Shown: positions 1 to 64,000 of the stretch, in pieces
How positions within the stretch are numbered: the first letter of the stretch is position 1
Layout of the letters: each line of letters starts with the position of its first letter
Origin: Bradyrhizobium sp. CCGUVB1N3
GTDB taxonomy: Bacteria > Pseudomonadota > Alphaproteobacteria > Rhizobiales > Xanthobacteraceae
DNA length: 64,000 bases
Direction: 5' to 3'
Assembly: GCF_024199925.1 (NCBI RefSeq)
Contig: NZ_JANADR010000001.1
Coordinates: forward strand, 6,637,501-6,701,500
Program-made: the position numbers and the translations under genes
The notes under the pieces: generated by a model
Database searches by the model: none
What the model was told of the DNA's origin: nothing
What the model saw: the letters and a program-made list of their open reading frames with translations, nothing else

Positions 1-52
1 ACCGGCTCTGGGAGATGATGGACTGAGCTCGCCCGCAAAGCTCCGTCCTAGA

Positions 53-94
53 GGCTTCGTCCGCAAGGCTTCGTCCGCAACGCTTTGTCCGAGG
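53..94. repeat. Three 14-bp tandem units
   Basis: Two exact copies of GGCTTCGTCCGCAA lie end to end (53-66, 67-80), followed by a diverged third unit (81-94). The repeat lies just downstream of the TadG-like gene and encodes nothing convincing. Confidence 0.6.
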
Positions 95-120
95 ACTTCG
101 CGCGAAAGGCGCGAAGCCTC
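91..120 (-). terminator. Hairpin downstream of the TadG-like gene
   Basis: An 8-bp perfect stem CTTCGCGC/GCGCGAAG (96-103 with 109-116) has a 5-nt loop and is extended by GAGG/CCTC around one bulged base. It begins 10 bp after the stop codon of the minus-strand gene. There is no clear U-tract, so it may act as a 3' stabiliser rather than a classical terminator. Confidence 0.45.
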
Positions 121-130
121 TTGGCGGCGG

Positions 131-1435
131 CTATTGCGTCAGGTGTGCAGAGGAGATGGCCTTCTGAAACAGCGCGGTCAGCGCGTCGCTGATGCTGCTG
201 TCGCTCGACACCTCGTAGTAATAGCCGGAGGTTGCGCAGGCCTTCATCTGGGTCGCGATCGAGCTGCGCCAGGGCGCGATGTAGGTGGTGTACCAGCTGT
301 TGTTGGTGATCGCGAGATACGTGGTGTAAAGGATCGCGATGTTGATGCCACGATTCTTGATGGTATCGCAGATCGTGGTCGTGAGCGGCTCCTGGCATCG
401 CCCTGACGAAGTGATGACGGTCTCGGAGCAACTTGACGGGTAGTAGTAGTCGGCGACCCCGTCCGAGATGAAGAATAGCCACTTTTGCGGCGAGGATGAA
501 GTGCCGGTTCCGGGAGTCGGAATCGTGCTGTTCATCGAGGACAGAATGCCGTCGAAGTCGGTGCACATATCGTTGTTGTAGTTGGTGTAGGGAATCGTCA
601 TCAGGTCGACCGAAGAGACGGCCGTCTTGACCGACGAGAGGCTCGACGTGAGCGATGAGATCGTCGTCAGGCCGATGGAGCTGCAATCGCTTCCCATTGT
701 GTAGACGGCCATGCGGTATTGGTTGCTGACGAGCTCGCTTGACGTCGCCGTATCCGTCAATGACTGCGTCGCGGTCCTCACCAGGTCGATCCGCATCGTA
801 ATGCCGAGCTTCTTCGCGATCGAATAGTAGCTGCTGGTTTGCTTCGTCTTCTTGGAGCTCGACGTATAGGTGTCGTGGCAGGCGAAGGCGCAACTGTCGG
901 AGGTTGCGGCTTGCAAGGCGGTCATATCAGCGGTGGTCGCGCCCAGCCCCTGCGATGGCGAGTTGTCGAGAAGCACGTAGAAGTCGATGTAGCTCGGCAG
1001 CGAGGCCGCCGCCGACGAGCTCGCCGACACCGTCATGGTCTTGTAACCCAGCAGACCCATGAAATAATTCGAAACAGACAATGTTGCCGTGCCGGTAGCC
1101 GTCCGGGTGGTCACGGTGTCCGACACGGTGATGGTCACTGAGCTCGTTGTCATGCCGTAGGCGGACATCTGCGCGGCGTACGTGTTCAGTGCATTGCTCT
1201 GTGCCGTGGCTGCGGCGTTCGTGATCTCGCTCTTGGCGGTGGCGACCAGCACCGCGGTGTCGAGTGCCGCCATCAGCTTGGCTCGCGCCCGCACTGCGAG
1301 GGAGTAATCGACCGCGGCGCCGACGGACGCGAGAACGGGCAGTGATGCAACGGCGAAAATCACGGCGATATTTCCGCGGCGATCGGAGCGGAAACGCGAG
1401 AGCAGGCGACCAAAACGCGTGGCTGCAAACGTCAA
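131..1435 (-). CDS. TadE/TadG-like pilus-associated protein with vWA domain
   Basis: A 434-residue protein. Residues 1-50 are the N-terminal segment typical of Flp-pilus TadG: a basic patch (FRSDRRGN), then one hydrophobic helix (IAVIFAVASLPVLASVGAAV). The middle is Ser/Thr-rich. From about residue 150 a von Willebrand A-like region starts with a MIDAS-type DxSxS (LLDNSPSQG) and later has FISDGVADYY. In the family this protein is membrane anchored and exposed, helping pilus assembly or adhesion. No other tad/cpa gene is nearby, so it is an orphan here. The family call is firm; a role in pili is inferred. Confidence 0.8.
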   Translation of the reverse strand: MTFAATRFGRLLSRFRSDRRGNIAVIFAVASLPVLASVGAAVDYSLAVRARAKLMAALDTAVLVATAKSEITNAAATAQSNALNTYAAQMSAYGMTTSSVTITVSDTVTTRTATGTATLSVSNYFMGLLGYKTMTVSASSSAAASLPSYIDFYVLLDNSPSQGLGATTADMTALQAATSDSCAFACHDTYTSSSKKTKQTSSYYSIAKKLGITMRIDLVRTATQSLTDTATSSELVSNQYRMAVYTMGSDCSSIGLTTISSLTSSLSSVKTAVSSVDLMTIPYTNYNNDMCTDFDGILSSMNSTIPTPGTGTSSSPQKWLFFISDGVADYYYPSSCSETVITSSGRCQEPLTTTICDTIKNRGINIAILYTTYLAITNNSWYTTYIAPWRSSIATQMKACATSGYYYEVSSDSSISDALTALFQKAISSAHLTQ

Positions 1436-1806
1436 CTTGGCGTACCCTTAAGCGAAGAATTGGACGCTTCAACGTAGCGTCCGGATGCTTACGGGTCGGT
1501 TGCTCGATGCGTGAGGAGACGTTTCCGATGCGTTGCTGATGATGTCGCGCGCTCGCGGCAAACCGTATCGAACCATCGTCATGGAGAGGTGGGCGTCGAT
1601 CATCCCATAGTACTGCGGAGATTCGAGTCCGTAGTCGTCCTGAAGTGCCGCTTGGAGTCTCTCTCCGTGAATAGAGTCTCCTTCATTTGAGCGCGCAGAT
1701 GGAATGTCTCATGCGGCGCGATAACCGAAGCTTCGCGGCGTTCTTTAAAGACGACTGCCGGAGGCAGCCAATGCCACCTTCCCACGCAACGGGAGGAGGA
1801 AGAAGC
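1436..1806. other. Intergenic, no gene seen
   Basis: This 371-bp stretch lies upstream of the TadG-like gene and downstream of the small secreted-protein gene. Only short frames without coding character are present. It presumably carries the promoter of the TadG-like gene, but I cannot place one. Confidence 0.5.
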
Positions 1807-2058
1807 TCACCCTCTTGCGCTCAGCACCGCTCGGGCCGCTGCCACATATTCGCGCCAATGCGTTTCCGCGTAGCGCTCGGCGTGCCGTGCGCGCGTGATG
1901 TCGGGCGCGTGCGCGGCTGCGATCAGCCTGGCGAAGCGTTCTTCGGCGACCGTCATGTCCACGGCATCGGCGGTCGATGCGAAGGCGTTGCTTGCGGCCT
2001 GCGGTGCGGCGACGAGTCCTGCCATTCCGGCCAGCAAAACACGGCGTGATGTCTTCAT
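1807..2058 (-). CDS. Small secreted protein with Tat-like signal
   Basis: An 83-residue protein of unknown function. The N-terminus MKTSRRVLLAGMAGLVAAPQ has a twin arginine followed by a hydrophobic stretch and an Ala-rich cleavage region (SNAFA|S). The mature part is a short helical segment with many His, Arg and Glu. ATG at 2058 was chosen because GAGAGG lies 9 bases upstream; the ATG at 2067 abuts that sequence. The frame stays open further upstream, but without coding character. No homologous family recognised. Confidence 0.6.
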   Translation of the reverse strand: MKTSRRVLLAGMAGLVAAPQAASNAFASTADAVDMTVAEERFARLIAAAHAPDITRARHAERYAETHWREYVAAARAVLSARG

Positions 2059-2288
2059 TGCTTTCATCCTCTCTCGTCCTGGTTGCTCGAGCCTGCAGGC
2101 GAGTGTGTCGTTGCGATCACGGCAGGGTAACGGTGCGCGCCCGGGTAGTCCACAGATTGCGGATACGGCTTGACGCTGCGGGCGATCGAGGCCCAACTTG
2201 TGCGAAGCGTTCCGCACAAAAATGCCAATCCTTGGGCTGTCGCATGGCCAACTCAGGTCGAATATCGAGCGCGCTCGCCGCCGGATCA

Positions 2289-2542
2289 ATGCGCAAGGCG
2301 GCGCTTGGTTGCGTCGCGTGCTTTTGCGCATCCGGCGCGGCGCTCGCCGCCGACAAGGATGAGGAGGGTGCCGCGCCCTGGTGCAGATCCAGCCCTTCAC
2401 CCAACCGATCCTGCGGCTCGACCTCGACCGCATGGACGACAACGACAATCGCCTGTTCGGCATCACGGCGCAAATCGCGTGGATGCCGAAGCCGTCCTAT
2501 CAAGTGACGCTGCGGACACCGCTTTACGCCGTGCGCAACTGA
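2289..2542 (+). pseudogene. Remnant of a secreted protein, frameshifted
   Basis: ATG at 2289 begins a convincing Sec signal peptide (MRKAALGCVACFCASGAALA|A) followed by DKDEEGAAP. Coding character then continues in another frame from about 2378: LVQIQPFTQPILRLDLDRMD, then about 35 well-formed residues ending in LYAVRN and a TGA at 2540-2542. Joining the two needs a -1 shift near 2376-2380. The product would be only about 84 residues, so an internal deletion is also possible. No family recognised; a sequencing error is an alternative. Confidence 0.4.
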
Positions 2543-2762
2543 CTCCCCGCGTGGTGGATTTTCGGTAAAGCAAACCCTGGATGAAGGTGCTGCGCGTTCT
2601 CTCGCGCTCACTGATGGACAAGGCTTTTTCGCACGCCGCGCGTCCGCCCGACGACATTATCCGTCAACCGATCGTTAGCCTTCCCGCAAAATCGCCAGCT
2701 GCGTTATCCCGCCACAAGGGGCATTGCGGCAGACTGGAAGCGGTTTCGTCTGGGAGGTTGTG

Positions 2763-4343
2763 ATGCCCCGCTTGACGCCGGAACGAACGTTCCTGGCCGG
2801 GAAAATTATCTTCAACTTCGGGCAATCATCGCTCGATTGCGTGGTGCGCCGCATGTCGGAGGAAGGAGCGACGCTCCAGCTCGAGACGGGCCTTGGCGTG
2901 CCCGACCAATTCCAGTTGAAGCTTGCAGATGACGAGCTGCTGGCATGCCGCGTGGTCTGGCGTTCCGACCGCGAGATCGGTGTCGCACTCGGCAGGGTCG
3001 GAGGCGAGGTTCGGAACGAGGCCCCGTCTGCACGGCGCGGCGATGCCTTGATGCGCAGCCAGATGCTGGCGCTGCGCGCGGCGCTCGATCACGTGCCGAC
3101 CGGCATCGTGCTGCTCGACGCGCAGCTCAGGGCGCGTCTCATCAACCGGTCATTCCGCCAGATGTGGCGGCTGCCCGAAGAGGTTGCCGACAGCAATCCG
3201 TCGATCCTCACGCTGCTCTATCACGGACGGGATACCGGGGCCTACGAAGTGGCGGCCGCGGAGCTCGACGCGCTCGTTGCGATGCGCGTCCGCCAGATCG
3301 AGGCAGGAGACCCCACGCCGGTCGATCTGCGTCGAACCAACGGCGACGTCATGCGCGTGCAGTGCACCCCTCTGCCCGACGGTGGGAGGATGCTGACCTA
3401 CACGCCCGTCACCGATATCGTGCGTTCCTCCGACGAGCTGAAGCTTCTGCGAGATGCGCTGGAGAACGTCCAGGACGGCGTGCTTCTCCTCGATTCCGAC
3501 CTGAACGCGGCCTTCATGAACCGGCGGATGCGGCGATTCTGGGAGGTCAGCGACGAGGAGGCAGCGGGCCGGCCGGCCTACGCGTCGCTGGTGCGGCGCG
3601 TGCATCGTGCCAGCGCGCCCGATCTGCCTCCAAGCGAGCTCGCGAGATTTCCGAGCAAGCGCGTGGAAGAGGTCAAGGCCGGCGATCACGTGCGCGACCT
3701 TCAGACGCCTGACGGCCGGCGCATCCGCGCCCATTGCACCACGATGTCGAATGGCGGCCGCATGCTGACCTATGTCGACATCACCGATCTCACGCAAAAG
3801 GCCAAGATGCTGGAGACGCTGGCCACCACCGATCCGCTCACCGGCCTGTTCAACCGCCGCCATTTCCTCGAAAGCCTCGATGCCGAATGGAGCCGCTTCC
3901 AGCGCTATTATCGCTCCGTCTCGGTGTTGATGCTCGATATCGACCACTTCAAGTCGGTCAACGACCGCTACGGTCATGCGGTCGGCGACGCCGCGATCAA
4001 GACGGTCGCGGCTGCGTGCCTCGATGGCAAGCGCAAGTCTGATATCGTCGGCCGTCTTGGCGGCGAGGAGTTCGCGGTTCTGCTCCCCGAAACCAGCCTG
4101 TCCCGCGCTAGAACGGTCGCCGAGCGTATCCGCAAGCGCGTGATGAGCTCGCTTATCGCAGCTCACAAGATCCAGTTCGGCGTCACCGTGAGCATCGGCA
4201 TCGCCGAGGCCAGCGTCAGCATGTCCGGCATCGACGCGCTGATGGGCGCAGCCGATCACGCGCTCTACCAAGCCAAGGCCGAAGGCCGCAATCGCTGCAT
4301 CGCCTGGGCGCCCCCGCCGCCCGCAAGCAAGGCGGCGGAGTAA
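2763..4343 (+). CDS. PilZ-PAS-PAS-GGDEF diguanylate cyclase
   Basis: A 526-residue signalling enzyme predicted to make cyclic di-GMP from two GTP. Domains: PilZ-like fold at 1-75, PAS around 90-200 and again 210-345 (similar openings: LDHVPTGIVLLDAQL and LENVQDGVLLLDSDL), and GGDEF at 350-515. The active-site loop is GGEEF, preceded five residues earlier by RKSD, the RxxD product-inhibition site. No transmembrane segment, so it is cytosolic and probably senses a ligand or redox state. The start at 2763 follows GGGAGG; an upstream in-frame start is possible. Monocistronic. Confidence 0.92.
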   Translation: MPRLTPERTFLAGKIIFNFGQSSLDCVVRRMSEEGATLQLETGLGVPDQFQLKLADDELLACRVVWRSDREIGVALGRVGGEVRNEAPSARRGDALMRSQMLALRAALDHVPTGIVLLDAQLRARLINRSFRQMWRLPEEVADSNPSILTLLYHGRDTGAYEVAAAELDALVAMRVRQIEAGDPTPVDLRRTNGDVMRVQCTPLPDGGRMLTYTPVTDIVRSSDELKLLRDALENVQDGVLLLDSDLNAAFMNRRMRRFWEVSDEEAAGRPAYASLVRRVHRASAPDLPPSELARFPSKRVEEVKAGDHVRDLQTPDGRRIRAHCTTMSNGGRMLTYVDITDLTQKAKMLETLATTDPLTGLFNRRHFLESLDAEWSRFQRYYRSVSVLMLDIDHFKSVNDRYGHAVGDAAIKTVAAACLDGKRKSDIVGRLGGEEFAVLLPETSLSRARTVAERIRKRVMSSLIAAHKIQFGVTVSIGIAEASVSMSGIDALMGAADHALYQAKAEGRNRCIAWAPPPPASKAAE

Positions 4344-4363
4344 TCGGGCAAGCGTGCCGGCGT

Positions 4364-4924
4364 CTAGTCCGGCACCGGCACGTCGAACGTGTTCAGCGTG
4401 ACCGAGACCATGCAATAGACGCCGACGAGATAGGACAGTTCGGCGGCGCCGTGCTCGCCGAACTCCTTCACCGCCGCGCGCCAGGTCAGCTCGGGTAGCA
4501 CGCCGCCGCTCACCAGCGCGGACGCCACGTCGTAGGCGACGGCCTCCTGCTTGGTCAGGTCGACGGGCCGCTGGCCGGCCACGATTGTCGCGAGCTTCTC
4601 ATCCGACAGGCCGCGCTGCTCCGCGACCAGCACGTGGGCGTAGAGCTCGTAGCCGGAGCGGAAATGCGAGCCGGTGACCAGAATGGCGACCTCGCGCACC
4701 GGCGCCGGCAGCAGTGGATTCGATGCGATCGCCTTGACCAGCTCCCACACCGGTCCGCCGAAACGCGGCTCGCGGAGCCACGGATTCCAGGGCCCGAGCA
4801 GCGCACCGTCCTCGCGCATGTTCACAAAACCCTTGAAATGATCCTTGATGCCCGCTCGCATGTCGTCATAGAGCGGCTTCTGCTCGTTGCTCAGGTCTTT
4901 TGGATCGAGAATGGGAAGGCGCAC
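4364..4924 (-). CDS. Carboxymuconolactone decarboxylase family protein
   Basis: A 186-residue all-alpha protein of the CMD/AhpD-like superfamily. The family signature helix is visible (APVREVAILVTGSHFRSGYELYAHVLVAEQRGL), with the Glu and His of the decarboxylase-like branch but without the CxxC of peroxidase-type AhpD. A second conserved part is SYLVGVYCMVSVTLNTFDVPVP. Such proteins act on lactone or acid intermediates or have unknown substrates. It converges with the diguanylate cyclase gene and stands alone. Confidence 0.82.
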   Translation of the reverse strand: MRLPILDPKDLSNEQKPLYDDMRAGIKDHFKGFVNMREDGALLGPWNPWLREPRFGGPVWELVKAIASNPLLPAPVREVAILVTGSHFRSGYELYAHVLVAEQRGLSDEKLATIVAGQRPVDLTKQEAVAYDVASALVSGGVLPELTWRAAVKEFGEHGAAELSYLVGVYCMVSVTLNTFDVPVPD

Positions 4925-5083
4925 GGCAGATCTCCTCGTTCAGGAAGGGGCGAAAGTCGCTCGGGGGCTGGCGCAAGGCAAGTGAAGTTGCCGTGACATC
5001 GTCGCAGTCGTTTTGCGGTGGCATGGAGACGCCGCTACAACCATGCTATGCCATGGAGAGAGCCGATCAGGGCAGGAGACGGC

Positions 5084-6259
5084 GTGGCCGGTCCAAGAAA
5101 TCACGGTCCAAGACGTCACGGTCCAAGACATCAGTCATGCATCCGGATTGTGCTGACCGCATGCATTCTTCTTGCCGCAATTCCGCGCATTGCCCGTGCA
5201 CAAAGCGTCACGATCTGGCCGACTGCGGGTTGGCAGACCTCCACTCCCGAAGAGCAGGGCATGGACCCGGCGGCGCTCGCCAGGTGGGTCGCGTTCGGCA
5301 AGACCCATAGCTTCGACAGCCTGCTGATCGTCCGTCACGGCGTGATCGTGCTTGATGCCTACTATGCCCCGTCTACGCCTGAGACGCCCCACGTCATCAA
5401 CTCCGCCACCAAGGCCGTCACCGCCACGCTGATTGCGATGCTCCTCAAGGACGGACAGCTCGATAGCCTGGATCACCCCATCCTCGATTTCTTCGCCTAT
5501 CGTGACATCGCAAATCTCGACGAGCGGAAGAAATCCATAACGGTGCAACACCTGCTCGACATGACGTCGGGCTTCGAGTGGGAGGAGGGCTTTGAAGGCG
5601 GCCGGGAGCAATCGCTCATCGACCTCGGAAACAGTCCCGACTGGATCAAGTTCATTCTCGATCGCCCGATGGCACATGCGCCTGGCGAAACGTTCTATTA
5701 CAACAGCGGCAATTCATATCTTTTGTCTGCCATCATCACCAAGTTGACCGGCAAGCGCGCGCAGGAGTACGCGAAGACAAGGCTGTTCGAGCCGCTCGGC
5801 ATCGCGCCGCCATACTGGCGCGAGGCACCACGCGGGCTCACGCAGGGATCCGGCGGGCTCGAGCTGAAGCCGCGCGACATGGCCAAGATCGGCTATCTCT
5901 ATCTGCATCACGGCGAATGGGCAGGCCGGCAATTGGTGCCGCCGGAGTTTGTCGAGGCGATCACGCATGCCACGGTGAACATGCAAGCCTCCTACGATCC
6001 AAACCTGCGCTACGCCAACCAGTTCTGGGTGATGCCCGACAGACACGTTTTCATGGCCTGGGGCTATCACTGTCAGGCAATCATGGTTTTCCCCGAGCAC
6101 GACATCGTCACGGTCGTGACTGCCCACGACAATTGCCCGTCCAAGAGACTTGCCCGCGATATCTCGGCCGCCGTGACGTCGGAGGCCGCATTGCCGGCTA
6201 ATCCGGCCGCGGCTGCCGAGCTTGCGAAGGCGCTTCGCGACGCTGCGGTCGCGCAGTAA
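5084..6259 (+). CDS. Secreted class C beta-lactamase-like serine hydrolase
   Basis: A serine hydrolase of the beta-lactamase/PBP fold, 391 residues from GTG 5084, preceded by AGGAG (5074-5078). The N-terminus has a basic leader then a hydrophobic stretch (IRIVLTACILLAAIPRIARA|Q), so it is exported. Catalytic motifs: SxxK as SATK and YxN as YYNSGN. The third motif is less clear. Family members are esterases, peptidases or beta-lactamase-like enzymes; substrate unknown. The leader before the hydrophobic core is a 15-bp DNA repeat translated as GPRNH GPRRH GPRHQ. GTG 5018 and ATG 5048 are other possible starts. Confidence 0.85.
   Translation: MAGPRNHGPRRHGPRHQSCIRIVLTACILLAAIPRIARAQSVTIWPTAGWQTSTPEEQGMDPAALARWVAFGKTHSFDSLLIVRHGVIVLDAYYAPSTPETPHVINSATKAVTATLIAMLLKDGQLDSLDHPILDFFAYRDIANLDERKKSITVQHLLDMTSGFEWEEGFEGGREQSLIDLGNSPDWIKFILDRPMAHAPGETFYYNSGNSYLLSAIITKLTGKRAQEYAKTRLFEPLGIAPPYWREAPRGLTQGSGGLELKPRDMAKIGYLYLHHGEWAGRQLVPPEFVEAITHATVNMQASYDPNLRYANQFWVMPDRHVFMAWGYHCQAIMVFPEHDIVTVVTAHDNCPSKRLARDISAAVTSEAALPANPAAAAELAKALRDAAVAQ
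5090..5134. repeat. 15-bp tandem repeat, three copies
   Basis: GGTCCAAGA followed by AATCAC, CGTCAC or CATCAG, at 5090-5104, 5105-5119 and 5120-5134. It lies in frame inside the signal-peptide n-region of the serine hydrolase, so copy-number change would not break the frame. Confidence 0.85.
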
Positions 6260-6352
6260 CCCCTGGTCCGACGGAATTGCTGGCACACTTTCGAACCGGG
6301 CTCTCTAGTCCACCGACAAAGGCGGGCAGGTCTGATCAAGAGAGCGTTTTGG

Positions 6353-6553
6353 ATGCGAAAGTTCGTCGTTTTTGCGCTTGCCAGCGCGATGTTCGCTGCA
6401 GGCTTGTACATCGCAGGTGTTGAGCTGTTTTTGCGCGAAACGATCTACTATCGCCTTCTCTTCGTTGGCGGCTCCTTGGCCTTGCTGGGCGGTTATCTTC
6501 TTTGGACCGATTTTCTGGCGCCGTCACTCAACGTCAGGACCTGGGAGGACTGA
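6353..6553 (+). CDS. Small two-helix membrane protein
   Basis: A 66-residue protein with two predicted membrane helices (FVVFALASAMFAAGLYIAGV and LLFVGGSLALLGGYLLW) joined by a short loop, ending in a polar tail. Proteins of this size and shape are common in Bradyrhizobium genomes, but I know no function. It lies 93 bp after the serine hydrolase on the same strand, so cotranscription is possible. Confidence 0.6.
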   Translation: MRKFVVFALASAMFAAGLYIAGVELFLRETIYYRLLFVGGSLALLGGYLLWTDFLAPSLNVRTWED

Positions 6554-6576
6554 CGTCCGACCCGGCTGCGCCCAGC

Positions 6577-7149
6577 TCACGCCACCGGCTCGCCCAGCGT
6601 GTGCATCAGCCGGTTGGCCCAGCCGAAGATCGCGGCCGAGAGCACGAGGTCGAGCTGCTCGAGCTCGCTGAGACCAGCGTCAGCCAGCCGGTGTGCATCA
6701 TCCGTCGTGGCCTCGATCGGCGTCGTCGAGAGTTTCGTGGCGAAATCGAACAATGCCTGCTGCCGCGTCTCCAGCTTCGCGTCGCGTTCGTCGGCAAAGA
6801 TCTGCTCGACGACATCGTTTCGTCCCGAGAGGCCGATGAAGCGCGAGGCGTGGACGGCTGCGCAATAGATGCAGCGATTGACGATGGAGGCGCTCAGCGC
6901 ACCGAGCTCGCGCTCCGCTGAGGACAGGCCGTCCTTGCCATACATGATCATGTTGAACAGCGGCGAGCGAACCTCGAGCGATTCCGGATCATGCGCCAAA
7001 GTCAGCACGTAAGGCGAGACGCCCTTGTTCGACGGCGTGACCTTCATCGCCGCGAGCTGCTCCGGCGTTGCGGATGCGAGCTCGACCGGAGTGACGTAAG
7101 GCGACCAGGTCGGGATCGTGGCGGTGAAGGTGTGAACGACCTCGCTCAT
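6577..7149 (-). CDS. CMD-domain peroxidase-like protein with CxxC
   Basis: A 190-residue alkylhydroperoxidase-type protein. The AhpD-like active site reads CIYCAAVHASRF, giving the redox CxxC and downstream His. This resembles the Avi_7169-type alkylhydroperoxidase-domain family, which occurs beside a second CMD protein. ATG at 7149 overlaps the stop of the upstream gene (ATGA), which fixes the start and implies translational coupling. It is the last gene of a three-gene operon with the PLP enzyme. Likely role: peroxide or thiol redox chemistry linked to that enzyme's substrate (inferred). Confidence 0.82.
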   Translation of the reverse strand: MSEVVHTFTATIPTWSPYVTPVELASATPEQLAAMKVTPSNKGVSPYVLTLAHDPESLEVRSPLFNMIMYGKDGLSSAERELGALSASIVNRCIYCAAVHASRFIGLSGRNDVVEQIFADERDAKLETRQQALFDFATKLSTTPIEATTDDAHRLADAGLSELEQLDLVLSAAIFGWANRLMHTLGEPVA

Positions 7150-7637
7150 CGGGCCTCGACTGCTTGGAGAAGTTTCAGGCCCGCAACAACCCGCAACTGA
7201 TAGTTCACGAAAGCGGCGAGCTCGGACAGCCGCACGATGTCGGCCTCGCCGACGCCTGCGGCTTTCAGTGTCTCGACGTCCAGTCGTGTCGCCTTGCGCG
7301 GGGAGAGCGTCAACAGGTCGGCGTGGCGCGCCATGGCGTCGTTCAGCACATTGCCGCAAGTGCCACCGGGCTCGGCGAGGGCGGCGACATCCAGATCATG
7401 CGAATGCGCGAGATAGGATTCGTAGTGCGCGGTCAGCGCGACATCGCCGACATGCCGGCACATGCGCGCCGCGAGCGCCGCGCGCAGGCCGTGGCTCAGT
7501 CCGCCGGGTTCGCGCGGCAGCAGAACCGCGTCATGGGCGGCTTCGCTCAGGCGCAGAATCTCGGCGCGCGCTTTCAGCGCCTGACCGAGCCGCGACCCCT
7601 CGGGCACGCCGGCCATCGTTTCGATCAGCGTGGTCAC
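7146..7637 (-). CDS. CMD-domain protein, partner of the next gene
   Basis: A 163-residue alpha-helical protein resembling the Avi_7170-type CMD family: helices GSRLGQALKARAEILRLSE and HGLRAALAARMCRHVGD, then a region with the LSELAAFVNYQLRVVAGL signature. It lacks the CxxC of its downstream neighbour. It overlaps by 4 bp at both ends with flanking genes, so the three products are probably made together and may form a complex. Function beyond the family is unknown. Confidence 0.78.
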   Translation of the reverse strand: MTTLIETMAGVPEGSRLGQALKARAEILRLSEAAHDAVLLPREPGGLSHGLRAALAARMCRHVGDVALTAHYESYLAHSHDLDVAALAEPGGTCGNVLNDAMARHADLLTLSPRKATRLDVETLKAAGVGEADIVRLSELAAFVNYQLRVVAGLKLLQAVEAR

Positions 7638-8797
7638 GCGCCACCTCGCGAGCTCTGTGGGTTTGCCACATCCGCGACCGCAAAGCTGAGCGGCTTGCCC
7701 GTTTCCAGGAGGGCCGACAACTCGGCTTCATAAGGTGCGGGATCGAGTCCGCGTGCGGCCAGCCATTGCGGCTCGTAATAGGTCTGCCGGTAACGGTCGC
7801 CGGAGTCGCAGATCAGCGTCAGCAGCGATCCCGTCTCGCCCGCATTGCGCATCTGCGAGGCGATGCGGCACAACGCCAGGAAATTGGTGCCGGTGGATCC
7901 GCCGACCGCCCGGCGCAGCCGGCGTGTCAGCAAATTCATCGCGGCGATCGTCGCGGCGTCCGGAATCTTCATCATGCGGTCGACCACGCCGGGCACGAAG
8001 GAGGGCTCGCAGCGCGGACGGCCGACGCCTTCGATCAGCGAGGGCCGCTCGCAGATCTGCGTGCGGTCCTGGGTGTGGAAGCAGTCGAAGAAGGCGGAAT
8101 GCTCGACGTCGGCAACGCACAGTCGCGTCGGATATTGCCGATAGCGCAAATAGCGCCCGATGGTCGCCGAGGTGCCGCCGGTGCCGGCGCCCATCACGAT
8201 CCAGTCCGGCACCGGGCGCGGCTCGCCCTTGAGCTGGGTAAAGATCGACTCGGCGATGTTGTTGTTGCCGCGCCAGTCGGTAGCGCGCTCGGCAAAGGTG
8301 AACTGATCCATGTAGTGGCCGTTCAGCCGCGCGGCGAGCGCGGCGGCCTCCGCATAGAGCGCGCGGCCATCGTCGATCAGATGGCAGTTGCCGCCATAAT
8401 GCGCGATCGCGGCGATCTTCTCCGCCGAGGTCGTGCGCGGCATCACCGCATAAAAGGGCACGCCGATCATCTGCGCGAAGTAGGCTTCCGACACCGCCGT
8501 CGATCCCGACGAGGCCTCGATCACCGGCGTGCCTTCGCGGATGTGGCCGTTGCAGAGCGCGTAGAGGAACAGCGATCGCGCCAGACGATGCTTCAGGCTG
8601 CCGGTCGGGTGGGTCGATTCATCCTTCAGATAGATGTCGATGCCGGTGAGCGCCGGCACGATCAGGCGGATCAGGTGCGTATCAGCCGTGCGGCACTGGT
8701 CCGCTTCGATCGCCGCCACAGCCTCGTCGACCCAGCCGCGCCTGTAGGCCGGTCCGGCCGGGTTTTGATGGCGGAAAGGGGCTGGCTCCTTTGGCAT
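7634..8797 (-). CDS. PLP-dependent cysteine synthase-like enzyme
   Basis: A 387-residue fold-type II PLP enzyme. The PLP lysine lies in THPTGSLKHRLA, the substrate loop is EASSGSTAVSEA, and the phosphate-binding loop is GAGTGGTSATIGRY. This is the branch annotated as cysteine synthase family, close to Cds1-type cysteine desulfhydrases. It could make or break a C-S bond beta to an amino acid. First gene of the operon with two CMD proteins and divergent from a LysR gene, so sulfur-compound catabolism is a reasonable inference; substrate unknown. Confidence 0.85.
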   Translation of the reverse strand: MPKEPAPFRHQNPAGPAYRRGWVDEAVAAIEADQCRTADTHLIRLIVPALTGIDIYLKDESTHPTGSLKHRLARSLFLYALCNGHIREGTPVIEASSGSTAVSEAYFAQMIGVPFYAVMPRTTSAEKIAAIAHYGGNCHLIDDGRALYAEAAALAARLNGHYMDQFTFAERATDWRGNNNIAESIFTQLKGEPRPVPDWIVMGAGTGGTSATIGRYLRYRQYPTRLCVADVEHSAFFDCFHTQDRTQICERPSLIEGVGRPRCEPSFVPGVVDRMMKIPDAATIAAMNLLTRRLRRAVGGSTGTNFLALCRIASQMRNAGETGSLLTLICDSGDRYRQTYYEPQWLAARGLDPAPYEAELSALLETGKPLSFAVADVANPQSSRGGA

Positions 8798-8844
8798 GAC
8801 AAAAATCTCTCATAATTCTTCTTGCGCATCAAGAAATATTGTTC

Positions 8845-8859
8845 ATTCTATAATCGAAT
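8845..8859. promoter_or_regulatory. Candidate LysR box (ATTC-N7-GAAT)
   Basis: The 80-bp divergent region between the PLP enzyme and the LysR gene contains ATTCTATAATCGAAT, an interrupted palindrome fitting the T-N11-A pattern of LysR-type operators. Its location 19 bp before the regulator's ATG would suit autoregulation together with control of the operon. Confidence 0.45.
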
Positions 8860-8877
8860 AATGCAAGCAGCCCGTCC

Positions 8878-9858
8878 ATGAACAATGAAATTATCGACAT
8901 CCGGCTCTTGGAGGCCTTCGCGGCGGTGATGTCGGCCGGCAGCATCACCGGCGCGGCACGGCTGCTCGGCCGTTCGCAGCCGGTGGTGACGCGGCAGATC
9001 CAGGACCTCGAGGCCGATGTCGGCTACCTCCTGTTCACCCGCAATGGACCGCGCATCAGCCCGACGGCGAAGGGCGTGTTGTTTCATGCCGAGGTCGAGC
9101 GGCTGTTGATGGGCCTGAAGCACATCCGCCAGCGTGCCAACGCGATCGGCGCCGGCGCGCTTCCGGTGCTGAGCCTCGCCGCAATCCCGGCGCTCGCCGC
9201 GGGCTTCGTCCCGGCTGCGCTTGCCGCGCTGGAGCGCGAGCTGTTGCCGGGCCAGGTGCATGTGCAGGCGCTCTCGGCCGAGAACGTCGTGCAGTCGGTG
9301 CTGTCGCAATCGGTGGATTTCGGGCTCGCCAGCCTGCCGGTCCAGCATCCCGGCCTCGACGTGCAATGGGTCTGCGAGGTGCCGTGTGTCGCTTGCCTCG
9401 CGATGGATCATCCGCTCGCGAAGAAGAAGGTGATCCGGCTGAAAGATCTCAGCGGCGGCCGGCTTCTGACGATGGCCAATCCCTACCGGCTGCGCCGCCG
9501 GGTGGACGAAGCGCTGGAGCGCGAGGCGGTGGTGCCCGCAGAGGTCATCGACACCAATTCCTCGATGACCGCGATCGCGATGGCCAAGCAGTCGCTCGGC
9601 ATCGCCATCGTCGAGCCGGTGCTGACGTCGAGCCTTCCGGTGGAAGGCGTCGTCACCCGGCGTCTCGATGTCTCCATTCCCTTTCTGTTTGCTGCACTCT
9701 CGCCAACCGGGCGCGAGCTGACGCCGACTGTCGCCTCCCTCAACGGCGCGCTGCGCGCGGCGGTGGCGCTGATGCCCGGCGCGAAGCTGCACAGCGGCGC
9801 GGCCGCAAGCCTCGAACCCGATGAGGCGGTCGACGAATTCGAGAAGGCCAATTCATGA
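8878..9858 (+). CDS. LysR-family transcriptional regulator
   Basis: A 326-residue LTTR. The winged helix-turn-helix is at residues 6-65 (LLEAFAAVMSAGSITGAARLLGRSQPVVTRQIQDLE), followed by a substrate-binding domain. It is divergent from the PLP/CMD operon and overlaps the following oxidoreductase gene by 4 bp, so it probably controls both arms in response to the pathway substrate. The effector is unknown. Confidence 0.93.
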   Translation: MNNEIIDIRLLEAFAAVMSAGSITGAARLLGRSQPVVTRQIQDLEADVGYLLFTRNGPRISPTAKGVLFHAEVERLLMGLKHIRQRANAIGAGALPVLSLAAIPALAAGFVPAALAALERELLPGQVHVQALSAENVVQSVLSQSVDFGLASLPVQHPGLDVQWVCEVPCVACLAMDHPLAKKKVIRLKDLSGGRLLTMANPYRLRRRVDEALEREAVVPAEVIDTNSSMTAIAMAKQSLGIAIVEPVLTSSLPVEGVVTRRLDVSIPFLFAALSPTGRELTPTVASLNGALRAAVALMPGAKLHSGAAASLEPDEAVDEFEKANS

Positions 9859-11315
9859 CGACGATGACGCCAAACGCAGCCGGCCTCGCGACGCTCGAAG
9901 AGCGACTCAAGCAGGACCTCTCGTGGCTGGAATTGCCGGCCAAATCCTGGGTTCCGCGGCGCGCCGTGGAGGGCGAGGCCGTCGTCGACGTCGTGATCGT
10001 CGGCGCCGGCATGGCGGGCCTCGTTGCCTCGGCCATGTTGAAGCGGCTCGGCGTCGACAACCATTTGGTGCTCGATCGTGCGCGCGCAGGCAAAGAAGGG
10101 CCATGGGTCACTTTCGCGCGGATGCGCACGCTGCGCTCGCCGAAGGAATTGACCGGCCCCGCGATGGGCATGCCGGCGCTGACCTTCCGCGCGTTCTATG
10201 AAGCGCAATACGGCCGCGACGCCTGGAAGGCGCTCGACCGCGCGCCGCGCACGATGTGGATGGATTATCTCGTCTGGTACCGCAAGGTGCTCAACCTGCC
10301 GGTCCGCAACGAGGTGACGGTCGAGCGCATCCACGCGCGTGCCGACGAGCTGTTCGAGCTCGACGTCAGCGAGCGCGGCGCGCCGCGAAAAATCCTGGCG
10401 CGTCACGTCGTGCTGGCGACGGGCCGCGACGGCCTCGGCGGGGTCTATGTGCCGCCGCTCGCCGATGGCATCGATCGGCACTTCTGGGCGCATTCGTCCG
10501 ATGCGATCGACTTCGAAAAGCTGTGCGGCAGGCGCGTCGCCGTGGTCGGCGCTGGCGCATCCGCGATGGACAATGCGGCGGTGGCGCTGGAGAGCGGCGC
10601 TGCGCGGCTCGATCTGTTCATTCGCCGTGCCGACATTCCGCGCATCAACAAATTCACCGGCATCGGCAGCCAGGGTGTCGTGCACGGCTTTGCCGGCCTC
10701 ACCGACGCATGGAAATGGCGCTTCCTCGATCACACGCTGAAAGCGCAGACGCCGCCGCCGCGGCAGAGCGTGCTGCGCGTCTCCGGCTATCCACACGCGC
10801 GTTTCCATCTCGCAAGCCCGATCGACGATCTCGCCGTCAAAGGCGATCATCTCGTCGTGACGACGCCGAAGGGTCGCTATGAGACCGACTTCATCATCTT
10901 CGGCACCGGCTTCAAGGTCGACCTCGCGTTGCGGCCCGAGCTTGAGGAGTTCGCCCCGCATATCCGCTTCTGGCGCGATCGCTTCCCGGCGCCCGTGGGT
11001 ATGGACAATGCCGAGCTGGAAGGCTCGCCCGACCTCGGCGACATCTTCCAGTTCCAGGAGAGAGTGGCCGGCGCCTGTCCGATGCTGTCGCGGCTCTACT
11101 GCTTCAACTATCCGGCGACGCTCAGCCACGGCAAGCTCTCCGGCGATATCCCCGCGATCAGCGAAGGCGCTGACCGGCTCGCCCGCGGCATCGTCCGCCG
11201 GCTCTTCGTCGAGGATCGCGAGCTTCACTTCGCCAATCTCAAGGCGTTCGCCACGGCCGAGATCCTCGGCGACGAATGGACCGACGCCGACGCCACTCCC
11301 CAACCCGCCGAGTAA
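9855..11315 (+). CDS. FAD/NAD(P)-dependent monooxygenase-like oxidoreductase
   Basis: A 486-residue two-dinucleotide-binding flavoprotein. FAD-binding VIVGAGMAGLVASAM is at about 47-61 and the NADPH-binding VAVVGAGASAMDNAA at about 230. The stretch ATGRDG closes the FAD domain. It resembles flavin-containing monooxygenase-like proteins that oxygenate S, N or C centres; a strict Baeyer-Villiger fingerprint is not seen. It is translationally coupled to the LysR gene and followed 27 bp later by a transporter, so it likely belongs to one catabolic unit. Substrate unknown. Confidence 0.85.
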   Translation: MTTMTPNAAGLATLEERLKQDLSWLELPAKSWVPRRAVEGEAVVDVVIVGAGMAGLVASAMLKRLGVDNHLVLDRARAGKEGPWVTFARMRTLRSPKELTGPAMGMPALTFRAFYEAQYGRDAWKALDRAPRTMWMDYLVWYRKVLNLPVRNEVTVERIHARADELFELDVSERGAPRKILARHVVLATGRDGLGGVYVPPLADGIDRHFWAHSSDAIDFEKLCGRRVAVVGAGASAMDNAAVALESGAARLDLFIRRADIPRINKFTGIGSQGVVHGFAGLTDAWKWRFLDHTLKAQTPPPRQSVLRVSGYPHARFHLASPIDDLAVKGDHLVVTTPKGRYETDFIIFGTGFKVDLALRPELEEFAPHIRFWRDRFPAPVGMDNAELEGSPDLGDIFQFQERVAGACPMLSRLYCFNYPATLSHGKLSGDIPAISEGADRLARGIVRRLFVEDRELHFANLKAFATAEILGDEWTDADATPQPAE

Positions 11316-11342
11316 CCCAGCAACCGGACAGGCAAGCGCGAG

Positions 11343-12650
11343 ATGCAGACGAACAGAAAAGCCATCGTGGCGGCGATCGCCGGCAATGCGATGGAGTGGT
11401 ACGATTTCACGGTGTTCGCGCTGATGACGCCGGTCATCAAGAACCTGTTCTTCCCGGTCGACCCGAAGGTTCCGGGCAGCGAGATCAACGCGCTGCTGCT
11501 CACCACGGCGCTGTTCGGCACCGGCTTCTTCATGCGGCCGGTCGGCGGCCTCGTGCTCGGCTATTTCGGCGACCGCAAGGGACGCAAGGCGGCGATGACG
11601 CTCGGCATGGGCATCATGGCGCTCTCGGTCGCGCTGCTCGCGCTGACGCCGACCTATGCGACGGCGGGCATCGCCGCGCCGCTGATCGTGCTGCTGGCGC
11701 GGCTGCTCCAGGGCTTTTCCGTTGGGGGTGAGTTTGGCACCTCGACCGCCTATCTGATCGAGGCTGCGCCTGCCGGCCGCACCGGCTTCTACGGCTCCTG
11801 GCAGATCGCAGGCCAGCTCATGGCCAACGTGCTCGGTGCCGTGCTCGGTGCCATCCTCACGCTCACGTTCACGCAGGAGCAGCTCGCGGCCGGCGCCTGG
11901 CGCATCCCGTTCTTCGTCGGGCTCGTGATCGTTCCGATCCTGCTCTACATGCGCGCCAAGGTCGTCGAGCCCGAAGCCTCCCAGCGCAACATGGCGGCTG
12001 TGCACAAGGAGCGCTTCATCGCCGCGTTGAAACATCCTGGCCGCAACTTCCTGATCGGCATGGGCATGGTGGTCGCGAGCGCAGTCTCGTTCTACGTCAC
12101 TTTCGGTTATACCGTGACCTATGCCAAGGAAGTGCTGAAGCTGCCGCTGATGCAGAGCTTTCTGGTGCAGATGATCGCGGCAATCGTGATGGTCGTCGTC
12201 GTCCCCGTCGCCGGCGCTGTCTCCGACCGCTATCCGCGCAAGCCGCTGCTGCTTGCCTCGCTCACCGGGTATTTCGTCTCGCTCTATCCGCTCTATGCCT
12301 GGGTGATCTCCGAGCCGTCGATCGCAAGGCTCCTCGTCGCCCAGGTCGTGATCGGCTTCTTCAGCGCATTCTTCCTCGGCGTCTACTGCACCACGCTGGT
12401 CGAGCTGTTCCCGATCCGCGTTCGCTCGACGGCGCTTGCGATCGTCAACAACGTCGCGGTGCTGATCTTCGGCGGCTTCGCGCAGTTCTTCGTGACCTGG
12501 CTGATCGCGCTCACGGGCTCTCCGCTCGCGCCGATCTTTTACGTCATGATCGGCGTCGGTCTCGGCCTGATCTCGGTGGTCGCGATGCGGCCCGAGGACA
12601 GCGAGCGCGGCGTGGCTGCGGCGGAGCGCGTCGCCGAGCAGGTCTCGTGA
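11343..12650 (+). CDS. MFS transporter, metabolite:H+ symporter (MHS) family
   Basis: A 435-residue inner-membrane transporter with 12 predicted helices. Hallmarks of the MHS group are AGNAMEWYDFTVFA at the N-terminus, GYFGDRKGRKAAM in the first cytoplasmic loop and LLQGFSVGGEFGTSTAYLIE in helix 4. Relatives import organic acids, betaines or shikimate with protons. It is third in the LysR-oxidoreductase-transporter unit and probably brings in that pathway's substrate. Confidence 0.92.
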   Translation: MQTNRKAIVAAIAGNAMEWYDFTVFALMTPVIKNLFFPVDPKVPGSEINALLLTTALFGTGFFMRPVGGLVLGYFGDRKGRKAAMTLGMGIMALSVALLALTPTYATAGIAAPLIVLLARLLQGFSVGGEFGTSTAYLIEAAPAGRTGFYGSWQIAGQLMANVLGAVLGAILTLTFTQEQLAAGAWRIPFFVGLVIVPILLYMRAKVVEPEASQRNMAAVHKERFIAALKHPGRNFLIGMGMVVASAVSFYVTFGYTVTYAKEVLKLPLMQSFLVQMIAAIVMVVVVPVAGAVSDRYPRKPLLLASLTGYFVSLYPLYAWVISEPSIARLLVAQVVIGFFSAFFLGVYCTTLVELFPIRVRSTALAIVNNVAVLIFGGFAQFFVTWLIALTGSPLAPIFYVMIGVGLGLISVVAMRPEDSERGVAAAERVAEQVS

Positions 12651-12672
12651 CGCGCGCGTGCTTCTATTGTTT

Positions 12673-12721
12673 GAGCATGACCTTTTCGGAAAACCGCTGC
12701 ACACTTTTCCGGATCATGCTC
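12673..12721. repeat. 49-bp interspersed palindrome (GAGCATGA...TCATGCTC)
   Basis: GAGCATGA at 12673 and TCATGCTC ending at 12721 enclose a second inverted pair, CTTTTCGGAAAA and TTTTCCGG. Such elements recur in Bradyrhizobiaceae genomes. It sits between the convergent transporter and acdR genes and could end transcription from both sides. Confidence 0.75.
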
Positions 12722-13185
12722 TAGAACTCCAGCGGCGCGTTGTCGACGACCTCCTTCATCACGAAGAAGGTGCGGGTCTGGCGCGCGCCCGGCAGCGCGA
12801 TGAGCTGTTCGCCATGGATGCGGTTGAAGTCCTCCATGTCGCCGACCCGGATTTTCAGGAAATAATCGAAATCGCCGGCGACGAGGTGGCAGTCGAGCAC
12901 GCATTTCAGCTTCGCCACCGCCTGCTCGAAGAGCGCAAAGCTCTCCGGCGTCGAGCGGTCGAGCACGACGCCGACCATCACCAGCGTGCCCTTCGCCACC
13001 TTCTTCGGCGCGACCATCGCGCGCACCGAGGCGATAAAGCCGTCCTCGAACAGGCGCTGGGTGCGGCGATGACAGGTGGCAGGGCTGATGGCGACCGCTT
13101 CGGCCAGCTCCGCGTTGCTGAGCCGGCCGTTATTCTGCAGCAATCGCAATATCTTAAGATCGGTGCGGTCGAGTCTTCCCGACAT
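12721..13185 (-). CDS. acdR: Lrp/AsnC-family regulator of ACC deaminase
   Basis: A 154-residue Lrp-type protein: N-terminal helix-turn-helix (LKILRLLQNNGRLSNAELAEAVAISPATCHRRTQRL), then a RAM/AsnC ligand domain (MVGVVLDRSTPESF, CHLVAGDFDYFLKIR). It is divergent from acdS with 162 bp between them, the arrangement described for acdR, where the regulator activates the deaminase when ACC is present. The name rests on that context. Confidence 0.88.
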   Translation of the reverse strand: MSGRLDRTDLKILRLLQNNGRLSNAELAEAVAISPATCHRRTQRLFEDGFIASVRAMVAPKKVAKGTLVMVGVVLDRSTPESFALFEQAVAKLKCVLDCHLVAGDFDYFLKIRVGDMEDFNRIHGEQLIALPGARQTRTFFVMKEVVDNAPLEF

Positions 13186-13347
13186 GGAAGAAGATTCCGA
13201 ATTTAGATCATATTATGAAAGAAATAATACCTATTTTCACATTGGCTGCAAGTTTAGCGCATTGTTGGCGTAGCATTTGAGAGCACATTTCATTGGAGAG
13301 GTGATAGTTGCTTTTCCGAGTTCAACGCCAAATCGGGATGATTTTGC
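13186..13347. promoter_or_regulatory. Divergent acdR-acdS control region
   Basis: This 162-bp spacer is much more AT-rich than its surroundings near acdR (13196-13260). It holds GAAATA-ATACC-TATTTT (about 13220-13236), an imperfect inverted repeat suitable as an Lrp site. No -24/-12 sigma-54 promoter with correct spacing was found before acdS, so NifA control as in Mesorhizobium is not supported. Confidence 0.5.
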
Positions 13348-14364
13348 ATGAAGCTGGAAAAGTTCGAGCGCTATCCACTGACCTTCGGGCCGACCCCCAT
13401 CGAGAAACTGGAGCGGCTCTCAAAACATCTCGGCGGCAATGTCGAGATCTATGCCAAGCGTGAGGACTGCAATTCCGGTCTCGCCTATGGCGGCAACAAG
13501 CTGCGCAAGCTCGAATACATCGTTCCCGACGCGATCGCCTCGAATGCCGACACGCTGGTGTCGATCGGCGGCGTGCAGTCCAACCACACCCGCATGGTCG
13601 CCGCGGTCGCGGCCAAGATCGGCATGAAGTGCCGCCTGGTGCAGGAAGCCTGGGTGCCGCACGAGGACGCCGTGTACGACCGCGTCGGCAACATCCTGCT
13701 GTCGCGCGTGATGGGCGCCGACGTGCGTCTCGTCGAGGACGGCTTTGACATAGGCATCCGCAAGAGCTGGGAGCAGGCGCTCGAGGAAGTGAAGGCAGCG
13801 GGCGGCAAGCCTTACGCGATTCCCGCCGGTGCCTCCGTGCACAAATATGGCGGTCTCGGCTATGTCGGCTTCGCCGAAGAGGTGCGCAAGCAGGAGCAGG
13901 ACCTCGGCTTCAAGTTCGACTACATCATCGTCTGCACCGTCACCGGCTCGACCCATGCGGGCATGCTGGTTGGTTTCGCCGCGGACGGCCGTGCGCGAAA
14001 AGTGATCGGTATCGACGCCTCCTTCACGCCGGCGCAGACCAAGGCACAGGTTCTTTCGATCGCGCAGAACACGGCAAAACTCGTCGAGCTCGGCAAGGAG
14101 ATCGTCGAAGACGACGTCGTGCTGGTCGAGGACTACGCCTATCCCACCTACGGTGTGCCGTCGGAAGAGACAAAGGAAGCCATCCGCCTCACCGCGCGTC
14201 TCGAGGGCATGATCACCGACCCCGTTTACGAGGGCAAGTCGATGCAGGGCCTGATCGACCTTACCAAGAAGGGTTATTTCGAGAAGGGCGCGAAGATTCT
14301 CTACGCGCACCTCGGCGGCGCACCCGCGCTCAACGGCTACGCCTACGCGTTCCGGAACGGGTGA
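13348..14364 (+). CDS. acdS: 1-aminocyclopropane-1-carboxylate deaminase
   Basis: Cleaves the plant ethylene precursor ACC to 2-oxobutanoate and ammonia, lowering ethylene in the host root. The protein has 338 residues, the family length, and diagnostic residues fall at the standard numbers: PLP Lys51 ([10 protein letters not shown]), Ser78 (QSNH), Tyr294-Glu295 (DPVYEGKS) and Leu322 (YAHLGGAP). Glu295 and Leu322 separate true ACC deaminases from D-cysteine desulfhydrases. Cytosolic, expressed from its own promoter opposite acdR. This is the best-defined plant-interaction trait of the window. Confidence 0.97.
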
Positions 14365-14393
14365 GGCGGGCCGAATTTCGTCCCCTCACTGGT

Positions 14394-14530
14394 GTCGTCC
14401 CGGCGAAGGCCGGGACCCATACCCACAGGGTGTAGTTTGGCGAAGACTCGTGGTTCGGTACTCCTACCGATCGCAGTCGATGGTTTCCGCGGTATGGATC
14501 CCGGATCAGCGCTCGCTTGTCCGGGATGAC
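14394..14530. repeat. REP-like palindromic element, copy 1
   Basis: Starts GTCGTCCCGGCGAAGGCCGG and ends with CTTGTCCGGGATGAC, a long inverted pair around a less conserved centre. Its right half reads ATGGATCCCGGATC, one base away from the IS110 target seen in copies near 57 and 58.5 kb. It lies between convergent acdS and recQ. Confidence 0.85.
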
Positions 14531-14550
14531 AGCAGAGATATTTGCGCGCC

Positions 14551-16416
<1,866 letters not shown>

Positions 16417-16511
16417 GGGCGTGTCGGACCGGGCCGTGAGATTCGGCCCACGGCAGTCGCATGGCGGGGCCGCGGTGGCAAGTGTGTTTGCGCAACACGG
16501 GCAGTGCCCAG

Positions 16512-16655
16512 CCCTCTCCCCTTGTGGGAGAGGGCGCCTCGCGAAGCGAGGCGGGTGAGGGGTTCTCTCCGCGAGTGAACCTTTCGCGTTTGAATTCGCT
16601 GAAGCGACCCCTCATCCGGCGCTTCGCGCCACCTTCTCCCGCAAGGGGAGAAGGG
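16512..16655. repeat. Interspersed inverted-repeat element (second family)
   Basis: CCCTCTCCCCTTGTGGGAGA at the left faces CTTCTCCCGCAAGGGGAGAA at the right, with inner palindromes GCCTCGCGAAGCGAGGC and GGCGCTTCGCGCC. This is a different family from the GTCGTCCCGG elements. A partial relative lies near 20994-21030. Confidence 0.75.
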
Positions 16656-16665
16656 AAGAAGGACG

Positions 16666-17457
16666 CTACGCCCCGATTCGCCGCAAGGCTTCGGCGACCG
16701 TCACGATCGGAACGTCGCGCTTCTGGGCCGCTTTCAATGCGTGGTGCAACAGCGACGGCGAGCAGCCATAGGGACTCGGCTGGTCGACGACGTCGTGGCC
16801 GTAGAAGATCAGCCAGCCGCCGCTCGCGGCGGTCTCGTCGAAATAGCGATCGATGCCGCCGGTATCGATGTCCCTGTCGATCAAGGGCGTGGAACGAAGC
16901 AGCTGCAGGTCGATGACGTCGCGATTGACGCCGGGAAGAATGCCGCGCGACGAGCGGAAGCTCTTGGTGAGCTGCGGCTTGCGCCAGATCGAGGCGAGAC
17001 CATACGGATAGGCGAAATTCTCGAGCTTGATCGTTGGGTCGAGCGCGTGAAAATAGTTGCGGTTCTGCTCGATCTCGCGTGCGAGCGTGGCCTCGTCGAG
17101 ATCCGCCGCGCGGCGATGCGAGAACGTGTGGCAGGCGATTTCGTGGCCGCGGTCGTGAAGCCGCAGGAGGGCGTCGTTGGACAGCCCGAGCCAGTGGACG
17201 GATCGCTGCCCGATCTGGCTGCCGGCCAGATAGAACGTGGCGCGGCCGCCATACTCCTCCAGCATGGGCGCGCCATGGCTCGCGGCGCTATCAGGAGCGT
17301 CATCGAAAGTGAAGCTGACCATCGGCGCATGTGCCGACAGCCGGTGCGGCGAGACCGCGAAATGCCGGGCCAGCCGATTGCTGACGCGTCCGTTGATTGC
17401 CGACCACACCGGGGTTGTTTCCCTGTATTTCCAAATGGGGCGGTAGCAATGAACCAT
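16666..17457 (-). CDS. Polysaccharide deacetylase family protein
   Basis: A 263-residue NodB-homology-type protein. Motif 1 is FTFDDAPD with the catalytic and metal-binding Asp pair, motif 2 is HTFSHR with two metal His, and FAYPYG supplies the conserved Pro-Tyr. Such enzymes remove acetyl or formyl groups from polysaccharides or small carbohydrate-like substrates. No signal peptide is apparent, so it may act in the cytosol. Its substrate is unknown, and no exopolysaccharide genes adjoin it. Confidence 0.85.
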   Translation of the reverse strand: MVHCYRPIWKYRETTPVWSAINGRVSNRLARHFAVSPHRLSAHAPMVSFTFDDAPDSAASHGAPMLEEYGGRATFYLAGSQIGQRSVHWLGLSNDALLRLHDRGHEIACHTFSHRRAADLDEATLAREIEQNRNYFHALDPTIKLENFAYPYGLASIWRKPQLTKSFRSSRGILPGVNRDVIDLQLLRSTPLIDRDIDTGGIDRYFDETAASGGWLIFYGHDVVDQPSPYGCSPSLLHHALKAAQKRDVPIVTVAEALRRIGA

Positions 17458-17520
17458 CCGCCCTCGGCCTGACGCAAGCTTAACGATTCGTTAAGCCTAA
17501 CGGAGAGCCTGCTCGGCTCC

Positions 17521-18516
17521 TTAGCGCAGAGACAGCGGCGTGGCCGCATCCTCGGCGAGAAAATCGAGCCAATTCCTGAAAAGCACTGCCGCAGCGCTGC
17601 CTGCGGCGATATCGCTGCGCAAATTCAGCGCGGGCAGCTCGCTCGCCATTGCCGGATGACGCTGATGCCTGGCGCGCTTTTCGAAGCGGATCAGCTTCTC
17701 CTCGGTCGCTGCGTCGAAATAGCTCACGGGCACCGCCGGATAGGTCTCACGCTCGCGCGCAAGATAGCGGCCGATATCGCGCAGATATTCACGCTGCAGC
17801 GACAGCGCGTCATATTCGGGATGGCCCTGGAAGAATACGAAACGGCTGGCATATTGCCGGGCGAAAACGTCAACACCGGCTTTCGCCGATCGTGTCAGCA
17901 CCTGGTAGCCATGCTTGGTGAGGTCGGCTTCCGTGACCTCGTTGAGCCGCGAATGCGAGACTTTGAGATGCGCTGGCGCGGCGCGCGTCAGCGGATCGCT
18001 GCCGACCGTCTCGCAGTCGAAGATGCCGTGGCATTTGGCGGCAAGCGGCCGCCGCGCGATCCGGTCGAGATGCAGCACCGCCGCATGGGCGGCAAGGCAC
18101 GACCAAATCGTCGAGCGCGTGTTGGTCCTCGCCCAGTCGATGATGTCAGTGAGATCGTGCCAGTAGGGCTCCTGGTCGAGATCGGGCGCGACCGGCTCGG
18201 CGCCGGTCACGATCAATCCGTCGAATCTTCGCCGCTTCAGATCGGAGAGATCGGAATATTCGCTCTCGACATGCCAGCGCGCCTCCGGCGAGCGCTTGAC
18301 CGACGGTAGCGAAAAAAACTGGAAGCGGATGCTGCGTCGTCCGGCGGCGGCTTGCAACAGCTTCATGAACTGTCGCTCGGTCGCCTTCAGTGCCGGATCC
18401 GGCATGTTGTTGATCAGCCCGATGGTGATCTCGCGGCCACCGCCGCGCGCGTCCTCCAGCGCCGGCACCAGGGCAGGGCTCAAGATACCTTGATCCTTGT
18501 CGACCAAGATGGTCAT
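17521..18516 (-). CDS. metA: Homoserine O-acyltransferase, MetA type
   Basis: A 331-residue MetA-fold (class I amidotransferase-like) enzyme that activates homoserine for methionine synthesis. The nucleophile Cys is in TIWSCLAAHAAVLHLD, the catalytic His in FFQGHPEYD, and the early signature is IGLINNMPDPALKATERQF. Whether it uses succinyl- or acetyl-CoA cannot be decided by eye. It lies 12 bp after the sulfhydrylase gene on the same strand, so the two successive enzymes are cotranscribed. Confidence 0.85.
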   Translation of the reverse strand: MTILVDKDQGILSPALVPALEDARGGGREITIGLINNMPDPALKATERQFMKLLQAAAGRRSIRFQFFSLPSVKRSPEARWHVESEYSDLSDLKRRRFDGLIVTGAEPVAPDLDQEPYWHDLTDIIDWARTNTRSTIWSCLAAHAAVLHLDRIARRPLAAKCHGIFDCETVGSDPLTRAAPAHLKVSHSRLNEVTEADLTKHGYQVLTRSAKAGVDVFARQYASRFVFFQGHPEYDALSLQREYLRDIGRYLARERETYPAVPVSYFDAATEEKLIRFEKRARHQRHPAMASELPALNLRSDIAAGSAAAVLFRNWLDFLAEDAATPLSLR

Positions 18517-18528
18517 CGGCGCTGCCGT

Positions 18529-19830
18529 CTACTCCGCAGCCTGAAGCCGTTCCGACGGGCAGGCCTTTGCCAGCGCCTGGTCGATGTCTTCGATGATATC
18601 GGCGATATGCTCGATGCCGATCGAGAGGCGGATCGTCTCCGGCAGCACGCCGGCGGCGCGCTGCTGCTCGGCCGACATCTGCCGGTGCGTGGTCGAGGCC
18701 GGATGACAGGCGAGCGATTTCGCGTCGCCGATGTTGACGAGCCGCGTGATCAGCTCGAGCGCGTCATAGAACGCCTTGCCGGCCTCCATGCCGCCCTTGA
18801 TGCCGAAGGTGAACAAGGACGAGCCGTTGCCCGCGAGATATTTCTGCACCAGCGGATAATACGGGCTGTCCGGGAAGCCTGCATAATTGACCCAGGCCAC
18901 GCGCGGGTCAGTGCGCAAGAACTCTGCGACCTTGCGCGCGTTCTCGACGTGGCGCTCCATGCGCAGTGCCACGGTCTCGATACCCTGAAGCAACAGGAAG
19001 GCGTTGAAGGGCGACAGCACCGAGCCCATGGTGCGCTGATAGATGCTGCGCGCGCGCTCGATAAAGGCGGTCTTGCCGAAGCGCTCGGCATAGACGAGGC
19101 CGTGATAGGACGCGTCCGGCGTGTTGTAGGCCGGGAAGCGTGCGGCGTGCTGCGCCCACGGGAAGCGCCCGGAGTCGACGATGGCCCCACCGAGCGTGGT
19201 GCCGTGGCCGCCGAGAAACTTCGTCAGCGAATGCACGGAGATGTCGGCGCCGTAATCGAACGGCTTGAGCAGGATCGGCGTCGCCACCGTGTTGTCGACG
19301 ATCAGCGGCACGCCATGAGCATGCGCGATCTTCGCCAGCGCCTCGATGTCACAGACATTTCCGGCAGGATTGCCGATGGTCTCGGCGAACACCGCGCGCG
19401 TGTTCTCGTCGATCAGCTTTGCGATCGCCTCGGGCTTGTCGCTCTCGGCGAAGCGGCCCGTGATGCCCTGGCGCGGCAGGATGTGGGAGAGCAGAGTATG
19501 CGTGGTGCCGTAGAGCTGCGGAACGGAAACGATGTTGCCGCCGTGATCGGCGACGTTGACGAAGGCGAAATGCAGCGCCGCCTGTCCGGTTGCGACCGCA
19601 AGCGCGCCGACGCCACCTTCGAGCTCGCTGATGCGCTTCTCCAGCACAGCGGTGGTCGGATTGGCGATGCGGCTGTAGCGATAGCCTTCCGTTTCGAGAT
19701 TGAAGAGAGCTGCGCCATGATCGGCGCTGTCGAACGCATAGGCCGCGGTCTGGTAGATCGGCACGGCGACCGCATGGGTGGTCGCTTCAGGTTCGTAGCC
19801 GGCGTGAATAGCGATCGTTTCGTTGCGCAT
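18529..19830 (-). CDS. metY: O-acetylhomoserine/O-succinylhomoserine sulfhydrylase
   Basis: A 433-residue Cys/Met-metabolism PLP enzyme (fold type I). The Schiff-base lysine is in HSLTKFLGGHG; YRYSRIANPTTAVLEKR and SLACHPASTTH are family signatures. It replaces the O-acyl group of activated homoserine with sulfide (homocysteine) or methanethiol (methionine). The start is set by GGAGG 8 bases upstream. First gene of the pair with metA. No SAM-II or other known SAM riboswitch could be recognised in the 164-bp leader region. Confidence 0.9.
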   Translation of the reverse strand: MRNETIAIHAGYEPEATTHAVAVPIYQTAAYAFDSADHGAALFNLETEGYRYSRIANPTTAVLEKRISELEGGVGALAVATGQAALHFAFVNVADHGGNIVSVPQLYGTTHTLLSHILPRQGITGRFAESDKPEAIAKLIDENTRAVFAETIGNPAGNVCDIEALAKIAHAHGVPLIVDNTVATPILLKPFDYGADISVHSLTKFLGGHGTTLGGAIVDSGRFPWAQHAARFPAYNTPDASYHGLVYAERFGKTAFIERARSIYQRTMGSVLSPFNAFLLLQGIETVALRMERHVENARKVAEFLRTDPRVAWVNYAGFPDSPYYPLVQKYLAGNGSSLFTFGIKGGMEAGKAFYDALELITRLVNIGDAKSLACHPASTTHRQMSAEQQRAAGVLPETIRLSIGIEHIADIIEDIDQALAKACPSERLQAAE

Positions 19831-19918
19831 CGTCCACCTCCGCGTCCAGCGGGTCGCAACTTGAATGTGCGTTATCCGCCGTCCTCGTGTTAGAGGCGGG
19901 TGGTAAAGCCGGCAATAA

Positions 19919-19938
19919 TTCGTCTAGAGATCGACGAA
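19919..19938. promoter_or_regulatory. Inverted repeat TTCGTC-N8-GACGAA upstream of metY
   Basis: A perfect 6-bp inverted repeat with an 8-bp spacer lies about 90 bp upstream of the metY start. The half-sites equal those of the palindrome upstream of the carrier-protein locus at 26.16 kb. It may be an operator or an RNA hairpin in the leader. Confidence 0.35.
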
Positions 19939-19994
19939 GTAACCCTAACGATTGTTGCCGAATTAGCTAAAATTTGAATCAAACTGCGGGAGGC

Positions 19995-20930
19995 TCACCC
20001 ACCCACGGCGCGGCGGACCTGTTCGCCGATCTGCGACAGCACGAGCTGCGCCTGCGGCAGGATCGCGCCCATGGCATGGAAATTGTGAACCATGCCGTCG
20101 TGGCAGACATGCTCGACGACGACACCGGCCGCCAGCAGCTTGCGTGCGTAGGCGTTGCCCTCGTCGCGCATCGGGTCGAACTCGGCGGTGTGGATGATCG
20201 CCGGTGGCAAACCGGCCAGTCGCGTCGCGCGGAGCGGCGAGATGCGGGGATCGGCGGCGTCGATGCCGTCAGGCAGATAATCGGCGAGATCGGCGTCGAT
20301 CGTGACACGATCGATCAGGTGATTTTCGGCAAAGGCCTCGCGTGAGGGCGAAGTCTCCTCGAAATCAAGCACCGGGCAGATCAGGCATTGCGCGACGATG
20401 GAAAGCCCGGCGTTCCGTGTCGCCTCCTGGCACACGACGGCCGCTAGCGTCGCGCCTGCGGAATCGCCGCCGACCACCAGTTGCTCGGCGTCGATGCCGA
20501 GGAGATCTGCGTTCCGCGCCACCCATTCGGTCGCGGCGATCGCGTCGTCGATCGCGGCCGGGAATTTGTGCTCGGGCGCGAGGCGGTAGTCGATCGACAC
20601 CAGGCGGCAACCGGTCACGTGCGCGATGCCGGCGGCGACGCGGTCATGGGTCTGGATGCTGCCGGCGACGAGCCCGCCGCCGTGGAAGAACACGAAGCCC
20701 GGCGTTCGCGGTGCGGCGTTCTCCGGCGCATAGAGACGGTAGGCCAGCTCGCCGCCGGGGCCGGGCAGCGTGCCGTCGGATGTTGCAACGCCGGGTGCCT
20801 CGGCGCGCGCAAACTGCATCAGCTTCGCCAGTGACTGCCGCCGCGCCTCGACGCTCGGGCGGGCGCGCGCTGCGGGACCCGCCGCGGCCATCATGGTCAA
20901 CAAGCGCTTTGCGAGCGGATCAAGTGGCAT
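19995..20930 (-). CDS. Alpha/beta hydrolase, hormone-sensitive-lipase-type esterase
   Basis: A 311-residue cytosolic esterase. HGGG (FFHGGGLVAGS) forms the oxyanion hole, GDSAG carries the nucleophilic Ser, and the acid and base are probably Asp in EFDPMRDEG and His in DGMVHNFH. These HSL/family IV enzymes hydrolyse short-chain esters. Substrate unknown, no operon partner. Confidence 0.9.
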   Translation of the reverse strand: MPLDPLAKRLLTMMAAAGPAARARPSVEARRQSLAKLMQFARAEAPGVATSDGTLPGPGGELAYRLYAPENAAPRTPGFVFFHGGGLVAGSIQTHDRVAAGIAHVTGCRLVSIDYRLAPEHKFPAAIDDAIAATEWVARNADLLGIDAEQLVVGGDSAGATLAAVVCQEATRNAGLSIVAQCLICPVLDFEETSPSREAFAENHLIDRVTIDADLADYLPDGIDAADPRISPLRATRLAGLPPAIIHTAEFDPMRDEGNAYARKLLAAGVVVEHVCHDGMVHNFHAMGAILPQAQLVLSQIGEQVRRAVGG

Positions 20931-21113
20931 TTGTGAGTACCGATTGGCTGACGATTACATCTGGATACTAACGTGAAACCGCACACGCGCACACGCTGCT
21001 TTCCTTATCCTCTTGAAGGGGAGAGGGTGAACCGCAGTTCCACGCAGGACATCCTTTAGGAATTCGGCTAATAGTGACGCATATTGCGGCATCACGGTAA
21101 GGGGAGGCGGCTC

Positions 21114-22001
21114 ATGGCCGAGAGCACAAAACCCATCGAATACTCGCCGAGCTGGACCTTCTTCGAAGGCAAGTGGCACGAAGGCAACGTGCCGATCATG
21201 GGACCACGCACGCATGGCGCCTGGCTCGGCTCGGTCGTGTTCGACGGCGCCCGCGCGTTCGAAGGCGTCGCGCCCGATCTCGATCGCCACGTCGCCCGTG
21301 CCAATCAATCCGCGATCAACTTCGGCCTCAAGCCGGTGGTCGACACCGACACCTGGATGACGCTCGCGCGCGACGGCATTGCGCGCTTTGCGCCGAACGC
21401 CGAGCTCTACATCCGTCCGATGTACTGGGCGCAGAATGGCGCGGGCGGCGGCGTGCTGTTCGACCCTGAAACCACCAATTGGTGCCTGTGCATCTACGAG
21501 GCGCCGATGCCAAAGCCGGTCGGCAACGCGATCACGCTGTCGCCGTTCCGCCGTCCGACGGCCGAATGCGCGCCGGTCGAGGCGAAGGCGGCCTGTCTCT
21601 ATCCGAACAATTCGCGCGCGCTTGCTGAAGCTGCGTCCCGCGGCTTCCAGAACGCCCTGATGCTCGACATGCTCGGCAACGTCGCGGAGTTCGGCAATTC
21701 CAACGTGTTCATGGCGAAAGACGGCGTGGTTTACACGCCGGCGCCGAACGGCACTTTTTTGAACGGCATCACGCGCCAGCGCGTCATCGGCCTGCTGCGC
21801 GCCGACGGCGTCACCGTGATCGAGAAGACCTTGTGCTATGCCGATTTCCTCGCCGCCGACGAGATCTTCTCGAGCGGCAATTTCGCCAAAGTGGCCCCCG
21901 TCATCCGCATCGACGACCGCGAGCTGCAGCCGGGCCCATTCTACACCAAGGCGCGCAAGCTCTATTGGGACTTTGCTCACGCCGTGAAGCTCGCGGCGTA
22001 G
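21114..22001 (+). CDS. Branched-chain aminotransferase-like PLP enzyme (fold IV)
   Basis: A 295-residue class IV aminotransferase. The PLP lysine is expected in VEAKAACLYPNNSRALAEA, followed by NVAEFGNSNVFMAKDGVVYTP, the E-x-x-x-x-N signature that contacts the pyridine ring. It probably transfers amino groups between branched-chain 2-oxo acids and glutamate, though D-amino-acid aminotransferase activity cannot be excluded. The start at 21114 follows GGGGAGG. Confidence 0.87.
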   Translation: MAESTKPIEYSPSWTFFEGKWHEGNVPIMGPRTHGAWLGSVVFDGARAFEGVAPDLDRHVARANQSAINFGLKPVVDTDTWMTLARDGIARFAPNAELYIRPMYWAQNGAGGGVLFDPETTNWCLCIYEAPMPKPVGNAITLSPFRRPTAECAPVEAKAACLYPNNSRALAEAASRGFQNALMLDMLGNVAEFGNSNVFMAKDGVVYTPAPNGTFLNGITRQRVIGLLRADGVTVIEKTLCYADFLAADEIFSSGNFAKVAPVIRIDDRELQPGPFYTKARKLYWDFAHAVKLAA

Positions 22002-22007
22002 GGCTGC

Positions 22008-22625
22008 TCATCGGCGCCTGCGAAAGCGGCTGAACTGAAACGCCTGCGTCGCATCCCAGGGCGTGTGGTGGACGTCGCGACGCGTCTCCAGCAGCTCGAA
22101 ATCCGGGCCGAGCTCCGTGGCGAGACTGTTGCCGTCATAGCGCTGCACCGGCAGGCCGCTGCATTTCTCGGGACCGTCGAGCGCGAAGGTGCCGATGATG
22201 ACGTGACCGCCCTCGCGCACCGCCGATCGCAGGCGGTCGAGATACGCCGCCTGGTCGGAACGCTCGGTCAGGAAATGAAACGCGGCGCGGTCGTGCCAGA
22301 CGTCGTATGAGCGTGCCGGCTGCCAAGTCGTGACGTCGGCGACGATCCAGTCGATATCAGCGGCGGCAGGTCCTATTCGCGTCTTTGCAGTGTCCAGCGC
22401 ATGGGCGGAGAGATCGAGCACCGCAATGGAGCGATAGCCTTCCTGCAACAGCGCATCGGCCAGCCGCGACGCGCCGCCGCCGATATCGATGATGGCAGCG
22501 TCACGGCCCGGATTCGCTGCGCGGATCATTTGAAGCGAGATCGCCGGGCTCTCCTGGAACCAGCTCACCTCGGTCTCGCCCTTGGTCGTGTAGACCTTTT
22601 CCCAGTGCGTGCTGCGCTCGGACAT
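22008..22625 (-). CDS. Class I SAM-dependent methyltransferase
   Basis: A 205-residue enzyme with the SAM-binding motif I IIDIGGGASRLADALL, acidic motif II VLDLS, and DIDWIVADVTTW as motif III. The N-terminus HWEKVYTTKGETEVSWFQ resembles thiopurine-methyltransferase-like and small-molecule methyltransferases. Substrate unknown. It converges with the aminotransferase gene, stops 6 bp apart. Confidence 0.85.
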   Translation of the reverse strand: MSERSTHWEKVYTTKGETEVSWFQESPAISLQMIRAANPGRDAAIIDIGGGASRLADALLQEGYRSIAVLDLSAHALDTAKTRIGPAAADIDWIVADVTTWQPARSYDVWHDRAAFHFLTERSDQAAYLDRLRSAVREGGHVIIGTFALDGPEKCSGLPVQRYDGNSLATELGPDFELLETRRDVHHTPWDATQAFQFSRFRRRR

Positions 22626-22667
22626 GGGTTGGCTTCCGTGATCGCCAGAGCTTACCACACGCCCAGT

Positions 22668-22835
22668 CGTCATCACCCGCGAAAACGGGTGATCCAGTAT
22701 TCCAGAGACGGCGATGGGATACGGATAGGCTGCGGCGTACCGGATGCCCCGGTCCCGTCTCCGCCAAGGCTCCGACGAGGCTCGCGAACTCGGCGCGCCG
22801 AAGCTTCAGCGGAGGCGGCAAGCCGGGGCATGACA
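22668..22835. repeat. Interspersed repeat cluster (ATCACCCG / GCCCCGG palindromes)
   Basis: Contains the hairpin ATCACCCGCGAAAACGGGTGAT and, further right, GGATGCCCCGG facing CCGGGGCATGAC. It fills the gap between the methyltransferase and acyltransferase-like genes, with no coding sequence. Confidence 0.6.
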
Positions 22836-22880
22836 GCGGAGAGGGAGGATAGATTCGCGATCTTTCGTTGATCGATCCGC

Positions 22881-23756
22881 CTACGGCCCGTACAGCACGA
22901 GCTCCGTATCCGTGAGGTCGGCCAATTGCGGCCGGTGCGGGCCCTTGAAATACTTGCGGCCGCGCCGCTCGGTGTAGACGCCGGTGAGGCCTGGGATAGG
23001 TCCGTTGGAATCGACGATGACCGAGATCTTGCCGAGCCGCAGTAGCAGGCGGCCGATGCGGCCGGCGCAGGCGGCGAATTCGGTGACGCTGCGGCAATAG
23101 ATCAGCTGCATCGCCGGCGGCGCGATCCAGCCGCGGCGGATCCGCACCGGTTGCAGGATGAAGGGGAACACGCCCTTCGGCGTGCGGACCACAAGGCTCA
23201 GGCAGTTGTAGCGCGCATGCCGCGTCAAAAGCTCGGTCTCGGCCTTGCCGAGGCCCTCAATCTCCTTGGCGTGCGGCGCGATCACCTCGATCTTGGTCCA
23301 GCGCGGCACGCGCGACAGCACCGGCACCGAGAAGAACAGGCCGCGGCAATAGGCCCTAAATCCCTGCGTCTCGATGATCGGCCAGGTCCACACCGCCGGG
23401 CTGATGTTGAGATAGGTCACGTCCTTGTGACGCTGCGCGATTTTGGTCAGCAGCGGCGCGTAGTTGCGGAACGCCGGCTCGACATACCAGCTCGACAGGT
23501 TGCAATGGATGGCGATGGCCTCGTCGTCCTTGCGCGCCGTGTAGATCAGAAGCAGCACGCCGACCGGCACGCCCTCATTGTCGAGCATGTAGCCGAAGCG
23601 CGGGTAGCCCTCGGGCACGGGCCGGAAGGCCTGCCTGCGCAGGCCCTGGATCCAATAGTCGCGCGAGCGGCCGACGAAGCCGCGCGTCAACAGGTCCGCG
23701 ATGGCATCGACATCGGACTCTGTGATCTCGCGGCATCGGACCTTGGTATGGATCAC
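22881..23756 (-). CDS. GNAT-like acyltransferase of the carrier-protein locus
   Basis: A 291-residue protein. Residues 1-140 read like an acyl-CoA N-acyltransferase (GNAT) fold: REITESDVDAIADLLTRGFVGRS at the start, GYMLDNEGVPVGVLLLIYTA as the central strands, and FRNYAPLLTKIAQR as the helix after the acceptor loop. The C-terminal half has a second, less clear domain. It follows the carrier-protein ligase gene by 36 bp on the same strand, so it may move the aminoacyl group from the carrier to an acceptor. The fold is moderately sure; the role is inference. Confidence 0.65.
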   Translation of the reverse strand: MIHTKVRCREITESDVDAIADLLTRGFVGRSRDYWIQGLRRQAFRPVPEGYPRFGYMLDNEGVPVGVLLLIYTARKDDEAIAIHCNLSSWYVEPAFRNYAPLLTKIAQRHKDVTYLNISPAVWTWPIIETQGFRAYCRGLFFSVPVLSRVPRWTKIEVIAPHAKEIEGLGKAETELLTRHARYNCLSLVVRTPKGVFPFILQPVRIRRGWIAPPAMQLIYCRSVTEFAACAGRIGRLLLRLGKISVIVDSNGPIPGLTGVYTERRGRKYFKGPHRPQLADLTDTELVLYGP

Positions 23757-23792
23757 GCTCGTCTTGCCCGTGGAAATGATCGGCCTCGTCGC

Positions 23793-24773
23793 TTAGCGCC
23801 AGCCTTCGACATGGGCGTCAGTCGCCACATGCGGCGACAGGCCCAGGATGTCCCGCACCTTCGCGGGCCAAACGGAAAGATCGGTGCCGTGGGTGTGGAA
23901 CATCGCGACGGCGAGGCGGTCCATGCCGAAGGCGACGCAGCCCGTGTGGGCGGGCTCGCCATTGGCGTCCTGGATGCCCCAGGTCGTGCCGAAGTGCTCG
24001 CGATGATAGTTGAAGCTCATGCAGGCCGTCGGTTGCTCTTCCGAGCGCAGAGGAATGAGCAGCTCGAACTTGAGCTGCTGCTGCTTCTGGCTCACGGCCT
24101 TCATCTGGCCGACGCGGCCGAAGAAGGGGTCGCTGGCATAGTCGACGCGGAAGGTGAGGCCGAGATCGCGCGCGATTGCCTGCGCGCGCACCATCCAGCG
24201 CTCGCGGAAATCGGCGACGTCATCGGGGCTGCCGATGCAGACATATTCGCGCATCCGGAACGATTGCAGTCGGTCGAGATGACGCGACGGCTCGCGGCGG
24301 AAGCAGTCTGCGGCGACGTCGAAGCGCAGGCCGCCCTTGGGAAGCTGCCCGCGGCTCGCCGCGATCGGATAAACGGGGTAGCAGGCTGCCGGTGACAGCA
24401 CGAGATCGGCGGGCGACAGCGACGTGGTCCAGTCGCCGCCGGTGTCGAAGCGGCTCACCGCGGCGTTGATCTCGCGCTCGGTGCCATGCAGGCCACAGAC
24501 GCAGCCGAGCAGGTTCGGGAAGCTCTTGAGGTAGCCGGACTTCTCCAGCTGCGCCCGGCTCATCACCGGCGGAAAGCGCATCACCTCGGTGCCGGCCTCA
24601 CGGTGCCTTGTGATCAGCGCAGCCAGCCGCTCCACGACATCCTCATAGAGTGCGGTGCGGGCGTAGACGCCGTCGGAACCCATGCGGTGGAACAGCACGT
24701 CGGTGAGATGGTCGAGCGGATCGATCGCTTGCGGCGCGGTGTCGGGCGAGGTCGGGAGAACGGCAACGTTCAT
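23793..24773 (-). CDS. Amino acid:[carrier protein] ligase (seryl-tRNA synthetase-like)
   Basis: A 326-residue class II synthetase catalytic core without a tRNA-binding arm. Motif 2 is DCFRREPSRHLDRLQSFRMRE and motif 3 GCVAFGMDRLAVAMF. Cys in SPAACYPVYP, Glu in FRMREY and Cys in HTGCVAF fit the zinc site of the well-studied Bradyrhizobium Bll0957. That protein activates glycine or alanine with ATP and loads it on the phosphopantetheine of a small carrier protein instead of tRNA. ATG 24773 is used. The partner carrier is encoded divergently at 26.4 kb. The in vivo product of such loci is not known to me. Confidence 0.92.
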   Translation of the reverse strand: MNVAVLPTSPDTAPQAIDPLDHLTDVLFHRMGSDGVYARTALYEDVVERLAALITRHREAGTEVMRFPPVMSRAQLEKSGYLKSFPNLLGCVCGLHGTEREINAAVSRFDTGGDWTTSLSPADLVLSPAACYPVYPIAASRGQLPKGGLRFDVAADCFRREPSRHLDRLQSFRMREYVCIGSPDDVADFRERWMVRAQAIARDLGLTFRVDYASDPFFGRVGQMKAVSQKQQQLKFELLIPLRSEEQPTACMSFNYHREHFGTTWGIQDANGEPAHTGCVAFGMDRLAVAMFHTHGTDLSVWPAKVRDILGLSPHVATDAHVEGWR

Positions 24774-24841
24774 GGCCAAAACTTCCTGTTATCTGCAATT
24801 CTTCTTGTTGGTCGTGCAGGCGCGTCAGTCTCGAAGGGATG

Positions 24842-26062
24842 TTAGTCGCGAAGGCTCGCCGGCACGCCGCTCATCAAGGTCGAGGTCGCGGCGTTGGCAA
24901 GGATGCGGTCATTGTTGATCATGATCGGCGCGGACAGCACGTCGCGCAAGTGGCGGCCCATGGTGAAGTCGCCGTCGTTGCGATAGCCGGCAAGGCCGGT
25001 CGTGCGCATCGCGTGCATCACGGTCTCGACTGCAAGCTCGGAGGCCTGCACCTTCAGAAGCGTGATGGAGGACTGGAAGTCGAGCGAGCCGAGCGCGCGC
25101 TCGTCATGCTCATGATGGGCGAAGGCGTCGATATTGGAGGCGATCAGCGCGCGGAGTTTTGCCAGCGACATCTTCGCGGCGGTGAAATGGGCGGCTGCCG
25201 GCGGCATCTGCCCGCCGGAGGCGCGCGCCGCCTTGCGGATGAACGCCTGCGCTCGCGTCACGGCGGCAGCCGCAACGCCGGCCCAGGCCGATGACCAGCA
25301 CAGATGCGCGAACGGCGTCATCGTCTGTGCGTGGATCTTGTCATAGGATTCCGGGAAGACGCGGTCGGCGGGACAGTCGACCTTCAGCTCGAAGCCGGTC
25401 GAGCAGGTGCCGCGCATGCCGAGTGTTTCCCAGCCCAGTGTCCGCTTCAGCGAATAGTCATCCTTGGCGAGCGCCAGCAGCACCTGGTCGGAGGCGACTG
25501 CATCACCCGCGCGGCGTGCGATGGTGACGAGGCCATCGGCCTCGGCGCCGTAGGAGATCACGGTGGCATCGCGCGTCAGCGCGACCATGTCGCCTTCATG
25601 ATCCACCGCGGCCGCGCTCGCGCGGATATTGCCGCCGTTCTGGCCTTCGGTGGTGGAGGAGGCGAGCAGCCACTGGTCGCGACCGACCCGGCGCATCATG
25701 GTTTCCATCCAGGGAATGCCGTGGCCGTGCCTGATAACGCAGGCGACCTTGGTCGTATGCATCGCATAGATCATCGCGGTCGAGGCGCAGGCGCGCCCGA
25801 GCGTGTAGCAGATGTCGGTGACGTCGTAGATCGAGGCACTGAGCCCGCCGAATTCGACGGGGATCATCACGCCGAGCAGCTTTTGCTCGCGCGCGGCGTC
25901 GAATGCCTTGTGCGGAAAGCGGCCGTCGCGATCGACGCCCTCGGCTTCGCCGGTCGCCACCGTCGCCACGCGCGCGGCGCGTTCCACCAGAGAAGGGCTG
26001 TGCTCGAGAAAGCTTGCCTGAGCGTCGTCGACAGGTTGAAGGGCCGCTTCACGCACGTTCAT
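24842..26062 (-). CDS. Acyl-CoA dehydrogenase-like flavoprotein
   Basis: A 406-residue acyl-CoA dehydrogenase-fold protein. The FAD-contact region reads WLLASSTTEGQNGGN where typical enzymes have ACAITEPGAGSD, and the C-terminal part contains MHAMRTTGLAGYRNDGDFTMGRHLRDVLSA. It is first in the operon with the carrier-protein ligase and acyltransferase-like gene. It could oxidise the carrier-bound aminoacyl group, or instead be a flavin monooxygenase of the same fold. No obvious catalytic Glu of fatty-acyl dehydrogenases was located, which favours an unusual substrate. Confidence 0.8.
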   Translation of the reverse strand: MNVREAALQPVDDAQASFLEHSPSLVERAARVATVATGEAEGVDRDGRFPHKAFDAAREQKLLGVMIPVEFGGLSASIYDVTDICYTLGRACASTAMIYAMHTTKVACVIRHGHGIPWMETMMRRVGRDQWLLASSTTEGQNGGNIRASAAAVDHEGDMVALTRDATVISYGAEADGLVTIARRAGDAVASDQVLLALAKDDYSLKRTLGWETLGMRGTCSTGFELKVDCPADRVFPESYDKIHAQTMTPFAHLCWSSAWAGVAAAAVTRAQAFIRKAARASGGQMPPAAAHFTAAKMSLAKLRALIASNIDAFAHHEHDERALGSLDFQSSITLLKVQASELAVETVMHAMRTTGLAGYRNDGDFTMGRHLRDVLSAPIMINNDRILANAATSTLMSGVPASLRD

Positions 26063-26157
26063 GCTGGTTCGCCTCCGGTTCGTCGTTCGAGATCGGCACG
26101 GTCACGCCGTGACGATCATCCGACCATGTTTGCTTGGCCCGGAGGCTAGGGATTTAA

Positions 26158-26181
26158 TTCAAATTCGTCGACGAAATTGAA
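26158..26181. promoter_or_regulatory. 24-bp near-perfect palindrome, likely operator
   Basis: TTCAAATTCGTC followed by GACGAAATTGAA pairs at 11 of 12 positions. It sits in the AT-rich 341-bp divergent region between the dehydrogenase-like gene and the carrier-protein gene. TTTAATTC occurs at its left edge (26153-26160) and again 40 bp away (26193-26200), about four helical turns. A dimeric regulator controlling both arms is likely; none is encoded next to it. Confidence 0.6.
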
Positions 26182-26403
26182 GGTAAACAAGGTTTAATTC
26201 GGAACGAGCAGTTAAGACCTGGTTTTTTGCGTCACCCGACTTTCCGAGATCGCGTTAATGATGCGAAGAAGGTGCGAGTTTTAGTCAATCTGAGTCATCG
26301 TTTACTAAGAAACGCGAGTTAAGAGTCGCGCCCATTGCGGGATCGGCCCGTCATGCCCATCGTAGACGCGGTCCGGACCTTATCAGAGTATGGGATATTG
26401 CAG

Positions 26404-26676
26404 ATGCAGGCGTTCGATACCGATGTGCGGGATCGCATCATCAAGCTGGTAAAGGGTATCCTGGAACAGAACTCGCTCGCCGCTGACGTCGCACCGGGTG
26501 CGCGCCTCGTCGATGTTGGCCTGACCTCGATGGACATGGTCAACCTGATGCTCGGCGTGGAGGCCGAGTTCGACTTCACCATCCCGCAGTCCGAAATCAC
26601 GCCGGAGAATTTCCAGTCGGTCGATACGCTCGAGCGAATGGTGGCGAGCCAGTTGCAGCCGGCGACCGCGGCGTAG
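26404..26676 (+). CDS. Acyl-carrier-type protein, partner of the amino acid ligase
   Basis: A 90-residue four-helix carrier protein. The phosphopantetheine Ser is in DVGLTSMDMVNLML, replacing the usual DSL/DSV with TSM, as in carriers served by amino acid:[carrier protein] ligases. The rest (DVRDRIIKLVKGILEQN, FDFTIPQSEITPENFQSVDTLERMV) fits the fold. It is divergent from the ligase operon. ATG 26404 was chosen by carrier length; in-frame starts at 26335 and 26353 would add a non-conserved leader. Confidence 0.9.
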   Translation: MQAFDTDVRDRIIKLVKGILEQNSLAADVAPGARLVDVGLTSMDMVNLMLGVEAEFDFTIPQSEITPENFQSVDTLERMVASQLQPATAA

Positions 26677-26700
26677 CAAATAGTGCGACGACCTCCTCTG

Positions 26701-26828
26701 GTCGTTCCGGCGCAGGCCGGGACCCATAACCCCAGGGAGTAGTTTTGCGAAGACAAGTCGTTCGGGACTGCGACCATCCTCAATAGATGGATTCCGCGGG
26801 TATGGGTCCCGGCCTGCGCCGGGACGAC
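26701..26828. repeat. REP-like palindromic element, copy 2
   Basis: GTCGTTCCGGCGCAGGCCGG at the left pairs with CCGGCCTGCGCCGGGACGAC at the right. Its right half has ATGGGTCCCGGCCTG: the left IS110 target half is intact, the right half differs. It follows the carrier-protein gene. Confidence 0.85.
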
Positions 26829-26954
26829 ACCAAGTGTTTGACGAGCGCTTTGCGCTCCTCGCTGCACCGACAGCAACACCACCCCCGTTCCAAATCCGTC
26901 CCAAAACTGGCATAGCTTAACCACGTTGCACATCGCGGACGGGGTGAAGCAGGC

Positions 26955-27830
<876 letters not shown>

Positions 27831-27848
27831 AACGAAAGGCGGACCGCC

Positions 27849-28952
27849 ATGAAGGTCGACGGCAAGCATTATCGCAGCATCTGGCGCGAGCGCGACGGCT
27901 GGTCGGTCGGAGCCATCGACCAGCGCCGGCTGCCGCACGAATTCGTCGTCGCTCGTCTCACCACGAGCGAGGAGGCGGCTGACGCGATCCGCACCATGCT
28001 GGTGCGCGGCGCGCCGCTGATCGGTGCCACGGCCGCGTTCGGCATGGCGCTCGCCATGCGCGTGGACAGTTCCGATGCGGGCTTGAAGCGCGCCTACGAG
28101 ACGCTGGTGGTGGCGCGGCCCACAGCCATCAATCTCAAATGGGCGCTCGACGAGATGCGCGCGACGCTCGCGCCGATCGATCCGCTGGAGCGGGCGGAGG
28201 CGGCTTACGCGCGTGCCGACGAAATTCTGGAGCAGGATGTCGAGATCAACCGGGGCATCGCCCGCAACGGTCTGGAGTTGATCGAGGCGATTGCCGCGAA
28301 GAAAAAGCCGGGCGAGACCATTAACGTGCTGACCCACTGTAATGCCGGCTGGCTTGCCACCGTCGACTGGGGCACCGCGACGGCACCGATCTATCTGGCG
28401 TATGATCGCGGCATCAAGATCCATGTCTGGGTCGACGAGACGCGGCCGCGCAATCAGGGCGCCTCGCTCACCGCCTGGGAGCTCGGGCATCACGGCGTGC
28501 CGCACACGGTAATCCCCGACAACACCGGCGGTCACCTGATGCAGCACGGCATGGTCGATCTCGCGATCGTCGGCACCGATCGCGTCGCGGCCAATGGCGA
28601 CGTCTGCAACAAGATCGGCACCTATCTGAAGGCGCTCGCGGCAAGCGACAATGACGTGCCGTTTTATGTCGCGCTGCCGTCACCGACGATCGATTTCGCG
28701 GTCAATGACGGCATCCGCGACATCCCGATCGAGCAGCGCAGTGGAGTGGAGGTCACCGACATGACCGGCCGCACCGCCGACGGGCGGCTCGAGACGGTGC
28801 GGATCGTGCCCGAGGGTTCGCCTGTCGCGAACTATGCCTTCGATGTCACGCCGGCGCGGCTGGTGACAGGCTTGATCACCGAGCGCGGCGTGCTCAAGCC
28901 GGATCGCGCCTCGCTCGCCGCCGCCTTCCCGGAGCGGATCGCGACGGAGTAG
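27849..28952 (+). CDS. mtnA: S-methyl-5-thioribose-1-phosphate isomerase
   Basis: A 367-residue eIF2B-like enzyme converting methylthioribose 1-phosphate to methylthioribulose 1-phosphate. Conserved: [36 protein letters not shown] with the catalytic Cys, [11 protein letters not shown], and [19 protein letters not shown] with the catalytic Asp. Cotranscribed with mtnP. No mtnBCD genes follow, so later steps are encoded elsewhere or the product enters an isoprenoid-type shunt. Confidence 0.95.
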
Positions 28953-29003
28953 GATATTTGACGAGCAATGACGCGGCCGTGGCAGCCGCGCACGCTCGTC
29001 TCA

Positions 29004-29107
29004 CACCCTCACCCTGAGGAGCCGCGAAGCGGCGTCTCGAAGGGCGAGGGGCACGAGCAGGGCCTTCATCCTTCGAGACGCGCGTACCGCGCTCCTCGGG
29101 ATGAGGA
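29004..29107. repeat. Interspersed inverted-repeat element (third family)
   Basis: CCTCACCCTGAGGAGCCGCG at the left and CGCGCTCCTCGGGATGAGGA at the right form a long imperfect palindrome with inner arms CGTCTCGAAGG and CCTTCGAGACG. It lies between mtnA and the convergent HAD gene and may end both transcripts. Confidence 0.8.
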
Positions 29108-29129
29108 ACTGGCGTCATGGGTGCGTGAA

Positions 29130-29765
29130 CTACCCGAGCTTCAGCCCCGTGGCCGCCTCGAGCTCGGCGATCGCCTGCAGGCCGCTCACGACCTTGATCG
29201 TCGTCATCCCCATCTCGCGCGCGGGCTTCAGGTTGACGCCGAGATCGTCGAGATAGACGCAAGCATTCGGATCGACCTTCAGCGCCTCGACCATCATCCG
29301 GTAGATCCGCGGATCGGGCTTGCGCAGGCCGATCTTGGCGGACTCGATGACGTGATCGAACAGCGCCATCACCTCGGCGATATAGAGCGTGCGTCCGGTC
29401 ATGCTGCCGATGGCATTGGCGGGAAGATTGTTGGTAATGCAGCCGGTCTTGAAACGCGCCTTGATCCGCTTCAACGCCTCGACCATCTCGGGCCGCAAAT
29501 TGCCTTGCAATAGTGGCAGCACATCCCGGCCGCGCACCTCCGCGCCGAGCGCAAGCGATTCCGCGGCGAACAGCCGGTCAAATGTTTCGATGTCGACCTC
29601 GGCGCGCTCGAACTTCGCCCAGGCGTTTTCGAGATGATTGGCGGCATTGGTGCGGCGGATGATGTCGGCGGGCAGGCCGCGCTCCTGTTCGAAGCGCGTG
29701 AAGGCCTCGAAGGGCGAGCTCGTCAGCACGCCGCCAAAGTCAAAGATCACAGCCCCGATCGCCAC
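29130..29765 (-). CDS. HAD-superfamily hydrolase
   Basis: A 211-residue HAD subfamily IA protein resembling the phosphatase domain of epoxide hydrolase. Motif I is VIFDFGGVLT, in which the second, acid-base Asp of DxD is replaced by Gly; motif II Ser/Thr is in CITNN; motif III Lys in SAKIGLRKPDPRIY; motif IV in YLDDLGVNL. Loss of the second Asp is common in this subgroup and may signal weak or altered phosphatase activity. Start is GTG 29765. Substrate unknown. Confidence 0.85.
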   Translation of the reverse strand: MAIGAVIFDFGGVLTSSPFEAFTRFEQERGLPADIIRRTNAANHLENAWAKFERAEVDIETFDRLFAAESLALGAEVRGRDVLPLLQGNLRPEMVEALKRIKARFKTGCITNNLPANAIGSMTGRTLYIAEVMALFDHVIESAKIGLRKPDPRIYRMMVEALKVDPNACVYLDDLGVNLKPAREMGMTTIKVVSGLQAIAELEAATGLKLG

Positions 29766-29888
29766 TGTCCCGCCCTCGTCGATATCAGGTGAAGACCGCT
29801 AGCACGCTGCCGCCACAACGGCCAGCACGAAGCATCTCTTCCAAGGGGCTCTTGGCGAAAGGCGTCCCAGCGGCTACCACACTCGCCC

Positions 29889-30650
29889 ATGAACAAGTCA
29901 TCCATCCTGCTCGCAGCAGTGGCGCTGCTGTTCACTGCACCCGTCAACGCCATCGTCGGCGGCGGCACGCCACAGTCCGAGGGCGTCGCGCGCTCGATCG
30001 TCACGATCGTCGGATCGCGCGGCAATTTCTGCACCGGAAGCCTCATCGCCACGAGGCTGGTGCTCACCGCCGCACACTGCGTGCAGCCTGGCGCGGAGTA
30101 CAAGATCCTCGACTACGGCGCCGACGGCAAACCGCAGTTGCAGAACGTGCGTGCGGTCGCGATCCATCCGAGCTTCAACATGCAGGCCATGCTGGCACAT
30201 CGTGCGACCGCCGATGTGGCGTTGCTGCAACTCGAAATTCCACTCAAAGGAAAATCAACATCGCAGATCGGCGCGCCGCAAATTCCGATCGTGGTCGGCG
30301 GCCGCTTTACCATCGCAGGCGTCGGCGTCACGGTGCCCGGCGACGGCAAGAGCAGCGGCATGACGCGTGTTGCGGGCCTTGTCGTGACCGGCCAGCCTGG
30401 CACGTTGCAAATCAGGCTTGTGGACCCCGTAACCAACGGCGTTCGCGCCGGAATCGGCGCCTGCACCGGCGATTCCGGCGGTCCCGCGTTCGAGGACAAG
30501 CCCAACGGTCCCGTCGTCGTCGGCGTCATCAGCTGGTCGACGGGGCCGAATGGCAGCGCGGGCTGCGGCGGTATGACCGGTGTCACGCCGCTCACGCTCT
30601 ACCGCGACTGGATTGTGCAGACGGCGCGGAGCTGGGGTGCGGCGTTGTGA
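29889..30650 (+). CDS. Secreted trypsin-like serine protease (S1)
   Basis: A 253-residue exported protease. The signal peptide is MNKSSILLAAVALLFTAPVNA, and the mature protein begins IVGGG, the classical S1 N-terminus that inserts after activation. Here signal cleavage alone may expose it, so no propeptide is needed. Catalytic triad: His in LTAAHC, Asp in ADVALLQL, Ser in GDSGGPAF. Cys pairs and a short C-terminal helix (RDWIVQTARSW) are present. Single gene; target unknown. Confidence 0.92.
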   Translation: MNKSSILLAAVALLFTAPVNAIVGGGTPQSEGVARSIVTIVGSRGNFCTGSLIATRLVLTAAHCVQPGAEYKILDYGADGKPQLQNVRAVAIHPSFNMQAMLAHRATADVALLQLEIPLKGKSTSQIGAPQIPIVVGGRFTIAGVGVTVPGDGKSSGMTRVAGLVVTGQPGTLQIRLVDPVTNGVRAGIGACTGDSGGPAFEDKPNGPVVVGVISWSTGPNGSAGCGGMTGVTPLTLYRDWIVQTARSWGAAL

Positions 30651-30768
30651 TTTGATTGCGATTTGATCTATGTCATTTTGAAGCGGAAGCGCGGTGGGCA
30701 GCGATGATCCCGTCGCGGAGGAAACGCGTCGCCTGGTCAAGGCGACCTCAAAAGGCAAAGAATCAACA

Positions 30769-32271
30769 ATGAATGTCGCCGTCCGTACTCAGCCCACCAC
30801 GCAGCAAACCACTGAACATTTCGACGTCCTGATCGTCGGCGCCGGCATCTCCGGTATCGGCAGCGCCTATCATCTGACAAAGCAGCTTCCTGGCACGAGC
30901 TTCGTCGTCCTGGAAACCAAGGACAGCTTCGGCGGCACCTGGATCACGCATCGCTACCCCGGCATCCGCTCGGACAGCGATCTCCACACCTTCGGCTATC
31001 GCTTCAAGCCCTGGGTGGGGCCGCCGATTGCGGCTGCCGAGGAGATCCTGACCTACATGAACGATGTGATCGAGGAGAACGATCTCGGCAAACACATCCG
31101 CTACAAGCACAAGATCAATTCGGCACGCTGGTCGAGCGAGACCAATCTCTGGACCATCGAGGCAGTGACGACCGATACCGGCGAGACGAAGATCTTCATC
31201 GCAAACTTCCTCTGGATGTGCCAGGGCTATTATCGCCATTCCGAAGGGTACACGCCGGAATGGAAGGGCACGGACAGGTTCAAAGGCCGCATCGTCCATC
31301 CGCAGACCTGGCCGGATGATCTCGATCTCACCGACAAGAAGGTCGTGGTGATCGGTTCGGGTGCAACGGCTGCGACGCTGCTGCCGAATATCGCCGACAA
31401 ATGCGCGCACGCCACCATGCTCCAGCGTTCGCCGACCTATTTCCGCATCGGCCGCAACGCCATCGAGATTGCCGAGGAGTTGCGCAGGCTTCAGGTGGAT
31501 GAGGAATGGATCCACGAGATCGTGCGGCGGAAGATCCTGTTCGAGCAGGATGCGTTTACAAAACTCTGCGTGGCGAAGCCGGAAGAGGTGAAGAAGGAGC
31601 TGATCGGGCAGATCTCCGCAATCCTCGGTCCGGACTACGACGTCGAGACGCATTTTACGCCGACGTACCGACCGTGGCGGCAGCGCATCGCCTTCGTGCC
31701 CGATGCCGATCTGTTCAAGGGCATCGCCGGCGGCAAGGCCTCGGTCGTCACCGACGAGATCGAATGCTTCGTCGAGAACGGCATCCAGCTCAAATCCGGC
31801 AAGCTGCTCGAGGCCGACGTCATCGTCACCGCGACCGGCTTCAATCTCGCCGCGCTCGGAGACATCGCCTTCGAGATCGACGGAAAACCGCTCGCCTTCG
31901 GTGACACCGTCACCTATCGCGGCATGATGTTCACGGGCGTGCCGAACATGGTGTGGGTATTCGGCTATTTTCGCGCCAGCTGGACGCTGCGCGTCGATCT
32001 CGTCGCCGATTTCGTCTGCCGGCTTCTCGGCCATATGAAGGCGAAGGGCGCCAGGAAGGTCGAGGTCAAGCTGCGTTCCGAAGACCACAACATGCCAATT
32101 CTGCCCTGGATCGATCCGGAAAACTTCAACCCCGGCTACATGATGCGCAACATGGACCTGCTGCCGAAGCGCGGCGACAAGCCGGAATGGCAGCACAGCC
32201 AGGATTACTTGACCGAGAAGGACGAGATCCCGAAGACGAATCTGGACGACAAGGCGTTCGTGTACGGGTGA
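30769..32271 (+). CDS. Flavin-containing Baeyer-Villiger-type monooxygenase
   Basis: A 500-residue class B flavoprotein monooxygenase. FAD motif VLIVGAGISGIGSAYHL at the N-terminus, NADPH motif VVVIGSGATAATLLPN, and between them the fingerprint FKGRIVHPQTWP, matching FxGxxxHxxxWP of Baeyer-Villiger enzymes. It would convert ketones to esters or lactones, or oxidise S or N, using NADPH and O2. ATG 30769 is used because coding character begins there; an upstream frame to 30694 is open. Monocistronic, followed by a strong hairpin. Confidence 0.9.
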   Translation: MNVAVRTQPTTQQTTEHFDVLIVGAGISGIGSAYHLTKQLPGTSFVVLETKDSFGGTWITHRYPGIRSDSDLHTFGYRFKPWVGPPIAAAEEILTYMNDVIEENDLGKHIRYKHKINSARWSSETNLWTIEAVTTDTGETKIFIANFLWMCQGYYRHSEGYTPEWKGTDRFKGRIVHPQTWPDDLDLTDKKVVVIGSGATAATLLPNIADKCAHATMLQRSPTYFRIGRNAIEIAEELRRLQVDEEWIHEIVRRKILFEQDAFTKLCVAKPEEVKKELIGQISAILGPDYDVETHFTPTYRPWRQRIAFVPDADLFKGIAGGKASVVTDEIECFVENGIQLKSGKLLEADVIVTATGFNLAALGDIAFEIDGKPLAFGDTVTYRGMMFTGVPNMVWVFGYFRASWTLRVDLVADFVCRLLGHMKAKGARKVEVKLRSEDHNMPILPWIDPENFNPGYMMRNMDLLPKRGDKPEWQHSQDYLTEKDEIPKTNLDDKAFVYG

Positions 32272-32303
32272 AGTGGGCTACAGCGCGCTCCGCATATTCC
32301 GTA

Positions 32304-32329
32304 GTCGTCCCGGCCTTCGCCGGGACGAC
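32304..32329. terminator. Compact GTCGTCCCGG hairpin (REP half-element)
   Basis: GTCGTCCCGG and CCGGGACGAC pair perfectly around CTTCG-type loop bases, 33 bp after the monooxygenase stop. It is a minimal member of the REP-like family and is well placed to end transcription, although no U-tract follows. Confidence 0.6.
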
Positions 32330-32642
32330 ACCGTTTGTTGGGCGGGTAGCGTCCAGTGAGCCGTTGCGCTACGCGGCCGACGACCAGGACCAAGGATCGG
32401 TCATCGAGAAGGGCCGGCCGCGGCCTGCGGCAACCCGCCGCGGGCTGGCCTTCGCGGCTGGCCTGGCGTGCGCGGGATGATAACTGCAACCTCCCAAAGC
32501 GTGGCGTGGTTGCAACAACCGCGCCTGAATCTGCTCGGGTTGTACGCGAATCGGCCCATTCAGTGGGGCACGTAGTTTCCCGCAGGGACCCCATCGCCTA
32601 ATTTCCCGTCGGCGCCGCTGGGAGCGCTGGGGATGTGGGGCG
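32330..32642. other. Intergenic upstream of the autotransporter
   Basis: About 310 bp with GC-rich imperfect palindromes (GGCCGGCCGCGGCC around 32415-32430) and a less GC-rich part after 32480 that may hold the autotransporter promoter. No gene or clear -35/-10 pair was identified. Confidence 0.4.
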
Positions 32643-35600
32643 TTGGGGGTGGAGTTTCGGTCGCCATTGAGCAGGCGCGACGGATCGTGGCTCGGTGCCA
32701 CGGCCCCTCGACCGGTCGTCTGGGTCATTCTGGCCTTGAGTGCAGTTGCTGTGCCGGCTCCTGTCAGCGCTCAGCAATTCTTCAATGGATCACAGACCAC
32801 CCCGAACGGCAGCATCAATGGCGGCGGCGGCGCGTGGGATACGACCACCACCAACTGGACCAACGATCCCGGCACGGTGAGCTCCGTCTACGATCCAACC
32901 GCGCTGACCACGACGGTGTTCGGCGCTTCTGGCACCTCCACGCCGGCCATCGGCGGCACGGTGACGGTCACGTCCGCCGGCGTGCAGCTCACCAGCAGCG
33001 TCGTGTTCGATCTTACCGGCGACCTCTCGATCTACACCATCCAGGGCGGCGACCTCCGGCTCGCCGCGGGCGGAACGACGATCAGCGTGGCCGATCTTGC
33101 CGGCCCGACCGATCCGTCCGCGGTGATCGCCTCACGTATCGTCGGCAGCGGCGGTCTGAACGTCCAGGGGCCGGGCGTGCTCGCATTGACAGGGGCCAAT
33201 ACCTACACCGGCGGCACCTTCATCTGCTCCTGCGCAACGCTTCAGCTCGGGGACGCCACGAACACCGGCAGCATCGTCGGCGCGGTTACCAATGATGGCT
33301 TCTTCAACATCGTCAACGCCAACACCTCAGGCATCACCTCAATCCTGAATGACGGCGCGGCGACGACGACGTTCTTCAATGCGACCAGCGCCAGTTCGAT
33401 TGCGATCACCAATTTCAACGGTGGCGAGACGTTCTTCGGCACATTTGGGGGAACTGATACCGCAACTGCTGCCAACGCAACCATCGTCAACGATGGCGGC
33501 GGCACGATCTTCTTTGCCCACACCACCGCGGGCTCGGCGAAGATCACCAATCAGAACGGCGGTGGCACTCTCTTTCTCGATCAATCCTCGGCGGGCTCTG
33601 CCACCATCGTGAACGCGAATTTCGGCGTGACCGTCTTCGGTCAGCCGTCCTGGACCGACACGGCGACCGCCGGCAACGCCACGATCATCAACGAAGCGAC
33701 CGGCCTGACCCAGTTCGGCGCCTTCACCACCGCCGGCAACGCCACCATCATCACCAAGGACGGCGGCGAAACGGATTTTTACGACAATTCCACCGGCGGC
33801 AATGCGCGCTTCATCACCACCGGGACCGGCGTCGTCGACTTTAGCGGCAGCATCGGTCCCAATGGCGATGGCCGCATCACCGCCGGCTCGATCGAGGGCA
33901 GCGGCAACTACTACATCGGCGGCGGCAACACGCTCGTCGTTGGCAGCAACAATCTCTCGACCGAGGTGAGCGGCGTCATCGGCGACTCCTGCGGCTGCGG
34001 TCCGACCAGCTCCGGCAACCTGGAAAAGGTCGGCAGCGGAAAGCTGATCCTCTCGGGCACCAATACCTACACCGGCACCACCACCGTGAATGGCGGCGTG
34101 CTGGAGATCGACGGCGTGAACTCCCAGTCGAGCCTGACCACCGTAAACGCAGGCGGCGCGCTGTTCGGCTTCGGCATTGTCGGCAACACCGTCATCGCCT
34201 CTGGCGGCATCTTTGCGCCCGGCGACGGCGGACCGGGCTCGAGCATGCTGGTTCAGGGCAACCTCGCCTTCCAGTCCGGCGCGCTCTACCTCGTGCAGAT
34301 CGGGAGTGGCATCAGTTCGAGCTTTGCCAATGTGCTCGGCAATGTCACCTTGAACGGCACTGTCGGTGTCTCGCTAAATCCGGGCAGCTCGGTGTTAGCA
34401 CAATACCAGATCATGCAGTTTACGGGCACCGCCACCGGTAACTTTGCAGGAGTCGCCGCGCCCGGTGGCCTCATCGGTACGACCAACGTGGTAGGCGGCA
34501 TCGTCTATCTCAATTTCACGCTCGACTATGGAGCCAAGTACGGCCTCAACGTCAATCAGAAGAACGTCGCGACCACTCTGCAAAACTTCTTCAACGCCAA
34601 TGGCGGCCTGCCGGCTGCATTCGCGGGCCTCGGTCCCAACGGCCTGACCCAGGCTTCGGGCGAGCCGGCAACGGGTTCGCAGCAGGCCACGTTCAATGCG
34701 ATGAGCCTGTTCCTCAGCCTCCTGACCGATCCGTTCTCGGCTGGACGCAATGGTGGCGCACCAGGTGCGACGCCCTTTGCCGATGAAGCTGGCGCGAGCG
34801 CCTACTCATCCAGCGGCAAGGCCACGGGTAGGATCGCGCGCGATGCGTTCGCTTCGATCTACCGCAAGGCGCCGCAGGCTGATTTCGAGCAGCGCTGGAA
34901 TGTGTGGGCGGCGGGCTTTGGAGGTTCGCAGGCCACGGATGGCAACGCTGCGCTCGGCTCCAGCAACACGACAAGCAATTTGTACGGCACGGCAGTCGGC
35001 CTCGACTATCGCTTCTCGCCCTCGACGGTCGCCGGCTTCGCGCTTGCCGGTGGTGCCACCGGCTTCAGCGTCAACGGGCTCGGCTGGGGGCATTCCGATC
35101 TGTTCCAGGCGGGTGCCTTCGTTCGTCACACGTCGGGGCCTGCTTACGTCACGGCCGCGCTGGCCTATGGCTGGCAGGACCTCACCACCAATCGCATCGT
35201 CACGGCCGCGGGCTTCGATCAATTGCAAGCCCGGTTCAACGCCAACGCATTCTCGGGTCGCATCGAAGGCGGTTATCGTTACGTGACGCCCTGGATGGGC
35301 GTGACGCCCTATGCCGCGCTTCAGGCGACCAATTTCAATCTGCCGAACTACGCCGAAGCCGCGGTCGTCGGCAGCAACGCCTTTGCGCTCACTTATGCCG
35401 CCAGAAGTGTAACCGATACCCGTGCCGAGCTCGGCCTTCGCACCGACAAATCGTTTGCGGCCTTAGGCGGCGTCATCACGCTGCGCGGCCGCGCTGCCTG
35501 GGCGCATGATTTCAATCCAGACCGCACCATTGGTGCCGTGTTTCAGACCCTGCCGGGCTCGGCCTTTGTCGTGAACGGTGCGGCACTCTCGCGTGACTCC

Positions 35601-35729
35601 GCATTGACCACGGCCTCGGCAGAGATGAGCTGGCTGAACGGCTGGTCGGCGGCGGCAACCTTCGAAGGCGAGTTCTCCAACCTCACCCGGTCCTATGCCG
35701 GCAAGGGCGTCGTGCGCTACGCCTGGTAG
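32643..35729 (+). CDS. Type V autotransporter with beta-helix passenger
   Basis: A 1028-residue surface protein. A long signal peptide ends near ALSAVAVPAPVSA|QQF. Residues about 215-395 consist of roughly 20-residue rungs with recurring GNATI(I/V)N..GG.T.F patterns, and about 450-500 holds an autotransporter-associated strand repeat (SGKLILSGTNTYTGTTTVNG). The last about 260 residues form the beta-barrel translocator and end in an aromatic residue (VVRYAW). No protease or lipase motif is seen in the passenger, so adhesion is likely. TTG 32643 or GTG 32649 may be the start; neither is certain. Confidence 0.9.
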   Translation: MGVEFRSPLSRRDGSWLGATAPRPVVWVILALSAVAVPAPVSAQQFFNGSQTTPNGSINGGGGAWDTTTTNWTNDPGTVSSVYDPTALTTTVFGASGTSTPAIGGTVTVTSAGVQLTSSVVFDLTGDLSIYTIQGGDLRLAAGGTTISVADLAGPTDPSAVIASRIVGSGGLNVQGPGVLALTGANTYTGGTFICSCATLQLGDATNTGSIVGAVTNDGFFNIVNANTSGITSILNDGAATTTFFNATSASSIAITNFNGGETFFGTFGGTDTATAANATIVNDGGGTIFFAHTTAGSAKITNQNGGGTLFLDQSSAGSATIVNANFGVTVFGQPSWTDTATAGNATIINEATGLTQFGAFTTAGNATIITKDGGETDFYDNSTGGNARFITTGTGVVDFSGSIGPNGDGRITAGSIEGSGNYYIGGGNTLVVGSNNLSTEVSGVIGDSCGCGPTSSGNLEKVGSGKLILSGTNTYTGTTTVNGGVLEIDGVNSQSSLTTVNAGGALFGFGIVGNTVIASGGIFAPGDGGPGSSMLVQGNLAFQSGALYLVQIGSGISSSFANVLGNVTLNGTVGVSLNPGSSVLAQYQIMQFTGTATGNFAGVAAPGGLIGTTNVVGGIVYLNFTLDYGAKYGLNVNQKNVATTLQNFFNANGGLPAAFAGLGPNGLTQASGEPATGSQQATFNAMSLFLSLLTDPFSAGRNGGAPGATPFADEAGASAYSSSGKATGRIARDAFASIYRKAPQADFEQRWNVWAAGFGGSQATDGNAALGSSNTTSNLYGTAVGLDYRFSPSTVAGFALAGGATGFSVNGLGWGHSDLFQAGAFVRHTSGPAYVTAALAYGWQDLTTNRIVTAAGFDQLQARFNANAFSGRIEGGYRYVTPWMGVTPYAALQATNFNLPNYAEAAVVGSNAFALTYAARSVTDTRAELGLRTDKSFAALGGVITLRGRAAWAHDFNPDRTIGAVFQTLPGSAFVVNGAALSRDSALTTASAEMSWLNGWSAAATFEGEFSNLTRSYAGKGVVRYAW

Positions 35730-35734
35730 GCAAA

Positions 35735-36556
35735 TCACTGCTTCTGCTGTGTGGGCCTGCGCGGCGGGCGAGGGGCCACCGGCGTGCCGGCCATCTTGTT
35801 GGCGGCCTCGCTGATGTCGAGGAGGGTGCGGCGGCCGTCCTCGATGAAGCTCGCCGATTTCTTCTTCATGGTGTCGGCGAGCTCGCGCAATCCCTTCACC
35901 TTCTCGAACAGCTCGTCGGCCCTGCCGTCGGCGAAGCCGGGCACGACGTTCTCGATCTTGGTCACCGCATTGTCGAAGCTCGCGAAGCCCTTGTCGACCT
36001 TGCCCATCACGGCGTCGATCTCTTCGCCCTTGCCCTTGAGGTCGGCGGTATAGTCTTCGAAGGTGCGCAAGCCGTCCTTGATCGCGGCCGAGTTGCTCAC
36101 GATCATACGGTCGACATTGTGCAGGGTCTCGACGATCGATTCGGCGTCGCTGAGATCGGCGGTCAGCACGGGAATTCCGTCCTCATCCAGCGGCACGGGC
36201 GGTGCCGAGGGCGCGCCGCCGATCAGCGAGATCGCGGCGATGCCGGTCAGGCCCTGGAACTCGATGCCGGCCACGGTGTCCTTGCGGATCGGGGCCGCGT
36301 TGTCGAGCATGACGAGCGCGACGACCTTGCGCGGATTGTCGAGCTTGATCGACAGGATCTGGCCGGCCGGCACGCCGTCGAAATTCACCGGGCCGCCCCG
36401 GCGCAGGCCGCTGGCCGAGCCGCCCTCGAAGACCACGCGCAACTGGCTGCGGCTCTGGGCCGCGCGGTATTTCTGCACGCCAAGCAGGCCGCCGAACGCC
36501 ACGGCGATCGCCAGCAGCGTCACGGTTCCGATCATCAAATTGCTTCTGCGCGCCAT
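35735..36556 (-). CDS. MCE/MlaD-family periplasmic lipid-transfer protein
   Basis: A 273-residue protein with one N-terminal membrane helix (LMIGTVTLLAIAVAFGGLLGV) and a single MCE domain (LRVVFEGGSASGLRRGGPVNFDGVPAGQILSIKLD...). An alpha-helical tail follows. Such proteins ride on an ABC transporter that moves phospholipids between the membranes, but no mlaE/mlaF genes are adjacent. Its stop lies 5 bp from the convergent autotransporter stop. The start at 36556 trims an unlikely leader. Confidence 0.85.
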   Translation of the reverse strand: MARRSNLMIGTVTLLAIAVAFGGLLGVQKYRAAQSRSQLRVVFEGGSASGLRRGGPVNFDGVPAGQILSIKLDNPRKVVALVMLDNAAPIRKDTVAGIEFQGLTGIAAISLIGGAPSAPPVPLDEDGIPVLTADLSDAESIVETLHNVDRMIVSNSAAIKDGLRTFEDYTADLKGKGEEIDAVMGKVDKGFASFDNAVTKIENVVPGFADGRADELFEKVKGLRELADTMKKKSASFIEDGRRTLLDISEAANKMAGTPVAPRPPRRPTQQKQ

Positions 36557-36640
36557 GGTCCGTTCCGGCCCGCGACCTGCCGCCGAGGAAGCGGAGTCGC
36601 GCGCCGATTTTATGGGCAAAGCGCGGCCAGTGGAAGCCGA

Positions 36641-38854
36641 TCAATGCCCGGCCGCGCGTCGGGCGGCGGCGTTGTTGAGGACGATCAATGCGTCTACGGC
36701 GACACCGGTTCTGGCATTGATCAGGAACGGGTTGACGTCGATCGAGGCGATCCGATCGCCGGCGTCCGCAATCAGGTTGGCGAGGCCGACCAGGGCCTTC
36801 ACGGCGGAGGCCTCATCCAGCTTTGGCTTGCCGCGATAGCCGCGCATCTTGACCCCAGCCTTGGTGCGGCCGATCAGCTGCCGTGCCTCGGCAGCATTGA
36901 GCGGCGCGCCGGCCAACGCGACGTCCTTCACCAGCTCGATGTCGACGCCGCCGGTGCCGAACAGCACCACCGGTCCCATCTCGGCGTCGAGCGAGGCGCC
37001 GACCACGAGCTCGAGATCGGCCTTGACCTGCTGCGCGATCAGGATGCCGTCGAGCCTGGGCTTGCCCTTCAGCTTCATGACCCGCGCGGTGATGTCGTTG
37101 AACGCCTGCTTCACCTCGGTCGCGCTGCTCAGATTGAGCACGACGCCGCCGATGTCGGACTTGTGCAGGATCTCGGCGCTGACGACCTTGGCGACCACCG
37201 GGAAACCGATCTGCTTGGCGATCTTCACGGCCTCGGCCGGCGTCTGCGCGATTCCTTCCTTGGAGATCGGGATGCCGTAGGCCTTCAACAGCTTCTTCGA
37301 GGCGACCTCGTCGAGTGCGGCGCCGGTGGCGGCCTTCAGCGTCTTCTCCAGCACGGCGCGCGCCGCGGGCCTCGAGCTTGCGACGGCATCCGGCACTTCC
37401 TTGGCGAGTTTTGCGTAGTCGAGCAGCGACTTGATTGCGGTCACTGCTCGGTCGAGGCCCTGCATCACGGCGATATGCGGCAGCGATTTGCGCAGGGCTT
37501 TTGTGAACTCGGTGAAGCCGATCGACATCGCGCTGATATAGATCACCGGCTTTGCGGCCCGGCTCGCCATCTCGTTGACGATGCGCAAGTTGCGTTCGCG
37601 CTGCTCATGCGGCGCCTTCGGCAGCTCGGCATCGATGATGACGATGTCGATATCGGGATCGTCGATCATCAGCTTGATTGATCGCATGTAGACGGATGGA
37701 TCGACCACCGCGGCAAAGCCGGCGTCGAGCGGATTGCCGACGATCGAGCCGGGACCCAGCATCTTTGCGAGTTCGCCGCTGACATGTGGGCTCAGCGCTG
37801 CAAAGTCGAGCCCGGCCGCGTCGAAGGCATCGATCAAGAGCCCGCGCTTGCCGCCCGACAGCGTCACCGCCGCGAGGCGATTGCCTTTCGGCACGGTGCT
37901 GTGCACGAAACATTCGGTGGTCTCGATCAGCTCGTCGAGACCGCGAACGCGGATCACGCCTTCGCGCGTTGCGATCGCGTCGAAGGTTTCGATGGAGCCC
38001 GCAAGCGCGCCGGTATGCGCCATTGCCGCCGCGCGGCCGCCCTCGGAAGCGCCGAGCTTGAGCGCGATCACCGGTTTGCTGGCGGCACGCGCGGCCTTGC
38101 AGGCATCGCGAAACGCCTTGGTGTTGCGCACGCCCTCGAGATAGACGACGATCACGCGGATGCTCGGATCCTCGGCGAAATAGCGCATCAGATCGGGCGT
38201 TTCGAGCCCAGCCTCGTTGCCGGTAGTCACCATGTACCCGACACCGACGCCCCGATCCTCCAGCGCCTGGCGGATCGCCATCACGATGGCCCCGGATTGT
38301 CCGGCGATCGCCACCGCGCCCTGGTCCATGGTGACGACGCGGTCGTCGATATTGGTGAAGAGTTTTTCGCCGGCGCTCAAATTGCCGAGGCAGTTCGGTC
38401 CGGTGACGGCGAGGCCGGTCTCGCGTATTGCCTGCTGCAATTCGCCAGCGAGTTTCTGGCTCTCCTCATCCTGCAGCTCGCTGAAGCCCGAGGTGACGAT
38501 GGTGGCCGAGCGTGCGCCGGCTGCGGCGGCATCGCGGATCACCTGCACGGCGAAGCGTGCCGGCACCAGCACCAGCACGTGATCGGGCTGTTCGGGGAGG
38601 CTTGAAAAATCCTTGTAGCAGGTCACGCCCCAGATTGTTTCGCGCTTCGCGTTGATCGGAAACAGGGAGCCGGCGAATCTGTACTTGATCAGGTTGTTCC
38701 AGATGCGCTCGGCATAGTTGCCGGGCTTGTCGGTGGCGCCGACCAGCACGATGTTGCGCGGATGCAGCATCGCGTGGATGCCTTTCACGACGTCGCTGGC
38801 ATCGGGAGCTGGAGACCATGGCAGGGCGGTTGCAGCGGTTACCTTTGCTTCCAT
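36641..38854 (-). CDS. ADP-forming acyl-CoA synthetase (acetate--CoA ligase family)
   Basis: A 737-residue fused alpha-beta NDP-forming acyl-CoA synthetase. Alpha part: CoA-binding Rossmann region IVLVGATDKPGNYAERIW, ligase domain with GQSGAIVMAI, and the phosphohistidine in AAAMAHTGALAGS. Beta part: ATP-grasp from about 500 (KKLLKAYGIPISKEGIAQTPAEAVKIAKQIGFPVVAKVVS). It interconverts acyl-CoA + ADP + Pi with acid + CoA + ATP. In proteobacteria many members handle aromatic or branched acids. Substrate not determinable; single gene. Confidence 0.92.
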   Translation of the reverse strand: MEAKVTAATALPWSPAPDASDVVKGIHAMLHPRNIVLVGATDKPGNYAERIWNNLIKYRFAGSLFPINAKRETIWGVTCYKDFSSLPEQPDHVLVLVPARFAVQVIRDAAAAGARSATIVTSGFSELQDEESQKLAGELQQAIRETGLAVTGPNCLGNLSAGEKLFTNIDDRVVTMDQGAVAIAGQSGAIVMAIRQALEDRGVGVGYMVTTGNEAGLETPDLMRYFAEDPSIRVIVVYLEGVRNTKAFRDACKAARAASKPVIALKLGASEGGRAAAMAHTGALAGSIETFDAIATREGVIRVRGLDELIETTECFVHSTVPKGNRLAAVTLSGGKRGLLIDAFDAAGLDFAALSPHVSGELAKMLGPGSIVGNPLDAGFAAVVDPSVYMRSIKLMIDDPDIDIVIIDAELPKAPHEQRERNLRIVNEMASRAAKPVIYISAMSIGFTEFTKALRKSLPHIAVMQGLDRAVTAIKSLLDYAKLAKEVPDAVASSRPAARAVLEKTLKAATGAALDEVASKKLLKAYGIPISKEGIAQTPAEAVKIAKQIGFPVVAKVVSAEILHKSDIGGVVLNLSSATEVKQAFNDITARVMKLKGKPRLDGILIAQQVKADLELVVGASLDAEMGPVVLFGTGGVDIELVKDVALAGAPLNAAEARQLIGRTKAGVKMRGYRGKPKLDEASAVKALVGLANLIADAGDRIASIDVNPFLINARTGVAVDALIVLNNAAARRAAGH

Positions 38855-38977
38855 GGTTCCTCACCTTGTTCTTCTCGGCGTGCGTTCTTGTCGGCACGTC
38901 CGCTTTTGTAGGGTGAGTTCGCACGGGTGGCAACCGCGCGGCCCGCATGCCGCCGCGCGGAATAGGGCCTGCCGCAA

Positions 38978-39970
38978 TCAGTATTTAAGGAGGCCGAGTT
39001 TGTAGCCGTAGTGATAGGCAATCTGGAGCGCGAGATAAGGCGCGATGACACGGCGGATCTCGGCCTGCGTGGGATCGAAACCCAGCACGCGCCGCCGCAG
39101 AATTCCCATCTCCTTCACCCCCACCGCATAGGTGGCGGCGGTCTTCTGCGCATCGTGGATGCGGAAGCACGACAAGAACCGCGGCAGGCGGACGAATTTG
39201 AAACCCGCCGCCTGCGCGCGCAGGATGAAGTCCCAGTCGAGGGCGTAGTGGAAGCTCTCGTCGATCGGCCCGACCTTGTCCCACACCCGCTTGCGCCAGA
39301 ACATGGTCTCCTGCGGAATGTAGTCGGCATATCTGAGCGTCTTGCCGTGATAGGGCGGCAGCACGGCGCGGCCGACCTCCAGCCCGTCGCGATCGACGAA
39401 CACGCGATGCCCATAGACGATGTCGACGTCCGGATGCGACGTGAAATAGTTGGCGACATAGGCGAGCGTACCGGGCAGCAGCATATCGTCGCTGTTGAGG
39501 TACGCCATGATCTCGCAGTCGACGCCGGAAAAGCCGATATTGATGGCGTTCGACTGGCCCTTGTCGGGCTCGCTGCGCCAGCTCAGGCCGTTGCCGCGCT
39601 TGCCGAGCAGCTCAGCCGTTCCGTCGATCGAGGCGCCATCCTGCACGTGATAATGCAGGTTTGGATAGTCCTGATTGAGGATGCTGTCGATGGTGGCGTC
39701 GAGATAGTGCACGTGATTGTAGCTCGGCGTCACCATCGCGATTCGCGGTGCGTTCGCGGGCGCCGCTGGAGCGGGCTGAAAGCCGTTCACGTTGAGCAGG
39801 CGCGGCGGATATTGCTCGAACGTCCACATCGGCGGCCGTCGCCAGAGGCTGCGCAGCGACTCTCGTCTTTGTCCCGCGGCGATGAGATGCTGGTTTCTCT
39901 CCAGGAGCGCGATACGGCTTCCGATCTGATCGAGCTGTTGCAGAACCTTCTGCTTGAATTCGTCGTCCAT
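38978..39970 (-). CDS. Family 2 glycosyltransferase
   Basis: A 330-residue GT-A enzyme. After a short coiled-coil-like start (FKQKVLQQLDQIGSRIALLERNQ) comes the nucleotide-sugar domain: AMVTPSYNHVHYLDATIDSILNQ, HVQDGASIDGT, and a DxD-like site AYLNSDDMLLPGTLAY. It would transfer a sugar to a polysaccharide or lipid acceptor at the cytosolic membrane face. The start at 39970 follows GCGGAAC. Acceptor unknown. Confidence 0.9.
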   Translation of the reverse strand: MDDEFKQKVLQQLDQIGSRIALLERNQHLIAAGQRRESLRSLWRRPPMWTFEQYPPRLLNVNGFQPAPAAPANAPRIAMVTPSYNHVHYLDATIDSILNQDYPNLHYHVQDGASIDGTAELLGKRGNGLSWRSEPDKGQSNAINIGFSGVDCEIMAYLNSDDMLLPGTLAYVANYFTSHPDVDIVYGHRVFVDRDGLEVGRAVLPPYHGKTLRYADYIPQETMFWRKRVWDKVGPIDESFHYALDWDFILRAQAAGFKFVRLPRFLSCFRIHDAQKTAATYAVGVKEMGILRRRVLGFDPTQAEIRRVIAPYLALQIAYHYGYKLGLLKY

Positions 39971-40019
39971 CAATAAAGTTCCGCAACAGGAATGCAGTCT
40001 CAAAAATCGCCTGGCCAAG

Positions 40020-40061
40020 CCGTTCGCTATGAGGCGTTCTCTACGAGCCGTTCTCTATAGG
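40020..40061. repeat. 14-bp tandem repeat, three imperfect units
   Basis: CCGTTCGCTATGAG, GCGTTCTCTACGAG and CCGTTCTCTATAGG follow one another in the spacer upstream of the glycosyltransferase gene. Non-coding; it could affect expression if its length varies. Confidence 0.7.
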
Positions 40062-40159
40062 TCTATGGCCGGTAATGCCAGTTCAGTTCCCCGCGCAAAG
40101 CGGGCGCCCGGAGGCCATGGTTAGAAGCCATCGTTAATTGTGCGCGACATGAGAAGCTC

Positions 40160-40876
40160 TCACCAGACCTCCCGGGGTCTTGAGGGCGAGGCGATGCCCG
40201 CCAGCAGCACGGCGAGGATGCCCGTCAGGAAGATGCCGTCGAACGTCCCCGCGCCGCCGATCGAGGCGACGGGGGCGCCGAGATTGCCGATCTTGTCGAG
40301 GTTGAGCAAATCGGCTCCGATCAGGGTGCCCATCGAGCCGCCGATATAGGCGAGCGGCGCGGCATATTCGCGCGACAGCAGGAAGGCCAGGATCGCCGTG
40401 ACCACCACCGGCGCGAAGACGGGAACCGCGATGCCGACTCCCTGCACCGGTGTCGCCATCATGTGGATGACGAAGGCGATCGCGATCACCGCGATCACAG
40501 CCTTCAGCCAGAGTTGGTAGCGTAGCACGAGATAGCTCGACATCAATGTTGGGATCACGGCGCCGCCGACATTCACCGCAAGCACCGTGCCCGGCCATTG
40601 CGTTACCAGCGGCACCACATAGCGCATGCCGAAGAAATCGACAATCTCGCCCGAGCGTACCGCCTTGCCCGGCAGCACCGTGACCGGGATGTTGAAATAG
40701 CTGCCGACCAGCGAGCCGAACAACAGCAGCAGCGCAACGCCTGGTCCGACGCCAAGCTTCATATAGGCATAGCGCAGGATGCGGAGCTGGATCAGGATGA
40801 TCAGCCCGGCGAACAGCAGCACCAGGATGGAAAACAGGCCGGGTGTGATCGGCAGGTATTGAACTTGTGAATGCAT
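40160..40876 (-). CDS. DUF1614-type integral membrane protein
   Basis: A 238-residue protein with about seven predicted membrane helices. Conserved-looking loops are GSYFNIPVTVLPGK, VNVGGAVIPTLMSSYL and, near the C-terminus, GGAGTFDGIFLTGILAVLL, typical of the DUF1614 family. Function unknown in the family. ATG 40876 was chosen because the frame before it lacks membrane character. Confidence 0.75.
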   Translation of the reverse strand: MHSQVQYLPITPGLFSILVLLFAGLIILIQLRILRYAYMKLGVGPGVALLLLFGSLVGSYFNIPVTVLPGKAVRSGEIVDFFGMRYVVPLVTQWPGTVLAVNVGGAVIPTLMSSYLVLRYQLWLKAVIAVIAIAFVIHMMATPVQGVGIAVPVFAPVVVTAILAFLLSREYAAPLAYIGGSMGTLIGADLLNLDKIGNLGAPVASIGGAGTFDGIFLTGILAVLLAGIASPSRPREVW

Positions 40877-40943
40877 AGTCACACAGGTTGCATCTGGCGC
40901 GGTGCGGCTGCCACCATCCCACGGGACGGCCGCGATGACAAAC

Positions 40944-41513
40944 CTAGCTGCCGGTTCCAATCAGAGTCGCGTGCAGGATGTAGCGATCCGGACCCGAGGT
41001 AAGCGCGTCGAACGGCCAGCAGGTCGACAGCACGAGCTCGTAGCCTTGTGCATGGGGATCGATGCCCGAGGCGTCGAAACGCACGATGGCCGAGGAGTCG
41101 GCGCGGTAGTGAAAGTGCTTGCCGTCGCTGCGCGTGACCTCGATCGCGTCACCGATGGCAACATCTCGCAAGAAATGGAAATGCGTGTCGCGATGCGCGG
41201 CGTAGACGGCGACGCCGCGCTCGCCGGCGTCCGCGGTCTGTTCGACATGTCCGGGACCGAAGGCGAGCGCCTGGCCGCTGCTGCCTGCAAGCACGATGGC
41301 GCTGGCGCCGATCCGCTTCACCTCGATCCGCGCAACCGGCCATGTATCCGCCCACGACCACGGCTTCGTCGGCTGGCCGCTTGCGATGCCCTCGGTGAAC
41401 GCGCGTTCCAGCAGCACCTGCGCCAGCCATGCCTTGGCGTGGATATAAGCGCCGTCGCCGAACAGGATGAGGCCGACGAGCGCCAGGGTGAGAGGAGAGA
41501 TGATGCGGCGCAT
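40944..41513 (-). CDS. Class GN sortase
   Basis: A 189-residue Gram-negative sortase. An N-terminal helix (ISPLTLALVGLILFGDGAYI) anchors it in the inner membrane. Catalytic residues: His107 (YAAHRDTHF), Cys165 (VLSTCWPF) and Arg177 (GPDRYIL). It should cleave the LPKTA signal of the vWA protein encoded directly upstream. The 101-bp gap and same strand indicate an operon. In such pairs the sortase serves one substrate; where the substrate is fixed is not established. Confidence 0.93.
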   Translation of the reverse strand: MRRIISPLTLALVGLILFGDGAYIHAKAWLAQVLLERAFTEGIASGQPTKPWSWADTWPVARIEVKRIGASAIVLAGSSGQALAFGPGHVEQTADAGERGVAVYAAHRDTHFHFLRDVAIGDAIEVTRSDGKHFHYRADSSAIVRFDASGIDPHAQGYELVLSTCWPFDALTSGPDRYILHATLIGTGS

Positions 41514-41614
41514 TGGTGTTTCCGCAAATCGAAAAAAGGCGCGCGCGGCTGTTTGGGGCGGGTGACGGGCAGCCGCGCGCGCTGAAGAAGAGGAGGTGGC
41601 TGAGACCTCCTCTT

Positions 41615-43879
41615 TCACCCGGCGTCAGTGAGCAAAGGCTGACGCCGGTTGAATACGAACAGGACCAGGCTGAGCAGCAGCACGATCAGTCCTGCGATCA
41701 TCTTCAACTCGGCCGAGGTCGCCGTCTTCGGCAGGCGGATCGTGTCGGCTGCCGCAGGCGTCGGGCGCCGCGCGGTCGGCTGGGTACTCGCATCCGCATG
41801 ACGCTCGCGAAGCTGTGTCGGCACTTGCTGCGGCCGTTCGCCGAACACTTTTTCGAAGTCCCAGCCGGCCGGCAGGTTGATCGGCAACTCGTTGAGCTTG
41901 AGCGGCTCGCCTTCGGGGCGACTCGGCGTCTTGTCGACGGCGACGAGGCTAGTCAGCCGGGTGACGATCTGGTGCTCCAGCGCCAACCGCAAAATTGCCT
42001 TGTCGGCATCCTCCGGATTCATCTCGCGCATGGTGCGCGCCACCTCGGCGTCGCCGATCTTGCGGTTGGCCCAGAGTTTTGAGAGGCCCTTGCCCTCGGC
42101 GGCATTTTGCAGCGGCAGCGTCACCGACCACGGCCGGTCACCGACACGACCCTTGATCTCGAGCGAGCCCGAAAGCTTGTCGAGCTTGGCCGCGAGCACC
42201 AGCGGCTCGTCGCGATAGACGTCGGGGATGATGGCCGGCGTGATATCGGCCGAGGCGTCCGAGAACTTGGTGGAGAGGCCGGTCACGGCCGGATTTTCCA
42301 GCTTGGCGAACAGGCCGCGCATGCGTTCCTCGACCTGCTCGACCGAGCCGATATGGGTGAAGGCGCCGCGCCCGAGCTCGGAGGCGCGGGTCATCAGATA
42401 GGTGTTGGGCGCAGAGCCGATGCCGACCATGAAGATGCGCGAGCGGCCGCGCATCGCCGTGATCGTCTCGAACAATTGCTGCTCATTGCCGATTGCGCCG
42501 TCGGTCAGGAATACGACCTGGCGGACCATGCTGGTGTCGCCGAGACCATCGGTCAGCGCGGCGCGCATCGCCGGCACCATCTCGGTGCCGCCACGGGCCT
42601 GAAGCGCGTCCACGAAAGCGGTTGCCTGCCGGACATGCTCGGTGTCGGCGGGCACTGACGTCGTGAACAGCACGTCCATGGTGTCGTCGAAGCGGATGAC
42701 GTTGAAGCGATCGTTCGGCTGGAGGCGAGAGAGGGCGTAGGTGAGGCTGGCCTTGGCCTGGATGATCGAGGTGCCGCCCATCGAGCCGGAATTGTCGATC
42801 ACGAACACGACTTCGCGCGGCAAGGGTTTTTGCGTCGCCTGCTCGATCGACGGCGGGGTCACGAAGGCGAGCAGGTAATCGGCGTCGCCGACATGCTCGC
42901 GGAACAGGCCGACCGACGGCGCTTTCTCGGCCGCGGGCTTCCAGGTCAGCTCGAAATCGCGGTCTGCGGGCACGGTGTCGTCGGCAAGACGAACGATCCG
43001 CGTTGCATTGTCGGGGCTCTCGATCTTGACGGCATGGTGATGGCTCTTGACCTCGCCGAGCGCGAAGCCGCCCTGGAGACGAACCGTGATGCTGGTCGGA
43101 TTGATCGGCGGATTCTTGGCGGGATCCAGCACAGGCGGCGAGATACGATCACGATCCGGCACCGGGTCGGTCTTGCTCGCGCCCCAGCCGGAGCCGTCGG
43201 GACGGAAATCGACGCTCTGCACGATCGGCGCCGGATTGTAGCGCGGCCCGACCACGAGCGGCACGCGCAGCGAATACTCGTTGCCGGACTGGTGCACCGG
43301 CTCCTGATATTCGATCTGCACCAGCACGGTTTCACCCGGGCCGATATTGGCGACCGAGTTGGTGAAGATATTCGGCCGTTCCTGCTCGGTGAGCGCGGCC
43401 TTCTGGCCGTCCCGACGCGCCTGCTCATAGATCACGCGCGCCTGCTGCCGCTCCTTGATGTCGCCGACGATGACGCGGTCGCCGACCACCATCTTCAGCG
43501 TGTCGACCGCGCCGTTGGCGGCCATCGGATAGACATAGGTCGCCTCGACCCAGTCCTTGGTGGGATTCCTGAACACTTGCGTGACGCGGGCGCGCAGCGT
43601 CGGGCCGGAGACGGTGATGTCGACATCGATGCCGAGACGGACGGCCTCTGTGGTGGCGCCGTCGTCCTTCAGAAACAGCGTCCCCGAGCGGGCCTCGCCC
43701 GGCTGCAGCAGGCTCGCCTGCTCCGGCGTGGCCGACCAACTCGGCACGAAGCTCACAAGCAGGGCCACGAAGGCGATCAGGATCACGGCAACGCCCTGCG
43801 CCAGCAGAAACAGCCCCAGATTGATCAGCTTTCGCAGCATGGGGTGTTCGTCACTGTCGGTCTCGTCATAAATGCTCAT
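41615..43879 (-). CDS. Marine proteobacterial-type sortase target protein
   Basis: A 754-residue surface protein. Order: N-terminal hydrophobic anchor (INLGLFLLAQGVAVILIAFVALLVSF), VIT domain at about 75-215 (RVTQVFRNPTKDWVEATYVYPM), vWA domain from about 350 with complete MIDAS DNSGSMGGT and FLTDGAIGNE. The C-terminal sorting signal is LPKTA, then a membrane helix (MIAGLIVLLLSLVLFVF) and basic tail NRRQ. This is the dedicated substrate of the downstream class GN sortase. Likely an inter-alpha-inhibitor-like adhesion protein. Confidence 0.94.
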   Translation of the reverse strand: MSIYDETDSDEHPMLRKLINLGLFLLAQGVAVILIAFVALLVSFVPSWSATPEQASLLQPGEARSGTLFLKDDGATTEAVRLGIDVDITVSGPTLRARVTQVFRNPTKDWVEATYVYPMAANGAVDTLKMVVGDRVIVGDIKERQQARVIYEQARRDGQKAALTEQERPNIFTNSVANIGPGETVLVQIEYQEPVHQSGNEYSLRVPLVVGPRYNPAPIVQSVDFRPDGSGWGASKTDPVPDRDRISPPVLDPAKNPPINPTSITVRLQGGFALGEVKSHHHAVKIESPDNATRIVRLADDTVPADRDFELTWKPAAEKAPSVGLFREHVGDADYLLAFVTPPSIEQATQKPLPREVVFVIDNSGSMGGTSIIQAKASLTYALSRLQPNDRFNVIRFDDTMDVLFTTSVPADTEHVRQATAFVDALQARGGTEMVPAMRAALTDGLGDTSMVRQVVFLTDGAIGNEQQLFETITAMRGRSRIFMVGIGSAPNTYLMTRASELGRGAFTHIGSVEQVEERMRGLFAKLENPAVTGLSTKFSDASADITPAIIPDVYRDEPLVLAAKLDKLSGSLEIKGRVGDRPWSVTLPLQNAAEGKGLSKLWANRKIGDAEVARTMREMNPEDADKAILRLALEHQIVTRLTSLVAVDKTPSRPEGEPLKLNELPINLPAGWDFEKVFGERPQQVPTQLRERHADASTQPTARRPTPAAADTIRLPKTATSAELKMIAGLIVLLLSLVLFVFNRRQPLLTDAG

Positions 43880-44066
43880 CTCACCTGCTCCCGAAGCACG
43901 TTTGGCTGGCCTCTATTTCGGCCGCGGAGCCCTGATTTCGCGAGCAGAATGATCGGCAATGTTCGGCCGCCGGCCACCCGGACCGGCCGCCGCGGAGACG
44001 GCCCTGTGTGGTTTTGTGCTGATTTGTCCGGCCTGCTAGAATGTCCGCCTGGAGCAGGGAATAACG

Positions 44067-44828
44067 ATGCAGACGCCGGACAAGCAGCTTACCGACGAGC
44101 AAAGCCGCGAGGTTGGGGAGAAAATCCGCGAGGAGCTCGCCAAACGCCGCATCTCCCGGCAGGCGCTGGCCGAGCAGGCCAAGCTCAGCCTGTCGACGCT
44201 GGAAAAGGTGCTGGGCGGCCGGCGCCCGTTCACGCTGGCGACCACGGTGCGGCTGGAGCAGGCGCTGGGGGTCTCATTGCGGAAAAATCACGCTGCGCCG
44301 CCGGCGCCTGCCGCAGGCAACGATGTCGCGCCCGACAGTCTCGGCTCCTATTCGCACCGCGCGGTGACCTGGCTCGAGGACGTCTACATCACGCTGCGGC
44401 CGTCATTCGGCGACAAGGACGCCCTCTTTGCCTACCGCACCGAGATCGCCTGGGAGCCGAAAGTGTCGTCGCTGGTCTTTCGTGAAGGTGAGCGCACGGA
44501 CGCCGCCTATGAGCATACCGGCGAGGTTGCCGTCCCCCATCAGTCCGGCTTCATCTATCTCGTCATCAACCGGCACGGGCAGCATCGCGTGATCACGGTG
44601 TCGCGGCCGACGGTGGCCGGCGAGATGTACGGCATCATCTCGACGCTGCGCGCCGGCCCGGGCTCGCAGCTGACGCCGATCGCGGCACCCATCGCCCTCG
44701 TGCCGGCGCGAAACGTCAAGACGCCGACCTTGGGGCGGATTGCTCCCGACAACGTCAATTATGCGCTGTACCGTGACCATCTGCGTCGTACGGTGGACGA
44801 ATCATTCGCCCTGTTCCTTCCGGTCTAG
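44067..44828 (+). CDS. HTH (XRE-like) regulator with C-terminal sensor region
   Basis: A 253-residue protein. A helix-turn-helix of the Cro/CI type spans about 18-70 (IREELAKRRISRQALAEQAKLSLSTLEKVLGGRR). The C-terminal 150 residues start with SYSHRAVTWLEDVYITLRPSF and look like a lipocalin-like or ligand-binding beta domain. It is divergent from the sortase operon with 187 bp between, so it is a candidate regulator of surface display. The second domain's family is not recognised. Confidence 0.78.
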   Translation: MQTPDKQLTDEQSREVGEKIREELAKRRISRQALAEQAKLSLSTLEKVLGGRRPFTLATTVRLEQALGVSLRKNHAAPPAPAAGNDVAPDSLGSYSHRAVTWLEDVYITLRPSFGDKDALFAYRTEIAWEPKVSSLVFREGERTDAAYEHTGEVAVPHQSGFIYLVINRHGQHRVITVSRPTVAGEMYGIISTLRAGPGSQLTPIAAPIALVPARNVKTPTLGRIAPDNVNYALYRDHLRRTVDESFALFLPV

Positions 44829-44882
44829 CGGCTCTTTCGTCCCGGCGTTGCTTTTTGTTGAATCCATTTGTCAGTGTCATTC

Positions 44883-46358
44883 ATGCCAAGTCCGCAAGCC
44901 GAGCCCGACGCCGAGGGGCCGCTGTTCTCCGTCATCATTCCGCTCGAATATCACCGCGGGCAGTGGGAGCAGTCATGGCAGGGCTGGATGTCGCAGACCA
45001 TTGCCCGCCCGCTTTACGAGATCATCCTGGTCGTGCCGCCGGACTTTTCGCTGCGCGAGAATCTGTCCGCGCTTGCTGGCGGTGAGGCGCGGCTCGAGTT
45101 CGCCGATTCGGCCCATGACATCGGCCTTTGTGCGGTCGGCGCGACGAGGGCGCGTGGGAAATATCTGTTCTTCACGGAATCGCACTGCTGGCCGGAGCCC
45201 GACGTGCTCGCGCTTTGTGTCTGCGCCTTCGAGGATCATCCCGAGTGGTCTGGCTTTTCCTGCAAGTCGATTCCGGTCTGCCACAATCGCCTCTCGCAAG
45301 CAGAGGCCACGATGTATCAGGCCGACATCGATTTCGGCATGAAGGTGCATCCCTGGCGCAAGGTGCTGGACCAATGCTTCGTGACGCGGCGTGAGGTCTA
45401 TGAGGAATGCGGCGGCTTGCGCGAGGAGCTCGGCCATTTCGCCGAATGGGTGCTCGCAGCCGCCTACCACGCGCGCGGCCATGTCATCGGTTATCTCGAG
45501 GAGGCGCGCTTCCATCATTACTATGTCGGACGGCTGTCCGACCTGAAGACGTTCACGCTCGATTTCGTGGAAGGCGAGATCCGCTACCTCAGCGGGGCAC
45601 GGCGGGAGCCCGGCAGCGAGCTTCTGGAGATTCCGGTCGAATGGAGCAGCCAGGACAATTTCGATCCCGCGCTTGCGCGGAGCGCGCTTCGTGCCTTGGT
45701 GATTGATGGCCGTTCATGGTCGAGACACCGTCGCGAGACATGGCGCGGATTCCGGCGGTGGGTTGGGCCTGCGCTGTTTGGAGACCTTCTCGCGCGCGGT
45801 GCAGCGCGGCTCGCAGCAGCCTATGCCCGCTGCGTCCTGACTGTTCTGTCGCGTGTCGGCTCGTCCGAGAGCATCGCGCGCTGGATGAAGCGTTACATTG
45901 CAGCCCTGATCGATGTTCAGCGTCTCGATTGCATCCACCGCGTTCGCGAGGCCGGCGGCGCTCGGTTGCAGCGGTTGGGCGATCCTGTACTTGCGCAGGC
46001 CGGCTTCAATGCGGTGGAGATCTGGCAGGGTCGCGCCTTCCGCTGGAGTGAGCCCGAAGCTGCGGTCCGGATCAGCGGACGGCCCGGCCGCAACGTCGTT
46101 CGTGTTCAATGCCTCAACGTTCGCGAACCCCTCGATCGAGTAGGGCTCCGCTTCTATCTCGACGGCGCTGATATCGCCGACCGATCGATCGCGATCCATG
46201 AGGATGGCTTCGTGCTGCGCCTTGAGCTGCCGTCATCGGGCGAGGCCACGCTGGCATGGACCTGTCCGCGCTTTGCGGCCTTGGGCGATCCGCGCCGCCT
46301 CGGCCTGCCGGTGGTGGCGATCGAAGTGGCGAGCGACACACAGCCGCGCGAGGCTTGA
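44883..46358 (+). CDS. Family 2 glycosyltransferase, two-domain
   Basis: A 491-residue protein. Residues 10-250 form a GT-A domain (FSVIIPLEYHRGQWEQSWQGW, FFTESHCWPEPDVL in place of a typical DxD, then VTRREVYEECGGLREELGHFAEW). The C-terminal 240 residues have no clear family and may be a carbohydrate-binding or second helical region. ATG 44883 is preferred over TTG 44868. It follows the HTH gene by 54 bp. Probably makes a surface glycan. Confidence 0.8.
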   Translation: MPSPQAEPDAEGPLFSVIIPLEYHRGQWEQSWQGWMSQTIARPLYEIILVVPPDFSLRENLSALAGGEARLEFADSAHDIGLCAVGATRARGKYLFFTESHCWPEPDVLALCVCAFEDHPEWSGFSCKSIPVCHNRLSQAEATMYQADIDFGMKVHPWRKVLDQCFVTRREVYEECGGLREELGHFAEWVLAAAYHARGHVIGYLEEARFHHYYVGRLSDLKTFTLDFVEGEIRYLSGARREPGSELLEIPVEWSSQDNFDPALARSALRALVIDGRSWSRHRRETWRGFRRWVGPALFGDLLARGAARLAAAYARCVLTVLSRVGSSESIARWMKRYIAALIDVQRLDCIHRVREAGGARLQRLGDPVLAQAGFNAVEIWQGRAFRWSEPEAAVRISGRPGRNVVRVQCLNVREPLDRVGLRFYLDGADIADRSIAIHEDGFVLRLELPSSGEATLAWTCPRFAALGDPRRLGLPVVAIEVASDTQPREA

Positions 46359-46361
46359 CGC

Positions 46362-47926
46362 TCAGGCGGTCGCGGGCGTGGCTTTGTCGACTTCCGAAGC
46401 CGCCGAAAACTCCTTGCGTAGCGTCGGCTTGTGGATCTTGCCGGTGGCGTTGCGTGGCAGCGCGTCGACGAAGCGGACCTGACGCGGGCATTTGAAGCGT
46501 GCGAGATTGGCGGCGCAGTGCGCGAAGATGTCCGCTTCGCTCAAAGCTTGTCCCGGCTTGACCGCGACGATGGCAAGCCCAACCTCGCCCCATTGCGCAT
46601 CGGGAATGCCGATCACGGCGGCTTCCGCGATTGCCGCGATCTGATGCAGGACGTTCTCGACCTCGGCCGGATAGACGTTCTCGCCACCGGAAATGTACAT
46701 GTCCTTCCAGCGGTCGACGATGTAGTAAAACCCCTCCTCGTCGACGCGCGTCGCATCGCCCGTATGCAGCCAGCCGTCGGTGAAGGAGGATGTGTTGGCC
46801 TCCGGCCGGTTCCAGTAGCCGGGCGTGATGTTCGGTCCCTTCACCCAGAGCTCGCCAAGCTCGCCGACATCGGCGTCGGCGCCGTCGGGCCGCACGATCC
46901 GCACCTCCGTATGCAGCACCGGCTTGCCGGCGGAGCCGGCCTTGCGCGCTGCATCCTCTCGGTCGAGCACCAGCACCGCCGGAGATGTCTCGGTCATGCC
47001 GTAACCCTGCTGAAGCGCGACGCCGCGCGCCTCCCAGACCTTCAGCAGCGGCACCGGCATGGGCGCGCCGCCGACGCCGCAGGTCGCGAGCCGACTGAGA
47101 TCAGTGGTCGCGAAGGCCGGATGCTGCGCCATGAACTGGTAGATCGCAGGCACGCCGAAGAACACGTTGATGCCCTGCGCGGGATCGCCGATCAGTTGCA
47201 GTGCAAGTCCGGGATCGAAGGCGCGCATGATCAGCGCGGTGCCGCCGGCATGCAGCGCCGGATTGGTGTAGCAGTTGAGCCCGCCGGTGTGGAACAGCGG
47301 CAGCACGGTGAGCAGCACCGTGGACGGTCCAATGCCGGCGGGCCCGCCGAGATTGACGCAATTCCAGAACGTCATGCCATGGGTGATGGTCGCGCCCTTG
47401 GGATGGCCGGTGGTGCCCGACGTGTACATGATGGTCGAGACATCATCGAGCGTGACCTGCTCGATCTTGTCGAGCGGCCTTGCCGCGGCGATGCCGGCTT
47501 CGTAGGAGCCGCCGGGACCGAGCAGCAGCGTCGCCTTGATGTCGCAGAGCTTGTCACGCTGAGCGCGGTCTCGGCGAGATCGCCGTCATGGACCATCACC
47601 TTCGGCGCGCAATCGCCGACGATGAACTGCAATTCGGGAACGGTGAGGCGGGTGTTCAGCGGCACGAACACGGCGCCGAGCCGGAAGCAGGCGAACTGCA
47701 CCTCCAGCGTGTCGGTCGTGTTCTGCGCCAGCACCGTGACGCGATCTCCGCGCGAGACCTTCAGGCTGTCGCGCAGATGCGCGGCGAGGCGCGAGATGCG
47801 CGCGTCGAATTGTGCGTAGCTGAAGCGGCGCTCGCTCGCGAGGTCGACGATCGCGATCTTGCTCGGCGCGCGGCGGCTGTGATGGGCGATCCAGTCGTAA
47901 TGGCGAACGGTCAAGTCTCCCTCCAT
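46362..47926 (-). pseudogene. AMP-forming acyl-CoA ligase, frameshifted
   Basis: Together the frames encode an about 520-residue ANL-superfamily acyl-CoA ligase. The N-terminal part runs from ATG 47926 (or TTG 47914 behind GGAGG) through VTVLAQNTTDTLEVQFACFR to VHDGDLAETALSV. The next segment (DKLCDIKATLLLGPGGSYEA) and the rest are in another frame. A single base is missing near 47555-47562. The P-loop MYTSGTTGHPKGA, GYGMTETSPAV, and C-terminal LPRNATGKIHKP with catalytic Lys are intact in the second frame. A sequencing error or a recent mutation are both possible. It is near two acyl-CoA dehydrogenase genes. Confidence 0.85.
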
Positions 47927-48185
47927 TTGCGGTCTTGTGCCGCCTGCCTGCCATTGCCGTGCAACATGCCCAGGCCGGCCCGGAAAGGGCCGGCCGGAGT
48001 TTTGTGCAAGGTTCTTTTTGGTTCGGAGTTGGTCCGCGAGAGGCCTAAACTGTCTTGCGTTGAGTTGCTGGAACATGGCTCGACCGAAGCCGGCTGCCCC
48101 CGGCCAGCCACTCGACGCAAGTGAGCGGGGTGGTGTTCCGGCCATGGTGGCACCAGGAATCGCCGCCAGCGAAAGCGATCACGCG

Positions 48186-49322
48186 ATGACGAGCCTGTTC
48201 TACACCGCCGAGCACGACGCCTTCCGCGCCGTGATGCGCCGCTTCGTCGAGAAGGAGATCGAACCTCACGCCCATGAATGGGACGAGGCCGGCGAGTTCC
48301 CGCGCGCGCTCTATCGCAAGGCCGCGGAGATCGGGCTGTTGGGGCTTGGATTCCCGGAAGAGTATGGTGGCGTCCCTGCCGACCAGTTCATGAAGATCGT
48401 GGCGAGCCAGGAACTGGCGCGCGCCGGCGCCGGCGGCATCAGTGCGTCGCTCATGAGCCACACCATCGGTTCACCGCCGATCGCGCGCGCCGCGCGGCCC
48501 GAGATCAAGGCGAGGGTGCTGCCGCAGGTTCTCGCCGGTGAAAAGATATCCGCACTTGCGATCACCGAGCCGAGCGGCGGCTCCGACGTTGCGAACCTGC
48601 GCACCAAAGCGCGCCGTGAAGGCGATCGCTACGTCGTGAGCGGCGAGAAGACGTTCATCACCTCAGGGCTCCGCGCCGACTATCTGACTGTTGCCGTGCG
48701 CACGGGCGGCGAGGGCGCCGGGGGCGTCAGCCTGCTCCTGATCGAGGGCGATACACCCGGCCTGTCGCGCACCAGGCTGAAGAAGATGGGTTGGTGGGCG
48801 TCCGATACGGCGACGCTGCATTTCGACGACTGCTGCGTGCCGGCCGAGAACCTGATCGGCGAGGAAGGGCAGGGCTTCAAGATCATCATGCAAAACTTCA
48901 ACAGTGAGCGCATGGGCATGGCGGCAGGCTGCACGGCCTTCGCTCGTGTCTGCCTCGATGAGGCGATCGCTTATGTGAAGGAACGCAAGACGTTCGGCAA
49001 GCCGCTCGCCCAGCACCAGGTGATCCGCCACAAGATCGTCGACATGGCGCAGAAGGTCGCGGCGTCCCAGGCGATGCTGGAACTGCTGGCCTGGCGGCTG
49101 GAGCAGGGCGAGAGCCCGGTTGCCGAAATCTGCATGATGAAGAACCAGGCGACGCAGACGATGGCGTTCTGCGCCTCTGAGGCCGTGCAGATCTTTGGCG
49201 GCGCCGGTTTCATGCGCGGCATCAAGGCCGAACGCATCTACCGCGAGGTCAAGGTCAACGCCATCGGCGGCGGCACCGAGGAGATCATGAAGGATCTGGC
49301 GTCGAGGCAGATGGGGTTGTGA
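48186..49322 (+). CDS. Acyl-CoA dehydrogenase
   Basis: A 378-residue FAD enzyme that introduces the alpha-beta double bond in acyl-CoA. LAITEPSGGSDVANLRT and FITSGLRADY form the middle beta domain, and the C-terminal region has QIFGGAGFMRGIKAERIYREVK followed by GGTEEIMKD carrying the usual catalytic Glu. It is the first gene after a frameshifted acyl-CoA ligase on the other strand and before a paralogue on the same strand. ATG 48186 used; ATG 48144 is possible. Confidence 0.93.
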   Translation: MTSLFYTAEHDAFRAVMRRFVEKEIEPHAHEWDEAGEFPRALYRKAAEIGLLGLGFPEEYGGVPADQFMKIVASQELARAGAGGISASLMSHTIGSPPIARAARPEIKARVLPQVLAGEKISALAITEPSGGSDVANLRTKARREGDRYVVSGEKTFITSGLRADYLTVAVRTGGEGAGGVSLLLIEGDTPGLSRTRLKKMGWWASDTATLHFDDCCVPAENLIGEEGQGFKIIMQNFNSERMGMAAGCTAFARVCLDEAIAYVKERKTFGKPLAQHQVIRHKIVDMAQKVAASQAMLELLAWRLEQGESPVAEICMMKNQATQTMAFCASEAVQIFGGAGFMRGIKAERIYREVKVNAIGGGTEEIMKDLASRQMGL

Positions 49323-49330
49323 CCTTCACC

Positions 49331-49428
49331 GTCATTCCGGGGCGACGCGAAGCGTCGAACCCGGAATCTCGATATTCTTGGACTCATCTCTGGATTCCGG
49401 GTTCGCGCTTCGCGCGCCCCGGAATGAC
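49331..49428. repeat. Interspersed palindrome (GTCATTCCGG type)
   Basis: GTCATTCCGGGGCGACGCGA at the left pairs with CGCGCGCCCCGGAATGAC at the right, with GGATTCCGGGTTCG inside. It lies between the two acyl-CoA dehydrogenase genes and is related in layout, not sequence, to the GTCGTCCCGG elements. Confidence 0.8.
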
Positions 49429-49440
49429 GAAGGGAAAGAA

Positions 49441-50603
<1,163 letters not shown>

Positions 50604-50604
<1 letters not shown>

Positions 50605-51260
50605 TGATCACGCTCTATCACTGCGACGCCGCGCGCTCCTTTCGCCCGCTCTGGATGCTGGAGGAGATGGGCCTGCCCTATGAGCTGAAGATGCTGCCGT
50701 TCCCGCCGCGCGTCTTTGCCAAGGAGTATCTGGCGATCAATCCGCTGGGCACGATTCCTTATCTGATCGATGGCGAGACGCGGATGACGGAATCCTCCGG
50801 CATCTGCCACTATCTCGGCACCCGATACGGGCCGACGCCGCTGATGGTCGACGCCAATGATCCCGATTTCGGCGCCTTCCTGAACTGGATGTATTTCAGC
50901 GATGCGACATTGACCTTCCCGCAAACGCTGGTTCTTCGTTACACCCAGCTCGAGCCGGAGGAGCGGCGCAATCCGCAGGTCGCCGGCGACTATGCAAAAT
51001 GGTTCTTGGGAAGATTGCGCGCGGTTGAGGCAGCGACTGCCAATACTGAGGCCTTGTGCGCCGGCCGCTTCACAGCGGCCGACATCGTGATCGGCTATGC
51101 CCTGCGGCTTGCAGATAGCATCGGGCTTTCGCGGGATTTCGGGCCAAATGTCGCAGCCTATTGGGCGCGGCTGCAACAGCGCGAGGGTTTCAAGCGGGCG
51201 GTGGCCGCCGAACGCAAGGCCGGCGTCGAACAGAACATCGCACCAAGGGCGAGAGCGTAG
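50604..51260 (+). CDS. Glutathione S-transferase family protein
   Basis: A 218-residue GST: thioredoxin-like N-terminal domain (MITLYHCDAARSFRPLWMLEEMGLPYE) with the cis-Pro and glutathione-gamma-Glu loop in GTIPYLIDGETRMTESSGIC, and a helical C-terminal domain (FTAADIVIGYALRLAD). It may detoxify or isomerise an electrophilic acyl intermediate made by the coupled acyl-CoA dehydrogenase. Confidence 0.92.
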
Positions 51261-51267
51261 GCAAGTC

Positions 51268-51340
51268 GTCGTCCTGGCGAAAGCCAGGACCCGATGTTGC
51301 CAACGGTTCCGGGTTCGCCCTTCGGGCGCGCCGGAACGAC
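51268..51340. repeat. REP-like palindrome, short diverged copy
   Basis: GTCGTCCTGGCGAAAGCCAG at the left and GGCGCGCCGGAACGAC at the right. It is a 73-bp member of the family, without the IS110 target motif, lying between the GST and AraC genes. Confidence 0.7.
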
Positions 51341-51448
51341 GATGAGCCGTGTCGGATGACAGCGCTATCTCGTCGTGACACCACGCAAAATTCCGCTAAG
51401 GTGGCCCCGTCCGCAGCGGCCAAAAGAGCCGCGCGAGGAGGACCGCCG

Positions 51449-52264
51449 ATGGAAGGCCTGACAATGGAAGACAGCGGTCGCGAATCCGACCATTTGATGC
51501 TGATCACGCCGGAGCGCGTGTTCTATGCGGGGCTACTCGGCCGTCCGCGCCGGCGGACCGCCGGTTGCTGCCACGTCTATGTCGCGGTGAAGGGCAGCCT
51601 GCATCTGACCATCGACGACGTCCACGCCACCGACGTTCTCGTCGTGACCCTGCCGAACCAGCGGCACACCATCGCGAGCGACTATCGCACTGTCATTAGC
51701 GTGACCCTCGAGCCCGAGAGCGTGCCGGACGGCGTGATCGAAGCACTGCGACAGCGCCTGACCGGACCCGATAAGGCGGTCTATGCGCGAAAAATCCTCG
51801 CCGCCTACGCGTTGCTGCGCCAGCGCCGCTATGGCGACGTCACCACCGCCGAGTTCGACGAGATGTGCTTTGGCGAGGCGCTGCCGCGCCGCGTGCTCGA
51901 CCCGCGTGTGATGCGGGCGATCGCGCGCATCGAGCGTTTCTCCGGCGAGCCGGTGACGGCTGATACCTGCGCGGCGGAAGCGGGCCTCTCGGCTTCGCGC
52001 TTCCTGCACCTGTTCAAGGAAGAGACCGGCATCTCCTTCCGCTCTTTCCGTGCTTGGAAGCGCGCGCGATATCTCCTTCATTTCGCCAACCAGGATCTCA
52101 ACCTCGCCCATCTCGCGCAGGACATCGGCTATCCCGACAGCACACATTTCAGCCATTCGATCCGCCGCTTCTACGGCTTGAAGCCGCGCGCCATCTTCGT
52201 CGGCTCGCGCGATCTTGCGATCTATCGCAGTGGCGAGACGGTGAAGCTTGCGGAAGCAAGCTAG
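51449..52264 (+). CDS. AraC-family transcriptional regulator
   Basis: A 271-residue regulator. The C-terminal double helix-turn-helix is clear (TCAAEAGLSASRFLHLFKEETGISFRSF and LAHLAQDIGYPDSTHFSHSIRRFYGLKPRAI). The N-terminal half, containing CCHVYVAVKGSLHLTIDDV, is a cupin-like sensor. The start at 51449 follows GAGGAGG. It may control the acyl-CoA dehydrogenase/GST genes upstream. Confidence 0.92.
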   Translation: MEGLTMEDSGRESDHLMLITPERVFYAGLLGRPRRRTAGCCHVYVAVKGSLHLTIDDVHATDVLVVTLPNQRHTIASDYRTVISVTLEPESVPDGVIEALRQRLTGPDKAVYARKILAAYALLRQRRYGDVTTAEFDEMCFGEALPRRVLDPRVMRAIARIERFSGEPVTADTCAAEAGLSASRFLHLFKEETGISFRSFRAWKRARYLLHFANQDLNLAHLAQDIGYPDSTHFSHSIRRFYGLKPRAIFVGSRDLAIYRSGETVKLAEAS

Positions 52265-52655
52265 CCGAGGATTTTGTAGGGAGGGCAAAGCGACTTGTCC
52301 GCCGTAGCTCGAAGAGCGAAGGCGGAAGCGTGCCCACCGCTTCAGCTGGAGTCTGGAGAGATGGTGGGCGCGGCGCAAGAGCGCGCCTTTGCCCACGTGC
52401 CGTTGAGCAAACGGGGAGAGACGAAAAACGCCCCGCATTCATGAGCTCCGCGAATAAGTCTTATCGCGTCCAGCCGGCTAATCGCCGGCTGCACGACCGA
52501 CTATCTCCGCGCAACCCGCCATCCGGCTAGGCGGACGGTCCAAGTTTGCGCCGGCTTCCGTCTTGAAGAGTTCATCATTGAAACCCATCTTGTGCCGCCT
52601 GCGGGTAAGCGAGTACCCTGTTTTCCGCCGCAGCCACCAAGGAAGGGGGCAAGAC
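52265..52655. other. Non-coding, repeat-rich spacer with hairpin
   Basis: 391 bp with no convincing gene. It holds parts of an interspersed repeat (GTGCCCACCG near 52332 against GGTGGGCGCGGC near 52363) and a perfect 8-bp hairpin CAGCCGGC-TAATC-GCCGGCTG at 52471-52491. The RND efflux promoter is probably after the hairpin; no repressor gene adjoins it. Confidence 0.6.
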
Positions 52656-53855
52656 ATGAGCGAGCCGAACTCGAGGCAGCATCCGGTCCGACGGCAATCC
52701 GTGCCCCGTCCCTTCTTCACGGTTCTGGCGCTGACGGTTACCGGGCTCCTCGCCGGCTGCGACAAGCCGGCCTCGCAGGCCGCAGCTCCGTCGGCGCCCT
52801 CCGTCACAGTCGCTCAGCCGGTCAAGCGCACCGTCACCGATTGGGAGGAGTTCACCGGCCGCTTCGAGGCGGTGGAGGAGGTGCAGGTGCGCCCGCGGGT
52901 CGGCGGCTTCGTCACCTCGGTCGAATTCCAGGACGGCGCGATCGTTCACGCCGGCGATCTCCTGTATGTGATCGACTCGCGTCCGTTCGAGGCAGTCGCC
53001 GAACAGGCGGATGGTCAGCTCTCGGATGCGCGCGCCAAGGTGGAGCTTGCCAAGCGCGAGCTCGATCGCGGCCTGAACCTCGTGCAGACCAATGCGGTCT
53101 CCGAACAGGTCGTCGACCAGCGCCGCCAGGCCTTGCAGGCCGCGCATGCCGCCGAGATGCAGGCTGAAGGCGCGCTGAAGGCCGCCAAGCTCAATATCGA
53201 GTTCACCCATGTGGCGGCGCCGCTCACCGGCCGCATCAGCCGTCATCTCGTCAGCCCCGGCAATCTCGTCCAGGGCAGCGACACCGGCACCTCGACTTTG
53301 CTGACGTCGATCGTATCGCTCGATCCGATCTACATCTATTTCGACATGGACGAGGCGACCTACATCAAGAACAGCAAGCTCTGGTTCGAGGGCAAGCGCC
53401 CGAGCTCGCGCGATACGCCGAACCCGGTGCAGGTGACGCTGGCCGGCGAGACCAAGCCGTCGCATGACGGTACCATCGACTTCCTCGACAACCGCCTCGA
53501 TGTCTCCACCGGCACGCTGCGCAGCCGTGCCGTCATCAAGAACACCGATCTCTCGATCCTGCCCGGGCAGTTCGGCCGTGTGCGGCTGATCGGCAGCGCG
53601 CCCTACGAGGCGCTGCTGATTCCGGACGTCGCGGTCGCGACCGACCAGTCCCGCAAGATCGTCTTCGTGGTCAAGCCTGATGATACCGTCGAGGCGCGCC
53701 CCGTGACGCTCGGTCCGCTCGATGAGGGGCTGCGCGTGATCCGCGAAGGGCTCAAGGCTGATGACCGCGTCATCGTCGATGGCATCCAGCGTGCCCGCGT
53801 CGGCGCCAAGGTCAACCCGCATCAGGCGCAAGCGCCGGCCGGTGGCAAGTCATGA
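52656..53855 (+). CDS. RND efflux periplasmic adaptor (membrane fusion protein)
   Basis: A 399-residue lipoprotein of the AcrA/MexA family. The lipobox LLAGC puts the acylated Cys at about residue 35. The biotinyl-lipoyl part is VEEVQVRPRVGGFVTSVEFQDGAIVHAGDLLYVIDSRPF, followed by a coiled-coil hairpin (LSDARAKVELAKRELDRG...). It links the inner-membrane pump to an outer-membrane channel that is not encoded here. The start at 52656 follows AAGGAAGGGGG. Overlaps the pump gene by 4 bp. Confidence 0.94.
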   Translation: MSEPNSRQHPVRRQSVPRPFFTVLALTVTGLLAGCDKPASQAAAPSAPSVTVAQPVKRTVTDWEEFTGRFEAVEEVQVRPRVGGFVTSVEFQDGAIVHAGDLLYVIDSRPFEAVAEQADGQLSDARAKVELAKRELDRGLNLVQTNAVSEQVVDQRRQALQAAHAAEMQAEGALKAAKLNIEFTHVAAPLTGRISRHLVSPGNLVQGSDTGTSTLLTSIVSLDPIYIYFDMDEATYIKNSKLWFEGKRPSSRDTPNPVQVTLAGETKPSHDGTIDFLDNRLDVSTGTLRSRAVIKNTDLSILPGQFGRVRLIGSAPYEALLIPDVAVATDQSRKIVFVVKPDDTVEARPVTLGPLDEGLRVIREGLKADDRVIVDGIQRARVGAKVNPHQAQAPAGGKS

Positions 53856-56800
53856 ATCTCGGCCGCCTCTCCATCAACCAGCCCATCCTGGCGATGGTGC
53901 TGTCGATCGTGCTGCTGATCGTCGGCGCACTCGCCTACACCACGCTGCCGGTGTCCGAATATCCGCAAGTGGTGCCGCCCACCGTCGTCGTCACGACGCA
54001 ATATCCGGGCGCTTCCGCGCAGACCGTGTCCGACACGGTCGCCGCTCCCATCGAGCAGGAGATCAACGGCGTCGAGGACATGCTGTATCTCTACAGCCAG
54101 GCGACCTCGAACGGCCAGCTCACCATCACCGTCACCTTCAAGCTCGGCACCGATCTCGACAAGGCCCAGGTGCTGGTGCAGAACCGCGTCGCGATTGCGC
54201 AGCCGCGTCTGCCTGAAGAGGTGCAGCGCAACGGTGTCACCACGCGCAAGAACTCGCCCGACATCCTGATGGTCGTGTTCATGCTGTCCCCCGACGACAC
54301 GTTCGACCAGCTCTACATCTCCAACTACGCGCTGCTCCAGGTCCGTGACCAGCTCCTGCGGCTCGACGGCGTCGGCGACATCCAGATCTTTGGCGCGCGC
54401 GACTATTCGATGCGCTTGTGGCTCGATCCCGACCGCATTGCCAATCTCGGGTTGACCTCGACCGAAGTGCTCGCCGCGATCCGGTCGCAGAACGTGCAGA
54501 TCGCGGGCGGCCAGATCGCCGAGCCGCCGATCGCGGACCGCGCCTTCCAGCCGAATCTCACCTTCACGGGGCGCCTGAAAGACCAGAGGCAGTTCGAGGA
54601 CATCCTGATCAAAGCCGGCTCCGACGGCCGCACGGTGCGCCTGCGCGACGTCGCCCGCATCGAGCTCGGCGCGCTGTCCTACACCACCAACAGCTTCCTG
54701 TTGCGCAAGTCGGCGGTCGCGATGCTGGTCACCCAGCGTCCCGGATCGAACGCGCTTGCGACGGCCAAGAACATTTCCGACACCATGGTGAAGCTCAAGG
54801 CGAGCTTCCCGAAGGGCCTCGACTACAACATCGGCTACAACCCGACCGAGTTCATCGCGCAATCCGTCCATGAGTTGATCAAGACCATCTACGAGGCCAT
54901 GCTGCTCGTGGTCATCGTGGTGCTGGTCTTCCTGCAGGGCTGGCGGCCCGCGATCATTCCGATCATCGCGATCCCGGTCTCGCTGGTCGGCACCTTCGCA
55001 GTGATGGCGGCGCTCGGATTCTCCATCAACAATCTCACGCTGTTCGGCCTCGTGCTCGCCGTCGGCATCGTCGTCGACGACGCCATCGTCGTGGTCGAGA
55101 ACGTCGAGCGCCATCTCGAGCATGGCATGAGCCGGCGCGATGCTGCGCTGAAGACCATGGAGGAGGTCGGCGGCGCGCTGGTCTCGATCGCGCTGGTTCT
55201 GTGCGCGGTGTTCGTGCCGACGGCGTTCCTGGGCGGCATCTCAGGCCAGTTCTTCCAGCAATTCGCCGTCACCATCGCGGTCGCGACCGCGATCTCCTGC
55301 TTCTGCTCGCTGACGCTGTCGCCGGCGCTGGCCTCGCAGATTCTGGTGCCGCACGAAGAGAAGCGGCCGCCGGCGCGCTGGAATTTCATCGCGCGCGGCT
55401 GGGACGCCTTCACCGGCGTCTTCAACCGCGTGTTCGACCGGTTGTCGCATGGTTATGCCGGCGTTGCCAATTTCGTGATCCGGCATTCGGTGGCGATGCT
55501 GCTGATCTATGTGGCGCTGATCGGCAGCGCCGGCTGGCTGATCGCGACCACGCCGCAGGGGTTCATTCCGGCGCAGGATCGCGGCTATGTCATCGTCTCC
55601 GTGCAACTGCCGGGGGCGGCGTCGCTGGCGCGCACCACCGAGGTCGTCCGCGAAATCGAGCGCATTGCGCTCGGTACGCCGGGCATCATCCGCGTCGCCG
55701 CCTTTGCTGGCTTCTCCGGCGCCACGCGCACACAGGCCGGCAACGCTGCGGCGCTGTTTCCGGTGTTCGACGAGCCGGAGGTGCGTCTGAAGAAGGGCTT
55801 GTCCGCGAACGTCATCACGGCCGAGCTGCGCAAGCGCCTGTCGGTCATCGAGGGCGCCTTCATCATCGTCATTCCGCCGCCGGCCGTGCCCGGCATCGGT
55901 ACAGGTGGTGGCTTCACCATCCGTATCCAGGACCGCCAGGGCCGCGGGCCGGAATTGCTGGCGTCAGCGACCGACGAGCTGGTAGCGGCGGCACGCAAGA
56001 CGCCGGAGCTCACTTCGGTGTTCTCGCCCTTCACCGCGAACACGCCGCAGCTCTTCGTCGACATCGACCGCACCAAGGCGCAGAAGCTCGGCGTTCCCAT
56101 CGCGAGCATCAACGACACGATCCAGACCTATTTCGGATCGACCTATGTCAACGACTTCAACCTGTTCGGCCGTACCTATCACGTCACCGCGCAAGCCGAC
56201 CTGCCGTTCCGCAAGGAGCGCGGCGACCTTTCGCGACTGCGCACGCGCAACGCTGCCGGCGACATGGTGATGCTCGGCAGCGTCGTCGATTTCAAGGACG
56301 TCTCGGGCCCCGACCGCGTCGCGCGCTATAATCTCTACGCGGCGTCCGAATTGCAGGGCGAGCCGGCGCCGGGCACCAGCTCGACCACCGCGCTCAACGC
56401 CATCAAGAAGCTCGCGGACGAGACCTTGCCGAGCGGCTTCTCCTTCGAATGGACGGACCTGTCCTACCAGCAGGTCACCGGCGGCAATGCCGGCCTTTAC
56501 GTGTTCCCGATCTGCGTACTGTTCGTCTATCTCGTGCTCGCCGCGCAGTACGGCAGCTGGTCGCTGCCGTTCGCGGTGATCCTGATCGTGCCGATGTGCC
56601 TGCTGGCTGCCACCATCGGTGTGCGCATCATGGGGCAGGACGTCAACATCCTGACGCAAATCGGATTCGTCGTGCTGGTGGGGCTTGCGGCCAAGAACGC
56701 CATTCTGATCGTGGAGTTCGCCCGCGACATCGAGCTCGAGGGCAAGCCGCGGCTGGAAGCCGTGATCGAGGCGTGCCGCCTGCGCCTGCGGCCGATCCTC

Positions 56801-57001
56801 ATGACGTCCTTTGCCTTCATCCTCGGTGTGCTGCCGCTGGTGGTCTCGACCGGCTCCGGCTCGGAGATGCGCCAGGCCGTCGGCGTCGCCGTGTTCTTCG
56901 GCATGCTCGGCGTCACGCTGTTCGGCCTCGTCTTCACGCCGATCTTCTACATGATCGTGCGCAACCTCGCGGATGGGCGCGGGAAGAAGGCGGCGGCTTG
57001 A
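53852..57001 (+). CDS. RND multidrug efflux pump, HAE1 family permease
   Basis: A 1049-residue inner-membrane pump, the usual length. Helix 4 has the proton-relay pair in AVGIVVDDAIVVVENVERHLE; helix 10 has the conserved Lys in VLVGLAAKNAILIVEFARD. Two large periplasmic loops and 12 helices fit. It exports hydrophobic or amphiphilic drugs using the proton gradient, with the coupled adaptor. Closest in style to MexF/BpeF-type pumps. Confidence 0.95.
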   Translation: MNLGRLSINQPILAMVLSIVLLIVGALAYTTLPVSEYPQVVPPTVVVTTQYPGASAQTVSDTVAAPIEQEINGVEDMLYLYSQATSNGQLTITVTFKLGTDLDKAQVLVQNRVAIAQPRLPEEVQRNGVTTRKNSPDILMVVFMLSPDDTFDQLYISNYALLQVRDQLLRLDGVGDIQIFGARDYSMRLWLDPDRIANLGLTSTEVLAAIRSQNVQIAGGQIAEPPIADRAFQPNLTFTGRLKDQRQFEDILIKAGSDGRTVRLRDVARIELGALSYTTNSFLLRKSAVAMLVTQRPGSNALATAKNISDTMVKLKASFPKGLDYNIGYNPTEFIAQSVHELIKTIYEAMLLVVIVVLVFLQGWRPAIIPIIAIPVSLVGTFAVMAALGFSINNLTLFGLVLAVGIVVDDAIVVVENVERHLEHGMSRRDAALKTMEEVGGALVSIALVLCAVFVPTAFLGGISGQFFQQFAVTIAVATAISCFCSLTLSPALASQILVPHEEKRPPARWNFIARGWDAFTGVFNRVFDRLSHGYAGVANFVIRHSVAMLLIYVALIGSAGWLIATTPQGFIPAQDRGYVIVSVQLPGAASLARTTEVVREIERIALGTPGIIRVAAFAGFSGATRTQAGNAAALFPVFDEPEVRLKKGLSANVITAELRKRLSVIEGAFIIVIPPPAVPGIGTGGGFTIRIQDRQGRGPELLASATDELVAAARKTPELTSVFSPFTANTPQLFVDIDRTKAQKLGVPIASINDTIQTYFGSTYVNDFNLFGRTYHVTAQADLPFRKERGDLSRLRTRNAAGDMVMLGSVVDFKDVSGPDRVARYNLYAASELQGEPAPGTSSTTALNAIKKLADETLPSGFSFEWTDLSYQQVTGGNAGLYVFPICVLFVYLVLAAQYGSWSLPFAVILIVPMCLLAATIGVRIMGQDVNILTQIGFVVLVGLAAKNAILIVEFARDIELEGKPRLEAVIEACRLRLRPILMTSFAFILGVLPLVVSTGSGSEMRQAVGVAVFFGMLGVTLFGLVFTPIFYMIVRNLADGRGKKAAA

Positions 57002-57039
57002 TTGGTCATTGTGGCCACCCGCGTCTCAACACTCTCCGT

Positions 57040-57173
57040 GTCGTCCCGGCGAAGGCCGGGACCCATACCCCCAAGGGAGAAGTTGTGGCGCGAGGCAGGT
57101 AACCACGAGTCTTCGCCAAACTCCTCCCTGTGGTCATGGGTCCCGGATCTGCGCTTCGCTTGTCCGGGACGAC
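57040..57173. repeat. REP-like palindromic element, intact IS110 target copy
   Basis: GTCGTCCCGGCGAAGGCCGG at the left and CTTGTCCGGGACGAC at the right. It contains TGGGTCCCGGATC at 57137-57149, the exact uninterrupted form of the site occupied by the IS110 element 1.4 kb downstream. Same orientation as that copy. Confidence 0.9.
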
Positions 57174-57292
57174 GAGGTGAGTTTGGGGAAGCACGCCCAT
57201 ACTAACGGCTGAGGCGAAATGGATGGGCATTGCCGGGGTTCTTCACTAGTATCCGCGCGATTTCAAAACAGAAAACTGCTGGGAGTTAAAAT

Positions 57293-58480
57293 ATGAAATC
57301 AGCACTTTTGGCCGCCGCCGCTGTGTCCGTGTTGCTGGCGGCACCTTGCTCCGCGCAAGGCGTCAAGATCGGCATCCTCAACGACCAGTCCGGCGTCTAC
57401 GCCGATTACGGCGGCAAATGGTCGGTCGAAGCCGCAAAAATGGCGATCGAGGATTTTGGCGGCGAGGTGCTGGGCCACAAGATCGAGCTCGTCACCGCCG
57501 ATCACCAGAACAAGCCGGACCTCGCCGCCGCGATCGCGCGGCGCTGGTACGACGTCGAGAACGTCGACATGATCACGGAGCTGACGACCTCCTCGGTCGC
57601 GCTCGCGATCCACGAGCTCTCCAAGGAAAAGAAGAAGATCGACATCGTCGTCGGTGCCGCGACATCGCGCCTCACGGGTGACGCCTGCCAGCCCTATGGC
57701 TTCCACTGGGCCTATGACACCCGTGCGCTCGCGGTCGGCACCGGCGGCGCGCTGACCAAGGCCGGCGGCGACACCTGGTTCTTCCTCACCGCCGACTATG
57801 CCTTCGGCTATGCGCTGGAAAAGGACACCAGCGAGATCGTCACCGCCAATGGCGGCAAGGTGGTCGGCTCGGTCCGCGTGCCCCTCAACTCGTCGGACTT
57901 CTCCTCCTTCCTGCTGCAGGCGCAGAGCTCCAAGGCCAAGATCGTCGGCCTTGCCAACGCCGGCCTCGACACCACCAACTCGATCAAGCAGGCCGCCGAG
58001 TTCGGCATCGTCACCGGCGGCCAGAAGCTCGCCGGCCTCCTGATGACGCTTGCGGAGGTGAACGGCCTTGGCCTCCAGGCCGCGCAAGGCCTCGTGCTCA
58101 CCGAGGGCTATTACTGGGATCTCAACGACAAGACGCGCGCTCTCGGTGAACGCTTCTTCAAGCGCACCGGGCGGATGCCGAGCATGATCCACGCCGGCAC
58201 CTATTCGGCGACGCTGAGCTATCTGAAGGCGGTCAAGGCCGCCGGCACCAAGGATCCGGACGCGGTCGCCAAGAAGCTGAAGGAGCTCCCGGTCGACGAC
58301 GCCTTCGCGCAAGGCAAGGTTCTCGAGAACGGCCGCATGGTCCACGACATGTATCTGTTCGAGGTCAAGAAGCCGTCGGAATCGAAGCGGCCCTTCGACT
58401 ACTACAAGCTGCTCGCCACCGTCCCCGGCGACAAGGCCTTCTTCACCGCCAAGGAAAGCGGCTGCCCGCTGACGAAGTGA
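57293..58480 (+). CDS. ABC transporter solute-binding protein, Leu/Ile/Val type
   Basis: A 395-residue periplasmic binding protein. Signal peptide MKSALLAAAAVSVLLAAPCS|AQG, then GVKIGILNDQSGVYADYGGKWSVEAAKMA, the ligand-binding start of LivJ/LivK-like proteins. Relatives bind branched-chain amino acids, amides or aromatic acids. No permease or ATPase genes adjoin it, so it is an orphan, and two same-orientation REP-like elements flank it. Confidence 0.9.
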   Translation: MKSALLAAAAVSVLLAAPCSAQGVKIGILNDQSGVYADYGGKWSVEAAKMAIEDFGGEVLGHKIELVTADHQNKPDLAAAIARRWYDVENVDMITELTTSSVALAIHELSKEKKKIDIVVGAATSRLTGDACQPYGFHWAYDTRALAVGTGGALTKAGGDTWFFLTADYAFGYALEKDTSEIVTANGGKVVGSVRVPLNSSDFSSFLLQAQSSKAKIVGLANAGLDTTNSIKQAAEFGIVTGGQKLAGLLMTLAEVNGLGLQAAQGLVLTEGYYWDLNDKTRALGERFFKRTGRMPSMIHAGTYSATLSYLKAVKAAGTKDPDAVAKKLKELPVDDAFAQGKVLENGRMVHDMYLFEVKKPSESKRPFDYYKLLATVPGDKAFFTAKESGCPLTK

Positions 58481-58507
58481 CGGCAAGGCGCGCGCCACAA
58501 TTCCGAT

Positions 58508-58610
58508 GTCGTCCCGGCGAAGGCCGGGACCCATAGCCCCAGGGAGAAGTTGTTGCGCGGGCTGATAACCACGAGTCTTCGCCAAAATACTCCCTGTGGT
58601 TATGGGTCCC
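58508..58610. repeat. REP-like element, left part, split by IS110
   Basis: The left 103 bp of a REP-like copy: GTCGTCCCGGCGAAGGCCGG through ATGGGTCCC. It closely follows the 57040 copy and stops exactly where that copy continues with GGATCTGCGC. The rest resumes at 59718. Confidence 0.92.
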
Positions 58611-58769
58611 TGTGTCTTGGAAGTCTGTCATGATGAGGTGGGCGGGAAGCCGTTGGGTCCTTGGCGCTTGACGCCGTGATCCGGCCCGGTCTCCCGCCCG
58701 TTCCATCTATCAACCTGAACAGTTGCACGAGGCTGCGCTAACAGACCTCGCATCACAGGGACAGGCACC
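58611..58769 (+). ncRNA. Predicted bridge RNA of the IS110 element
   Basis: Two internal loops can be read. Target loop: outer stem 58640-58647 with 58692-58699, inner hairpin 58663-58675, left guide TGGGTCC (58654-58660) and right guide GATCCGG (58678-58684). Donor loop: outer stem CCTG/CAGG (58714-58717, 58762-58765), inner stem CGAGG/CCTCG (58728-58732, 58746-58750), left guide AACAGTTGC (58718-58726), right guide CACAGG (58754-58759). The guides equal or complement the flanking target halves and the element ends in the IS621 pattern. Exact RNA ends are not known. Confidence 0.85.
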
Positions 58770-59711
58770 GTGATCATACCCCCTCGTTACGTCGGAATCG
58801 ACGTCTCCAAACATCATCTCGATATTTTCGATGAGGCCATCGGTGTATCGGAACGCATCGTCAACGCGACACAGGCCATCACACAGCTGGTGGCGCGTTG
58901 GCGATGCGATGCGCTGGTCGTCTTCGAGGCCACGGGTGTCTATGACCTCGAGCTTCGCGAGGCACTACGTCAGGCTGGCGTCCGCTTTGCCCGGATCAAT
59001 CCGGCCCGTGCCCGTGACTTTGCCCGTGCCAGCGGCCAGCTCGCCAAGACCGACCCGATCGATGCGCGGATGCTGGCAGCCTTTGCGCGCGCCATGAAGC
59101 CCGCCACCGAGCAAGTCGCCACCCCGGCCCGTAGCGCTCTGGCAAGGTTGGCAAAACGGCGGGATCAGCTGGTCTTGATGCGCGTCCAAGAGAAGAATCG
59201 CCGCAGCGAAGCCGATGACCGCGCCATGGCCGAACGCATCAGTCGCTTTGTCGAGGTCCTCGACGGCGAGATCGAGGAGATCGAGACCGACATCCGCGCA
59301 CTGATCAAGGCCGAGCCGGAGATCTCGGATGATGCACAGTTGATGCGATCACTGCCCGGTATCGGTCCCGTGGCCTGCATGCAGCTCATCGCGCAGATGC
59401 CGGAACTCGGGCGGGTTGGACCGAAGCAGGTGGCGGCGCTCGCCGGCCTGGCTCCCTTCAACGTCGACAGCGGCGCCTACCGCGGCAAGCGCAAGATCGG
59501 CGGCGGCCGAAAACGCGTCCGCGATGCCCTCTACATGGCCGCTCTCAACGCGGTTCGCAGAGCCGCCCCCTTCAAAACCTTCTACACACGACTACGACAG
59601 GCCGGAAAGCCAGCCAAGCTCGCTCTCATCGCCGTCGCCAGGAAGCTGCTGACGGTCATCAACGCCATGATGCGTGATAGGAAGTCCTATAGACTAGAGC
59701 CAGCAATATAA
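58770..59711 (+). CDS. IS110-family transposase (DEDD recombinase)
   Basis: A 313-residue recombinase. The RuvC-like N-terminal domain has D11 (YVGIDVSKHH), E53 (VVFEATGVYD), D95 and D98 (KTDPIDAR), the DEDD tetrad. A coiled-coil linker spans about 125-185. The C-terminal Tnp domain has LPGIGPVACMQL and the nucleophilic Ser234 in FNVDSGAYRGKRKIGGGRKR. All catalytic residues are present and the frame is intact, so it looks active. GTG 58770 begins 4 bp after the last stem of the predicted bridge RNA. Confidence 0.96.
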   Translation: MIIPPRYVGIDVSKHHLDIFDEAIGVSERIVNATQAITQLVARWRCDALVVFEATGVYDLELREALRQAGVRFARINPARARDFARASGQLAKTDPIDARMLAAFARAMKPATEQVATPARSALARLAKRRDQLVLMRVQEKNRRSEADDRAMAERISRFVEVLDGEIEEIETDIRALIKAEPEISDDAQLMRSLPGIGPVACMQLIAQMPELGRVGPKQVAALAGLAPFNVDSGAYRGKRKIGGGRKRVRDALYMAALNAVRRAAPFKTFYTRLRQAGKPAKLALIAVARKLLTVINAMMRDRKSYRLEPAI

Positions 59712-59717
59712 CAGTTG

Positions 59718-59758
59718 CCGGATCTGCGCTCCGCTTCGCTGCGCTTGTCCGGGACGAC
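59718..59758. repeat. REP-like element, right part, split by IS110
   Basis: The right 41 bp: CCGGATCTGCGCT through CTTGTCCGGGACGAC, continuing the copy that begins at 58508. It carries an extra short duplication (CGCTTCGCTGCGCTT) relative to the 57040 copy. Confidence 0.92.
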
Positions 59759-59785
59759 GGTGGTGATCGTGGCCGCTATTGCACC

Positions 59786-60175
59786 TCAATGCACCACCCG
59801 CCAGACCACCGCGACCAACGCGCCGATCCACAGCGCGATGCTGGCAAAGGCCTGGATGGCGAAGCCGGGGCCGCGCTTGGCGGCTTCCTTGGAATAGCCG
59901 AGAAAATAGACGATGCGGCCGATGATCCAGACCGCGCCGATTGCGGCCGCGATGGCGTCACTGATGTAGATCGCGAACAGCCAGAGCGACGGCAGGAAGA
60001 TCGGCATCCATTCCAGCGTGTTCATCTGGATGCGGAAGGCGCGCTCGAAGTCGGGATGGCCCGACATCGCCGGCACCTTGACGCCGGTCTTCGCGCGTGA
60101 CTTCGCGACGTTGATGCCTGTGAAGAAGCAGAACGCTACGGCCAGCAGCGTGACGAGCGCGGTGAGATGATACAT
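59786..60175 (-). CDS. MAPEG-family membrane protein
   Basis: A 129-residue protein with four predicted helices, typical of MAPEG (membrane-associated proteins in eicosanoid and glutathione metabolism). The signature region is DFERAFRIQMNTLEWMPIFLPSLWLFAIY with the conserved Glu and Arg, then GRIVYFLGYSKEAAKRGPGF. Bacterial members are glutathione transferase-like, with unknown substrate. It lies beyond the IS on the opposite strand. Confidence 0.88.
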   Translation of the reverse strand: MYHLTALVTLLAVAFCFFTGINVAKSRAKTGVKVPAMSGHPDFERAFRIQMNTLEWMPIFLPSLWLFAIYISDAIAAAIGAVWIIGRIVYFLGYSKEAAKRGPGFAIQAFASIALWIGALVAVVWRVVH

Positions 60176-60205
60176 CGCTGGGGTCCCCTTGAAGTCGACG
60201 GACGC

Positions 60206-61288
60206 TCAATAGCCCGTCAGCTCGAGATAGCCAACGCCGTCATGGCTGCCGGAGAAGCTGATCGGGCCTTCCCAATAGGAAAAGCCGGTGCCCATCCAGG
60301 CAGCGGGGTTCAGCGGCTTGCAGGTGATCGCCAGCGAACGCGAGGGGATCGCGATCTGCCATTCCACCGGCAGCTTGCGCCCCGCGACCACGGCCCATCC
60401 CTTCGGCATCATCTGGATGTCGGCGGCAAAGATCTGCTGCGTGCGGCCGTCGGGCGAGATCCAGTTGCCGAACGGATCATCCTTGCCGTCCTTCTGCCGC
60501 AGCCGGTACAGCATCAGCTTGTCGCCCGATGAGAGATGCAGCGACAGCCAGTCCCAGCCGGTCTGGTCGGGGCTGAGCGGCTGGCTGCTCCATTCACGGT
60601 CCATCCACGCCTGGCCCGACACGTCGATCGGCTTGTCGTCGATGATGAGGCTGCCGCGCGCGCGAAAAAACGGCTGGCTGTAATAATACGACGCCTGGCC
60701 GCGCTCGGACTTGCGGCTGAAGCCGTCGTCGCCTTGCAGCACCACCGGACGATCGGCCTGAAGCGTCAGCGCATAACTGAAATCGGGGCCCGACGCCTTC
60801 AGCGTCAGCGGCGACAGCATGCGATCATCGGTGCCCTCAACGCTCTTCATCTCCCAGTCGTTGATCCAGGCCGCGAACGGCTTTGCGTCCACGCCTGCCT
60901 GCCCGACGCCGCCGCGGGCGAACATCTCGTTGAAGCGGTGGGTGTCAGCGCGGGTCACCGCGGCATGTCCCATCCAGAGCTGCTGATTGGCCCAGCCCTC
61001 GCGCTGCGGGCCGGCCTCAGCGGCTTGGCGAAACAGCGTCCATTGCAGGCCGCAAGCCGCGCCGCTGGCATCGATCAGATTGGCCGTGAGGTACCACCAC
61101 TCGATGCGGAAGTCCGGATGCGGGCCGTGGTCGGCGGGGAACGAAAACACTTTTCCGGGCGCAACCGGCGCAAAGCCGTCCGCGGTCTCACCGAGGCCCG
61201 CGTAACCTTGCGCCGCCGCGCGGCGCGACAGCGTCAGCGCGGCAAGGCCAGCGGCAAATGCGCGGCGCGATAGTCTGTCAGCGCTCAT
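60206..61288 (-). CDS. AttH/CrtC-like lipocalin-domain protein
   Basis: A 360-residue exported protein. The N-terminus has a twin-arginine start (LSRRAFAAGLAALTLSRRAAA). Residues 40-360 hold a double lipocalin-like fold of the AttH/CrtC type: HPDFRIEWWYLTANL, WMGHAAVTRADTHRF, and SGQAWMDREWSSQPL. Related proteins bind hydrophobic compounds or act as carotenoid hydratases, but no carotenoid genes are here. It is the last gene of an ABC exporter operon and overlaps the permease gene by 11 bp, the order known from attEFGH loci. Confidence 0.85.
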   Translation of the reverse strand: MSADRLSRRAFAAGLAALTLSRRAAAQGYAGLGETADGFAPVAPGKVFSFPADHGPHPDFRIEWWYLTANLIDASGAACGLQWTLFRQAAEAGPQREGWANQQLWMGHAAVTRADTHRFNEMFARGGVGQAGVDAKPFAAWINDWEMKSVEGTDDRMLSPLTLKASGPDFSYALTLQADRPVVLQGDDGFSRKSERGQASYYYSQPFFRARGSLIIDDKPIDVSGQAWMDREWSSQPLSPDQTGWDWLSLHLSSGDKLMLYRLRQKDGKDDPFGNWISPDGRTQQIFAADIQMMPKGWAVVAGRKLPVEWQIAIPSRSLAITCKPLNPAAWMGTGFSYWEGPISFSGSHDGVGYLELTGY

Positions 61289-63740
61289 TGGCGAACACCT
61301 TCACCAAAGTCGCCGGCTGCATCCGCGCGAGCCGCGCCATCGGCAGCAATGCCGCCAGCAGCGAGGCGAGCAGCGCCACCGCCACGAGTTCCACCAATTG
61401 CAGCGGAAATACGTGGAACGGCAAGCGCCAGCCGAACGCCTTCACGTTGACGATCGCGACCAGGCACCAGGCCACGGTGAGTCCCAGCGGCAACGCGAGC
61501 AGCGCCGTGAATAGCGCAACCGCCAGCGTCTTGGTCAGTTCGATCGCCGCAAGGCGGGACCGTGTGAGGCCGATCGCCCAGAGCGGCGCGAGCTGAGGCA
61601 GACGGGAATTCGCGAGCGTCAGCAGGCTGGTCAGCAGCGCGATCCCGGCGACGCCGAGAGTGAAGGCGTTCAGCGCGCCGGTCACCGCAAAGGTGCGGTT
61701 GAAGATGCGGATCGATTCGGCCTTCACCGTTGCCTGGTCGGCGACACTGCGGTCGTCGAGGGCAAATTGCTTCTGCAACGCCGTGATCAGGCCGGGAATC
61801 TTGTCTCGGGAAACGATGAGTCCGATTCGCGTCTGCGGCGTCTGCGGAAAGCGCCGGATCAGCGCCGCAACGTTCACGGCGAGCTGTCCCTTGGGATTGC
61901 CGTAATCGGCATAGATGCCGGCGATGTCGAGCACCCAGCTGCCACCCGGCGCGGGGATCTCGATGACGTCGCCGACGCGCAGGTTCAACCGCCGGCTCAA
62001 TTGCTCGCTGACGAAGGCGGCATTTCCAGGCACGAGCTGCGCCCAGGCGCGCGGCGCGGCTTCCAGAAGCGGCCAGCGCTCGCGATAGAGCGCGTGATCG
62101 GGCAGGCCGAACAGCTCCACCGGCTGTCCTTCGAGTTGCGTCTCCGCGCGCCCGCCGCTCAGGATCGCCTGCACCTCGCCGCGCTCGCGCAGCCAGGTCC
62201 GGATCGCAACCGCCTTCGCATTGTCGGGTGCGCTGATATAGACGTCGGCGGCGAGCCGTCCGTTCAGCCAGCCGACGAATGTGCGGCTGAAGGTTTCCAC
62301 CATGGTGGAGACGCCGACATTGACGGCGAGTGCGAGCAGCAGCGCCATCAGCGCCAGCGAGAGCCCGGAGAGCTGCTGCCGGCTGTCGGCCCAGAACCAC
62401 AGCGCGAGCGGCCCGCGCGCCCGGCGCTGGCCCATCAGGAGGATGACCTCGAGCAGCGCTGGGAGGATCAGCGCCGCGCCCAGCATCAGCGCGGCGAGCA
62501 CGCCAAAACCTGCGATCAGCGAATCGCCATAGCGCAACAGCAGCAGCGCGACCGCGAACACGGCGAGCGCCGCCGCGCCTTGCAGGATCAGCCAGCGCCG
62601 CTGCGCTTGTTGCCAGGCCTGCGGCTGCGCGGTGGCCAGCAGTGGCAGCCGCATCGCCTTGACCAGACTGGTCGCGGCCGCGATCAGCGCGCCGATGATG
62701 CTGATGCCGATGCCGGCGAGCCACCATTCGCCGCGCAGCGTAAGCTGCCCCGGAATCTGCGCGCCATAGAGCCCGCGCAGCGAGGCCGCGACATCCGGCA
62801 GCAGCGCCGCCGCGATGACATAGCCGCAGACGAGCCCGACGAGCCCCGCGGCGAGCGCCAGCACCACCAGCTCGATCACCAGCACGCTGTTGAGCATCCG
62901 CGCCGAGGCGCCGCAGGCCCGCAGCGTGCGCAGCATCGGCAGCCGCTGCTCGAAGGCAAGGCCGACGGCCGAATTGACGATGAAGAGCCCGACGAAGAAC
63001 GACAGCAGGCCAAAGGCGGTGAGGTTGAGATGAAAGCTGTCGGTGAGGCGTTCGAGCTCGGTCTCCGCGCTCGGCTCTATCAGCTGCAAGCGGTCGCCGA
63101 CGACGCTCGCCAGCGGCGCAGGTTTGCCCTTGGCCTTGCCGATCAGGAGCCGCGAGAGCTGGCCCTGCTTGCCAAGCAGCCGCTGCGCGACGCCGATATC
63201 GACCACCAGCACGTCGGGCACGAGCTGCGGCTGCGCATGCAGCGGCGGCAGCTTTGCGCCGCTGCTGATCAGCGGTGCCGCGCCCTCCGTCGCGTCGAGA
63301 TCGGCGAGCGTCTCCGGCGCGACCAGCGTCTGGCCGGGTGGAGCGACGAAGGCGCGCAAGTCCGACGCACCGAGCCGCGGCGCGTTGCCGACCTCGGCCG
63401 GCAGCGTCACCGGCTCGATGCCGAGCAGGCGGAACGAGCGCCCGTTGATCTGGACGCGGCCCTCCACGACGGGCGAGACCGGCCAGCCGGCGCGGCTGAG
63501 CGCGACGAACAGGTCCTGCGAGAACGTCGCGGCATCGGGCGCAACCAGCATCGCCGTGCGCACGCCGCCGAACGTCGCCGCTGCGCGGTCATAGGCGTTG
63601 CGCGCCTGCTGGTTGATCGCCTGCACGCCGCTCCACAGCGCCGTCGCCGCGATCAGGCCGATCAGGAGCGTCGCGAGCTGCATCGGATGCCGCCGCCAAT
63701 GGCTGAGCAGCACGGCCAGGATCCACAGCGCGCGCCTCAT
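61278..63740 (-). CDS. ABC transporter permease, FtsX/MacB-type
   Basis: An 820-residue membrane protein with two FtsX-like permease domains, each with helices around a periplasmic domain (first helix [25 protein letters not shown]; final four-helix part [20 protein letters not shown]...). This large single-polypeptide form is common in type VII-like extraction systems that pull lipids or lipoproteins from the inner membrane. It overlaps the ATPase gene by 4 bp and the AttH-like gene by 11 bp. Confidence 0.9.
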
Positions 63741-64000
63741 GTGATCCGCCCTGCATGCAGCGTGACGTGGCGGTCGAGCGTGCCGGCCAGATGCAGGCTG
63801 TGCGTCACCATCAGAAAGCCGCAGCCGGTGCGCGCCACGAGATCGCGCGTCAGGGCCAGCACGTCGTCGGCGGTCGCCTCGTCGAGATTGCCGGTCGGCT
63901 CGTCCGCGAGCAGAAGTGACGGCTTGATCGCGAGCGCCCGGCCAATCGCGACCCGCTGCTGCTGGCCGCCCGAGAGTTGCTCGGGGTAACGCCTCAACAG
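63737..64000 (-). CDS. ABC transporter ATP-binding protein, partial
   Basis: The C-terminal 87 or so residues only; the gene continues beyond the right edge. Signature [16 protein letters not shown], Walker [14 protein letters not shown], and H-loop MVTHSLHLA are visible, placing it in the LolD/MacB-like group. It powers the FtsX-type permease encoded immediately downstream. The Walker A region is outside the window. Confidence 0.93.

What the first reader, a model, noticed from the sequence alone, without database searches (positions are those of the whole stretch)
58611..59717. IS110 element whose bridge RNA can be decoded by eye and explains its insertion site
In the left end, TGGGTCC equals the left half of the target top strand and GATCCGG is the complement of the right half CCGGATC. 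AACAGTTGC equals the element's right end with the first core base (59710-59718), and CACAGG is the complement of CCTGTG at the left junction (58609-58614). Order, stems and strand sense agree with the published IS621 bridge-RNA architecture, with core CC in place of CT. All guides are present and the DEDD/Ser catalytic residues are intact, so this is a candidate programmable recombinase of small size (313 residues, 159-nt RNA region).
Basis: partly seen in the sequence, partly recalled or inferred. Interest (0 to 1): 0.88.

Follow-up and report, generated by a model that had tools for sequence, protein, structure and literature searches.

The report
CC-core IS110 element with bridge RNA
A small Bradyrhizobium jumping gene carries a guide RNA gene whose two loops spell out both the repeat it jumped into and its own ends; it belongs to a known kind of RNA-guided recombinase but appears to exchange DNA at CC where the well-studied ones use CT.

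Summary
Confirmed at its exact coordinates. 58611-59717 (1107 bp, between CC copies 58609-58610 and 59718-59719) is an IS110-group element; its recombinase matches IS621 (E 1e-35), catalytic residues kept, and its left end folds as a target loop plus donor loop. In 8 of 29 orthologous loci the flanks abut sharing exactly CC. Of 71 two-ended Bradyrhizobium copies 65 read TGGGTC|CC|GG exactly; 66 lie in a palindromic repeat, none in its other arm. Across 12 related lineages guides and targets change together (left guide 0, right guide 2 of 100,000 permutations). RNA, circle and activity are untested. New variant of a known kind.

The parts
58603..58608 (+). left half of target (TGGGTC), host repeat
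58609..58610 (+). core CC, left copy
   Evidence: single CC at 8 orthologous empty sites
58611..59717 (+). IS110-group element between the core copies, 1107 bp
58629..58634 (+). -10-like CATGAT; in the abutted circle it would lie 17 nt after TTGCCT formed by 59715-59719 plus 58611
   Evidence: consensus match only, no control run, inferred
58640..58698 (+). target-binding loop of the predicted bridge RNA
58654..58661 (+). left target guide TGGGTC-CT
58678..58684 (+). right target guide GATCCGG
58685..58685 (+). target-loop handshake base C (pairs donor G59717)
   Evidence: role inferred from IS621
58714..58765 (+). donor-binding loop of the predicted bridge RNA
58718..58726 (+). left donor guide AACAGTTGC (right end plus first core base)
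58754..58759 (+). right donor guide CACAGG (complement of CCTGTG)
58760..58761 (+). donor-loop handshake bases GA (pair target C58608 and T58607)
   Evidence: role inferred from IS621
58770..59711 (+). DEDD/Ser recombinase, 313 aa; catalytic D11, E53, D95, D98, S234 by alignment to IS621 D11, E60, D102, D105, S241
59718..59719 (+). core CC, right copy
59720..59724 (+). right half of target (GGATC)
58524..58533 (-). uninserted partner repeat (TGGGTCCCGG) about 80 nt away in inverted orientation

Best explanation
An intact IS110-group element of Bradyrhizobium that moves by bridge-RNA-guided recombination. Inferred cycle, as published for IS621: the element is cut out as a circle; joining the ends makes a promoter across the core; the left end is transcribed into a bridge RNA; its first loop pairs with the host site (left guide with the bottom strand of TGGGTC-CC, right guide with the top strand of CC-GG plus three loosely read bases), its second loop with the circle junction (AACAGTTG-CC-TGTG); a DEDD/Ser recombinase tetramer exchanges strands at the 2-bp core. 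Shown here by sequence: the element, its ends, the 2-bp CC overlap, the fold, the guide matches and their co-variation with targets. Inferred: RNA, circle, chemistry, current activity. Its clade differs from IS621 in using CC as core.
For: IS621-like recombinase with all catalytic residues. Empty orthologous sites with a single CC, 8 of 29. 71 two-ended copies in 16 genomes: 65 exactly TGGGTC|CCGG; guide-matched positions nearly invariant (68 to 71 of 71 at each of the ten) while positions outside vary; 0 in the other arm. Fixed-register test on 12 lineages: left guide 94 of 108 identical, 0 of 100,000 permutations as good; 8 distinct left guides without core 49 of 56, 2 of 100,000; right guide 75 of 84 (48 of 48 at core plus two), 2 of 100,000. 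Register-free test on 25 lineages: 0 of 100,000 for both halves. Structure: 26 pairs, 91.5% of cells paired, 14 pairs with double changes, 0 of 500 shuffles as high; slid controls at most 52.1%. Right donor guide fits in 11 of 12 lineages.
Against: No RNA or circle data. Six of 71 copies depart from TGGGTC|CCGG at one or more bases. Outer right-guide bases match only 27 of 36. B. mercantei: left-end contigs carry GATCCGG, but three right-end contigs enter CCGGCTC (left and right ends not linked). First left-guide position fits 1 of 12 and probably belongs to the linker. The left donor guide pairs no second core base, and in 5 of 12 lineages not the first either. Two further rows placed next to the clade (L146, L206) fit their right target poorly, 1 and 4 of 7. 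No Rfam family is hit.
Confidence: 0.93

Rival explanations
1. The recombinase protein itself, not an RNA, recognises the host repeat; the guide matches are leftovers or coincidence.
For: All Bradyrhizobium copies share one target, so within the genus protein recognition would look the same.
Against: Across lineages left guides and targets change together (0 of 100,000 permutations) within a strongly supported recombinase clade; the match keeps IS621's strand sense and order; insertions outside the repeat keep mainly the guide-matched bases (L015, L018, L024, L112).
Confidence: 0.03
2. An ordinary repeat-associated IS110 whose core is really CT or another dinucleotide shifted by one base, so the CC core is a register artefact.
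For: The left guide of this subclade reads CT at the core positions; donor and target differ on both sides of CC, so only empty sites and guides fix the register.
Against: Empty sites share exactly CC; the right guide ends GG in 12 of 12 and the right donor guide has GG opposite CC in 11 of 12 lineages; CT relatives align without a gap (ACAGTTG-CT-TGT against ACAGTTG-CC-TGT) and the CT row L142 has AG in the donor guide; nine of the 12 lineages have CC in the left guide too.
Confidence: 0.04
3. A degenerate copy that no longer moves.
For: A single copy of exactly this sequence in its genome, against six copies of an 86% sister.
Against: Open reading frame, catalytic residues, guides and ends all intact.
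Confidence: 0.25

Closest known systems
IS621 (E. coli; IS110 group; bridge RNA, PMC11208160, PMC11208158)
   Same: DEDD/Ser recombinase; RNA gene in the long left end; order left target guide, stem, right target guide, then left donor guide, stem, right donor guide; strand sense; target in a palindromic repeat; first handshake-guide bases; left donor guide covering the first core base only.
   Different: Core CC, not CT; left target guide pairs 6+2 bases, not 7+2 (the ninth column looks like the linker); natural right guide of 7; predicted RNA starts at the target loop, so no 5' stem-loop; -35-like hexamer lies on the core itself; recombinase only distantly similar (127 bits).
ISCro4 (solved chain 9t56)
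   Same: Same recombinase family, second-best solved relative.
   Different: Distant; its guides and core were not examined here and no ISCro4 paper was read (one search listing only).
ISEc21 / seekRNA (IS110 type, PMC11187229)
   Same: Upstream non-coding region giving a guide RNA; bottom-strand match precedes top-strand match; natural retargeting in a relative.
   Different: Intermediate-size transposase (358 aa), linear target in another IS.
IS1111 group
   Same: Same recombinase family.
   Different: RNA downstream and guide order reversed (PMC11187229); here RNA upstream and only 6 bases between stop codon and core.

Membership tests
IS110 group, bridge-RNA element | RuvC-like DEDD domain plus Tnp domain with catalytic Ser | tested here: met
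IS110 group, bridge-RNA element | long non-coding left end, short right end, no long terminal inverted repeats | tested here: met
   159 nt before the ORF, 6 nt after its stop codon; terminal repeats judged by reading the ends only
IS110 group, bridge-RNA element | structured RNA with two loops | tested here: met
IS110 group, bridge-RNA element | target guides that co-vary with target | tested here: met
IS110 group, bridge-RNA element | donor guides matching the element's own ends | tested here: met
   ends are conserved, so co-variation is seen in one lineage only (L163), and L139 mismatches
IS110 group, bridge-RNA element | 2-bp core shared by target and donor | tested here: met
IS110 group, bridge-RNA element | promoter formed at the circle junction | tested here: inconclusive
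   consensus match 8 of 12 bases with 17-nt spacing, no null control
IS110 group, bridge-RNA element | RNA expressed and bound by the recombinase | not testable with these tools
   -
IS621-like bridge RNA in the strict sense | core CT with near-invariant T | tested here: not met
   CC; published rule from PMC11208158 section 8
IS621-like bridge RNA in the strict sense | 5' stem-loop before the target loop | tested here: inconclusive
   only 29 nt lie before the target loop and they hold the predicted -10; transcript start unknown
IS1111 group | RNA in the right end, longer subterminal inverted repeats | tested here: not met

The most novel reading that the evidence does not exclude
A clade of natural bridge recombinases has switched its exchange core from CT to CC, with core target, core donor, right target guide and right donor guide changed together; and in the window's own subclade the left guide then moved to CU, so that it still pairs with CC targets by a G-U wobble while the guide's DNA (CT) no longer matches the GG of the right guides. 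That would protect the element from inserting into its own guide gene, as has apparently happened to copy L143 (and in part L193) of relatives.
Probability: 0.15. Interest if true: 0.75.

Novelty: new variant of a known kind. Interest (0 to 1): 0.5.

Why it matters
IS621 structures explain a near-invariant T at the second core base by a main-chain contact of G63, and the paper passages read report only CT, GT, AT and TT cores tested. A natural clade with C there, keeping that glycine, says the rule is not general, gives a set of recombinases that may work on CC cores, and names residues to test (for example D59 beside the core-reading loop and N231 near the catalytic serine; confounded by kinship). 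It also gives a natural case of single-base drift in a guide and of copies placed at a guide gene.

Tried and rejected
Rfam: no bridge RNA family at gathering score in the window; five chance-level hits around the element, none credible. Plasmid collection: no match. Viral contigs, one exact pattern for the donor loop: none. Strict use of the outer right guide: guide base U goes with target A in 5 of 5 copies, guide base G with A in 12 of 61 (Fisher 0.0007), but the five come from three genomes, and adding three B. mercantei right ends that are not linked to their left ends gives 5 of 8 (0.018): kept as suggestive only. Arm control: background counts (21 and 50 in 212,350 bases) used patterns of unequal length, so I rely on the count within palindromes, not on that ratio. 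Core-reading residues: 9 positions separate 12 CC from 13 CT proteins, none the published contact residue; confounded with the tree. The second bases of the handshake guides fit only 4 of 12 (target loop) and 6 of 12 (donor loop). L146/L206 also show CC at a junction but sit in C-runs and fit their guides poorly; not claimed as CC. No structure prediction was made: solved relatives made it unnecessary.

Rows dropped. One search used 25 lineages whose two ends I could recognise; loci of other lineages with unclear or nested ends (such as L143, L148, L150, L151, L154, L155, L158 to L162, L165 to L170, L077 to L082) were left out, and one copy stood for each lineage. One search left out 12 repeats of the same place, two fragment hits (L033, L037), three loci of other genera (L074 to L076) and L132 (contig edge); 14 left-end-only copies were not counted in the 71. 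L163 was first set one base off; its core is CC. The right guide was cut one column short and is replaced.

Full report
What is there. The element spans 58611-59717 between two CC dinucleotides. It holds one ORF of 313 codons, Pfam DEDD_Tnp_IS110 and Transposase_20, NCBIfam IS110 RNA-guided transposase 209.6 bits against a cut-off of 140. The only solved relatives at E<=0.001 are IS621 (1e-35) and ISCro4 (2e-33). The residues aligned with IS621 D11, E60, D102, D105 and S241 are kept in all 25 relatives compared.

Ends and core. The left flank was searched in 257 genomes of the genus and 29 orthologous loci were read besides the window's own: all lack the element; in 8 (L218, L219, L220, L223, L229, L232, L236, L238) the left and right flanks abut with exactly CC shared, four of them with TGGGTC intact; in the other 21 the repeat between the flanks differs or does not align to its edge. 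This fixes the ends and a 2-bp overlap.

Copies. The own genome has this copy and six of an 86% sister; 77 of 265 genomes gave some match, many of them short fragments. From 16 genomes I read 71 distinct two-ended copies: 65 read TGGGTC|CCGG exactly; each of the ten positions is kept in 68 to 71 of 71, while the base before T and the bases after GG vary. 66 of 71 lie in a palindromic repeat; each palindrome offers a second arm with TCCCGG in another context (..CGTC|CC|GG), and none of 71 is there. The five outside the repeat by my rule (L015, L018, L023, L024, L112) keep most guide-matched bases, L023 poorly. The window itself holds seven uninserted exact TGGGTCCCGG sites, one with the same 13 bp target 1.5 kb upstream.

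Guides against targets in other lineages. A protein search of 397 genomes of the order and 385 of the class (E<=1e-50) matched 32 and 10. Distinct left guides and their sites include TGGATT-CC, GTGCAC-CC, TGGGCC-CC, GAGACT-CC, TGGATC-CC, TGGTCC-CC and AGCAAT-CC. Register-free, 25 lineages: own left half 7.4 of 9 against 6.34 in other left ends, own right half 6.32 of 7 against 5.41, both 0 of 100,000 permutations as good; the right half without its core is weaker (p 0.014). Fixed register, 12 lineages: left guide positions 2 to 8 match 83 of 84 (the other is a wobble), position 9 matches 10 with 2 wobbles, position 1 matches 1; right guide matches 48 of 48 at core plus two and 27 of 36 beyond. 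Permutation treats lineages as exchangeable; with one row per distinct left guide (8) and no core it still gives 49 of 56, 2 of 100,000.

RNA. The 159-nt left end folds at -69.4 kcal/mol, z -3.25 against shuffles. On 16 left ends, 26 pairs of four helices are 91.5% paired with 14 doubly changed pairs, 0 of 500 shuffles as high, slid versions at most 52.1% (the structure came from the same alignment, which favours it). Layout: target-loop stem, linker CCGT, left guide, apical stem, GT, right guide, stem; then CCTG, left donor guide, stem, right donor guide, CAGG. Against the IS621 structure (PMC11208158, sections 7, 8 and 11 read) the left donor guide likewise stops at the first core base. The first handshake base of the target loop pairs the donor's last base in 12 of 12; the first of the donor loop pairs the target's last base in 10 of 12 with 2 wobbles, including L163 where both have changed. 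The second bases fit 4 and 6 of 12.

The CC core. Left and right junctions read CC in the 12 close lineages (L163 after correction) and CT in 11 more distant ones. On the recombinase tree the 12 form a branch with support 96/96 (where L163 still bore its wrong label). PMC11208158 calls the second T almost invariant in IS621 and related orthologues and explains it by G63; PMC11208160 (abstract, sections 6, 12 and part of 43, and passages) changed the core to AT, GT or TT and kept CT guides only in its natural survey. In my library searches I saw no account of a CC clade; the supplementary files, ISfinder and subscription papers could not be searched, so this is no proof of novelty. G63 is kept in the 12.

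Subclade detail. In the main Bradyrhizobium group the left guide reads CT at the core positions while targets read CC: 66 of the 66 two-ended copies whose guide region fitted my pattern; the sister lineage L028 has CC. The RNA can still pair by G-U.

Self-insertion. Of 197 oriented loci (repeats of a place included) two show a second left end starting at a first copy's left guide. L143 has the rest of the first RNA gene and part of its recombinase on the far side, as expected of one copy inserted in another's guide; L193 keeps only the left part. I found no mention of it by term search in two papers.

Junction promoter. In the circle, TTGCCT would form across the core with a 17-nt spacer to CATGAT; similar in the other CC lineages (7 or 8 of 12 consensus bases), poorer in several CT ones, no null control. 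If real, the RNA starts at the target loop, leaving no room for a 5' stem-loop, and the core base C also improves the -35 match over T. Both are inference.

Verdict. An ordinary kind of element (IS110 group with bridge RNA), very well supported, in a variant that breaks one published regularity. Interest 0.5.

Noticed in passing
L143 (second copy of G327 is L206): A complete copy sits inside another copy of the same element exactly at that copy's left target guide; the rest of the first RNA gene and a deleted recombinase follow on the far side.
   Followed up: partly
L193 (G383): Left end up to the guide is present twice in tandem, as after insertion at a sibling's guide with loss of the rest.
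   Followed up: partly
window 57137-57160: Uninserted repeat with the identical 13-bp target TGGGTCCCGGATC 1.5 kb upstream of the element.
   Followed up: no
window 57056-57146, 58524-58612, 26717-26812, 14410-14504: Target repeats come in inverted pairs about 80 nt apart in four places, a mosaic intergenic repeat.
   Followed up: no
L008, L010 to L013: A second, unrelated IS110-type element in several copies in the same genome (L009 truncated next to another transposase), with its own constant ends.
   Followed up: no
L136, L137, L138, L074 and copies: Relatives in other genera also sit mostly in genus-specific palindromic or repeated sequences that differ from each other.
   Followed up: partly
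L163 (G871): Donor end TATGTG instead of TGTG with donor guide CATAGG instead of CACAGG: a natural joint change of donor and donor guide.
   Followed up: yes
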